From Aspergillus flavus (Eukaryota; Ascomycota; Eurotiomycetes; Eurotiales; Aspergillaceae), in NCBI RefSeq assembly GCF_009017415.1, contig NC_092408.1:3534001-3598000 (forward strand): a stretch of DNA of 64,000 nucleotides. Reading direction: 5' to 3'. Positions 1 to 64,000 of this stretch are shown here, piece after piece. The translations under genes and the position numbers were made by a program. The notes below the pieces were generated by a model. That model was not told where the DNA came from and ran no database searches. It worked only from the letters and a program-made list of their open reading frames with translations. Each line of letters starts with the position of its first letter. Position 1 is the stretch's first letter.

Positions 1-1610
1 TACAGCGCCTGCAAATCAGCATCATAGTCGCCCACACCAGTGTCGAAGTAGTTGAAGACGATATCGGGCATATCAAGCGGATCAGCAGACCGGAGAGTGA
101 CACTCCCCGCGGAGTTACGGGGATGACCTTTCAAGATAGCCCAGGTAAACCAATCATGCTCACTGGTGGCATTGATACTATAGTTGGGGAAGTAACCACG
201 GAAATTGACTGGGCCACCGAAGACAAACACATCGTAGGAGTCGTCGGCCGTGACGCTGCTCTTATAGAACATTGTCGCCGCCAGTCCGGAGGAGGAGTAG
301 ATGCCCCGGTCTTTCAGGATGGGGGTAGGGGTTTCCCATCGGTCGATGCAGGGGTCGGCTTCGCCATTCTCGCTGAAGGTGCAGCCGTCCAGGACGGCCC
401 AGTCCTTGGGAACGTGGCCCTGCACGGTGATCTCGTAGTGATCCTGCAGGTTGGTTCCCACGCCCGGCAGGTCGGAGATCACCTTGATTCCGAACTTCTG
501 GAGCTCCTCGGCTGGGCCGACACCGCTCAGTTTGAGGAGTTGGGGAGAGTTGTACACGCCGCCGGCGACGATGACTTCGCGCGAGGCCTGCGCTGTACCT
601 GGTGTTCCCTTGGAGTAGTCGTTTGCGAGGGGGCTGGCGCGGTAGAGGTGCTGGCCATCGAGGAATTCGACGCCGGTAGCGCGGGGTGGGTTCTCAGACT
701 CGTCGAAGGTCACCTTGGTGACAAAGCAGTTGGTGCGCACGTCCAATGGGTATTTCTTGCTGCCATCATCGTTCTTAGCATCGCGGACAGCGAGAATGAA
801 CTCACGGGGTCCGTTCCGGTGGGCGTCGTTGGTCGAGATCGGGATCTGATAATAGCCCGGCTTGGTATCGCGGGTTTTCTTGTCGGCATTCGCATCACCG
901 GCAAGAAGGGTTCCAACGTTGAAGATCGTGTTTGTATGGTTACCGAGAGCAAAGGCACCGCCCAGGAGCAGGCTGAGAAGCTGGGGGTCCTCCAAGACCA
1001 GGCTGAGGGGGGCGGTCTCGGTATGGAGCCAGCCGTCGTAGCCATGGCCTTTCTGTCCAGGGAGGAGGTAGTTGTTGTTCTCTAACTTGGCAAAGTACTT
1101 GCGCATGTTATCCGGAGACCAGGAGCCATCACCGGTAAGGGTGGCAATGTATTCGAAGTCGGACTGATGAGGATAGATCGCGATCAGAGCATTATGCGCA
1201 GTGCAACCGCCTAGGGTTCCCGTACGAGGATAGAGGGTCCCCTTCATGGTGGAGCCCTCTGGTGGGTTCAGACCGGTATATATTTCACCATCCGGGGTCT
1301 CGTAGCTTGTTTTATAGTCCCGGGCCTGTCTCTCTTCATCTGCGTAATGACGAACAAAGAAGTTCCAGGACATCTCCTCATCCTCGGAGGCCTTTGCGGA
1401 GTAGGCAGGAATAGAATAGTTGAGGTTCAGGCCCTGATCATCACCAGCCTCGATCAGCAGCGTCTTATGTCCTGCAAGGGCCAGACGAGCAGCTAACGGG
1501 CCACCACCTGCTCCAGATCCCACAACCACATATTCGTATCCAGTGAGATTGACAGCCGTCGTCAGGCCAGTGCCCACGGCCAGAAGGCCCAACAACTGCC
1601 GAACAAACAT
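1..1610 (-). CDS. Secreted GMC oxidoreductase (3' end cut by window edge)
   Basis: A single uninterrupted frame runs from the ATG at 1610-1608 to the window edge, giving 536 codons. The protein begins with a hydrophobic signal peptide of about 19 residues, followed at residues 31-37 by the FAD-binding loop GSGAGGG (Rossmann fold), and then a GMC-type block GCTAHNALIAIYPH. Near the edge comes the family pattern HPRNSAGSVTLRSADP. Members of the glucose-methanol-choline family oxidise alcohols or sugars with FAD and reduce O2 or quinones; a signal peptide implies an extracellular enzyme. The C-terminal part with the catalytic His/Asn lies outside the window, so activity cannot be judged and the substrate cannot be read from this sequence. 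The long open frame on the opposite strand (123-1085) is a mirror of this gene's codon bias. Confidence 0.93.
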   Translation of the reverse strand, partial: MFVRQLLGLLAVGTGLTTAVNLTGYEYVVVGSGAGGGPLAARLALAGHKTLLIEAGDDQGLNLNYSIPAYSAKASEDEEMSWNFFVRHYADEERQARDYKTSYETPDGEIYTGLNPPEGSTMKGTLYPRTGTLGGCTAHNALIAIYPHQSDFEYIATLTGDGSWSPDNMRKYFAKLENNNYLLPGQKGHGYDGWLHTETAPLSLVLEDPQLLSLLLGGAFALGNHTNTIFNVGTLLAGDANADKKTRDTKPGYYQIPISTNDAHRNGPREFILAVRDAKNDDGSKKYPLDVRTNCFVTKVTFDESENPPRATGVEFLDGQHLYRASPLANDYSKGTPGTAQASREVIVAGGVYNSPQLLKLSGVGPAEELQKFGIKVISDLPGVGTNLQDHYEITVQGHVPKDWAVLDGCTFSENGEADPCIDRWETPTPILKDRGIYSSSGLAATMFYKSSVTADDSYDVFVFGGPVNFRGYFPNYSINATSEHDWFTWAILKGHPRNSAGSVTLRSADPLDMPDIVFNYFDTGVGDYDADLQAL

Positions 1611-1667
1611 GATTGAAAATCAGATAGTGTGCATGTTGCTCCAGAGAGAGACGGACTTCGGACGATT

Positions 1668-1675
1668 CTTTTATA
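1668..1675 (-). promoter_or_regulatory. TATA box of the GMC oxidoreductase gene
   Basis: The minus strand reads TATAAAAG here, 58 bp upstream of the start codon at 1610. A strong TATA box so close to the start is typical of regulated, highly inducible fungal genes. Position and match are seen; function is inferred. Confidence 0.5.
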
Positions 1676-1695
1676 GGTAAGAAAAAGACATGTCA

Positions 1696-1709
1696 CCCCT
1701 CAAAAGGGG
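1696..1709. promoter_or_regulatory. Back-to-back STRE-like palindrome
   Basis: The sequence CCCCTCAAAAGGGG places a CCCCT and an AGGGG core head to head, about 20 bp upstream of the TATA box of the GMC gene. CCCCT/AGGGG is the stress response element bound by Msn2/4-type C2H2 factors in fungi. The arrangement is seen; stress control of the oxidoreductase is inference. Confidence 0.35.
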
Positions 1710-2235
1710 AGACAAGACATGGCTGATCAGTGGAAGCATACCGATCCCTGCTCGTTGCAGCGTACCAAGACTGGCCGGCCATAGCCCTAGTAGAGCCGAT
1801 CTCTACAACGCCTCGTGGGCTCCACTCTTACATTGTACGTAAAAGGCTGGATCATTCTTCCCCCTGTCTGTGCGCTACAGTCTTGCATTTTTCTAACCAG
1901 CATCTTCCTCTGGTCAGATCGCATCTGGGGTTCTTGGTTGGCCGTTTACTCCGTAAGAGTCTTACCGATGCCTTATCATCAAGCTGCCTAAGCAGCTCAC
2001 AGTCCTGTCCTTAGGGTCTCTAGTGACAGTTTGATAGAAAGTTATTTGCGGTTAATCATTGCCAAGGTGTGGTTTAGATGTCGATCGGCAAAGTGCTTAA
2101 GTGTGGCGCCGGCGTTCATTCCCGTAACGGAATTTGGTGAAGAAATCGCCAATATAACGATATATCCCCGGGCTTCAGCCGTGCCAAAAGAAGAAATATT
2201 CTTTAATTAGCACATGTCATGAGCTCTGCAGGCTC

Positions 2236-2238
<3 letters not shown>

Positions 2239-2267
<29 letters not shown>
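2239..2267. repeat. Poly-T tract, 29 nt
   Basis: Uninterrupted run of 29 T. It is a simple homopolymer in an intergenic region; no target-site duplication or element is visible next to it. Confidence 0.9.
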
Positions 2268-2269
<2 letters not shown>

Positions 2270-3179
2270 CTCATAACATTCAGCTACCTCGGCCAATACG
2301 CATGCATCAGTGCTCTAAGCGAGGCTAGAAGTACTCCGTCGACTAGGTGGGTCTGTCTCCTGTAGCCAATATCGACAAGTCTAGAGCGAGGGAAGGCTTT
2401 AGTTCAATAAGTGGAGCGGCATATTAATGATGTCTAGTGCTATGAAAACGCCTCTCTTCAACATGTAAAGCACGAGATAGCTAATATGTCGGGTTTGTAT
2501 ACATGCAACCCCAAGCCATTTTCATTCAGATTTCCAGGTGATTACGTTATCGCTGGCAATTACAATATTCTCTTTTCTTCCGATAGATATCTGAGGGGGC
2601 GGGAATGCCAACAGCAATTTTACTCTATTTTTCTATTTTCCTAGTACCACCCACGCGCAGCAAGCGATATAGGGAGGTCTTCACATTCCTCGAACCACGC
2701 TCCGACTGATACAGACAAATACGATTAAGTTTCCTGGGATACTGTGAGTGCATCCCTTTAAGTTGAGTCCATCTGGGATGAATAGATGAATGGCTTACTC
2801 TTTGATATGTGGTGTCGTTTCATCACTCATTTCACCGAAGGAATATATTCCAGACTTGGAGCTTTGAAAGGCTTATTTACTTCATAGTGAATTGCTTTAG
2901 GCGAATTAATCTATACCCAAGTATGAATGGCAAGAGGATATACTGTGCTTCAAGCGTTGTATTCATTGACTGCGCCGAGTGAAATAACGGGTACTCACTG
3001 CTAATGCAAATGCGACACTTGACTATGTCCTAATATTGGGGCATAGATATATCTTCAACACTCTTCGGCCTTGCTTTCTTCTCTCTTCCTGTCTTTCTCT
3101 GCCCATCAACACTTGTATCACTACTAAACACACTCTGCCTCGATCCAAACAAAGCAAGATACTCCAACTCCCGAGTAGT

Positions 3180-3562
3180 ATGCCTTCTATCAAGACTTCT
3201 GTCGCTCTCCTCGCCATACTCAGTCTATATCTCAAGAGTGTACTGGGTTTCTTTCCGCAGACCTTTACTCATGACAGTACTACCAGTAACAATGTTCCTA
3301 CCCCTACCCCCCACTCCCACGCCTACAGCTCTTCTAGAGACCACCAGCCCCTTCGATCGAGAGGATGCCCTCCAGGTTGAGCAGAGACAAGTATGTCCTA
3401 CCAACAAGACCTTCTATTCTTAAACATATCCAGTCCCAGTACTCACAATACCTGCTTTAGAAACAATGCGATGGGACCTGCACCTATGGGCTTTGCTTCT
3501 GCACCCCCTACCATTGGTGTCACTGTAATGTCCATAAGGCACACTGTGTTTGCAGATGGTAG
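3180..3562 (+). CDS. Small secreted cysteine-rich peptide, three exons
   Basis: Model: exons 3180-3285, 3338-3390 and 3461-3562, giving 86 residues. Exon 1 encodes a clear signal peptide (MPSIKTSVALLAILSLYLKSVLG). Exon 2 encodes an acidic linker ending in VEQRQ, like a propeptide boundary. Exon 3 encodes a compact 33-residue tail with eight cysteines spaced C-x3-C-x4-C-x1-C-x5-C-x1-C-x6-C-x1-C, ending in RW before TAG. Intron 2 (GTATGT donor, CTTTAG acceptor, 70 nt) is convincing and joins the frames exactly. Intron 1 is less sure: donors at 3238 or 3286 and acceptors after 3328 or 3337 all restore the frame. Eight paired cysteines in 33 residues fit a disulfide-stabilised effector, defensin-like or antimicrobial peptide, but I recognise no named family and assign no activity. 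It lies about 1.6 kb from a secreted oxidoreductase, divergently oriented. Confidence 0.55.
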
Positions 3563-4765
3563 GCGCATACTACTCCATACTAAAATACGTAGTGCGAGGG
3601 CTTGTTTGACATAGTCCAGGTAACAATGGGTTTGGGGGGTTTCCAGCCGGAGGTCTACGGTGGTGCTGGGCGCTACTGCAGCATTCTTTCCTGAAGGCCT
3701 GTGGTTCTCTGATCGGGGTATAAAGCAGGGCTCGATTATTTATGCTTCTGCTGTAGATAATACCAGGTTGGTAGTCGTATAACTTCAGTCATTCCTGGAT
3801 TCGGGGGGAACATGATGAATCTTTTGTTTTTGATATCGTCTCCCGAGTCGTAAGAGAGATACTCTGACCTAGTATGCTGCACTAATCTTCGACCTACACC
3901 ATAACTAAGGATAACACATTAACTCCACATGAAGCTCATAATTGATCACTAATTCTCAACAAAGATGTTAGATACGAAACAAGTGCCAGATGACACTCTT
4001 TTATTGCAAACTTAACGCAAGATCACTCAAGGCGTGACACATGATGAAAAACGAAGATACAGCATCCTTCTGTTATTCGCAAGTCACAATATTTTCTAAT
4101 GGTGGACATTTCTTGTATGCCGTTAGGGCAGTTAAGGAGTATCAAAATAGGCAGTCACCTGATGGGGATCTCTTTGTCAGGCCTGGTGAATGTGATATCC
4201 TTTTCACTGACATTGTTACCTGTCATGACTCGGCTGGTCTATACTCACTCTTCGCAGGAATATAACCTTCATCTACTATTCAATTAGTTGATTCACACGG
4301 ACTACCCCTTCATTACCTTAGATGATGGCTGCAATCAAAGACCCACCGTTGTCTATAAAGGCTGGGTACATGCGCAGCCATTTTGGCAGACCATGGATAT
4401 CACTCTGAGATTTTTAGAAGACTTTCTTCCTCTGCCTTGATCTCATACTTGAGTTTTCATACATTCAGTTGCTTGTGAACTGACCCTGTCCCATCCCACT
4501 GATCTCTGTCTGAACAAAGATAGTATTGTAGTAACGTGGAGTATCCTTGGATATCATCAGTAAAGCCATTGCCTTTTCTTCTCCTCTCCCCTCTCACATC
4601 TTCTTCCCTCTTTCCTTCATATATCCCCAGTCAAACTCAACCTTCTTCTATCACGACCAGTCATGAGATTGACTTAAAGAAACAGCAACTCCTTCTCGAA
4701 CCCATACCTCCAAGAACCATCTTCAACACTCCAGTCCACAGCATCCCTAAACAAACGAGAACAAA
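3563..4765. other. Intergenic region, no supported gene
   Basis: About 1.2 kb. A 74-codon frame at 4041-4265 is open but lacks recognisable motifs or splice partners, so it is not called. From about 4560 to 4765 the plus strand is rich in C and T, as in fungal 5' leaders, and leads into the start of the next gene at 4766. Confidence 0.5.
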
Positions 4766-5918
4766 ATGACTCTCAGAGTAGCAGAAAAGACCTCGAAAAC
4801 AATCAAATCTGAGTCCCCATTGGCAGACGGCTTTAATCCCACACCCGGAAACTCTTGGGGCGTGGAAATCTCAAATAGGGCCAGTGAGACCGACAAACTG
4901 CGCCAAAAGGTGGAACAGATGAACGAGAAGCTTGACAAGTTGCTCAAGCAGAATGAAACATACCACGCGACAAGTGAGTTCGGAGGAACTGGTCAGGACG
5001 ATACCTATAATAAATCTGGCTGGCCAGCGGACCCGAATGACGAATACTTGGGGCAGGCTGTAGAGGATGATGGCTGTCAAGATGCCTACTGCGAACACTC
5101 GTGGACGGAAGAGGATGAAATGCCGGAGCTGGAGAATGTGAACGGTGATTCAGGACTCGGGCACGAGTGGACAGCTGAAGATTCGTGGGGGTTGGGGCGT
5201 GCGCATGATGATTCAGGACTCGGGGACGAGGTTGCTTTGACTGAGACTAACGTTGAAGCCGATGAGTTACGCGACCAGGTGAAATGTCTTCAGGCGAGGT
5301 TGGCTGATCTATTGGCCGAGAATACTCAGCTAACCATGAAGGTTAAGGAGCTCGTAGGGGGAAGGGACGATTTAATTCCATCAAGGAATTGCTTCCTCTC
5401 ACTCTACAAGTGCCAGAAGCTTCAACGTGCTCTGACTCTAGATGAATGCGAACATCTTGTCCATGCAAGCACCAAAGTCGCGAGTGGGGACGTCATGGCT
5501 GACAGCGAGCTGTATATCTCAGGGGAGCGGAAGGACTACGATGTCTTCGTGGATCTGTATGGAGTAGATCCGCATGCTGTTCCTTCAGTGTTGAGTAAGT
5601 GACTAGAACCCCTCATCACGGTGTTAGCTAACCAGATGCACAGAGGACCAGCACACGATCGAACTGGTGAACGCGCACGCTACTATCTTGGCCTCGAAGC
5701 ACAAGACCTACACATCAAAGTTTGAGGAGCGTTTTGCACGCTTTATCACGAATCTTCGGCGCACTGGCTATCCGGAAGACTATCTTATCGGGTTCATGGA
5801 CGATGTGGGTATTCTGGAACTACAGGCAAGCTACACAGCTTTCAGGAATGCCCTCCTTACTGAGGTCAGCGACGCTTTAAAGGCCGAGGTAATGAATGAC
5901 CCGGTAAACTCATGGTAA
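4766..5918 (+). CDS. Coiled-coil protein of unknown function, two exons
   Basis: Exons 4766-5594 and 5644-5918 with a 49-nt intron (GTAAGT...CACAG) give 367 residues. I do not recognise a family. The N-terminal part has a short heptad stretch around residues 38-65 and a stronger leucine-rich coiled coil at about residues 165-197. Between them lies a very acidic segment with imperfect internal repeats (DSGLG twice; SWTEED and EWTAED). The second exon is mainly helical and charged. No signal peptide or membrane segment is seen. The ATG is preceded by a C/T-rich leader, which supports this start. It may be a scaffolding or structural protein, but that is a guess from the coiled coils alone. Confidence 0.7.
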
Positions 5919-6675
5919 TAGTCTCCATTAAGCTTGCTTTATGCGGCTTACTTAGTCAATCTCCTCTCTCGGGTTCTCGTTGCTCTTGTTTTCACATTCC
6001 TGAAGTTTTGAAGCGATATCTACGTTACGGGGTCTATTGATGTTGCTTTCTATCTTGCTTAAAGTTTCATTTATCATTGTTAATGTTCATGCGTTTTCAT
6101 ACTCCTATCGAAGCAATGCAATACATATGAGTACTTAGTTGGTTGGATCAAGCGAGGTTACTAGGCATATAGTATGCCATTCCGTATTAAGGTAAAATCA
6201 AACAACCGAGTAGACAACCCTCATGATAAGCACTGGGCAAAAGTCTCTCGAATACTCTTCAACGAAAAGGAAGGTTACTGATACGCGAGATTAACCGGTT
6301 CATATAGGTACAGACAGATAGAGGGAAGACACTCCGCAGAGCACCAGAATGAGATATCCATTCCGTCTACAGAAAACGCCATCGAAGGTATCTCACAGAC
6401 CACCAAGACGAATGGTGTTAATAACACAAACAAAGGAAAAGTAAAAGATAGAGATGATTCACGTAAGTGCTGAGAATAGCGAGCTCCCGAGAGTCAGCCC
6501 AAAAAAGAAAAAGTAAAAAAAGGCCACGGGGAGATATCAGGACAATAATTGTTACAAGGGAAACAGCAAAGGAGTGTGATATTCATGCATCAGTTCGATG
6601 ATAATTGAGATAACTCGGCCAGCGCAACTATCCAAAGCCATGGTAGGAAAACAACAGTAGCAATCGCAAGGTATT
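5919..6675. other. Convergent intergenic region
   Basis: About 0.76 kb between the ends of two converging genes, AT-rich and without a credible open frame. It should contain the two 3' untranslated regions. Confidence 0.6.
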
Positions 6676-9401
6676 TTACTCGGCATCCATATCTTCGTCC
6701 AGGTCAATAGCGTCAGGGTTCGCAGGAGCAGCTGGCTGCTCTTGGCCAGGTGGTGGAGGTCGGTTTCCACCCTCGGGGCCTGTGCTGGCAGCGACAAAGC
6801 CCACAGGAGCACGCGCTTGTCGTTCCAGGGCTGCCATAGCGTCTGCTGTCGAACCATCCACATCTCCTTCCTCGGCGCCCTTTTCGTCGCCGTCTTGAGC
6901 CCGCTGTTGGCTGCGAGCAATAGCCTGGGAGGCGATGAAGTTGACGTCGGTGCTGTCCAATAATGTTAGCTTTGATCCATAGCGTTGTCAACTTAAAAGA
7001 GAGTACATACTTGTACTGTGCTTGAACACTTCTCTTGATACGAAGCATCTCCTTGAAGGTATCTTCGTTGCCATGTTGAACTTCGAATGCCTCCCATTTC
7101 TGCCAGAAAGGAGCGTTCGTCCGGGGGTCGCAGAACTGAGAAGCGTGGCCATAGATTGCGCGGGCTCGGTCGATTTCGCCAAGTCGTCGTTCCATTTCTG
7201 CAAATTTGAGGCACATCTCCTTGGCTTCTTGATCAGGCAATGCCGCAATAGCACGTTCGTAGATTGGTCTTGTAGAAGGTAATCCAAAGTTCGACGCGGA
7301 TTTGGTAATGTAGAACTCAAACATCTCGAATCTGTCCTCGTCGGACACCGCACGAGTAGCACGCTCGTAGATACGCATGGCGTGGCGGGCTAATCCACGT
7401 TCCTCTTCAAGATTGCCATACATTAGATAGAGCGGCTTGGCAAACTTGGGAGGACATCCATCCAGGGCCTGTTCGAAGAGGTCTCGTAATCTTTCAATAC
7501 CAATCTTCCGATCAACAGCTTTAGTCAAGTAGAGGTTCCAAAGCTCGAATGCAACCGGGTAGCTGAAGAGATCTAAACCTCGCTCGTAAACCTTGAATGA
7601 ATCCTCGAAGTACTTGTGCTCCTCCAAAAGATTGGCATAGTTGACCACAGTTTGGGGCGTGGCGATGCGTAGCTCGAAAATCCTCTCGTAAACCTTCTTT
7701 GTCTCTTCCAACGACGCGACGCTTTCAACCAAATCAACGTAGAAACTCCACAATTTCCAGCTCTTGTGAACTCGTTGCTGAGGCGAAAGGTTCTCATCGA
7801 AGTAGTCGACTGTTGATTTCTTCGGCGCTTGCGTTGCTTTCGCCATAACCTCAACGGCTTTATCGAAGTTCTCGCCGCGGAGTTCCATTTCAGCCCATTC
7901 ACACCACGTCTCGGCGAGCTCAGCAACCGATTTGAAGGGGACCTTCACAGCCTTCTCAAAGATTACCCTAGCTGTATCCAGATCTCCTCCGCTCTCGTAG
8001 AATTTAGCGTAGTTGACCCAGAGCTCGGAGAACTTGCCATGAGCCTTCTTAGGGCTTATAGCCGCGATGGCTGCCGTGTAAGTGTTGACGATTTCTTGTT
8101 TGTTGTCACCCCACAAAGCAACCCTCTTCTCCCACTCGATGACATTGTTAGGGTTCTGTCGTAGCAATACATCATTGACCAGGAATGGCCGGCGGTCCAT
8201 GAGCTGTTCGAACCTCAGCATTCGGAGATCGAGATCGAAATCTGCCTCTTCATCGGATTGGCCTTTATCAGCACGAACAGCTGCTGCTTCCATCAAATTA
8301 CCAATAATTGACTCTTCAAATTCGACATAGGAGTCGAAAATAAGTGTAAAGTCGCGAACCGTCATGACCGTCGTGATGCCCTCTTCGAAGGTATCTCGAG
8401 CCTTTTCGAAACTACCCTTCGTGATCCAATATGTTGCTAATCCAGCCCACAATTTCCCTCTCTGGTCAGCGAACCGGTCGATTCCACTGCGGAGAATAGC
8501 GTCCACATCAATGCCGACATGCGGGCCAGTTTCGATTTGCTTCGCCTTCGACACGAGCAAGTCCACCATTTCAGTCCACAGCTGGAAGTGGCTCTTCCCC
8601 TCCTTAGACTGGAATCTTGGGTTGTCGAGTATCTCCATATACCGCTTTACAGCTTCCGTATACTGTCCCATCTCCACAAGAAGCTCAATGTATTCCTCCG
8701 CGTTCTCCGGGTGGATCTGCATGTACCGAGCCCAGATTTTCACGGCTGTCTGGCCAGAAGCGGAACGCGCGAAAGCCTTATAAAGCTTCCATATCCTGTT
8801 ATGTTGAGTGATCGGTAGAGCTCGTAGTGCGCGGTCGAACGTACGTCGAGTTTGCGTCACGAGGGGTTGTTGAAGTAGGAATGAGAGGTACAGTTCCCAA
8901 ATCCGTGGCATTTTGTTGAGGAGAATAAGGGCACGCTCGAAAAGTGCGTTGACCTTCTGGTATTCGGGTCGGTATATAGTGGGGTTGCGACCTTTAAGAT
9001 GCTTCGTGCGGAATTCCAAGTACTACTAAAATCAGCAAACTTCAATGCGAAAAGGTGGGGCTGAAGGAAGCAGCGTACCATCTTCCACAGTTTGTAAGAT
9101 CTTGGGAGCTGCTTGCAAGCACGCTCCATAACCTGCGATTGATTAGCAGCACGTCCAGCAAGGTCCATCGCAACTGAAACATACAAAAGCCTGCTCGTAG
9201 AGCGTCCCATGCTGATGCTTATATTCGATATAAGCAAGCCATGGTTTGATACTGCCGGTGTCCCGAAGGAGATCCTGCTCATATACAGTATCCTGGTCGG
9301 CCTGTGAACAGATGGTGCAGTTAGCCTTTGTCCTATCAAATTCCGACGCCACAACTCACTATCAAGTAGAGGTCCGGCCCTGAGGCCGACGTGCGATCCA
9401 T
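6676..9401 (-). CDS. syf1: Pre-mRNA splicing factor SYF1 (HAT-repeat protein)
   Basis: Five exons on the minus strand: 9401-9360, 9301-9185, 9132-9079, 9022-7011 and 6952-6676, giving 833 residues; all junctions are canonical GT-AG and keep the frame. The protein is made almost entirely of half-a-TPR (HAT) repeats with repeated aromatic/acidic patterns such as KLWKMYLEFRTKHLKG and RIWELYLSFL. It ends in a Pro/Gly-rich, acidic tail (DLDEDMDAE). Syf1 is a structural subunit of the NineTeen/Prp19 complex, which activates the spliceosome in the nucleus. Length and the conserved stretch ending in QYNTDVNFIASQA fit the fungal ortholog (XAB2 in animals). It is divergent from the V-ATPase subunit D gene with 319 bp between the start codons. 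Confidence 0.95.
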
Positions 9402-9720
9402 TTGCGCGTGTTGCCGGTGAGATCTCGGGGGCAGGAGTGTCCCTGGCATGTCGCCACTCAGTCGAGCGGGATCGGCTCACACGGTCAACACAGAGTCCGA
9501 AGAAAGGGGTGTAGCATGAATTGGAGAGCTTTCTCGTCGCGTTGGATGATAGCCGCCTGAGAGACTGCAGAGATGAAGTTGTGCAGGGTCCACGTGACCT
9601 GCTATCATGCGGGCCGCAGGTGGTCCAAGCTCCTCCTCCATTATCGCCTATCGTCATCTACGCCGCTCCCTGTCGTGGCCTCTCAAGTCAAGCTGATCGT
9701 GCTCCTTGGGTCTATTAGCC
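9402..9720. promoter_or_regulatory. Shared divergent promoter of syf1 and vma8
   Basis: Only 319 bp separate the two start codons, so both housekeeping genes must use promoter elements in this stretch. No TATA box is obvious, as usual for constitutive fungal genes. No further element can be assigned by eye. Confidence 0.5.
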
Positions 9721-10900
9721 ATGTCGGGTGCAGTAGTATGTCTGTCCTTTTTGCTCCAGGTCTTCGTGTGGACCCACTGTTGATGTTTTTTCCTCACCTA
9801 GGGCCGCGAGGCAGTCTTCCCGACTCGCCAGTCGCTGGGGTTAATGAAGAGTAAACTGAAGGGCGCGGAAACCGGACACAGCTTGCTAAAGCGGAAGAGT
9901 GAGGCGTTGACCAAGTAAGTTCGCTACGCAAAAATCAGTTGTAATGCACATACTCAGATGTCATGAACTACAGGCGTTTCCGGGGTAAGTGGACATCATG
10001 AGCGCATTTCCCCACATAATATTAAACTAACATGGCAAGCCAGAGATTACTCGACGTATCGATGAAGCCAAACAGAAGATGGGGAGAGTCATGCAGATTG
10101 CCGCGTTTTCTTTGGCCGAAGTGAGCTATGCCGTTGGAGGCGATATCGGCTACCAGATTCAAGAATCCGCCAAGCAAGCACGATTCCGTGTACGCGCCAA
10201 ACAAGATAACGTCTCCGGTGTCCTCCTGCCTCACTTCGAGAGCTACACGGAGGAAGGAATCAATGATTTCGGCTTAACTGGTCTCGGAAAAGGAGGTCAA
10301 CAAGTTCAACGGTCTCGAGAGACGTACGCTCGCGCGGTCGAAACCTTGGTTGAACTTGCAAGCTTGCAGGTACAGTGTGAAAGCTAGCCACTTATAGTTC
10401 ATCTCTGACACCAGTAACTAGACTGCGTTCGTTATTCTAGACGAGGTGATCAAGGTTGTTAATCGGAGAGGTGAGTACTCTATTACTACGTGCAGGTTGA
10501 TGCTTAATTAACTAATTTCGTTCACAGTAAACGCAATGTAAGGCACTTCTTGTAGTAAACCAGGAATTCACAAACTAACTTGTCCAGTGAGCATGTTATC
10601 ATTCCCCGGACCGAGAACACCATCAAATGTTAGTGACTTCGGGTATCCGCTTTGGTTCGCAACTAACATAAACTAGACATTATGTCCGAACTCGACGAAG
10701 TTGATAGAGAAGAGTTCTACCGACTTAAGAAGGTATCAAATAAGAAGCAGCGCGATATTGCCGCCGCAGACGCCGAGATGGAGGCCCGCCGGGCAGCCGC
10801 CCAAGAGAAGGAGGGCCAAAAGGCATTGGAACCAGAAAAGGAAGCACCTGACGCCCCCGATGTCCTCGGAGAGCAAGAAGATGCAGATGTCATTTTCTAA
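9721..10900 (+). CDS. vma8: V-type H+-ATPase subunit D (Vma8), eight exons
   Basis: Exons 9721-9735, 9802-9914, 9974-9984, 10044-10369, 10422-10470, 10528-10537, 10588-10628 and 10677-10900 join to 262 residues. The protein has the family start with FPTRQSLGLMKSKLKGAETG, the long antiparallel coiled coil, the glycine-rich GLTGLGKGGQQ segment and RVNAIEHVIIPRTENTIKYI near the C-terminal helix. Subunit D forms the central rotor shaft linking the catalytic A3B3 head to the membrane ring, so it is needed to acidify vacuoles. Two exons are only 11 and 10 nt long, yet are required for the conserved residues KRFREITRR and RRVNAIEH. The length equals the usual family length. Confidence 0.96.
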
Positions 10901-11184
10901 TTTTATTCCCCTTTCTTTTCATTTACTTCCTCTGTCCCTGTATCTACTATACTTTCTAGCATGTAGCTGTCATTGGTATCATTCATTTGCTATTTTCACC
11001 TTCCTGTATCTCACTTGTTACAATGCCAATCTCCACAGAGAAAAGACACGAAAAATAAGAATAAAAGCCCATGAGGGGAAGCTCAAGCTCTGTATCGAAT
11101 TCCAATCAATATAATAAAACAGATAAACCCCGCCCCAACGCCAGAACAAGTTGCTCACAATTGCCCGAACTACATCCGCGCAGC

Positions 11185-12182
11185 TTATTGTCTCTGGTAA
11201 GTAACCCGAATCGGCTTGCCACTCTCCCCCATAGGCATCCCCGAGGTAGCCTCCTTGGCACTGATAGCGCCAGACTCGTTCTCGTACTCGACGAACGCAA
11301 TTCCCTTTCTGCCCGGCACCAATCTGACCTCCTGGAATCCCTCGAAGCGTCCAAAAACAGCAGTAAGACTCTCCTGGTCCGCCGTGTCGGGGAGGTCCCG
11401 CAGGAACAGAATCTTGTTGGGAGGGAGATACTCGTCCGGGATGACAGCCGCCGTCGCACCGCTGGTGGGCTTGAGACCAGCTCCCTTGGCGGTTTTGGCC
11501 GGACGCGTAGAGTCGGGGGCGCCGGGGGGACGCTTGAGCTTCTTTTGAGCTTCGAGAGCCTCGTGAGCTTGTTTGCGCTCTGTTTACCTCATTAGCCTCG
11601 AACCAGGCAACAGAAAAACACCCTAATATATCCACAGAAGAACGTAGATAACAAGACCCAAAAGAGAGAAAAAAACGAACCTTTCTCAGCCAACCTCCTC
11701 CTCTTATGAGCCTCCAACTCATCCTCTCCACCTTCCCTCAAAACTGTCGCATCGCTCCTCGTTTTCGCGAAATCCAGCACCATCGGCTTATCAAAGAGCT
11801 CGAACCCATTAATCTCATCAATGGCATTCGAAGCCGACTCAACACTATCGAAGACGATAAACGCCTGGCCCTTGGCCTTCAGGTTAGTCTTCGCGACGAT
11901 GTCGATGACGTTGCCATATTCCGAGAAGATTTCTTCAAGCGCTTCTTTCAGCTGGTCGACTTTGACTCGTTCTTCGAGGTTGCGGACCTGGGCGGGAGCT
12001 GGGTGTTAGTGGGTGGGCACTTGGTATTTAGCTGGAGGGTGTGATGGGTGGGATTGTACATAGACTCTGTGGTTGTTGGGTTAGTATTCTCTGCTTATTG
12101 GGGGTTTAAATGGGAGAGAGAAGCTTGGGGCTTACGTGGAGTTGGGGGGAATGCTGTTTGCAGGCGCAGTCATTGACGCCAT
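11185..12182 (-). CDS. snRNP protein of the U1A / U2B'' type, two RRMs
   Basis: Four exons: 12182-12136, 12066-12060, 11987-11681 and 11579-11185, giving 251 residues. The N-terminal RRM shows RNP2 (VYVRNL) and RNP1 (KGQAFIVF). After a basic, lysine-rich linker the C-terminal RRM shows KILFLRDLP and KGIAFVEY. This two-RRM layout is that of U1 snRNP A / U2 snRNP B'', which bind a hairpin loop of U1 or U2 snRNA; many fungi have one protein for both roles, so I do not choose. Exon 2 is a 7-nt exon coding part of Thr plus Val-Tyr of RNP2; without it the frame is lost. A second in-frame ATG lies at 12173. The gene converges with vma8 and is divergent from the tRNA. Confidence 0.92.
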
Positions 12183-12321
12183 GTTTGCGACTGTAGAGCT
12201 CGTCGAGCTGGTGTTGTAATTGCGATTAATCGGGTTGCGGAACTCTGAAGATGGAGTATTCGGCTTGGAGCAAAAGCTCCAGTATAATTTATTGAAAATG
12301 CTGCTGTTCTTCTCATAAGAA

Positions 12322-12392
12322 GCATCATTGGTCTAGTGGTAGAATTCATCGTTGCCATCGATGAGGCCCGTGTTCGATTCACGGATGATGCA
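12322..12392 (+). tRNA. tRNA-Gly (anticodon GCC)
   Basis: A 71-nt cloverleaf: acceptor stem GCATCAT pairs with ATGATGC and is followed by discriminator A; the D arm contains GGTCTAGTGGTAGA (A box), the anticodon loop TTGCCAT carries GCC at 12354-12356, and the T arm contains GTTCGATTC (B box). No intron is present. Confidence 0.97.
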
Positions 12393-12400
12393 CTGCTTTC

Positions 12401-12407
12401 TTTTTTT
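12401..12407 (+). terminator. RNA polymerase III terminator
   Basis: A run of seven T starts nine bases after the end of tRNA-Gly, the usual signal for Pol III termination. Confidence 0.85.
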
Positions 12408-12556
12408 GTTCGTTTTTCTTGTTACGCGGCACAAGTCAGCTATCGTCTTGTTCTTTGCTTCGCTTTCTTAAAAATAGATGTACAGGCTGCCTAGTTTTAT
12501 AGCATCATTTCACATATTCTTCGATGACAAGTATCTGATCTATAAGGCGACATGGT

Positions 12557-15500
12557 CTATTTACAAGCCAACTCCTTCCTCACATCTTCAACCTGACTTT
12601 TCAGTTCCTTGGGCTGTCTTGTCCAGTCTTCAGCCTTCACCGACTCTAACATAGTCTCCATAAACAGGTATTCTGCAACAGCATTTCGAACCTATATGCC
12701 CGTTAACGCAACATTCCATCTCTGCTAAGTTGAACAGACGTACCCGTGGAAAAGGATGCAGAAGCATTGAGGTCATCTTTTTCAACACATCCGCTCGTAG
12801 TGGCTCCAGCCTTGACAAGGGCGCATACACTTTGATTGCAGCTTCCAATCTCGCTATGTTGGACGATTTGAAATGTGCCTTCTGGACAAGAATAAACAAT
12901 TTCCTATAGCTTTGGACTGTGAGAAGTTATCTCAATTCGGCGGATTGAGAAAAACTAACCTTGACTCTGAAGGTTGGGGGATGGAGCTGACATAGCTATC
13001 TAGCAAGAAAGCCAAAAACTCCAGCACCGGGATAGCGTAGCGGTCATCTTGCAGGTTATCGCTCAGTGCAACCATGAGATCTTTGATAATGGAGGTCACT
13101 ATGTCTTGCCGCTGTTCAGCCTCATACTTATTGATACGCTGCACCAGAGCCAAACGGCTTGAGCGAACGAGTCCCTCTGCCCCAGCAACTGCGGAAGTCG
13201 CAATTCCTTGGAATAATGGCAGGCGCAGCCAGTCGATGGCTTGCAACTCAAAGAGTTGAAGGAAGTAGTCAGGCAGGGATACGTGACTGAAATGTTCATA
13301 TTGTCTGATATAGTCAGCGATGAATCTGAGATATTCGTGTGATATACACCCACCTCTGTAAGGGTGGAAAATCGTCGGTTGACTTCCAGAAGCCCTGCAA
13401 GCAAATCCAAGCTTGAAGGCGGACTTTGTCTAGCTTCTCTGCTGCAAGTCGACATAAACAACCGACAATACTCTGGACTCGGGGGTTGCGAGTTGCAGAA
13501 CCGGATTCTTTTTGGAGGACTACCGTGGCAGCTTGGATTGCCTCCAGTCTTATCAATGACCCAATATCTCCTCGTCTATCTGTCGTGTAATCATTCAAGA
13601 ACTCGATAAGATGGTTTGAGATAGCATCCGTTGTATCTGCAACATGGTCAGCGTCGTTCACTGTGCATTAGGATTCACGTACCAATATGCGGCAGAACGC
13701 CATTGGCCAAACTCTTTACAGCTACTACTCGCTTCTCAATCAATTCTTCTTTTCCGGCACACTGTAACAGTTCCTTGATGATTGACTGCCTTAGGTCGTC
13801 TTCAGGTCTCACTTGCTTGAATATAGCACCAAGGACTGAGATCTGGCCGCGGCCAGTCGGTAACTTCCAAGTAGAATGAATGTATGAGAACCAGCCATTT
13901 ATCGTCTCCTCTTGTTTCGATGACGGTAGAAGAGGGAACAACTCCGATATAGCATCTGAAGAAGTTTCTATCACAATGTCTTCGCTTCGAGAAATGCAGA
14001 GTAAGAGGGTTTCTCGGGCTTTATCAAGCAGATTAATTTGTGGCTGAGAATGAGGGGAATTTTTGGTTAAAGAAGCCGTTCTAGAGAGTGAGTACACCAG
14101 ACATGATGATGCTTCAGCACTTAATTCCGGACGTCGAACTTGGAGCGTCAAGTCCTCTTTTGTGGGGCCAAGCGGGGAATTGAAAATATCCCAAAGTTGC
14201 TGTATTTGCGCGGTTACCTCCAAGGCCTCGCAGGAGTCTTTGTTCTCACTTGGTGTTTCTTGATAAGAATTAAATGCGTTTACTGTGGCTGCGAGGGCCA
14301 AGAAACACCCATGTCTCGTTTCAATATCACCTCGAGGGAGGCTGGAGAGTTTCTTGAGCAGTCGCTGAAGGATTGTCTTCATTGTCTTGTAGGATTCCTG
14401 GGTACTCAGGACCCCTATCGCGTTTGCTGCCTGTCTTCTCGATTCAGCGTCTGGTGAACCGATCCCTCTCCAGTGCATCAATGACTCAACAAGAGGACTC
14501 CAGTATTGATGGCTTAAGTCCACCGTAGATTTTGCAACATCAATCATCGCTCGTGAACGACGTGCCACGGCATGGTAATCCACCACCTGTACTAACGGAA
14601 TACCTTCGACGATTGTGTTAGGATGACGACCAATTAATTCCTGCAAAGCAGCAGAAGCACCTCTCCGAATATTGCCCGACGGGTCCACACAAGCGGCACA
14701 TATCAACTCGGTAGCCAGCATCTGTAATATGCTGGACTCCTTCTGGCTCGTAGATGTACTTATTGTCTGTGCGTCCAGTGCGAGCAGCTCCTGGGTTGTG
14801 TACTTCCGAGATAGAGCCCATATACCGAAACATGAAGCATCACGCACGCCAGTGCCGACAGAGCTTCCAGTCGAGGATCTCTGCTCGAAGTCGAGTCCAG
14901 AAACGAGTGGTTGCAGTATATTAAGAAGTTGGTTAGTCGGAGGAGCACGGCGAAACAGCAAATGACCCAATGTTAGTATGAGACCCTGCCATCTTTGAGC
15001 ATCAACCGCGCTCAGATTTCTTTTGGTATTGTTCATTCCAATCCTGCGTGCTTCAAACGGCGTTATTATGGTGCCGTCACTGTTTTCATAGAGAATGTTC
15101 TCCTCCAATGAACCAGTAACTGCCTCTATAACCTCGGTACCCATATCCAGATCTAGCTTCAAAGTAATGATACTGATTGCTTTACTCGCAGCGAATCGCA
15201 CAGGCGTATCTTTGTCAGCCAGAGCCACCAGAAAATGGTCAATACTATCTTCCAAAATGGAAGATATCTTATCGTCCGACAGCGGGCTATTTGCTCTTTC
15301 GCTAAGCTTCAGAGCCATAATTGTCATAGTACGGAGGATTTTGATGATGATTTTCCGCGCCAATGCAGATGTTTGAATGAGCTGGGAAATTTCTGAGTTT
15401 CCCTGAGCAGTTTGTAACGTCTTCTCGAACACAGGCACGATCAAGGGAGCAAAGTCCTCAACCTGACCTGAAGCACCTAAGCGAGCGAGGAAAGAAAGAA

Positions 15501-16450
15501 CACCGATGCAAGTATAGACAGATGGCGGCTCAGAATTTCCTGTGGGTTGTACAATGGAAAATGCCCAGTCTGTTACATTAGTGAGCAGGCCGACGGCCTG
15601 CATGTCCCGCCGCAGTACAAGACGTGCGAGAACCACTGTGGCAGCCTCACGCTCTTTTCCAGAGGCATTGACATAGTTCAACGATACTGAGAGAAGAGAC
15701 CTAGAGACTGTTGGCACCTCAGCCGGTAAGGGTCTAAGCTGACCCAGATTTTCGTATGGCACAGGAATATCATCTGATGACATGGACGCCAAATCGAAAG
15801 GAGCGAGCAACAAGTGCGAGAGCCAAATCAACATCACGTAGCGTTCCTCCCAAACAAGTCGTCGAGGAATGTCCTCTGACAAACCCATCTCTGAATCATC
15901 TTGGCATACTGTATCCCATTCGATAAAAGCCCTGAGTAAAGGGTCAAGGTACTTCGGCTCATTGTTCAAGAACCTGCTAATAACCTTGACCCCACGCACT
16001 TTGCAAAAAGTGTAAAGGAGCCTACATATCGCCCTTGGCAAGGGATAAAGTGCTTGTTGCTGCTGTGGCTTATCTGACTTATACTGATCGCGGTGCTTTA
16101 GTAGGTAGGCTAAGAAAGCATCGACCAGAGGTGGCAGCAGCGTTTGAAGATGTGGATCCAACAGCTGAGGCCATTCTTGAAAAGGCTCCAGCTGTAGCAA
16201 GAATTCGTATTAGCGAACAGCAACTCAGTACATTTAACATTTTCTCCAGCTTATTGAGGGGGTATTGTCAACTTACAAGACCAACTAGTCTCTCAGTCTT
16301 AGCAGCTTGTGTCCATCTTCGTGGGACTCGCGCATGTCCTTTCTCCGTTCGTGGCTTCCAGAGCAGAGAGGGCAGTTTCTCTGAAAATTCCGTCACCAAG
16401 TCGCCAGAAGCACGCTGTAGTTTAACTTCTTTATCTTCTATTGCATCCAT
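12557..16450 (-). CDS. alp1: Tubulin-folding cofactor D
   Basis: Six exons: 16450-16277, 16191-13683, 13636-13354, 13304-12960, 12903-12744 and 12691-12557, giving 1201 residues, the usual size of this cofactor. The protein is a solenoid of HEAT/ARM repeats; the C-terminal exons contain the diagnostic RKLFILVQKAHFKS and HPFPRVRNAVAEYL. Cofactor D (TBCD in animals, Cin1 in budding yeast, Alp1 in fission yeast) captures beta-tubulin after the CCT chaperonin and helps assemble the alpha/beta dimer with cofactors C and E. At the junction after 12960 a nearer AG (CACAG) would bring an immediate stop; the CTATAG site just downstream keeps the conserved sequence, so that one was chosen. Confidence 0.95.
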
Positions 16451-16884
16451 GATGAAATTGCGCCAGGAGCGCTGGATATTTTGGGGGCAAATGTCAATAA
16501 TCTAAACCGCGGGGAATCGGTCAACATTGTATCAGGTCATGTGACCTGTATGAGGCCCTCGACCATAGAAGCTTCCAATAACGGTGGGGATAAGTATACC
16601 TGAATATATTCAGTCTAGGTGTAGTTATAAATGAGTATACTTACGCATAACTACATGTCAAGGGAGATTAAACGTGGTTCGTAACCTAGCATCTCCACAG
16701 CGTACGCGATATATATCCAGGGAGAAATAATAGACTACGGTTGAAGATTTTGAGGAAACACCATGTAACGATTTCAGGATAAACTTCACCTATACATTCA
16801 AGAAGAAACATACATACTGTTCTAGTCAGTTCAGCATGACTAGAACCATTCTCGAATGAACAGAGCCATTGTTGTCGCACATCA
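16451..16884. other. Intergenic region
   Basis: 434 bp holding the promoter of cofactor D on one side and the 3' end of the next minus-strand gene on the other. No open frame or repeat is worth naming. Confidence 0.5.
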
Positions 16885-18496
16885 TTAGCTATCCACATCC
16901 GGAGTTGACTCTGTGTCTAGAGGATGCCTAACGAAACCAGCTGAGCCGATATCTACGAGTTGCATCATAGTTTCTCGGATTTTCATAACCGTGATAGCCA
17001 CTGCAAGTGAGTTCCAAACATCATGTCCTGCATCTTCCAAGTCAAACTGGCAGATGTATTTGCTGTCGGTATCATCAGTTGTGCTTGAAAGGTCAGTGCC
17101 GAGGGTAAGGATTGCAATGATAGGACCACATATGATAAATCCAATCAGGAGTGGATAAAATCTGGAGGGAGCAGAATAACCATCGTCTTTCTCGTTGAGC
17201 TGAAGATTAATCGAACCATGATCTCCGTCTGGGGCTGCCGCACTCAACGCTTCGCGGTGCCGGCTGGCGAGTAGTTGTAGGTGCAGGTTCAGCTTTTTAA
17301 CGGCATCAAGTGTGGTTTCCCCTTTCTTCTTAGCATATATGACATGTACGGGGATTGCATCTCTGTTTATATGTATGTCAGTATCGCGCAAGGCCCAGCG
17401 AAAATATTGGCTGATGGTGGTTTTGATCAAGATCTCGGGACCCTTCTTTAGAATCCTACAGTCCCTCACGCGACCCCCAAGAGAAAATAGAGCTGCGAGG
17501 GACCTGATTGCTACACTGGGTCTTAGTAAACTGTGGCACACTTGGAAGAAAATTTAAATGGAGTTGAGCCATGAACTCACCATAAGTCTTGGAGCTTTTA
17601 AATGTGTGGATTACTGGCCTTGAATCGCCCTCTGCATCGGAAAATAGGGTATATGGTAGGGTAGGGAAGTCCGATCTCCATTGCTCTGGTATGAGTGGCT
17701 CAAACCCACGCATGGCGAGCCGGAAAAAGAGATCTTTCTCTTCCTCGTTGTAAAGACCTTCAGGAATGTCAATTGCGTCAGCCCAGCGCCTGGCTTTCTC
17801 CACAGAAAGGCTAAAGACAACAGTCAAATGTCTAGTCTGCGAGACACGGAAATCTGAATCATCAAATATCTCTTCTTTTATCTGAGGCGTAGTAAGGACT
17901 ACATTAGGAGAATGGCTTCTCTTCCGAACCACAAGCTGCTTTGACGCTATAGCTTTTTCACTATCAACTGTGGTATTTTCTGAGTATTCTGGTAAAGGTG
18001 AAGATAGATTCCCAGTTGGCTCAGAAAAAGACCGTTTATTATCATGCGTGACGGTCAAGATATCGCTCGTGGGGGCAAATATAGAAAGGCCGGCCTCTAA
18101 CAGTGATTTCGCCTGGTGCCAAGCATGTACATTAACATTATTATTTTTTGTCTCTTCAACTGGATCACAGACAAGTCCAGCGAGACAATGAGCCATTTTG
18201 TTCGGTTGACCGTCAAGCTTCCTTCTCTTGAAAGACTGGCCACACGCGATATCTTTCGGACTGGAAGCGTCGTCAGGTACGTTCTTTTCCTTCGGTGGTG
18301 TTCGTCTTGGTGTATGAAGCCCTGTGCGGACTTCGTCTTTGTAAGTGTCATGCTTTGGAGGAGTATGTTTCGGGTCTAAGCTTCTTCTCTTTCTGACTTT
18401 GGTCTTATTAGAAGTGAGAGGTTGGACGTTTGTATTCAAATGTTGATTCAGTCCATCCGAGTCCGTTATAAAATTGCAAGATCTGCGCGTTTTCAT
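16885..18496 (-). CDS. Unrecognised protein, two exons, 513 residues
   Basis: Exons 18496-17581 and 17510-16885 with a 70-nt intron (GTGAGT...GTGTAG). An acceptor 20 nt earlier (CACAG) would give a stop, and one 30 nt earlier would leave a 40-nt intron; the chosen site gives a smooth sequence KTYAIRSLAALFSLGGRVRD. The first 190 residues are basic, low in complexity and full of Arg/Lys clusters (KRRKL, RKRS) that could be nuclear localisation signals. From about residue 220 the protein looks folded: WADAIDIPEGL, LFFRLAMRGFEPLIPEQW, then SLGGRVRDCRILKKGPE and a helical region. A hydrophobic stretch GFIICGPIIAILTL near the end could be a core strand or a membrane segment. I do not recognise the family; a nuclear protein is the simplest reading. 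Confidence 0.8.
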
Positions 18497-19514
18497 TTTA
18501 CTGGGTATAAATAGGAGCGATCAAATGTCTCAAAGTATGTTATTTCAATGGATCGGTCGAGGAGGTGGAGGACTCGCTTGTATTACACTGACAGTAGTAA
18601 GTATCGTAATGAGGAGGGCGAAGACCTATGTGACCACGTGAGGATTTTGAAGTAAGAAGTGTTTCCCACGAGGCGTCGGTGACTGATTTTTCTCTTGAGC
18701 AAATATAACTTTTGAGTGTATTCGGGGCGTGTCATCGAAATGGAAAATTGCCGCCCTCGAGAGTAATGTTTTTATCTCATATTCTTTCTTCCATACATAC
18801 CGTTCTTTGTCAGGATGATGACCAATTGATACTGCGCAGAGGATCCGTAGTGGGAAAAAGGGCAGTGCAGAATGGTGCTATGGAAGATAATGGGAACAGA
18901 ATGAAGTCATATCTACCATGAAAAAGGTGTGTTCATCTCAATATGTAAGAGAAGCTCCAAGGTTGTAGTAACACAAGTCAGAAAGAGGCAGGCAAAGAGT
19001 AGATGTTTGGCAAGAGGAGGGTGAGGGTCATGGGACTTGTCATTTTTTGTAGTCCCAATCAGCTACAAGCCTAGGGACAGACGACCAAATCAGTATGCAG
19101 ACGTGTTGCATTCAATTATGGGCAAGAATGGAGAGTCCTAGTGCGTGTTTGGCAGTCGGGTAGGGCACCGTGGACGTCCAAGACGAACAGTAAAGGAAGA
19201 ATTACATTCCGATAATGGGAAGTAACCGCCCAAGAGAATTAAATAAACAGCCTAGAACGCTGGGGAGATATAGAATAAAACAACCTCAGACCAAATTACT
19301 CATTCCATTCCGTCTGCACTCGCAAAGGCCAGAACAGCGCTTACACCTGCTCTCAAAACTCTCATGGGTATGTTATTAAACATTTCCAGTGCAAAAAGTG
19401 CTGAAGGCAGTAACAATCAAGAAGGCAGAAACAAAGAATCCAAGGTTCACGTCGAACATGAGTAATAACTGCGATGACTGCAGGGCATTAGTCACCAATA
19501 AATATAGAGTCAGA
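18497..19514. other. Intergenic region between the 513-residue gene and pkcA
   Basis: About 1 kb containing the promoter of the unrecognised gene and the 3' untranslated region of the kinase gene. Short open frames such as 18712-18921 lack support. Confidence 0.5.
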
Positions 19515-23341
<3,827 letters not shown>

Positions 23342-25022
23342 GTTGAAAGGGTGGTGGGACGACGACCGACGTTCCGAATTATTCCAACTGAGAGGACAAC
23401 AATGCGATCAAGAATAAGTGGGGATAGAAGTGTGGAATCAGAGTCAGCAGGCAAAGCGTACTAAAGGGGAAGAAAACGTTCGCCGCGGGGTACTTTGTTG
23501 ACAGATTATTCCAAAGAGAGGGGATGGATGATCAATAAATCGCAACGGGACTGACAGTCAACGTTCCCGTTAAGTTAATGCCACTCGGGAAATGGTGAGA
23601 CAGGTTCCCCCCGTTACGATGACGAGCCGTGCCAGACAGTCACTCTCGGTCAATGCCCGCAGGTCACTGCGAAAATGGGGAGAGGGAGCTGAGTCGGGAC
23701 AGCGAGAAGAGGTGATTCCAGCAATGGAGTTTCTGGTCACCGCACACACAAAGCACAGAAAAGGGAAAATTGTTTTGGGATCCTTTTCCTTTTTCTCGGG
23801 GGTGGGTGGGTTGACTTTTGGTGTCCAGACTTTACTTTCTTCGTTGTTTTTGCTTTACCGCCCGCATTTACTCCTCAGGCAGTCGCGGGACGGAGGGGCA
23901 AGTCAAATCACTTTTAAGTCCTTGGGTAATTTTATCCGATGGGGGGGGAGCACGTGTGTGCCAAAGGGGATTTAAAGTAACTAAGTAGTCATCAAGGTAA
24001 ACATTCGGACGAGTCAAAACAGTGTTCCAAATTGCCGGGGTCAGGTAGTAGTATATTCCTATCCAGAAACTGCAGAACTTCTTCAAGAAAGAGAAAAAAG
24101 ACAAAAGGAATGTCTCGGGAAGTGAAATGCTGACGAAAACAAACAATGATGTAAATAACTCCAAACGCGAATTGCCCCGAGTCAAGGGACTGTTGTACCG
24201 AATTGTCTGACAGGTGGTGGCAAACAATGACCCTTTCACTGGCCTCTATTCCTTCTTCTTCACGGCAGAGGAGAGACTGTGTTCCAGTCAGAAAGTAAAC
24301 TTGTCTTTGTCATCTGGTATGCTGTAACCATGTACGGAGTACATAACACAGGGTCAACCCCAGCTTGCCCTGTCGATTTCCTCTTTGGGCGTAGATTGCC
24401 TGACAGATAGTACAAATACCCTACTACTACCCCCAAGTCCATAGATAGGAAAATCAATCTCCCATTATTTTCTTCTCTTTTCTTTCTTTTCCTTTTCTCG
24501 TCTAATCTTTCCAACAGATAGATCTACGAACCAATAATGGAGACTGTCTGCACTTCGTCCCATCTCTGCAGGATCACAAGCTACTGATAGCCACACTGCA
24601 CAGTACCAACACCTACTTTTCTTATCGGTCAATCTACGAGCAACTACCTAGGCATGATATAAGATATAACAAGTAAGACATGCACATTTTGCGTACAAGG
24701 ATTGTATTGCCATGGACTAGTGGGTTGGATGACACAGATAACCCATCTGATCGTGTGCCCCTTGCAGTGTACAGATGCATCAAATGGTCATGTGGCGCAT
24801 AAAGCAAGCACATCAGATGGTACCCCGCCCAGAAGGGTCCTTTACTATGTTTTAAAATGAATTGTCAGGGTATAATGAAGCTTGTGTCGAGTTATAGTCA
24901 TTGCCCTGGTACTTGAAAAATAGTAAAAGAATATAGAAGCAAAAATAGAAGTCTGCTTGACGCTACCGAAACAAGGATATTGGCCCGAGTCTGCACCATG
25001 CAGTAAAAGACACATTAACTTT
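23342..25022. other. Long pkcA promoter region and MFS gene downstream region
   Basis: About 1.7 kb without a credible gene. The part next to pkcA (about 23350-24500) contains G/A- and C/T-rich tracts typical of Aspergillus promoters and 5' leaders; the left-over small frames have no motif. The far part should contain the 3' untranslated region of the MFS gene. Confidence 0.5.
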
Positions 25023-26530
25023 TTACTCAGATCTCTTCGAGATCCGAGGGTGGCAAGCCCAGCCCGTAAGCATCACACCGTATAATCCGATACAGATCGG
25101 GTGCAAGACAAAGGTACCCACATTTTGAGCAAGCAGCCCAGTGAAGAAAGGCGATACAGCACCGCCACTGCTTCCTAATGCACTGATAAAACTCAAACTT
25201 GACATCTGCATCGACCGGGGGAGCAGCTTGCTGAACACTGCTGTAGCGCAAGGGTAGACAGGTCCCAGGAGCAAACCCACAATAGAAACTGCAACGGCAT
25301 CTCCGATAACGTTGGGGATCAGCCACGTCATCACCTGAAAGGCGACTGATCCTATCACGAGAAGTACAACTGACAGCTTCTCTCCGATCATGTGGGCCGG
25401 GTGGGAGAGGGCGAAACGTCCAAGAGTGATGCCAGCCCAAAATCCTGCACTCACGTACCCTACCTGCGAGGGGTTTCCATCACGAGAACTGATAAGAAAT
25501 GATACGACCCAGCCTGAAATAGAGACTTCCGCGCCCTGATATGCGAAGATAAAGAGTGCACCGAGAAGAGTGGTTCTGTTTTTGACTGCTTGCTTCAACG
25601 ACTGTGTCTTACTTGCAACGCCATGATCATGATCTTGCTGGGAAGTAGACTGTTGAAATGTAGCAAGCAGCTGTACGGGCAGTTCCTTTTCATACCCACG
25701 GAATGTCCAAGCCGCAAGTGCTGCGTTGAATAAGGCTAGGGCAAGGGAGATACAGTAAAAGAAGGACCACTGGACCCCATGAGACGCCAAAGCTGTCGCT
25801 ATAAGCGGTCCTATGATTCCTCCAATCCCATAGCTACCGTGAAGGAAACCTAGCGCTGTGGTACTGTTCACGAGGTTGGCGCAAAATACGTTGTTGAGAG
25901 CAAGTTGTAGCGCAAGCCCAAATCCGAGGAGAAAGAAGCTCGCTACAATTGCTGGAAATGGCGGCTTGCAAACAATAATCACGTATCCCGCAGCGAGTAC
26001 AGCCATGGACAAAGCATACGCCTTTGACCGCCCGAGTTTGGCCTCTAACGCATGGGTGAAGGGCGCAGCAAGGATGAATCCAAGAGCATTAGTCACGAAG
26101 ATTAGAGATACAACAGCGTAGCCAATATTATAATCTTCCTCGATGTAAGGGATTAAGGCTCCTGGAGCGCTGTCGTTCAACCCACCGCCCAAATTCATCA
26201 GACAAGCACTGAGCAAGCGCCATTTCGTTTTTGATGAGCTTGCCTGGTTTTTGGATACGCAGATTTGTACACGTCAGGCGCAGGGGAATGATTCTCCACC
26301 CCTGTAAGTGTAAGTGGAGTGGCGATGCCGGAATTCGCTTTCGTCGTTTTGGATGTTGGACTTGAACCGTGCCGAACTTCATTTAACTCGAGATCGAAAG
26401 ATGCATTGGCAAGACCATGCTTATCCCTGTGCACCGCAGCTGCAGGGTTCGCGATTGGTGGTGAGCTTTCTAGTTGCAATAGAGCACCAAACGCCGAGGT
26501 AGACATAATGAGCCCTTGTATTAAACGCAC
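25023..26530 (-). CDS. MFS transporter, two exons
   Basis: Exons 26530-26300 and 26243-25023 give about 483 residues; an alternative start at 26506 removes eight residues. The second exon encodes about twelve hydrophobic segments of the major facilitator superfamily, starting WRLLSACLMNLGGGLNDSAPGA and with the loop FTHALEAKLGRSKAYALS between helices 2 and 3. The first exon is a hydrophilic cytoplasmic tail of about 77 residues. The sequence style resembles the fucose-permease-like branch (GGLNDSAPGALIPYIE, then LGFLHGSYGIGGIIGP), but the substrate cannot be read from sequence. The frame changes between the two parts, so an intron is required; the donor GTGGAG at 26299 is weak and the exact junction is uncertain. 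Confidence 0.85.
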
Positions 26531-27266
26531 TGGACACCCAAGACAGACATCAAAAGGAAGGGGAAAGAAAACAAAGAGAAAGGTTTATTCAATCTATAAA
26601 ATCGCTCATACACTCCCCGAGGCCACAAAAGAGCGGTCGACGGATTCATAAAAGATAGAAGGAATACGGAATCTGACCGTCAATCTTATCAATGCAAGCG
26701 GAATTCATGGAACCTGATTGATAATCCTCTCTATGCCAAAATAAAAGAGGGTCCCAGACAGCTCCGATGCGATTGGAACAACACGCTCATATGGACCCAG
26801 AACCATGCTCTGCTGGCATCTCTTTGTCGGGAGGCCCTTGGAGATTGTCCCGAGACAGTTTTGAGTGATTAATTGACATTGGTCCAATTATCTCTTACCG
26901 TTGTACGTCAATGAAACTTTAAAAGGTTAGCAATGAATTTCATGAGAAGACCCTGGTAGAACTTGGAGAGAAAATGTACTCCGAGTATGGTCTGGAGTGT
27001 GGGTGGAGGAGAGTTACTCCGGAGTAACAAACCACAAGGCCAAAGAGATCCACTGCAGGTGACCAGTCAAGAATTTCCCCCACATGTTGATTTGACACAC
27101 GGGGAAATTTTTTTTTTTTTTTTTTTTACCCCTCCGCTATCAAACACAATTAGACTACCCCTCACCACAGCTTATCTGATCAGCAATTGCTTCATACAAG
27201 ACAGCATCTAAGAGATTGCGACAATTTAGGTTCCAAGAAAAGAGATCCCAATTGCAATATACCATC
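26531..27266. other. Divergent intergenic region
   Basis: 736 bp between the starts of the MFS transporter and the EIF1AD-like gene. It contains a run of 20 T at 27108-27127 and no credible gene. Confidence 0.5.
27108..27127. repeat. Poly-T tract, 20 nt
   Basis: Uninterrupted run of 20 T located 140 bp upstream of the EIF1AD-like start codon; T-rich promoter tracts of this kind often exclude nucleosomes in fungi. Confidence 0.85.
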
Positions 27267-27738
27267 ATGGCACCACCACGGCGCAAGGTACTCGCAACAG
27301 CGGAAGAAACTATGACCCCTCCAGATGAGCTTCAACAGGGACAGCAAATCGCGCGAGTCATCAAGGCAACGGGGAACAATTTATATGTGGTCGAACTGCC
27401 ATCAAAAGACTCGGTTTTGGTCGAACTACCTTCCCGCTTCCGTTCAAGAATCTGGATGAAACGCAACTCCTACGTCGTGGTCGATACCAACGCTCTTGAG
27501 GACCGGGACAATAAGCTTGCTGGGGAAATCATTAATATCGTTCGGGATGAGAAAGTTTGGCGCAAGGCTCCATTCTGGTAAATCGACTTAGTCATTTCAT
27601 TCTTGGTCCTTTTGCTAATTCTATTTTCGCAGGCCGAAGGAATTCGTCAAGCAATCTACGGTTGTTGCTTCGGATTCAGAGGATGAGGAAGAGTCAAATG
27701 TGGGCAAGATGCCTCCCTCGGACGACTCTGATGCTTGA
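27267..27738 (+). CDS. EIF1AD-like S1 RNA-binding protein
   Basis: Exons 27267-27577 and 27633-27738 (55-nt intron) give 138 residues. The first about 100 residues form an S1/OB-fold of the eIF1A type: GQQIARVIKATGNNLYVVE, then LVELPSRFRSRIWMKRNSYV and EIINIVRDEKVWR. The C-terminus is acidic and serine-rich (SDSEDEEES), as in human EIF1AD rather than in the true initiation factor eIF1A. The molecular role of EIF1AD proteins is poorly known; a part in small-subunit maturation has been proposed in animals. An upstream in-frame start (27216) is present, but the ATG at 27267 has the better context (ATCATGG) and starts the conserved MAPPRRK. Confidence 0.92.
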
Positions 27739-27864
27739 ACTAATCGACGTATGGTGATCGCTGTATCCAATGCACGTGCGTCTACATTTAATGTGAACCA
27801 CGAGGACCAAGTGATGAAAACAATGAAGGGAACGATCAATTTGGAGCCTATGAGTGGCTCATTA

Positions 27865-29228
27865 TCACTGGATGTGCTCCTTTCCTTTGCGTCTCGGAGG
27901 CGCATCGCTCAGTGCGTTTCTGCTATTGAGGAGGACACCGAAAACCTGAACAGCAAGTGAGAAGACAACGACCGAAGAACTGGCATTGGTGCTTGGGTAG
28001 ACATTCCAAGCCCACTCCTGTAGTGCCCAGATCGCATATATAAGGATCGGATGGAGCCGAGCCCGCCAGAGAAGGCAAGGCGTAGCCCAGGAGAGATAGG
28101 CAAAGAATTGGTAATGAAGGGACCTTGCGCACAACAACCCGATCGCCAGCGATGTCAACATCACGGTCATTATGAAAGACTTAGAAAGCACCACGGTGCG
28201 TTGGCGTCCTTGGAGTAGGCTCCGGAGGAAGTCAGGGACGTTAGATCCTGACGGCCGTAACCAGCCTGTGGTAACAAATAATCCCAGCAGAAAAATATGC
28301 AAACCTAGTAAGGCTAGAGAAAACTGTTTGGATAGGAACAAGTCTTCACCCACAAACCTCCAATTGACAGTCCATTTGAACATAAACTGTCTAGTCAACT
28401 CAAAGGCCCGCGCGACGTATCCTATGGGGTTACCCTGTAGGAAGGGAATCGCTAGTAGAACCTAAACATTTGTGAGTCAGCCATAGTTTGATTCCCCTGA
28501 ACGGATAAGGAATGCGTACCTGAATGAGCAATGCTAGAATTCCAAGTCGAATACTAGGCACGAGGGAAAGGCTGAGCACAGTTACCACCGCAATGGCTGG
28601 CGCAAGGAGCAGTAACGTCATCTTAATGCCGACCCCAACAGTCCAGGCCGTAACACCAGCCGTCCATTTCTTATTCTGGAAGAGCAGAATCGCTATCCAC
28701 ATGGCACAGACCGCGAGGCCATCATTGAAAAGGCGCAAAACAAAGACACTGTGGAGCCGCTTGGAAAGGACAAGAAGAGGAAACAGGTACGGAGGGGCAC
28801 CTGACTGCCTGTAGCAAACCATCACAACTGCTAGCGTGACAAGGTAAAGGACAGCAAATAATATCTGCCCGAAAAGAATATCTCGGCCTTCATCTGTTAG
28901 GTGATAGAGTGCCATGTAGCTATATACGTGGGCGGCCGGGTATACAAGGGGTCCAGTGGACCCCTTGATCAGGGTATAGTCACGTTCGCCAGAGATGTAA
29001 AGCGCTATCTGCTGCATGTACGTCGTCCAGTCGATCTCAGTATCTTGATGCAGTCGCAGCGATTAGCTCCGCACGAGGAAACCACAATGATTGAAATACA
29101 AACTTACATGGGATCTTCCAGATGATAAGAGCACATAGGAAGGCATCGCCTATGACAAGAAGCGGTGCAATCCATTTTGTATGTCTGGGGTTTAGGCAGA
29201 GTTCGTGGATGAAGTGCTTCAACTCCAT
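27865..29228 (-). CDS. alg3: ALG3 alpha-1,3-mannosyltransferase of the ER
   Basis: Exons 29228-29108, 29043-28520 and 28461-27865 give 413 residues. The protein is highly hydrophobic with about ten membrane segments. It carries the ALG3 hallmarks [35 protein letters not shown] and [17 protein letters not shown]. The enzyme transfers the first lumenal mannose from dolichyl-phosphate mannose to Man5GlcNAc2-PP-dolichol during N-glycan assembly in the ER. Acceptor 1 is AAG rather than CAG or TAG, but it restores the conserved YTEIDW exactly. The gene is tail to tail with the EIF1AD-like gene, with 126 bp between the stop codons. Confidence 0.96.
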
Positions 29229-29659
29229 TGTTGATGTTGTGCTGGAATTGCATGTGGCCTTAGGCGGGAGAACCTACCAATGATATTTGACCATTTCCGG
29301 CTTAGCGGGATTTTTTTCCAGATACGACGCGCCCGACCCCGGAGCAAGGGAGGCGTATGGAGACAGAGTAATAAAAGTGCATTTTAAAATATTGATTGAG
29401 CCAAGTTATAGACATAAAGATGCCATTGTGCATCATGGCTTCAGATGACTATCTGTACATGGGTATATTGCTGGCATTGAGTTTGGTGCCTCCGCGGCAT
29501 GACCCAATGCCAATAGATATTGTAAACAGTAGGTCCAACATTCCAGCGACCCGATTCATAATATATCACCCGTAATGCCACAAAACCTGCTTGTATACGA
29601 CACAATCCTTTGAATCTCGTGGCTGGGAAAGCTCGACCGTTGACATCTGCGTCGAGGCT
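29229..29659. other. Intergenic region
   Basis: 431 bp between the start of alg3 and the end of the next minus-strand gene. No open frame or repeat of note. Confidence 0.5.
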
Positions 29660-30049
29660 CTAGTTCTCGTTGACGCCTTTCGAAAACCCAAGCAATTCAC
29701 CCAGAACTCCGCCAGGCTTTGGAACAGGACACTCTCTTCCCGCCTTGGCCAATCGTTCGGCCTCCTCCTCCAACTGCAGGAACGTCGACACTTCGTCGGG
29801 GGTTTGCTGTGTCTGGGCAAGGGCATTTCCTTCTGATCCAAGCATTTCAGCGTCCTTCCTCTTTTTCCTTCGAATTCGTGGAATTTGTTGCCCATCGGCA
29901 GTGATAAGCATCTCCGAATCAGCAAGTGTACGACGCGGGGCAGGACAAGGGAAAAGGTGAGGCAGGCCGACGACAAAAAGAGACGCAAGGAGCGTGGCTG
30001 CAAAAAGAGAGGACGTCGACCGCGACCGGGGGTGTAGATGTGGCGGCAT
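29660..30049 (-). CDS. Small single-pass membrane protein, conserved-looking
   Basis: A 129-residue frame starting at the ATG at 30049-30047. The frame is open further upstream, but the start of the signal-anchor at 30049 fits best: about 16 polar residues, then a hydrophobic helix LFAATLLASLFVVGLPHLFP, then PAPRRTLADSEM, a basic patch (RIRRKKRK) and an acidic helix DEVSTFLQLEEEAERLAKAGRE followed by CPVPKPGGVLGELLGF. The single N-terminal membrane segment and the small size suggest a mitochondrial inner-membrane or ER protein. I do not recognise a named family. No intron. Confidence 0.75.
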   Translation of the reverse strand: MPPHLHPRSRSTSSLFAATLLASLFVVGLPHLFPCPAPRRTLADSEMLITADGQQIPRIRRKKRKDAEMLGSEGNALAQTQQTPDEVSTFLQLEEEAERLAKAGRECPVPKPGGVLGELLGFSKGVNEN

Positions 30050-30735
30050 ATTGATGATGATTGAGGGGAGAAGATGAATGTTTTCAAGGGCACGAGGCGT
30101 CACTACGGCATGAAAGGACTTCACTGTGCGAAACTCCTCGTTAGTGAGGGCACTAGAATAGGGAACCGAGCAATTGACGCACCTTGCGAGGGAAAGTTCA
30201 GGCCGATCAAAGAAACAATGAGGGAGCCACCCAGAAGGGAGACATGGCCTCGCCAATGGTAGTGGGGAAAGCGAAAGGAGTATAGGGTAGGCCGGGGGAG
30301 ACCGAAGAACGGAGTCAACGGACGTCCACTTGAAGGACTTCGACGAAGAATTCGGACTAGTCTTGGCGATCAGATCTAATCTTATCTCTAACCGCTGTGA
30401 TTGGCCATGGGGTCACTCGGACGCCAAACCGCGAGTCCCGTCAGCTTGTTGGCGCGCCACGGAAAAAGACCTCCCGCAGTCCAGCGACCCTGCTCAGTCT
30501 TTCGGAGATTCCTTGTCGTGTTCTCTTACTGGATGCTGTATCATACAAGAAAATGATTGCTCCTTTGCCGTCAACATAGCGGTTTTCATTCTCATTGCTC
30601 CCTGGGCTGTCCAGGCCCAACCGACTCAGCTTCTTTCCCCCCAACTCTTCGCTGGAGTCAGGACCCACCGACCACCCCTCTGCTTCGACTCACCTATCGA
30701 TCCATTCCCAGTCTCTATCTTTGCGCTAACTCACC
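30050..30735. other. Divergent promoter region of the small membrane protein and ppg1
   Basis: 686 bp. The frames in it (30330-30749 among others) overlap the ppg1 start and have no motif; no gene called. The last about 130 bp before ppg1 are C/T-rich, as in a leader. Confidence 0.5.
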
Positions 30736-32139
30736 ATGAGCGATCTTGATAGGTATATGATGATATAATGTTCTTACATACTCAAGGAACGCCGAAACTA
30801 ACTTTTATCTGCGATGTAGGGCGATCGCCCAACTACGCGCCTGTCGCTTGATACCCGAAACCCAGGTCCGCGAACTCTGCTACAAGGCGCGAGAGCTCCT
30901 CATAGAAGAAGGAAATGTCGTCTGTGTAGATGCGCCAGTCACGATCTGTGGTGATATCCATGGTCAGTTTCACGATTTGATGGAGCTCTTCCGAGTCGGA
31001 GGAGATGTCCCCGACACCAACTACCTCTTCATGGGCGACTTTGTCGATCGCGGATTCTATTCCCTTGAGTCATTTTTACTACTTCTCTGCCTCAAAGTGC
31101 GCTATCCAGACCGTATCACCCTCATCCGTGGAAATCACGAATCGCGCCAAATCACAACGGTCTATGGGTTCTATGACGAGTGTATTCGGAAATACGGCAG
31201 CGCCAACGTATGGCGTTATTGCTGTGAAGTCTTTGACTATTTGGCGCTAGGCGCCCTTGTTCTTGGAACAAGCTCGGAACTTGAACCGACAGGACCCGTT
31301 ATGAACGATTCTACTCAGTCCACTATGCCAATCGACGACGCAGAGCTGGAGACCGAAGTACTAAACTCGAAGGGGGAGGTCACATACAGCTCATACCGAC
31401 CAAGACAGAGTGGCTCATCAACAGAGAACAGAAACATGTCGCCATCCGGAGATATCCCAAGCCAGGCACCCCTCAGAACAGGTGCACCCGGCACAGGTGC
31501 ATCGGGAGCAGGCGCGGGTAGCTATTCGAGCAGAACCGGAGCAGTCCTCTGCGTTCACGGCGGTCTCTCTCCTCTAATCGACACAGTCGACAAGATCCGT
31601 CTAATCGACAGAAAACAAGAAGTTCCTCACGAAGGCGCCATGTGCGACCTGTTATGGTCGGACCCTGATGAAATTGACGGCTGGGGATTGAGCCCGCGCG
31701 GTGCCGGATTTCTGTTCGGCGGGGACATCGTGAAGCAGTTCAACTACAGAAACGACCTATCCCTGATTGCGCGCGCCCATCAGCTTGTGATGGAGGGCTA
31801 TAAGGAGATGTTCGACGGCGGGATCGTCACTGTCTGGTCAGCCCCCAACTACTGCTACCGATGTGGAAACGTGGCATCCATTCTGGAACTCGGCGAAGAC
31901 ACAAGCAACGGTGGTACGGTGACTAGAAGTAATGGTGACTACGGACGGAGCAACGGCATTATGACAGTCGACAGGCCAGGTGTGAGGAGTCCCGGAAGAA
32001 GGTACAGGGTTTTTGAAGCCGCTGCGCAGGATACAAGGGGCATGCCCGCTAAAAAGCCTGTTGCAGATTATTTCCTGGTAAGTCTCCCTTTTCTCCCTAC
32101 ATGACTCTCGTCCGCGCGTTCTAACTAGTTCAACAGTGA
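30736..32139 (+). CDS. ppg1: PP2A-like serine/threonine phosphatase Ppg1
   Basis: Exons 30736-30752, 30820-32077 and 32137-32139 give 425 residues; the third exon is only the TGA. The phosphoesterase motifs are complete: GDIHG (50-54), GDFVDRG (78-84), GNHE (110-113), then VHGG and [11 protein letters not shown]. The protein ends in ADYFL, the PP2A-family terminus whose last Leu is carboxymethylated. Ppg1 is the type 2A-like phosphatase that in yeast acts in a Far/STRIPAK-like complex. A low-complexity Ser/Gly/Thr-rich insert of about 95 residues (151-245) interrupts the catalytic domain between VFDYLALGA and GAVLCVHGG, and a second, shorter insert lies before the C-terminus. A later acceptor at 32193 would replace the stop by 17 extra residues. 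Confidence 0.94.
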
Positions 32140-32778
32140 TACCACTGACGCATAATTTCACTTCCTTTCTGTCCTATCTACATTCTTATATAGGCCGGCC
32201 CGTACCAGTTTTTTATTCAAGACCCAGCGATGATTCTAGAAGTATGATGTTGTTAAGCATACTTTGCATTCTGAAGTTGAACCTTGGAGTTACCTTTATG
32301 ATCCGTTGAAAGCGAGGAACGATCCATTCTGTCTATTCATATGTCCATTACGATCGAAGTGTCCATATTACAGAGTGATTCTTATTCAAAATCTCGAACG
32401 AATCGTTTCTTTTTCCCTTGCTAGTGGTTATCACCAACGCAACCTCTAGCATACATTGAATGTAGGATTTCAGTCACTCTTAATATATATCCATATACTT
32501 TCATATAACTCGATGTATGCGGCGAGAATTCGCGCAGCAAGGATCCCCAAAACAAAAATATACAAAATCGTGGCTGATAGTACCCTGAGTATGGGCTTCC
32601 ACGAAGGATATTCGAAGCCTGTACAGTATACACTTCTTTTTTATAAAGATGTAGGAAATAAGCGGGAAGGGAGTGAAGAAAACGAAGAGAAAGACCGTAC
32701 CCTCATTAAAATCGTAAAATAACCAACATCCCAAACGGTACATCATAATACAGGTAGTACGCAGAAATGCCATCGAGG
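32140..32778. other. Convergent intergenic region
   Basis: 639 bp between ppg1 and the next gene's stop codon; AT-rich 3' untranslated sequence. Frames here are short and without motif. Confidence 0.6.
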
Positions 32779-35715
32779 TCAAGGCGGGTAGTTTCTCGGA
32801 AAAACTGCCTCGTCATATCTCGGGATAGCGGGGTTCTCGTCCGATTGTGTTATACTAGGAGGGACTCCCACGGAATATCTGACTGGTTGTGGCCTGGAAG
32901 TGTTGTCAGGCCCGGATGCCTGCCCGATGTAGCGGAAGTCGGGCGCCATCCCAGTCATAGCAGGGTTCCAGCCTTCTTTCCAATTCTCATACCCTGGATT
33001 AAATGCATTCGCATCCCGAAACCACCAATCTTGGCTTTCTTCGACTAAATTCTCCGGCGTACCAAATCCAGTAATTGGAGATGCACTTGATGTGGACGAT
33101 ATATCTTGACCAGTACCTAGTGACCGACCTTGTGCATCCTTCGGATCATACCAAGAGTCATGCTGAGAGAGTGGAACAGAATGCACTGAACCGTAAGCAT
33201 GTGATACAGGTCGCAAGTATGTTGGTTCTGGTAATTGGGCGTCTGTTCGTGGTAGCTGTGCACTTGAATACCGCTGGGCTGCTCGCATAGCCGACAGAGA
33301 AGTGGGAATCGGCATCCCTGTCGCATACTGGGTGCCTAAAGATCCAAGTGCATTGGGAGGGCCTTGAATAGAAGGATCGCCCGGCTCATGTGTGGAAGTG
33401 TATTGACCAGGCGACGGCAGACTGTTGGAGATTGTTGCAGGGGGTTGAGCTGCAACGGAAGGTGGAGACTGCTCAGAGGTGGAGGGCGATGCTGCTTGAT
33501 CCCATGAACCCCATGAACCCCATTTCAGATGAGTCTGTTCGAGAACCATAACGGCCTCGGGAGGCAGCTCAACTTGCCACTTGCTAGCCGATATATCGAG
33601 GATTCTAAGGGTCCGTCGAGCGCAAAGCCAGCTTTCGCCCATTTCCTCGAGGTGCCGGAGACAATGAACAACGTCTCTTTGAGCGTTCTTCTCCGGGAGG
33701 TTGAGTAGGTGGATGGTACAGGCGGTATGAGCCATGTAGACTGCAACATTGCAGATCTGCTTGAACCCGTAGTTACGCTTGTATATTCGGAGTAGTTTCG
33801 AAATGGCGGAAGCAGCCTGCGTGCACAACTTACGAGGAGAGACGTGTTGGGGAAGAGGTGAGTTTGACTTTGTGTACTTCAGGAAAGGTCGATAAAGGTG
33901 TATGAAGAGGAGTTGGTAGAACATACTGCAACCATGTTAGTATTCCTGCTACAACATATCAAGGAAATGCAATTTTGAGCTTACTGCATGAGCAAAGCCT
34001 GAGGTAGTAGCCTTTCTTTTGGTTCTAGCTCTTTAGGCAAGTCCTTCTTCCATGCCTCAAGCCTCGTGTGAATCTCGCTGAGCCTCTTCAGTTCAACCTG
34101 TTTCGAGAGGGGCTTATCTCGAGGGGTTGGATCATAGAAAGACACGAGTAGATCACCACTGATCTCACACAGTTTGCATATTTGTAATGCCACCGTCCTG
34201 GTCCGTGAAGGCTGTGTATTTTCAATGCTCGCCCCAGCATCAGTGTAGGAAGACCACAATTCTGCCTCCTCATTAGGTAGAATGTCGATCTTTGGTACGC
34301 TCACGCTAGTAGCCGCCAGTTGAGGAAGGCGACCAAGGTAATTAGACCAGCATCTATGATAGTTAGCCATTTGCTCGAGCATCTATGTAAAGTAGAAAAG
34401 GGGAAGTACTTGTCAATGATAAAACAGCCCCAGAAAGTGATTCGCCGTGCGTCAACCTCCTCTTCATCAAGGTTGCGAGCTCCAAGACTGGTTGAGTCGA
34501 AGTTTAGGCCTAAATCCAATGCCATACGGAAGCTCATGCCACTGTATACCCAGCCTTTGCCTTCACGACCACACCCAGCCTCTCTGACAGACATGAGGGC
34601 GAGAGCTTGGACGGTGCAAAGTTTCGCATTTGCATGCTCATCATTTTCGAGCACAAGCCTTTTTGCTTCCTTGAAAAAGTGGTCTCCTGCGGTCGCCGGG
34701 TTCTGAGGGTCTTCCCGAGCCCCGTCCCAAGAGCTGAAGTGGCAGCCGAGAGCTAACATTGCATTGACCAATAGAGACGAACAGTACTGGCCGGAGACAT
34801 TATGCATATAATCGCGATAGAAGAGATCTTTCGAGAGAATAGTGAAAAAGGGGTAATGCCACGTGAAGTACATCGTCATGAGGTGGCTAATCAACTGTGC
34901 ATCCGCAGTAACTCTCGTCCATTGGGTAATAGAGCGATCGTGTGTATGGGACACACTCTGGCCCTCTAAGTCCGCATTATACTCATAGAGCTCCGACCCG
35001 GGCGGCAAGAAAATGAGGTTCGAAGTACCGCCAATAAACTTCCGAGAGCCGTCCAGCATAAGGCCACTCATCTTTCCTGCTAATTCCGACTCAAATTGAT
35101 CTGCCTGTGTCGGGTCATAATCTCCATTAGGTACGGGATCCCTGGAAGTGGATGTAGAACCCCTTTCCTGACCCATGATCGACTGTGCGACATCCTCTAG
35201 ATTATCGCAGGATCGTATCTGCCGTACCAAGTCGAAAGCATCCTCTTCTTCATAGTTCAATATGGCCTGTATCAGGGTCAATAGCGTCGCATTCTTCGTC
35301 CGTAGCGTATCAGTGTCCTTCTTATACACCCCTTTGCGACGATGGTCCGAGTTGGGATCATAAACGCCTAAGAAGTAGTTAGTCATGTCTATCGCGCTAC
35401 ACATTCGTTGATGTGGTGAGATTACAGGTCGTATGGTATACTGAGGAGCAGGCTGCACAACTGGGTAGATTGCCATCGCACTGGAACCAAACATTAGATG
35501 TGAAATTTATGGAGAGGCTGTGGAAGCAGCTCCTATACCTTCGATTTTCTTCGGCGACAAGCGATGCAGGCTGTGCTGACACAGCGCCTCTTAGAAGTAG
35601 ATCCACCATCCGTATTACTTATCTGGGGCCGCGCACTCGGCTTTCCTCGAGGTCCTTTGAATGTTGAAGACTCCATGGCCAATTCTGGCCTCTTCTCCGC
35701 AGAGCCCTCGTTCAT
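32779..35715 (-). CDS. Zn2Cys6 transcription factor, five exons, 901 residues
   Basis: Exons 35715-35539, 35480-35426, 35367-34410, 34353-33985 and 33925-32779. The zinc cluster has Cys at 50, 53, 60, 67, 70 and 78 with the basic run RRRKSK after the second Cys. Introns split it after residue 59 and inside the codon of Cys78. The middle region from about residue 210 is the fungal-specific transcription factor domain (WHYPFFTILSKDLFYRDY, GMSFRMALDLGLN, ITFWGCFIIDKCWSNYLGRLPQL, LLMHMFYQLLFIHLYRPFL). The C-terminal 250 residues are Pro/Ser/Gln-rich with WWFRDANAFNPG, suggestive of an activation segment. The layout resembles NirA-type regulators of fungi, but the target pathway cannot be read; no pathway cluster flanks it. 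The frame is open upstream to a non-ATG start, so the ATG at 35715 is taken. Confidence 0.92.
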
Positions 35716-37036
35716 GCTTGTCAAGTCCACCCAAGAATGTTCGGGAAAAGCGTAGGGTCAGAGCGGAGCATGCTTATCGAACGTGGGGAGAGCACTTGGC
35801 GCGTTGGTTTTGAATGGATGTCACCGGGTCTTGGGGGTAGACGAGAGGTTACGTCGCTGGTAATGAGGGCTCAACACAGAGATCCTGGTCTTGTGATAGG
35901 CGCATTAACTATAGGGGCGCGGCGGCTAGTGTGTAGATGAGCATAACACCAATTGTCCAGTATCACGCAGATCGATGAGCACAGATCATTGAAAGGTGGT
36001 ACATGGAATGAGATAGGTCGCCCCCAGACTGCTAATGACCCGCAAGTGGAGGCGGGGAGCCGTTGATAGAGGGGATTTCTATCGGGACCTGCAGGCAGTG
36101 TCGGCTCGAACTGACAGAGATAAGGGTCTGGATGAGGTGCGCAGATGACGATTGGACTAGGGGAGACGCTCAGAGAACAATCAGGCACGATAGATACTAG
36201 TAGCTGCTAGACTACTAATAGCTTCCTGCAGCGCATCCATCGAGGCTCTCGTTCTGGCAGCAATTCATTCTGAATCATTTGGTTGGCGAGCAAATCGCGC
36301 GATAAGCGGCCACCGCCTTCGCTGACTAAGAAACTTGGTCTGTCATCATTTCATCGCATTTCAGTTGTCGACTCATTTCCTTCATTTCTTTTATCCATTC
36401 CTAAGTGTCTTAGGGATTGTATCATATCTCGATATATACTATGTTTCTTACAACCCCTGATTCTAGGGCTAGGTCAGTGCCTGTATGTACCTACTAAGTT
36501 CTTTCATCCTTCACCCCCGAACGATCGTCCATCCACTAATCAGTGATGTTATATTATAAGAAAAGTTGGAGATTTGATAGAGAGTCGTACATGACCTCAA
36601 TCTGTTTCATTAAGTTTATCGTTATGGAGAATAGCTACTACGTACTGTACTCCCTATGTATATCTCCTTCCACATCCCTTCCGATTTACCCGGTGTACAA
36701 AGTACGAAACCTCTCACAGTCCCAACAAAGGAAAAGTCTGGGAGAAAAATTCCTCTCCAACCACGGCTTGTATCCCAGCTTTTCCCTTACCGCTCTTCTC
36801 CAACATATGTACGCTGACAACACATCGTATTCCAGCCTAGAAAGGCTACTAATAGTAAAGCACGATGAAGATATTATGCACCCAATCCAGATTACTTGAT
36901 GCCAAGTCCCTTCACCCCGTTTGGTTTAGTGCTGTAAGAGTCCCAGTTGAATCGGCATGCTTCCGTATTTTTGCCGTTTGTTTGGAACCGAGGTGAGAAA
37001 TATTTTTATTATTTGCCTCTATCTTCTGAAACAGAT

Positions 37037-37051
37037 AAAAAAAAAAAAAAA
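37037..37051. repeat. Poly-A tract inside a purine-rich stretch
   Basis: Fifteen A in a row, followed by a purine-rich stretch (A/G) to about 37125. Confidence 0.8.
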
Positions 37052-37653
37052 GAAAAGAAAAAGAATAAAAGAAAATAGATAGAAAAAATTTCCCACTCCA
37101 ACAGAAAAAGGAAAAAAAAGAAGCCCCTGGTCATATCCGCAAATTATTCAGTTAGTCGGGCAATAGTATTAAACCTATATCATACTCAGTAGACTCTTAG
37201 TCGATCAGTTGACTACTGCAGTATGTGTGTACCTTACTCTTTTGTTACTCCTATGAGTCAGAACAATAACAAAACAGTTCGTACATAGTTCAACAAACCA
37301 ATTCATCGAATTAACAGATATGTAAAGCCTGCATAGGCGCTGATGCCAAGGATGCACTAGCATGCCGTTCAGTCCAATATAGGGAAACCAATTATGGATT
37401 TTGTTTATGTTCAGAAGTTCTCGGGTACAAATAATTTGAGGGTAAAGTCCGGGTTGTATGGAGATTTAGGCACTGTGCATAATACTATTTACAGTTACTG
37501 TGAAACGTGTTCGGTTCTCCATCGCACAAAAGCAAAATAATGTATGAAGTAAAAGATAAAAATAAAATAAAAATAAAAATAAAAAGAAAAGGAAAAGAAA
37601 AGAAAAGAAAAAAGGGAAAAAAGAAATAGATCTACAACTAATATCTATCTTCT

Positions 37654-37680
37654 ATTATTATTATTATTATTATTATTATT
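37654..37680. repeat. ATT microsatellite, nine copies
   Basis: Nine perfect ATT units (27 nt), shortly after an AAAAT/AAAAG-type low-complexity tract at 37549-37629. Likely polymorphic in length between strains. Confidence 0.9.
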
Positions 37681-38636
37681 GATTGTAAGGTGGTTGGGTA
37701 GATTTAGTCAGTGCCAAGTCAATAGCCCCCATAACAGTCTTACTCAACTGGGGAAGGTCGAAACAATATAGAGCGATACAGTTTTACGTAACTCTGTAAG
37801 ATGGAACTTCAAGTGGAGCGCCTAAAGGCTTCTTTGTACCCAACCCATACTGTTGACGAAGTTCATTTACCTTCGAGAACATACAGTACGCGTGTCGTAC
37901 GGCTGTGCACTGTAATTTTGTCCCACTGTCCACTGGGGAGCCTCGGCCGTACCACACTTGAGCGTCACCATACTGTTTCCGGGGCTCGGCATTGTCCGCC
38001 CTTACCGCCCAAACCCAGCCATCCGCCTCACTCTTTCTCTTTCTTCACTGTCTCACGCTTAACCCTGGGCGAGTTAGTCGCTTCTACGACGGTATCGAAA
38101 ATAGGTATTGGAAATTACCCTATCTAAACGAAGTTACGGTCAACCTTAAGGCGATCCCCCTGCCGTCACTCTTATCGCACTCGGAAGTCTTGAGGTCATC
38201 CTTTGTTTTCCTTCCCTCCTGCTCGCATCTTAGTCTCATTCCCGGGGATATATCCATACCTCTTAAACTCGGCCCCTTCTTTATTTTGGTTTCGCCTGGG
38301 GTACATACCGTCGGGATCCGATCACAGTTACCAGTATCCATTAATATCCGCAAAGTCGCGTGCCTGCATACGCATCCGGGCGGCTTCCCGCATTGGGTTT
38401 CATTTGGCTGACACTGCCGCTCGCCGGGACCCTCTGCCAACACAGCATCTTTGACCTATTGTGCATATTTATTCGACTGCCTCCCTAGGAGGAGTTTCCA
38501 TTTTGGACGCTTCTCTCCCTTCTCCTTCGTCGTCTCACCATTCATCCATGTATCTCGCTCAGAAGCTCGATCAGAGTGCCTCGTCGGGCTTGGGACGTCT
38601 TGCCAACCAACTGTACTTCGGCTATAAGCTGTGAAG

Positions 38637-40106
38637 ATGATGGTTCCTAGGGCATTTCTCTTCAGCTCTGTGCCTCCCCTGCACCATGGGAAGAAAAGTC
38701 AGCTCTCAAAGTCTGAGATTGACTTTATTGCTGTGCAGGACGTCCCAGGCCTCGAGCTTCACGACAAGGAAAGCCCACACACCAGCCCAGTCATTATCCC
38801 CCCTAAACGAGGTCCTCGAGTGACCCCGGTGCAAAGAGACTCTGTGAGAAAGGGTCCGAAGACTCCACGATGTGCAAAGACTGTTCATAGAACATCGTCG
38901 GCGGCCTCGGGTGACCGCCCTATACCTAGCTCTATTGCTTCGATTTTGGAAGCCACCGCCATCCCGGTGCCTCGACGCAAGCGCAATGCGCGAGAGCCTC
39001 GAAGAATACCACAAGTGAATCATGTACAGGATTTCAGCAAGTTGCTGTTAGAAGGTGTCAAGTCCAGAGATGACAGCTTAACGGAGGGTACGGGAAATAC
39101 CATGCTCGACATCCTCCTTAGCCCGCCTGAAGACAATGATCGGTTCGCTAGTGGAAGCAATTGTGATAGCGATAGCGAAGCGCCATCATTATCCGCCCAT
39201 TCGTTGTCTATTGAATCGGTCCCGTCGTTGGACGCGGAATTTGAGTCGCCATTCGGCTCTCCCATACCCTCCACACCTTCTAGCCAACGAAGTCCGTGTG
39301 AAAGACGATACCTACGCCTATCGCAATATGAAAGTTGTGCTTCCGATCATCCTTTATTAGAGGAGGACGAATTATCGGACACCGAATGGGAACCTGTGCA
39401 ACAGCCTGCCTTCTTGGACAGCACTCCAACGAAGTCTTCACCCTCTCGATCCTTCCCACGGCTAGGATCTACTTTCAAGTCCAATCTTACGGCGTCACTG
39501 CGAGCAATAAAATCTGCGGCACAGACAGTTTCAACGTTTGCTACGCCCTCCGTTCAGCCGGATGATTTTCTTACTCGGTCTCTTCTTACGATTACACCGA
39601 AGATGACGGACGACCGTCGGCCTCCGCCCATGAACGAACCACCTTCTCCGGCGCTCCGGCGCTATTTCAACCCCGTTACGGTTTCACCCGCAGAAATTTA
39701 TGCTTATCAGGATCACCCGCATGAAAACCTTGACACTAACAATTGCCCCGTTTCCGTTCAGATGCAGACCTATCACCGGTCTGGGAAACGGGGTTCTCGA
39801 AAGAGTCGATTCCACCTGTCGGGCTCTAAGGGTCGTGGTCGATATTCTCCTTTCGATCCGGAGGTCCCCCCGATGTCCCGCCAGCGTGAACCCCGGGAAA
39901 ACAGTGACTTTTTGCGCATGGTTGTGATGGAAATGAACATGAGACGCAGCGGCAAACTCCGGGACGACATTCCTACCCGGGCGCGAGTTTGGCTACCGCC
40001 TCGCAAAGGCAATCAAGACCGGAATAGCCCTTACGATTATTACGAAGACGAAGCTGAACATGCCATTCCATCTAGATGGGTTGGGATTTCCGCCGACAGC
40101 ATGTGA
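38637..40106 (+). CDS. Largely disordered protein of unknown function
   Basis: An intronless frame from the ATG at 38637 gives 489 residues. Most of it is rich in Ser, Pro and Arg with charged clusters (EEDELSDTEWEP; SPPEDNDRFASGSNCDSDSEAPS) and has no membrane segment or signal peptide. The C-terminal part is the best candidate for a conserved element: SDFLRMVVMEMNMRRSGKLR followed by DDIPTRARVWLPPRK, predicted as a helix plus a short extended motif. The basic segment PRRKRNAREPRR could be a nuclear signal. I do not recognise the family and assign no function. Confidence 0.8.
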   Translation: MMVPRAFLFSSVPPLHHGKKSQLSKSEIDFIAVQDVPGLELHDKESPHTSPVIIPPKRGPRVTPVQRDSVRKGPKTPRCAKTVHRTSSAASGDRPIPSSIASILEATAIPVPRRKRNAREPRRIPQVNHVQDFSKLLLEGVKSRDDSLTEGTGNTMLDILLSPPEDNDRFASGSNCDSDSEAPSLSAHSLSIESVPSLDAEFESPFGSPIPSTPSSQRSPCERRYLRLSQYESCASDHPLLEEDELSDTEWEPVQQPAFLDSTPTKSSPSRSFPRLGSTFKSNLTASLRAIKSAAQTVSTFATPSVQPDDFLTRSLLTITPKMTDDRRPPPMNEPPSPALRRYFNPVTVSPAEIYAYQDHPHENLDTNNCPVSVQMQTYHRSGKRGSRKSRFHLSGSKGRGRYSPFDPEVPPMSRQREPRENSDFLRMVVMEMNMRRSGKLRDDIPTRARVWLPPRKGNQDRNSPYDYYEDEAEHAIPSRWVGISADSM

Positions 40107-43100
40107 CATTCACGCTTTGATTGTTCGTTTCACATATAGGAGGCATTGGAATACTCCCTTCATTAGCGCAGCGCATGGTCTGATGTTCGTCCCCTTCTGT
40201 TCATGAACTTTCTTTTTCAATCCTTCTTTTTTTTTTTTTTTTTTCCCTTTTGTTTTTGTGTGTATGTGTTTTTTATTTACAGTTCTCTTGGCTATATTGG
40301 CTATTGTACATATTGAGAGACGTACATTTGCATTTTGGGCATACAGACTGGAGCGAGGGCGTTCAGGGATCTTGGATGGTCAAGACGGACCAGACTTGCT
40401 TACAAACGTTGGCTTTACATCCTGCTCTGTACATCAATAGACTGTTGGGTTGAGGAAAGTCAAAAAGAATAAGATTGAAAGGCCTTGTCATAGATGGACA
40501 TACTGTGGGTTCACCACGTCACACGGACGAAGAGCCGAGCGTGATTAGACTTCTGAGCAATCAAATCGACGTCATTACTCGAGAAGCGATCTCAATCACT
40601 TGACCCGAGGTTCCCATCACGCGGCTGAGCAACCAAAGAAAGATAAGGTAACCCCAATAGATTCGAGGAATAAATTACCACCATGTCTCTGGTACTCATC
40701 ATCACTGGGGTTACGATACGTCGACAGGGTTACAGATTTAGTACCGGTACTCCGTAGTTACTACCTTCTATCTGCTTACAGTCCTTTTGACCGAAGATAA
40801 AAAACTACCTACCTAGCGAGAAGTGATGGCCCTAAGAAGACTAGTGGCGAGAAAGATGCTCTGTTTTTTAGGAGCCACCTCACGTGGAATCCTTTCAAAG
40901 ATTTGGGTTACTTTCTGCCCAGCTCTGAGGGAACGTGGAAACCTGAAGTATAACTAACTAAGGTGATTGTCTTCGGACTTTGGATTCATTGATTAATTTT
41001 ACTGCTAAATCCGATGAAAATAGGGACGTACAGTACAATTGTCAGTATTCTAATCCTGTACCCATTTATGTGATGTTACTGCAATAGTTCGTCGTCTTTG
41101 GATAGAAACTTAGTTATGGAACAGTTTTAAGATCGTATGAAAGGACTTCAATATTGATTATCCAGTCTATCTGGTGCCCTACCCAGTAGACTGAACCGGA
41201 AGGCCTCATCTATATTCCATTGTAACCGGTATAGCAGGCGTCGAGCCACGTGAATCAACCTAGTCCATTGCTTCCATTTCGGGCAAAGTTCCTGATCAGG
41301 AGGTCACCTGTCGAGCTTCTTTATATGGAAGTCAAACGTACTCATGAATCAGCACTCCATCGTTGACTTGACTATTCAACTTCCCTTGCAACTATGGAAA
41401 GCCGTCATCGCTATACCTGACATAGCCAGAGCAAATTAGGACAGCTCTCAATGATTGGTTTACAGATGGTTATACCAAAACCACGAAACCAATTGACTGG
41501 GACACTCGGGAGCATTGTGATCATTCGAAAAAGCTGGTATTACCAGCATTATCCCGTTCGATTCGGCTCGAATGCTTACTGGGGGGGACCTTCATGAAGG
41601 CATGACCGAACCCTATCCTGATACTCTCGCGGGCTTCTCTACCTGGATAGAAGTGCAGACGATGAGAGAAATGAGAGGATTCCGCATACTCTTTTACTCC
41701 GACTTCAAAGTTCACAAGCTCGTGGGAAGTTACTTATATAACTCCACATACTCAACGGTGAAGAGGAATAAAACTAGTGACAACCAGTCGGAGATATTTT
41801 CCGCTCGGGATTGCCTCTCTACAACACTGAAGAAAAGTTAGAAATCAAACGTCCTTCTTTCATTCAAAACGCCTAGAAGGGTTCATTGTGCTGCGATTGA
41901 CAGCTCAGATAAGTATATGATGGTATTGATATTTTTGAGACCCACTGGGAGGTGCAGATCGTTTGTACCTGCATCTGTATGATAAATTTATAGATTCCTG
42001 GCCCCCAATATCAATGGTGGAGACAGGTGAAACAGGTCTCATTTCGTCCATATTGCTCACAACTATCTTGGCTGGATATAACGTACGGGCTACAGATTGA
42101 TGAACTTTGCGCAAATTCTCAGAGTGTTAGTCGCTAAATACGCACCGGATAATGCGAATAGGACCCTGGACCGACGATCTATACACAAATTTCTACTTAT
42201 AAGTACATACTGTTCGCACAATACTGCCCGCGACCGCTCTAAAAATGTACTCTTTAGCAAAAATCAATCTGCATAGGTCTTAACCTTTGTCCGACACCTT
42301 TCCATCTTTATACAGGGCCAAAGATCAGAATCCTTATCGCTTCTTGCTAAGGAAACCATGCCAAGAACATTCTCATTTTACATCGAGAAGCCTAACATAT
42401 CCTCTGAAATAATGTTTATCACTGAAACTCCTGAAATCTGCCTTCCACATACGAGTCCATCTACCCAGGCTTGTGTACGCGGGGACCGACGATTCGTTGA
42501 AGAGATAGACGGTGCCTTAGCGATGCCCTTTTCTGAGCTGTGACACTCAAAGGTAGCATTCGAAGACCATAACCACAGTATTATTGTAAGCCTTTTTCTA
42601 TACTTGAGAGCTGCTGTCTATTCATCGACACACATATCCATTCGCCGACATTTCCAGGCCAACTGATGATTTAATCCAACACCCTCGTACTCTATACCTA
42701 TAGTCGTAATGGCCGTCAGCTTGTGTCCCATCTTCAGCTGCGGACTCCTTAAAAGTATACGAGGCTAATGTGGGAAGAATTCCTTTCTATGTATAGAGTA
42801 AGGCCGGGAAAAGAATGCGAGACTGACTCGAAAACAGTCTTAATCTCCCGTCCCTAGACAGGACAAAATGTCGATGGGCCCCTCTTGTTCAACTTTCACT
42901 CTTGGTCTACATTGTTTTTCGGATATACTCTCGGATATGGGGTAGCTAAATGACTATCGAGCTGCCATACATATTTTTTTTACCTTTAGGAAAGGAGTAG
43001 GACATAATGTGATAGAGACAAGGCCGAGCAAAGTCGCAGAGTTTGTGTTGCATCCAAACCTAGATGTAATCTAATGAATCTATCGAAAGATGAAGTGAGA

Positions 43101-43886
43101 ATGAAGACGTGTGTCGTATCTATTCTAAAAAGAACACTATCCTCTAATCAAACTAGAAACTATTCGAGTCAAATGATTAAGGAAGAACTAGATCAGGAAG
43201 GAGGTGACCGCTATAATTCATAGCACGATGAGACTCTTAACTACCACTTATCATGGAAAGATGATAGTAAATACAGATTCTCGACCGTCTCGTTCTTTCG
43301 AGAGATGGGAGGATCTTTTGCGTAGTGTTGGGATAAGTCTGGTTTGTATTAGGGTTATCTAAAACTTCGACATAAGCTAAACCCAATCCAGAGTGGTCTT
43401 CTTATCTTTCAGTTCAAGGGATTATATTACTGTATGGTATTCATTCAGGCTGTAATGCATCAGCTAGGTCATCTCTATCCATGGATGGATCTTATTTCTC
43501 CCCTGTTTGCATGGCCATGTCTCGTTCTCCCCTGTAGGCCTTATCTCTGTCCAATGGTAGAAGATGGATTCTCTGGTCGGGCTTAACTTTACGCCGTGTT
43601 TTGGAGCAAACTCCCGCCATGTTCCGTGTTTGGGCAGGGTTGCAGATAACCAAGGAACTGGGCAAGTAGGATAGTTTTATGTGGTCTTTTTCGGTTCATC
43701 CAAAGTGGATGTGTCATTACGCAAAAATGGGGGTATGTATGTATGGATGTATGTACAATTGGGAAAGTATCTTGTGCATCGTCGGCAGCACCGGTGTATG
43801 AATTTGGATTTGGGTTAGGCCCATGGGAAATGCCCAAAAGACTGGGTTGATTCTTGATGTGGATGATGATGATGCAAGGTGCCTGT
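40107..43886. other. Gene-poor region of 3.8 kb
   Basis: The longest stretch without a supported gene. It begins with a T run (18 T at 40227-40244) in the 3' flank of the preceding gene. Several short frames occur at 41430-41841 and 42358-42543; adjacent frames on the plus strand at 41440-41600 and 41570-41760 look protein-like but are interrupted and out of phase, so they may be a decayed gene. No terminal repeats, target-site duplications or tRNA were seen. The right end (43400-43886) is 3' untranslated sequence of DNA ligase IV. Confidence 0.5.
40227..40244. repeat. Poly-T tract, 18 nt
   Basis: Eighteen T about 120 bp after the stop codon of the 489-residue gene, within its likely 3' untranslated region. 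Confidence 0.85.
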
Positions 43887-46800
43887 TTAGGTACCTCTGG
43901 ACGGCTGGAACCCTGTAGGAAATGATCAGAATGGAGGAGTCCTAGTGTGCCATGACCATGATTAGGCTTCAACATACCCTCTTCGCCCAACAGCGTCCGC
44001 TGTTTCCAGCACTCCTCTATCCATTCGGCAGTGACGAGGTGTGGCACCTTCTTTCCCGGTTTCGCTGAGTGCGATTTGCGGATCGAAGAGACGTCTGAAG
44101 ATGAGCTGCCCGGAGCTACGACGATGTGAGTTACCGACGAAGATTTCGAATCCACAACATTCGCTCCCGCAAACCGTACAGTGTTGCGTGCTAGATTAAG
44201 ACGGTATTGCTGATGCGTTTGTGACGTCTCGTCTACTTCTGCATCATCCACTTTGTCATTCTGAGGAAAGAGGATGGTCAGACCCTTGAACAGCCAGCCG
44301 GAAGGCATCTCCCATCCGGCATTGACTTTCTCCTGGATACGCTCGTTGAGTTTTCGGACGATTTTGGGATTCTGCGAAGCGTGAAAGTGATGATCCTTGC
44401 TCATCTGCTTTAAGATCTAGTCACAGTCAGCAGGTTATATCCTATCCTGGGCGGGGATGTTTACCTCCTTCAGTTCGTCATTGGTGGTGTTGCGGGCATA
44501 ACTATCATTGAACCGATCGACGCTCGCTGCAATCTCCTCCTTCTTGTCCTGAGTCGCGAAGAAGACATGTCTGGGTGAAAGTTAGTAGACCAGAAACCTT
44601 GTTCCAGACTGAATCAACGTACCTGGGTTCGAGAGGAAGAAGAGAATCAGGCAAACCCGCGTCTATTTCACTCTGCCTAATACAATCAAGGATCCAAGAA
44701 GGCCGGATAATATTGACATTGCCGCTTTTTTGAAGGGACGCAGCTTTCACAGTCCCTGCATAACATGTAAGTTAATGCCAATGGTTCGAGGAGTCTTTGA
44801 AGGCGCACATACTTCTGTCGGCGATACAAATTGTGCTCGGAGCAGCATTACTCGTCTGAAAGAACTTGCCCCCATTAGCCTTCACGAGCTGTTCTAACTC
44901 CGCCTTTGACTTTTTGACCGGTGTGTTTGAGTCGGTTGTAATGTCTGTAACTTGATCAGTTTGTGCCTCGACTATACGCCCGGTCTTGCAACATACAGAA
45001 ATTTAGCCCTTCGAAGATATTGCCAGATGGCCCGGTGTACTGAGCTTCTGCTTCCGCACTGTACCCGGCAATAGCTAAAGGCTTCTTGTTATCCCTCTTC
45101 GCCCGTTTCTTGCGTGAATTATCCACATTGAATTCTTTCTCTTTACGCTCTCGTTCCGCATTGGCTTTTAAGTCGAGGAACTCTTGTACTGAGAGAGCGC
45201 TTTTCCAATCTTTGTCCATACGCAGCTTTTTGAAGCGCGGAAAGCGTAGCGTCAGTCCGATACGAAACTGATCACTGACAGCTACTGAAGCTGCCTTAAC
45301 GCAGAGAACCACCGAGTCTTCTGGTTTTATCCACATGTCTGGGCGCTCGTACTGCGCATCTCCGCCTGCCAGTTCTATGTATGTCGTGGGAGGTTTCCTG
45401 GATTTCCACTCGTGCCATTTACCGTCCGTGTGGTGCCGGATGTTTGCATAATCAGCTGCAGTAAAGCCTCCTCCTACCTTGCAGAACGAATAACACTTAG
45501 ATGCCACCATTCCTTGTGAGGAATGAGCATCATCGACCCTTAACCCACATAAGAAGCTTGAAAGGCCACCACCCCGATGACCAGATCCATAATACCCTCC
45601 AATCACGACGACATCCAACGACTCTCCGAACTCAGTCATATATTCCGGCTTAACCTTCATCCAATCATCGTGTCTTTCATTCAGGCGATAGGGTGACCTG
45701 GGATTCTTAAGTACCAAGCCCTCGGAAGCCTCTTCCACGACTCTTCGCAGGGCTTCCTCGATCTCAGTTTTGCCCGTAGCTTCTTCGTAAGGGTGGATTT
45801 CAAACCTGCGATAAACAGGTTTGATACTTTTCTGCAATGCGTTTCGGCGGTCACGAAGAGTGTACCTTGTCAGATCGCGTCCGTTCAAATACAGTATGTC
45901 AAAGATACGGAACAAGGGCCGGGTAGTGCTCGAGTACGGGTTTCTCTGTTCGGATAGTGCGGCCGTCTTAAGCGTGCCAAAGGGGGCAATGGCATCCTGT
46001 TCAGTATCCCAAGTAATCATTTCGCCATCCAGAATCAAGCTCTCCACTCCATCTGCAAACGCATCGTTGAGGTATCTTGTCAAAGCACCATTCTCATCTT
46101 GGATGCCATTCCCATAGAGATATGTGTAGTCCTTGGCTTTTCTTGACCAGAAGCGAAACGTTCTACCCCCTGGTACCGAGTCGTTCGAATCCATATGAAG
46201 CTGCATACGCTCCCCATCAAGTTTTTCCTCAATCCAGAAAACCGGATCATCTTCCGTCAGCCTCATCCGGCTAATCATCCGATCCAGTGAGTGCATCTGA
46301 AATTGAGCCAGCTGCGGTTGGAAACATTGCATCAACGTGATCCCTCTATCTTCAGCCTCAAGCCGGATATTAGGATCGTGCAGTTCCCAACAGACGCGCC
46401 GAAGACTACTCGAAATGCTGTACAGATTCTCCGCGTCTGGATGGAACACATCAAAGAAGGTGCGCTCCGTCGCTCCAACCTTCATCTGTCGTAGGATGAT
46501 ACGGATAAGCCACATGAGCTCTTCTGGGTTCATTCGTCGGTAGAATTCCGTCAAGATCGGCAACTGTTGATTTTCCTTAGACGCCGCGGATAAATGATCG
46601 AGTTTCTCATTCACTTCCTCGATGGTCATATCACCCACTTCCGTGCGCATTGGCCGCTTTGAGAGTACACCGAAGCATCGGCCTGCGAAATCACCAGCCA
46701 TACTAGACGTAGTCGTTTGTCCGGGCAATTTCCAGTTTAAGAGATTGAGAGCATCCTCCGAATTCTTATCGATTTTCATAATTCGGATTAGAAGCTTCCC

Positions 46801-47249
46801 GATAGCCTTCTCCTTCATTCCGTACATTGCCCTATCCCGATCTTTGTCGGGAAGAATCAATCGAAAAGCGGGGTATATGTCGTCCCCGACCTCCTTCCTC
46901 CATCTTGAGATGAAGCGGTCGATAATATCTCGCCGTTTTTCCAATGGAGTTAGATTAACGCTAGACAGTCCATGAGGGCCGACCTTCTTGCGCGCAGGTC
47001 CAGCTGGCTTCTTTTTGATCTCACTCAATGGATAGAAAAGCGTCTGGAACAAAACATGAAACGGTAAAGTAGTGGAATGATTTCGTGGGCGGTTGGGATA
47101 TCTGGTGCTCAGTAGATTAGCAAATTATGCAATGTTCAGAGAAGGGAAGTTGAGAGTTGTCGGTATTACTTTTCATCTAGGTCAGACTCCTCATCTTCTA
47201 AGCGAGGATTGGTATCGGCAGGGCCATTGTAATCGTCGTCAGAATCCAT
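43887..47249 (-). CDS. lig4: DNA ligase IV
   Basis: Seven exons: 47249-47170, 47101-44997, 44944-44813, 44755-44623, 44570-44465, 44416-43978 and 43912-43887, giving 1006 residues. The ATP-dependent ligase core contains the adenylation motif EEKLDGERMQ (active Lys near residue 320), RFWSRKAKDYTYLYG, LDGEMITWD and EGLVLKNPRSPY, followed by the OB fold and two BRCT domains. BRCT1 starts after FEGLNF with VKKSKAELEQLVKANGGKFF, and the second ends HLVTAEWIEECWKQRTLLGEE. Ligase IV seals DNA ends in non-homologous end joining with Xrcc4/Lif1. The last exon adds only GFQPSRGT; reading through that intron would give a long unrelated tail, so splicing is preferred. Confidence 0.96.
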
Positions 47250-47592
47250 GTCTTATTAGAAGCAAGAGTTTCGTAAATTTAGGTAGTGAACCTATTTCGA
47301 GAGCAGAGTGCATGGAATACTAGTTTATATCTTCTGTTGAGGTCTAGGCTGCAATAGGCAACGATAAGATAAATTGACTTCACCCGGAACCATGTGACGT
47401 CATACGAACTTATGCTCATCACCGCCTTTAGACAAGTAGATATTCCCATTTATCGTCACGGTTGTCAGAATCTAATTCTCTTTCACATAAACTAAGCTAT
47501 GATAGGGTATTGAGTAACCAAAGAAAGAATGGTTTGCCAACAAAGAGAGAGAGTGAAAAATGTAAGAAATTGTAGCTGTACACCAAGGCTAT
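47250..47592. other. Intergenic region
   Basis: 343 bp containing the lig4 promoter and the 3' end of the next minus-strand gene. No open frame of note. Confidence 0.5.
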
Positions 47593-50500
47593 TTATTTGT
47601 CGCATGACATCAAGTCCCCGAGCCTTGTCAGGATTGCAATAAATCTCTTAGATATTCCCCAAGAAGTAAGGCCAGCAAGCGTCTCGCAGCCAACCTGGAG
47701 AATCCGTTTAGGACCTTCTGGAGCACATATATCCCCCACACCAGTCACATTACCCTTCATCCCTTGCCCTCCTCGAACAAAGATCTGTACGAGCTCGTCG
47801 TCACAAGGACGGTCGATATGGAAGAACGTGGGCTCGCTGGGCAAATTCTCATCTGGGCCACCACGGGATTTAATATCTGGAAACACCTGCGAATGACACA
47901 TGCCATAGGCCCATAAAGTAAGTATTGCAAGAAACACGGCTACCGGCTCATGAAATGCATCGGTCGAATATCTTCGCACATGCCACAAAGATGCGCCTGC
48001 GTGTATAACCGCGAGCCGGGCCTTATATTGATCGTGTTTAATCCAACGAAGTATATAATGCCACTCAATCGTCTGCTGACGTGCGCTCCATTGAACTTTT
48101 TCTGTTGCTAGAGATGTTACCAAGGTCTTAATCTCATGAAAGGGTACGAGCAATATAATCCGGGCTTCGTGAAGGTGTAGGACGGTCGGGTGCTCGAGGC
48201 CAGATGCCTTGGCTATCGTGCTATTTGCTGCCCAATGGAGAATATCCAGGCAATCACACGCGCTATTACGCCACCTCGAATATGAAGGTATACCCGGTAG
48301 CCAAACAGATCCCGAGGGAATCGCAGCTTCCCTAGGCTGCTTCTTGGCAGTAGGATTCCAGAAAGACAAAGGACGGCGGAAATAGTCACCCACCTCCCAC
48401 ATTCGATGGTAAAGTGCGTGGATTAATAAGATGTGACCGAATTCTCCTATATTAGCAACAAGCTTCTTCTCAATATACAGCGTAAGCACAGCGTTATAGA
48501 GAGAAACCTCCTCTCGACCTAAGGGGCGCAGGTTAGACAGAATTACGCATGAAAAAGGGACAGGAGAAATACCTGTAGTCTTTTCGTAAAGTCTTGCCCA
48601 GGCATCAGCGGAGCTTGCTCGCCAGAGGCTCTCGCCTGATGGTAGTGGAGCTTGACCATCATCAAGGGAGAGCAGTAACCGACTTTCGAAGTGGTACGCA
48701 AGCATACAGTCCAAAAGCTATTATCTTTGTCAACTATGTGCTCGCTCAAGTTGCGACTTTTATATCTTACCCATATAAAGTAACCTGTTCTTTTTCTTGT
48801 TTCGTCCTCGATCCATATAGCCCAACGAGTATCATGCGAAGTGTCCATTGATGAAAGCCTTGACTGGGTAGAAGCACATAACAACCCCTCACGCGTCGAA
48901 AGATTAACTAGTTCACCGATACTATCCAACGCGAAATCTCTACTGTGCTCATTGCTTCCGTGAAGCAATCCGACACAATTTAGCATTATTGCCTGCATAA
49001 GCCAAAGAGGTTTCCGTTCTGGGCGGCACTTCTCCTTCTTTAACAGCAGTCAGTAGATGCTCTCATTTGGATATTATGGTAGACTCATACCTCAGTATGT
49101 ATAGCCCGCCGGAGAAACTCGCTAAATGCGGCAGAACAATTATCTTGCTCATCAATACCGGCGGCATAGCTGCCTATTGCTGACACAGCCATTGTCAATA
49201 GCCAATGACATGAATTCGGATTGAAAGTAGGGCCATGTAAGATTGGGTATACTGTTTGAAAAGAGTCAAAGTAAAGTCCGATAAAGTGCGACAGGGCTTC
49301 TCGAGGGGGGAAGTTCTTGTTTTCGAATTTGGAATAGAGAAAATTCTCCGTGCAGCACAGTTGGATAAAACCCTGGTAAATGTTGTCGTACATTGCAGGT
49401 TCGATCTGAAATTTGAAGGCTACTTCTTCAGATGAAATTTCCTCCCTGAGTCCCTGGATGGTAGGAAACGAGAATTTTGACGGCCCACCTGTTGGACATA
49501 ACTGAAACCGGACATCTACTATACTTGCAGGTCTTAGTCCAGGATCTTGCTTGCGCCTGTATTTCGGAAGCCGAGCGCCACCTCCATCTATGTACGAGTC
49601 TGCTGACCGTTGGGAGGCGTTGCAAGGCCTTGATTGCGGCGTCGATGATTGAGCAGCGTCGCGGGGAAAGTGTCTAGGGCTGTCGACGTCAGTACCTAGC
49701 GAAGTGTTTCCAGAAGGAGTCTGATAAATATGTTCTGGTAAAGATGGACTAGTTTGCTCCGCACTGATAACTGGGGGAAGCCATGATGACTGGCCCAGTG
49801 AGCTGTCGATGGTCCCTCCTTGCGAAGAATGAGGGGGAGGACGGTCTCCAGTAGGGCGTTCACCAGTCGTATTGAGTAACAAATCGTTCGAAAGCCAGTT
49901 GATCGTTGAAGCCATTGCGGGATCCAAGTAGGGCTGTGTGAACCCCAACTGTAGCTGTTGGTTATGTGCAACCACCATACCCATATTGATATTAGAACCT
50001 GGTATCTCGGGTTGAACCTGGTGGTTTAATCGAGCTCCTTGGTCACCTGAGAGTGTTGCCCTAATGTCCGACGTGGGCATCTGCGGATATAGCTGCTGAA
50101 GGTTTACCCCCGCGTATGAATCAAAGGGAAATCGTGTGATATCTATCACCCCACTATTATTAGAGAGATCCAAATTCTCTGGTTCAGAAGCTTGTCGGCT
50201 ATCTTGGGGGTCATTAAGGTGTTCACTCAAGTGTTCCCTAGAACTAGAAGTGGTCTTAGAAGAGCTTTGCCCAGACATCTGGATCTGGAATTGACCAAGT
50301 TGATAGCCCGGAATCTGAGAAGATGGCTTTCCTCCGTTCAGCGCGAGAGTGATGTCTGTATTTGCCGCAGAAGGAGAGCGGGCATGACGAGAAACCTGCT
50401 CCTGGGGCGAGCCATCCACAGAGTCCTGATTCCTGGATGACTGTTTCCGCGCTTTCGCTTTAGATCGTCTCTCGGTTGGATATTGACATTCGAGTGATCG

Positions 50501-51082
50501 ATTATCGCAACGGATGCATGGTGTTCCTCCGCTACACCGCACTCTTGCTACGGCGCATTTGAAACAAGCCCGAAACGTCTTTACCGTAATCCGATGTGTG
50601 CGGTCCTTCCCCCCTTCTGGTCCCAAGGTATGGTGACTCAATTCGTGACGATGAAGTGTGTCACTGGTCAATGTCAGCTGCAACCTATTTGCGAGATACA
50701 GAATCCTTCTCTGTTGGAAATTCGAGGAAACGTACGTTCTCGAGAAATGCCGGCCGCACTGCGTACATTCAAAGGGTTTTTCTTTAGTATGACTGCGAAA
50801 ATGACGCTTTAAATGCTCTGGTCGCCTAAAGGTGCTGTGACAGATAGAACATTTAGTTTGACTAGAGCCCGTAGAAGTGGGCTGTATTTCATTGTCGTAG
50901 TTGTTCCTATCACTCAATGTCGCTTCTTCGGCCTCATGGCGGCTTGCAACTGCTACCACGTATTTGGTTACTTCTTCTGTGCGTCCTCACGTCTTTCACA
51001 AGGTAACTTCGGGAAGCTCTTGAAGGGAGGAAGATGTAGCCAAATTCATACCTGGGCCAGCGTCGCTGTTCTCCGGGGACAT
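47593..51082 (-). CDS. Transcription factor with two C2H2 fingers and a Zn2Cys6 cluster
   Basis: Six exons: 51082-51052, 50949-50736, 50663-49091, 49037-48771, 48717-48573 and 48518-47593, about 1051 residues. Finger 1 uses Cys44, Cys47, His60 and His64; finger 2 Cys72, Cys75, His88 and His92, joined by the linker HTKEKPFEC. A Zn2Cys6 cluster follows at Cys115-118-125-131-134-141. The middle is Gln/Ser-rich; the second half is the fungal-specific transcription factor domain (SHFIGLYFDSFQTVYPILHG, FRRPLSFWNP). C2H2-plus-C6 regulators are a fungal class of mostly unknown targets. The 72-nt intron 50735-50664 lies inside finger 2 and is open and in phase. The acceptor at 50950-50954 is a tandem TAG-CAG that would add one Ala. 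The 54-nt intron 48572-48519 is also in phase. Confidence 0.88.
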
Positions 51083-52038
51083 GGCGTCTCACGGACGATT
51101 GTTCCTTAAGGCAGACAGTGCTTGAGAATTTGGCATGGCACCTTGGATAGAAAAACAGATCGCCGTATGACAAAAGTGGCGAGAGGTGCATCACGAAAGA
51201 CCGTGCGATGCTGGCATTTCATCACTATAATCGGCCGGCTTGAGGCATTGGAACCCTGATCGGGAGCAGGTAGATGAAAGTTCTTCAAGCAACAATCTTT
51301 CGAGGTAGTGGATCGAACCACTAGTTCCAACTCCGGGCTGGTTACGTCGCAAGGCAACTTGAAAGGGTTAGAAGCGGGGAAGAATATTTGGGTCAATTGA
51401 ACGTTTCTCCAGAATATTAACTTACATCCTGTACTAAGAGTGAGAGCGGGGACCCCGTGATTGGACAATGAGTATTGGTCGAAATTCCCCGCACTGCCGG
51501 CTCATTTGTCTTACCTTTCGGTTAAATGTGGGAAAAGAAGAAAAGGAGAAGGAAAGGTTAATTCCAAGAACAATATAATAAGGGAATAAAAGGCAGACTG
51601 GTTGAATATAAGTTGTTTGGATATAACATGATTTCGAACGAACAATTAACAATCACAGAGTCATTGAATTTGTTTTGCCAAGTAGAATGGATGCCATGAG
51701 CCGGTCGGTTAATATATGGTTACTATTGCTTGATTTTCATACAAAATTTACTTTGTAGTAAATGCTCCTCAGGGTTCCCGAATGAGAGGTCCAGAGCTAC
51801 TATTTCCGTAGACGGTTAGCTAACTACCCGATCCGGACTAGACCCGCAGATGACTTCAGCACAGCTCAAGTTGTTGTCTCTAATTTGTTGCCGCAGGTAC
51901 AAACATCAGTTCTCTCCTGGTTCTTTTATGCATGAGTGGATCAAATATGCTTTTTGAGGATCTCTTAGTATTTGTATGAAACGTATAGTATTGCACATCT
52001 TTTCTTGACCTCTCGGTGACTTCAAACGGGTCTCATGA
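51083..52038. other. Divergent intergenic region
   Basis: 956 bp between the zinc-finger regulator and irs4. Frames on either strand are short and without motif. An apparent T-arm-like hairpin near 51301-51330 lacks the rest of a tRNA and is not called. Confidence 0.5.
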
Positions 52039-53739
52039 ATGGCGAATTCAACACCCGCTCCGAACCAGCGGGTAGCTCCCCATTCATCTCCCGGCCATGT
52101 TCATAATGCCGTGACGGCTTTGCAAGGTGCCACCACTGCCTTTCGCACAAGCGCTTCTAGAAGCAGTTCACCTGCAGTCGCACACAGAACCGGAGGAGCC
52201 GCTGATGTCAACAGACATGATCTCGGCCCGGGTCCCCATCCCGATGTTGAAGCCGAAGAGCCACCCGAAGTTGGTTCCGTAAAGGACAAGATTGGGAGGT
52301 ATACTGCCCATTCTCACAATGCTCTCGAGAGCGTTCGCAAGAGCCCGGCAACTTTTAGACCGGAGTCTCCGCAGCAGATCGCCGCCCGGTTTGCTGCGGA
52401 ACATCTCCCTGTACATAGGAAAAATGCAGCAACAACCACAGGTAGGGACGTGATACGAGGCACAAATGGACCCCGGCCAAAGAACTACAATAGTGTACAA
52501 GATGTGAAAGCGTCCAGTCCAAGTTCAATCGAGAGCGCCGCAACTAATATTAACTCGATCGGGCGACGCTCACGCTGTGATGAAGCTGGGCCGACTCGAG
52601 ATTTATCTATCCGTCGAAAGCCAACCACACAACCACCTAATACATCTCTAGCCTCTACGCAACAGGTAGTGGAAAAGCCCCGTCCAGTACCCCCAGCACC
52701 TCGAAAATCTCGACCAGTCACAGGCGGTCCAGGGTCAGCCGAACCAGCCACCAGAAGCGGGCAGCCCAGAGAACTAAAGGGCTCCCTCGAGCCACTAAAC
52801 TCTTGCTCCATCGGCCTCTCCAATGATTTATCTACCTCATCGAATGAGAAAGCTCCTGAATTGCCCCCACGACCTGGCGGATCACCCACGGCTAACGGTG
52901 GTCTAAGTAATCACCGAGCCATTCTGGCGAAGAATGATGGCCCGAGACGACCATTAAGCCCGAGTGCTTCGTCGATCTACGACCGACGACGTAATAACAG
53001 TACTCCTAGTCTGCTCGATGATTCGGCTAGTTTGAGTGAAGGCGCCCTTTCAGATGCTATCGTCGCATCATCCTTGGCATCCTCCCGAGCACCACCTACA
53101 AGGAAGGGCCCGCCACCTCCCCCTCCGCAACGTCAAGCAAGGTCTCGTTCAATATTACGTCTTCACAACAACGGGAGAGAGCTTTCCCAATCACGAAGCC
53201 CATCCAGCCCTTTGCGACATACACTGCGTAACCCGGCCAAGTCCGACGATGAAGATGACAGTCACCACCGACACAGAAAGCATGTCATACGGAAACACCC
53301 ACATAAACATCATGAAGGCGATCGGAAGAGATGGCGGAGTGAGCTTACGGAAAAGGAGCGAAAACGCTACGAGGGCGTATGGGCGGCCAATAAGGGGCTT
53401 CTCGTTCCTACAAGAGAAGAAGTGGACATGCAATGTTCCGGGCATGATCCATTGCGAGACATATGGCCTTCAGATGCCTCGGAGATGGTAGTGAATATTG
53501 TGGTACGAGACATCTGGTCTCGAAGTCGCCTCCATTCCTTCGTGCTGGAACAGATCTGGGATCTAGTTGATACACAAAAAATTGGGCTCCTAACAAGAGA
53601 GGAGTTCGTTGTTGGGATGTGGTTGATTGATCAGCAACTGAAGGGGCACAAACTGCCTGTGAAAGTTCCGGACAGTGTCTGGGCCAGCGTGAAGCGTGTG
53701 CCGGGGATTAGTTTACGCGACATTGACTTCCATTCCTGA
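52039..53739 (+). CDS. irs4: IRS4/TAX4-type EH-domain protein
   Basis: An intronless frame of 566 residues. The first about 430 residues are disordered, Ser/Pro/Arg-rich, with poly-Pro (RKGPPPPPPQ) and a His/Lys-rich stretch. The C-terminal 130 residues form one EH domain: RWRSELTEKERKRYEGVWAA, LRDIWSRSRLHSFVLEQIWDLVD, TREEFVVGMWLIDQQLKGHKLP. Single C-terminal EH domains after a long disordered part are typical of fungal Irs4/Tax4, which in yeast help control phosphatidylinositol 4,5-bisphosphate levels and rDNA silencing through Inp51. The start at 52039 is the first good ATG in frame; an upstream ATG at 52035 is in another frame. Confidence 0.92.
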   Translation: MANSTPAPNQRVAPHSSPGHVHNAVTALQGATTAFRTSASRSSSPAVAHRTGGAADVNRHDLGPGPHPDVEAEEPPEVGSVKDKIGRYTAHSHNALESVRKSPATFRPESPQQIAARFAAEHLPVHRKNAATTTGRDVIRGTNGPRPKNYNSVQDVKASSPSSIESAATNINSIGRRSRCDEAGPTRDLSIRRKPTTQPPNTSLASTQQVVEKPRPVPPAPRKSRPVTGGPGSAEPATRSGQPRELKGSLEPLNSCSIGLSNDLSTSSNEKAPELPPRPGGSPTANGGLSNHRAILAKNDGPRRPLSPSASSIYDRRRNNSTPSLLDDSASLSEGALSDAIVASSLASSRAPPTRKGPPPPPPQRQARSRSILRLHNNGRELSQSRSPSSPLRHTLRNPAKSDDEDDSHHRHRKHVIRKHPHKHHEGDRKRWRSELTEKERKRYEGVWAANKGLLVPTREEVDMQCSGHDPLRDIWPSDASEMVVNIVVRDIWSRSRLHSFVLEQIWDLVDTQKIGLLTREEFVVGMWLIDQQLKGHKLPVKVPDSVWASVKRVPGISLRDIDFHS

Positions 53740-55641
53740 CGTGGCAGTGGGCTCCATTCCATATCATTTGTAAAGGACGATCCAGATATGGAGGACAGTA
53801 ATTCTATTTTGAAAACAGGACTACCTACCTAGTTAGAGTAAGAACCTAAATCGCACTAGTCGGATCGGACATTACTAGTTGCCCGTAGGGTAGTATCAAC
53901 GTGACCCGCCTTGGATGGATTTGATAGGTATCTTCAGCTGACCAGAATGTGCATATCACGGTGAATACTCGGAGGTAGTCGGGCTCCAGTGTATCCTTGC
54001 GTACGGACGGGGGTCGCCAAATGGTTCCCGCCCGGATATCTCCATTCTGGACCGGAATGCATCCGGGAATGGCGTGTCGTGTATGTACAGTAAAACTGTA
54101 TATAAACGACTCCGATATAGGGAATATACCCGGTATAAGCAATCTACCAGGCTGTCTCCTATCGTTTCCCATACAAATGTGCAGAAAATCTCGATACAGG
54201 GAACATTCAGTAAACTGCTCAGTCTCCCATACAAAATTCCTATAGCGAGGTATAGTGGGTCTAACCAACCAATTAGAGAATTTACTAAAAACATGTAAAG
54301 TCACGTGTAAATTTCTCGGGTTAGTACTTTAGTCAAGAACTAGTAGGTATAGTACCTGACAACTTGGAACAACGAAAATAGATATATACAAGAATTCTTT
54401 TACTCTACCTTTCTCTGAGCCCTTATACAAAAGAAATCTGCTAAGAATACTATATAATACGACATTATTTTACTCTATCTAGATTTAAGAAGGATTTATA
54501 TAGTGATTTTAATATAAGCAATACCTCGATATAAGCAATTTAGGCAGTCAGCTCAAACCCTTGCTTATATCTGGGTTTTACTGTACCTACTCCATACCTT
54601 AAGTTGGCTCGGGCCTTCATTCGATTAGAGTTCACCAAAGGCGTGTCGATCGATTAGCCCTCCTTTGCCCCGAGATCTCCGAGTCCAAGGCTTAAGCTAA
54701 CCATTCTGACGCCCTGTTATCAAATCGATCTATCGAACTCCCTGGGTCCCTTGGCTATGCGTCCACTCACCCATTTTACCTCACCTAGTCATTCTTGTAT
54801 GAGAAGGGGGCGATGTGAACTGATCATTCGCAGAGACGGTGAATGAGGGAATAATCGCGATTAACTTCGGGTGGAAACGTGGCAAGCCACTGGTATGTAT
54901 ACTAATGGGTTCCTGGTGTCAGTCAGTAATGTGACCGCTGTATTGACATGACAATGTATGGATCACGTGATAAATGCGCTCAGTCCTTGGCCCCGTCGCC
55001 AAAAGCGGTTTAACGCAGACAAAGAAAGCAAAAGAAGTGGAAGCTAACCCGATCGAGAGGGTTAGCAGAGAACCCGTGACGAGCGCGAGAGAGAAAGCAA
55101 AAGCAAAAGCAGATACTACAAAAGTTCTTTTTCTTGTTTTCAGATCTCAACTTTAAGATTTGGACCAATGCATCGCATTTTTTGACTACCTCATTCGAGG
55201 AAGCTTCATTGATTCAGGGGAACCCAGAGGAACATGCTTTTTGACTAATCGCGAATCGTCCGCCACATTTACGCTTTCTTGGGGGCAAAGCAAATCCCGA
55301 AGTGTGAGTGATCGGGATTTGAATCGTTGGCTATGGATGATTAAGCCCCAGAACTACACCCCAGTTCTCGACGCTGTACGGCGTATATCAGACCACCTCT
55401 TCGGGTATCGAAATAAACACTTTCTTAGTGATCCCCGTTGCCGTATGCTTCCCCTAGTAATGATGCGCAATTCGAGTCTCTACTAGTCGTCAATGTCGGA
55501 AACACTCGCGGTGAAAGTCTTGAAGTCCCCTGTGTATCGATCGTTGCGGCTGCATGACACAACTGAACGGCAAAGCCGGTTCGTTTCTAGACTACCACGA
55601 CTACTATATTATTATATTCCTCCATTGCTCAAGCAATCGCC
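53740..55641. other. Intergenic region carrying a MITE
   Basis: About 1.9 kb between irs4 and the ten-exon regulator. The middle is occupied by a 496-bp inverted-repeat element (54088-54583, listed separately). The part right of it holds the promoter of the regulator and the frame 55160-55486, which has no motif and is not called. Confidence 0.55.
54088..54583. mobile_element. Pogo-like MITE with TA target-site duplication
   Basis: A 496-bp AT-rich element. Both ends start CAGTAAAAC (perfect for 9 bases), continuing imperfectly for some 14 more as TGTATATAAACGA on the left and CCAGATATAAGCAA on the right. Each end is bordered by a TA dinucleotide (54086-54087 and 54584-54585), the target site of Tc1-mariner/pogo elements. 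The motif ATATAAGCAA or its one-base variant recurs at 54133, 54512 and 54529 and, inverted, at 54561, as subterminal repeats for transposase binding would. No transposase frame is present, so it is a non-autonomous (MITE) copy. Confidence 0.8.
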
Positions 55642-58600
55642 ATGGTTCTGGAGAACTTCCAGAAATTCCATGACAACGGAACCACCACAGTTACACAGTC
55701 CAAGGTCGCAAGGCCCACCGTGGTGCGAAAGAAATTTGCGAAACCACCAGTCAAAGTAGCATGTCTCTCTTGGTACGTTATTCTTCTGCTTTATGGTTCT
55801 GGCCACCCCGGGAGGACAACGCCCGGTTTTTGGGATCTGGACTACGATCATGCACCGTGTGAGACAAAGTCCCTGTCTTACTACAAGGTGCCTTGTCCCC
55901 TATTGTATCGGACCTGGGCTAACGCATGCTCTTCAAACAGTCGTGCTTCAAGGACGCGCTGTGATGGACAAGACCCTTGTTCCAATGTAGGTCCTTTGTG
56001 TCTCATTATCTCCAGTTATTATCGTGTTTCTTCTTATCTTCCCTTGTCTTTACTTTCTTTCCTTTTCTTTTCCCTTCCTTTCCCCTTTGCTTTCCTTTTC
56101 TCGTTTCTGCCTTCTTCATATCTTTTTTTTTCTTTTCTCTTGTTGAATGGTGTCTGTTCCCTGTCTCTCAATATCTATCCCACTCTACCATACACTATCC
56201 CCGCAAAGCACATTAAAGATGCGTTTGCTGAGACAATTACTTCTATGAAAGTGTCTCGGTAAAAGAAGGAAATGCTCCTATCTGCCTAGTAAACGAGGCG
56301 GTCCAAGGAAGAAGAAAAGGGCATCCATCTCCCCTGAAGGAACTGTTCCACAAGATGATGCACACAATTCGACCATTCACCCGGCGACATCCGGCTTCGA
56401 TGAGTGTACGTGATGATGCGTAAATCCTAGAAATAGAAGCAACCAATACTCACTCTGGTACAGCGACGGGCATGTTTGGTCAGATCGATGGGCTGTCGGT
56501 ACCAGGAGCCGGGCTGAGAAGCTTGGATTTCCCTTCTGATGTTCAGTCAATGTTCGCTGACCTCTTTATCCCTCACGATGCTGGTCATCCACCCGCACAA
56601 ATGGAGCCAACGCCTTCGCCGTCTAACATATCAACTCAATCCTTGGTAAGGACGTACGGCTCTGAACACGACATGTGGGTTTTACATTGCCTCAACCTGA
56701 CTACTGGTCCCTTCTAATGTCTGAGTCAGACTCAACGCCTATTACGATTTTATTCATCATTATTTCCCTATCCTTCCCCCCAGGGCAGCTCCGGCCATTC
56801 CAGACAGGCCATTGGATGCGGTTGGCTCCTATTCCGAATCTCCGACAGAAGAACCTCTTCTATTATACAGACCACGGTCCCCTCTTAGCCTTGCTTTATC
56901 TGCAGTCTTGGCCCTCATACCCCATCCAAATGACTTGGAGCCTTCGTCTCCTGCCTCTGTTATCCGACGTAGGACATACGCACACACGTTCTCCCAATTG
57001 GCCAATTCTAGCATCGAAGCAGATTGTGAGCTCCATGCCTCTTCTACCGATCCCTCACTAGCGCTTTCAAGTGAACGCCCTCTCATCAACAGAGAAAGCT
57101 TCCATCCGCATGCACCCGTGGAACTCGAATCTATCCTTGCGCTATTGGTTCTCTCCGTGTACGAATACACTCAGCGAGGAAATCTGCTTAAAATGCGGTA
57201 CCGTGCGGGTCAAGCATTGGCGATCGCACTGGACATGTCTCTGCATTCTTTAGGAGAAGAGTATGATGAATTTGCGGAAGCTCGTAGAAGAGCTTGGTGG
57301 ATGACGGTATGCCTGGTTTGAATGGAAATGTGTCTAATTCGCTAACCTTGATTTTACCGTAGTATTACTGCGTTCTCCAAGGGTCGATTGTCAGCACAAC
57401 TGTAAGGTGTTCCCAGCATTATACCTTCTCTTTCATCCCTCCCCCGCCCCCAACTTCTATCATGGTTTGGTCGTTAACGAGTTTAACTAGCCGCTAGCTA
57501 TTGTTGCAAACGATCCTCAGTTTGTAACACCTTATCCGCGCTTTGCCGCTGATCCAGATGTAAGTTTCCCCAGCGCCCTTCCACCAATAAGAGCTTCTGT
57601 GCGGAACTCAGCTCAAGAGGCAATCTCTAACATTATCTACAGGGTTGGGCTGTTCTGATGCAAGCTCAGCAAGTGCTGGTTTCAGCAACTCAGTTCGTAA
57701 TTGACCTGAACAAATGTATCTCAACAAGGACCAATATGCCTTACATTTACGAACGGATGCAGCAGCTCGACACATGGGCGAGCTCAGCCTTGGCACAATC
57801 TAACTTACTTCCTATTGTTCCTCCGTCCATGAACTGTGGCGATGGCATGGAATTTACGACAGCTCAAAGTATACGCTCAATCTCACGGATCAAGTTGTCC
57901 AGGTAGGTATTTGTACGACAGTCGCATACCAACATATCGCTGATCTTATTCTAGCGCACAGATCAAAACCCACCGCTTTAGAGCATTCTCAGACATCCCT
58001 ATTTTCATTAAGAAACATTGTGACCTAACAGCAGCTAATTCCAACAACTCAGCAGCATGTAATTCTGCCAAGGATTCCAGAATGCAGAATGGAATTACCG
58101 ACATTCGATGCTCGTGTGGAGGTTTGGAACCATTTCAACAGTCGTCAAGCGAGTACACCCCTTCTACCGCTTCATCTACGTCCTCAGATTATCAGTCGAT
58201 CTCCCAATACTCGTTCACCAGTGGATTCCCCTTCAGCATCCAACATTCCGCCAAAGTCTGCCTTAGGGCTGCTCTGCTGATCTCACGCATGTTCCCAAGT
58301 CTACCCATACCACAACCGATTATAAACGAGCCAAAGAGCCCGCAGGGGATGACGTTACAACCGCCGAACCAGCTTCCTCGAACTATGCCATCATTTGCCT
58401 GCTGTTTGATGCAAGGCAGCTACGCTATGCTAATGATATTCTACAAAGCGCGCGTAGAAAAGCAGCTGTCACCAGACTATGGAAACAAGACTACTCCTTC
58501 GGATCGATTGATAGAAGAACTCCGGCAAGGACTAGAGCGAATCATTGCTACCGTAACCAACTATGCAGCTGCTTTTGAGGCGTTAGACGGCATGAGAGGT

Positions 58601-58706
58601 AGGTCTCTTCCTATACATACTCCATGCATATCTTGAGCGTGGCAAACTAATCATCAACCTAGATGAAATCGAAGGTGCATATCAAACGGCGTTCCCTCAA
58701 TTATGA
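55642..58706 (+). CDS. Zn2Cys6 transcription factor, ten exons, 724 residues
   Basis: Exons 55642-55772, 55941-55986, 56252-56405, 56464-56674, 56730-57306, 57363-57401, 57491-57559, 57643-57902, 57955-58598 and 58663-58706. The zinc cluster has Cys at 41, 44, 51, 57, 60 and 67, then a basic region KRGGPRKKKRAS. It is assembled from three exons; the two introns inside it are unusually long for this window (168 and 265 nt), and the second is strongly C/T-rich. The rest contains the fungal-specific transcription factor domain (ILNAYYDFIHHYFPILPP; ALLVLSVYEYTQRGNLLKMRYRAGQALAIALDM; RRAWWMTYYCVLQGSIVST). The general layout resembles XlnR/Xyr1-like or amino-acid regulators, but I cannot place it. 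Target genes are unknown. Confidence 0.9.
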
Positions 58707-59316
58707 CTTTTACCCTGACATCTATATCCGATTGTCTTTTGTTTCCTTTTAACTTTCGAATTCGCTCTCATACCCATTTTACCGTTCTTTTGCTTCATCT
58801 CGGTGGGGCGCGAAGGTTTGATATCTGGTACTTCGGAATATTGGGATGGATGGATAAAGCGGCCATAACATAAACAAAAAGCGAACCTCTTATAACATTC
58901 ATATACGGCGTTATATATCTTTGGGCTACGAGGCAAGGGGTTTACCTGTACCATTTTTTAATGACGATAACTACGAACAATCATCTCCTTTTAGATAATC
59001 TACCAATAGCGCCTATTTACTATTCATGTCTGCAAATGCATCAGGTTCATAGAATGTTTCGCGTCTATCATGTCCCCAACATTTTAATCAATATCTGTGC
59101 AGCAGAAGCAAAGTATTCTATTTAAGATCCACCGTAACATAAAAATGTGCTCTAATTTTTTTTTGGCAACTCTCCACCCAAAGAAGTGTACAGAAGCGTA
59201 CAAAAGGAAAGGTTCCTAAGGTGTGCAATAGCAAACTACACCAGGCTGAGAGCAGGATTTAGTAGATGTCAGTGAAGGGTTGATGCAGAGGGTATGTGTC
59301 AAGTGCGGAACTGCGG
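58707..59316. other. Convergent intergenic region
   Basis: 610 bp between converging stop codons; AT-rich 3' untranslated sequence, no credible gene. Confidence 0.6.
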
Positions 59317-62085
59317 CTAGAGTTTTGAGCGGATTCCTTCTAATCGGAACTTTACATCCTTTAGAACCTTGCTGGTCGGTTTCCAGTCGTCAAACTGTCG
59401 TAACAGTTCCATTGTTTCTTCATAAAGCTCGCGTCGAACGTACTCTTCTTCGAGGAGGCCGCGCATGGCAAACGGAAGGATGTAAGGGTTCACTGACGAA
59501 GCAGGGGGGCTTCGCTTGATGTTAAGCGTCGCATCCTGGACATTCGACGTTTCCAGAGCGAATTCAATAGCCAACCTAAAACAACATTAACCCCGGCGAA
59601 CTCTAACTGGAGCAAAAGTAACATACCGATACACGGCCTCGTCGTCATAGAGACGCGAGTGACCTTCGCCACTATACAGACTACCTGCTAAAGGTGAACT
59701 CAATTCGCGGATAAGGCCATGGTCTGGAAGTCCGAGATTTCGAAGTTTAAGAGCAAACCCGACCAAATGTGATAAGCTGCGAGACACATCAGCAGCGGCT
59801 CCAGAAACAAGCATAAGAACTTGAAATAGGAACAACATACAAGCTTGGAGCATGTACTCTACCGTCAACAAATACTGCTCGGTAGACATACGGATGAGCC
59901 ACCGGTGAAAACAGTGATGACTGCCGTTGAAAATTAGCATTAGCCGTTTCGCAAAAGCTGCTGATGAACCCGGGAAGCACACACCTCTAGAGAAACGAGT
60001 TGGTCATCAATACTCCCTATATAGGAAATCCGTACACCGAAATTGAGAGACGTTTTGAGCGCTGCCTCATAATCCTTTGAAACTTGACTGTGAGGCAATG
60101 CAAATTCAAAAAGTTCACCAGCAGAGCCACTAATCCACCGTGATCGATAGTCGGAGAAAGGCCCCATGTTAACACCGGCCATGGCACATACACCGACCCG
60201 TGCAGCGTTAAGGCACCCAAAAGATATTAACTTCGCAACCAACATTATTGCAACAGGAACACCCTGACTGTGGCATGCAATCAGTATGAAGTCTGCCCGC
60301 CTTATCTTTTCCATCCAATTGAGCAGTAGTTTCCACAATAAATCAACTCGTTCAGCGATGCGACCTTCTCCTTCTAACGCTATCTTTTCAATATCGCACG
60401 TATACGCATGATCATCTGCCCAGGTTTGAAGAGCATCTGCAGCCATATTTGAAAATCGGATAGATGTACCCGTCGGCTGACCAAGGACAGTCCGAATTAA
60501 CGGGGCGGGGAAGTATCCGTGTATTCCTATAGCCAATGCTCTTTTGATGGGCGGTGGGTCCTTTATCATGTAAACATGTCTATTGTCTGGCTCCTTGTTG
60601 TAGTGTAAGAATCGCCCAATCGTCTGGAACAGACTAGGCTTCTCTTGCAAAGCGAAAGTGTCTCTGAAGCGCGGGAGAACCTGGTTAGGTAAGATCTTCT
60701 GTAGATGCTTTGAAGCAGTTGCTTCGGACGTATTCACTGCAGGAGAAGCGGAGCTGGATTCTAGCCCAGAAACAATCTGCTCAGGGAGAGCAGAACTGCT
60801 CTTGGGAGATTTTATCTTAAGAGTTCCCTTCTTCGAGAGCTCTGCTTTTTGCTCCGGCTCGGATTCGGGATCATCCTTGGGTTTCTTTATTATGGAATCC
60901 TGGGTAGTAGAGGCTTCAACGGACTGGACTTCCTGGGACTTCACCTGCGAAGTGTCTTGTGAAGTCTCTCTGAACCAGAAAGACCAGCCTGACGGTTTAG
61001 CAGTTTTAGTAGGCACATCTGCTGAACTAGGCGCACCTGCTGAACTGTCTGCGGTGGGCTCGTCTACATTTTCATTTGATGTAGGTGGTATATCAGCAGG
61101 GGGATTTGATTCATCTGTTGCTGGCGGGTTCTCACGGTGGGGTTCTTCTAAGCCCTTCGAGGATGAGGAGCCGTACCACATCTGGAGCCAGGATCGCTTT
61201 TGTACTGTGTCGTCAATCTCCGCCGTTACTGGAGGTTTTGTTTCGTCTGCTTGATCTTGATTGGCAGGTGCAATGTCCTCCTCTTTTGAAGTCTGATTTT
61301 CCGCAGTTTGGTCCACTGGGGCTGGGGCTGAATCTTCCCGGGGGTTATCAGGGGGGGGTTCAGTCCTGGAAGGGGCCCAAACCCATGAAAACCACCCACT
61401 CGGTTGCGATGGCGTTTGTTCCTGACTTGCTTCTACCTCCCCAGACCCTGCATTCGTCTCAGTCGTAACATCCGATTGATCCTTATCAATGGTTTGTCCC
61501 GTGCCGGCGCCTTCGTCATTTGACGACTCCTTATTTGTTGACTCGGTTGCTGAAGCAGTAGGGTTGGGCTGGGCTTCTATTGCTGGTGAAGACGCAGTGC
61601 CATCGGATGCGATATTGATTCGGGTTGTAGTGGCGTTAGCAGGAAGAGAGCGAGTCGAAGCGCCAACTTTTCTAGTAAGTTGCAGAGAAGGATTTCGAGG
61701 GTGTTTAGGAGAGGCAAGCTGCGATACTGGCGAGGAAGTGAGGCTTGAAGCTACGTTTTGGGCAACCGAGATGCTCTCACGGGCAACCTCGGTAACTGGG
61801 GCCGCTTTAGATGATTTGGAAACGGGCCAGGCTCCTGGGTGCCAGTTCTATGAGAACAACCCTTAATCAGCTACCAGAGAATACAGACACAAAGACTAGT
61901 AGAATAATGCACTTTGTAATAAAATTGTACGAAATTCTTTTTAAACTTACTCCACTACCCCTCTGTTTCAGTGAACCCGAGCGTCCTCTGTCTTTCGACG
62001 GCAATGTCGTCCCATCGTTTGACGATTGTGAGTCCGCAACTGACGGAATGGACTTTACTCTCTTGCGAGAACCCGTGGGCGCCAT
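59317..62085 (-). CDS. Large protein with lipase-like C-terminal domain, family uncharacterised
   Basis: Exons 62085-61951, 61847-59985, 59920-59841, 59776-59627 and 59575-59317 give 828 residues. The first about 370 residues are disordered, Glu/Ser/Pro/Thr-rich, with two similar Trp segments (SGWFSWVWAPS, SGWSFWFRET) that may be amphipathic. The C-terminal half looks like an alpha/beta hydrolase: KRALAIGIHGYFPAPLIRTV, then ADFILIACHSQGVPVAIMLV with a lipase-type nucleophile elbow C-H-S-Q-G, and further on YIGSIDDQLVSLESS and PYVYRAVFVDGR. From memory it resembles the uncharacterised yeast YML020W; I am only moderately sure. An esterase or lipase activity is a reasonable inference from the Ser of HSQG, the Asp of SIDDQ and a later His, but it is unproven. 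No signal peptide. Confidence 0.85.
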
Positions 62086-62548
62086 GAAAGTAGAATATAA
62101 AACATTACCATACCAGGAACTGAGTAGAAACTGTTGAGCAAATTTGGAGGACAGGGGCCTCCAGAACTACAGGAGTTGAAGATAAGCCATGGGGTGGTGG
62201 TGCCTGCTGATGATCTGCGTCGAGTCAAAGCCACGGGGGGAAGAGAGTAATTTAGTCGGCCCAATAGAGGTGATATCACGTCACATGGAATTCCGATCCC
62301 TTGACCGCCTTTGGTGCCTGGGGTACTTGGCTATGTGGCTAGTGATTAGCCACCGCCACAGTTGACAGAAAAGAGGGAGGAAAAAAAATTACTCTACGGG
62401 CGGTGTGGAGTCGAGATCCAGGCGGCCCATAACTTTTTTCTTTGCAGCCCGTGCTGGTCTTTTATATCAATACCACTTTACCAGGTCACCATCATTCTGT
62501 CAATTCGGGTCTCTTTGTCGAGCCTACCTCGACTACCCATCCTTGGAA
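62086..62548. promoter_or_regulatory. Divergent promoter region of the lipase-like gene and spb1
   Basis: 463 bp between the two start codons. No repeat or open frame of interest; promoter elements of both genes must lie here. Confidence 0.5.
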
Positions 62549-64000
62549 ATGGCGATCCAGAAGAAGGTACGCTACAGAATTTTACAAAAATGATAGAAGG
62601 TATAATCCATTTACTGACTGCGAGTAGCATGGTAAGGGTCGTTTGGATAAGTGGTATCGCCTTGCGAAGGAGAAGGGATACAGAGCTAGAGCTGCATTTA
62701 AGCTGATCCAGCTGAACAAGAAATATGGTTTCTTGGAGAAGAGCAAGGTCGTTCTCGATCTTTGTGCTGCGCCAGGCGTAAGTATGGATGCATCTCTTGT
62801 ACCAGCCCTTCTCTCTAACAATATATAGTCATGGTGTCAAGTGGCCGCGGAATGTATGCCTGCTCAAAGTATCATTATCGGTGTCGATCTCGCCCCCATC
62901 AAGCCCATTCCACGAGTTATCACTTTTCAGAGCGATATCACGACCGAGAAGTGTCGCACAACTATCAGACAACACCTGAAACATTGGAAGGCGGATACAG
63001 TACTTCACGATGGTGCTCCAAACGTTGGTACAGCGTGGGTTCAGGACGCGTTCTCGCAAGCAGAGCTGGTCTTGCAATCGATGAAATTGGCTACTGAATT
63101 CCTGGTTGAGGGCGGTACCTTTGTCACCAAGGTCTTCCGGTCTAAGGATTACAATGCGTTGTTGTGGGTTTTCAAGCAACTTTTCACATCGGTGGAAGCC
63201 ACAAAACCCCCCTCGTCTCGAAATGTCTCCGCCGAAATTTTCGTTGTCTGCCGTGGCTTTAAGGCACCGAAGCGCCTGGACCCTAAGTTCCTTGATCCGA
63301 AGCACGTATTCGCAGAACTGGCTGATCCAACCCCAAATAACGAAGCTCGTGTTTTTGACCCTGAGAAGAAGAAGCGCAAGAGGGATGGTTATGAGGAAGG
63401 CGATTGGACGCAATTCAAGGAGATACCCGTCACCGAATTCATTAATACAACCGACCCAATTGCTATTCTCGGCCAATACAACAAACTAAGCTTTCAACAG
63501 CCCCTCAATGGAGATATCGCATTGAGCACACTCAACCGGTTGGAAGAAACGACAGATGAAATTCGCAAATGCTGTGAAGATCTAAAAGTGCTGGGCAAGA
63601 AGGAATTCCGCAACTTACTACGATGGCGATTGAAAGTCCGTGAGAAGTTTGGTCTTGTCGTAAAGAAGGGAGGGCAGGCCAAAAAGGATGAGCCCGAGGA
63701 AGTGGCCGAAATTGCCCCAATGGATGAAGAGCTGGCCATTCAGGAGGAACTGCAGCGTCTTCGGGAGAAGGAAAGCTCCAAGGCGAAAAAGGAGAGACGA
63801 AAGGAGAATGAGAAGAAGCGCAAGGAGATTGTCCGCATGCAGATGCATATGACAACCCCCATGGATATTGGTATGGAGCAAATTGGTCCTCTTGGAGATG
63901 ATGCACCGTTTTCACTTAAACGTGTCGAGAGAGAGGGTGCCAGGGATACGATCGCTGCTGGGAAAGAAGTAACGGTTGAGAGTGAAAGTGAAGACTCAGA
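62549..64000 (+). CDS. spb1: 27S pre-rRNA 2'-O-methyltransferase Spb1 (3' end cut by window edge)
   Basis: Exons 62549-62566, 62628-62777 and 62829 to the window edge, about 446 residues so far. The N-terminus is an FtsJ/RrmJ-type methyltransferase: [20 protein letters not shown], the SAM-binding [43 protein letters not shown] and FVTKVFRS, which holds the catalytic Lys-Asp-Lys-Glu residues in order. After it comes the DUF3381-type region ([33 protein letters not shown]) and a Lys/Glu-rich coiled coil. Spb1 methylates a residue of 25S rRNA in 60S ribosome biogenesis in the nucleolus. The usual length is near 800 residues, so about 350 are missing here. The first exon is just 18 nt. Confidence 0.95.

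What the first reader, a model, noticed from the sequence alone, without database searches (positions are those of the whole stretch)
3180..3562. Eight-cysteine secreted peptide gene not visible as a normal open frame
Three short exons encode a signal peptide, an acidic spacer and a 33-residue tail with eight cysteines in the spacing C-x3-C-x4-C-x1-C-x5-C-x1-C-x6-C-x1-C, including three CxC pairs. No single open frame covers it, so automated annotation may miss it. The signal peptide, the exact frame closure at intron 2 and the stop directly after the last cysteine motif all argue for a real gene. I recognise no defensin, hydrophobin or killer-toxin family with this spacing; it may be an undescribed effector or antimicrobial peptide.
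Basis: partly seen in the sequence, partly recalled or inferred. Interest (0 to 1): 0.75.

Follow-up and report, generated by a model that had tools for sequence, protein, structure and literature searches.

The report
Overlooked fungal eight-cysteine secreted peptide

Summary
The eight-cysteine tail is real and belongs to a small gene family; part of the proposed gene structure is probably wrong. The frame at 3461-3562 encodes 33 residues with the stated spacing. A second locus in the same genome encodes a 33-residue tail with exactly that spacing (16 of 33 identical, no gaps). It also has a signal-like N-terminus, an intron at the same place and phase, and a stop at the same position. Twelve of the 16 shared residues use different codons, so the protein frame, not the DNA, is what is kept. 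Intron 2 (3391-3460) is supported. Intron 1 (3286-3337) is not: the Aspergillus novoparasiticus relative reads straight through it, the second locus has no such intron, and it holds no branch-site-like motif. The window copy therefore probably carries a frame break in its Pro/Thr-rich stretch, either an assembly error or a damaged allele. Pfam, PDB and protein searches found no known family. The two public proteins found for these genes lack the cysteine tail. Best guess: a secreted, mildly cationic, disulfide-rich, beta-rich peptide with a gamma-core-like motif, used against competing microbes. The function is inferred, not shown.

The parts
3180..3390 (+). Exon 1 of the likely two-exon gene: signal-like N-terminus (MPSIKTSVALLAILSLYLKSVLG...), Pro/Thr-rich stretch, mildly acidic spacer ending ...DREDALQVEQRQ. 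Its first and last parts lie in two different frames.
   Evidence: tblastn of P0001 gives two pieces in two frames: residues 1-44 at 86.4% and residues 39-115 at 87.0% identity, the latter running on through intron 2 into the start of the last exon in a shifted frame; translation
3286..3337 (+).
   Evidence: P0001 continuous across it; no CTNAC motif, donor GTAACA; second locus has a single uninterrupted exon 1
3391..3460 (+). Intron, 70 bp, phase 0, GTATGT...CTTTAG
   Evidence: same position and phase in the second locus
3461..3562 (+). Final exon: 33-residue eight-cysteine tail C-x3-C-x4-C-x1-C-x5-C-x1-C-x6-C-x1-C, then R-W-stop
   Evidence: second locus G000:C2:6214376-6214465 minus, E 6.6e-4 for this one genome (0.002 with the 86-residue query; 2.8e-4 in the reverse search), same spacing

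Best explanation
This is one of two genes found, in an Aspergillus of section Flavi (inferred), of a small secreted cysteine-rich peptide family. Shown by sequence: a two-exon plan with a signal-like N-terminus and spacer in exon 1, a phase-0 intron two residues before the first cysteine, and a complete 33-residue eight-cysteine module in exon 2. Inferred: the spacer is removed after secretion, perhaps after the single basic residue just before the module. The eight cysteines then pair into four disulfides that lock two beta-hairpins. The resulting small cationic peptide (about +2, about 3.5-3.9 kDa) acts outside the cell, most likely on the envelope of competing microbes, as disulfide-stabilised antimicrobial peptides do. 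The window copy has a probable frame break in exon 1, so as assembled it may make no peptide; the second locus reads as intact.
For: Second locus with identical spacing and 16 of 33 identical residues. 8 of 25 non-Cys positions are identical, reached by 24 of 200,000 shuffles. Same exon length (102 nt), intron phase and stop position. 12 of 16 shared residues, including 5 of 8 Cys, use different codons. Relative in A. novoparasiticus. Net charge about +2 for both modules, and GXC-x(3-9)-C gamma-motif matches at the same two places in both, against the consensus quoted in PMC10973029 (passages read). Both AlphaFold models have four strands and no helix.
Against: No expression, secretion or activity data, and no dedicated signal-peptide predictor. 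Models are of low confidence (pLDDT 62.5 and 66.2, pTM 0.24 and 0.27). The gamma-motif is loose (my judgement; its chance rate was not measured). The charge is modest. The second locus's hydrophobic stretch is weaker (best 12-residue mean 2.05, against 2.37 here) and falls below the 2.2 level used for the window-wide count. Codon positions 1 and 2 are not significantly more alike than position 3 (40 of 66 against 14 of 33, p 0.09). Neither copy has a dibasic Kex2-type site just before the module (sequence reading). Only one sequence from another named species was found, and its deposited frame does not show the cysteine tail.
Confidence: 0.45

Rival explanations
1. Three-exon gene: intron 1 (3286-3337) is really spliced in this species and the gene is intact.
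For: The joined frame closes and keeps signal, spacer and tail; 52 bp is a plausible fungal intron length (recalled); 3' end TTCTAG.
Against: P0001 is continuous here with no frame change; no such intron at the second locus; no CTNAC motif; 55 other choices also close the frame.
Confidence: 0.15
2. The window copy is a true pseudogene (a fixed frame break), and only the second locus makes peptide in this strain.
For: The two parts of exon 1 lie in different frames relative to P0001.
Against: The cysteine exon is still fully open; a one-off assembly error in a low-complexity stretch would look the same; splicing could bypass it.
Confidence: 0.4
3. Secreted metal-binding peptide: cysteines (and histidines) bind copper or zinc rather than forming disulfides.
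For: Three CxC pairs and 8 Cys in 33 residues; 4 His in the window module, 3 in the second.
Against: A signal-like N-terminus favours oxidised cysteines; aromatic residues are present, unusual for metallothioneins (recalled); only two His are shared (H18, H28).
Confidence: 0.12
4. Host-directed effector acting on a plant or insect.
For: Small, apparently secreted, cysteine-rich, with few relatives in the protein collection (1 protein each).
Against: No host-linked evidence; the same traits fit self-signalling or competition. An antifungal peptide of A. niger (AnAFP) is reported to act in its own colony (abstract of PMC11802824).
Confidence: 0.15
5. The 115-residue protein deposited for A. novoparasiticus is the true product and the cysteine frame is chance.
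For: It is continuous in that species.
Against: The window has a stop in that frame inside the intron; the second locus keeps the cysteine frame through different codons.
Confidence: 0.03

Closest known systems
P0001, hypothetical protein BDV33DRAFT_198657 of Aspergillus novoparasiticus
   Same: Residues 1-44 match the first part of exon 1 (86.4%); residues 39-115 match the second part of exon 1, then the intron and the start of the cysteine exon in a shifted frame (87.0%)
   Different: No frame break in exon 1; the deposited model reads through the intron and so lacks the cysteine tail
Second locus G000:C2:6214370-6214705 (minus) = L002 1495-1830; P0004 is its unspliced predicted fragment from public contigs
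   Same: Cys spacing, tail length, intron position and phase, stop position
   Different: GC-AG intron of 72 bp; no Pro/Thr stretch; 48% identity in the tail; about 100 kb from the contig end
Fungal antifungal proteins (PAF/AfpA-C, bubble protein, NFAP2)
   Same: Small, secreted, cationic, cysteine-rich (abstract start of PMC6182064), gamma-motif and beta strands (PMC10973029, passages read)
   Different: No sequence match for the window module in the PDB or for either module in Pfam; the Foldseek row for 7ztj, an antifungal protein chimera, has E 8.4 and prob 0.04 and carries no weight
Hydrophobins and hyphosphere proteins (HFS)
   Same: Eight cysteines, secreted
   Different: Patterns C-CC-C-C-CC-C, and C-CXXXC-C-C-C-C-C in proteins of 219-280 residues (PMC8596622, passages read), differ from three CxC pairs in 33 residues

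Membership tests
Hydrophobin | C-CC-C-C-CC-C pattern with two CC doublets | tested here: not met
   No CC doublet in either module; pattern as quoted in PMC8596622
CS-alpha-beta defensin (plant or fungal) | Alpha helix linked to a beta sheet by disulfides (CxxxC and CxC spacing recalled) | tested here: inconclusive
   CxxxC at residue 3 and CxC pairs exist, but both low-confidence models lack a helix; no Pfam defensin match
Fungal antifungal proteins (AFP/PAF/BP) | Sequence similarity to a member of the class | tested here: not met
   phmmer of the window module against the PDB at E up to 10 returned one unrelated chain (3tbn, E 0.063); no such family in Pfam for either module. The second module was not run against the PDB sequences
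Fungal antifungal proteins (AFP/PAF/BP) | Five-stranded beta sheet (PMC10973029) | tested here: inconclusive
   Four strands in both models, which are of low confidence; no significant Foldseek match
Disulfide antimicrobial peptides with gamma-core | GXC-x(3-9)-C motif | tested here: met
   Two placements in each module, at the same positions; a loose motif
Disulfide antimicrobial peptides with gamma-core | Kills or inhibits microbes | not testable with these tools
   Needs peptide
Metallothionein | Thiolates bind metal, no disulfides, usually no aromatic residues (recalled) | not testable with these tools
   F, Y and W present in the window module; metal binding not measurable here
Small secreted cysteine-rich protein (broad class) | Signal peptide, small size, high cysteine share | tested here: met
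   8 Cys in 33 residues; hydrophobic 12-residue mean 2.37 near the start, a level of 2.2 reached by 29 of 652 ATG-started open 35-codon stretches of the window. The second locus reaches only 2.05, and no dedicated signal-peptide predictor was available, so secretion is likely, not proven

The most novel reading that the evidence does not exclude
A previously undescribed peptide family of section Flavi Aspergilli, with a compact 33-residue, four-disulfide, two-hairpin scaffold (three CxC pairs and a gamma-core) carried on a single exon. Gene models cut it out of the public proteins, so it would be a new antimicrobial scaffold hidden in public genomes.
Probability: 0.45. Interest if true: 0.55.

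Novelty: new variant of a known kind. Interest (0 to 1): 0.4.

Why it matters
Two genes on different contigs with one cysteine scaffold, both truncated in the public proteins found because the scaffold sits alone behind a short intron, suggest that such peptides may be under-counted in fungi. The scaffold is small enough for chemical synthesis, so activity can be tested directly. The case also shows how a frame break in low-complexity sequence can pass for an intron.

Tried and rejected
Pfam scan of the joined frame, the window module and a 39-residue open piece holding the second module: no family, apart from an E 2.9 match of 10 residues for the last, which carries no weight. P0001 and the second locus's exon 1: 0 families. 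PDB sequence search with the window module: one chance row, 3tbn, E 0.063, 16 residues. Viral contigs: 24 pattern stretches, 0 relatives. Prokaryote genomes: 25 pattern stretches, 0 relatives. A 43-residue two-row alignment against the protein collection: no candidate. Foldseek against the PDB: 0 rows for the window module, 2 rows with E above 7 for the second. Bacterial-type promoter/terminator scan: not informative for a fungus. A third locus in this genome was not found at E 10 or below, but that search is exon by exon and scores only its best candidates.

Literature: in the listings of six searches (titles and abstract starts, open-licence papers only) I saw no title or abstract start that describes such a peptide, and the locus tag of P0001 is in no held paper. 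The spacing itself cannot be searched as text. Passages were read in PMC6182064, PMC10973029 and PMC8596622, and the abstract of PMC11802824. 'Undescribed' therefore means not found in these searches.

I considered and set aside taking the 115-residue deposited protein at face value.

Full report
What is there. The window lies at G000:C5:3534001-3598000 of a 37.7-Mb genome in 8 contigs. The only relative found with an organism name is from Aspergillus novoparasiticus, so I infer an Aspergillus of section Flavi (placement of that species recalled); the window's own species is not established. The finding's three-exon join gives an 86-residue frame ending in a 33-residue tail with eight cysteines in exactly the stated spacing.

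Is it more than chance? The exact spacing occurs once in the six frames of the window and in none of 100 Markov-1 copies, while eight cysteines in 33 open codons appear in 3 of 100 copies. This is suggestive but post hoc. The decisive evidence is independent. The 33-residue tail finds one other place in the genome, on contig C2, with E 6.6e-4 (0.002 with the 86-residue query; 2.8e-4 in the reverse search). There the minus strand of L002 holds an open 54-codon exon with a hydrophobic start and a 72-bp GC-AG intron with CTGAC, its A 18 bases from the end. The final exon of 102 nt encodes GTCVGRCYNGHCICVPFHACNCLVNGGHCVCRL-stop. The two tails align without a gap, with all eight cysteines in register and 16 of 33 residues identical. 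Outside the cysteines 8 of 25 are identical, a level reached by 24 of 200,000 shuffles. Twelve of the 16 shared residues, and 5 of the 8 cysteines, are written with different codons, as expected if the peptide rather than the DNA is conserved. The comparison of codon positions points the same way but is not significant (40 of 66 against 14 of 33, p 0.09).

Gene structure. The intron at 3391-3460 is supported by its boundaries, by a CTNAC motif near its end (the motif as a branch-site consensus is recalled) and by the same position and phase at the second locus. The intron at 3286-3337 is not supported. P0001 from A. novoparasiticus is continuous from the signal through a Pro/Thr-rich stretch into the acidic spacer. 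When it is compared with the window, its residues 1-44 match one frame and residues 39-115 another. The second locus has one uninterrupted exon here. The proposed intron has an uncommon donor (GTAACA; my judgement, no donor profile was scored) and no CTNAC motif. One search lists 55 other choices that close the frame too. The simplest reading is that the family's gene plan has two exons and that the window copy carries a frame break inside the Pro/Thr-rich stretch, whether from assembly or mutation.

Annotation. P0001 runs through the intron into a shifted frame, and P0004 ends inside the second locus's intron, so 2 of 2 public proteins found lack the cysteine module. This also means that the protein searches could miss relatives whose models are cut in the same way, so a restriction to section Flavi is not established.

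How it may work. A signal-like start and a mildly acidic spacer followed by a compact cysteine module fit a secreted pro-peptide. No dibasic site directly precedes the module; a single R or K does (sequence reading). Both modules carry about +2 net charge and conserve two placements of the GXC-x(3-9)-C gamma-motif, which a review describes as shared by plant defensins and fungal antifungal proteins (PMC10973029, passages). Two AlphaFold models, each led by a different member, both show four strands and no helix, but with low confidence, and no solved structure matches significantly. I therefore favour a secreted disulfide-rich antimicrobial or competition peptide. Every functional step is inference, and effector, self-signalling and metal-binding roles remain open.

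Comparison. Hydrophobins are excluded by the cysteine order. Membership in the AFP/PAF/BP group is not supported by sequence. Membership among CS-alpha-beta defensins is unproven and the models show no helix. [quoted passage not shown] Orphan families in that class are common in fungi (recalled), which limits the interest; the density of CxC pairs and the module hidden on its own exon raise it somewhat.

Noticed in passing
window 3-1619 (-): GMC oxidoreductase-like gene (PF00732, E 1.1e-17) on the other strand from the peptide gene, running off the window start.
   Followed up: partly
window 4766-5918 (+): Uncharacterised gene, apparently in two exons; only sub-threshold Pfam matches, to coiled-coil-like models.
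   Followed up: partly
window 6713-9019 (-): Pre-mRNA splicing factor SYF1.
   Followed up: no
window 12322-12393 (+): tRNA-Gly (gcc), the only tRNA gene ARAGORN reports in the window, run with the bacterial code.
   Followed up: no
L002 1495-1830 (G000:C2, about 100 kb from the contig end): The second peptide gene uses a GC-AG intron and lies beside an amino-acid permease (PF13520).
   Followed up: partly
window 2239-2267: Poly-T tract of 29 bases between the GMC oxidoreductase gene and the peptide gene.
   Followed up: no
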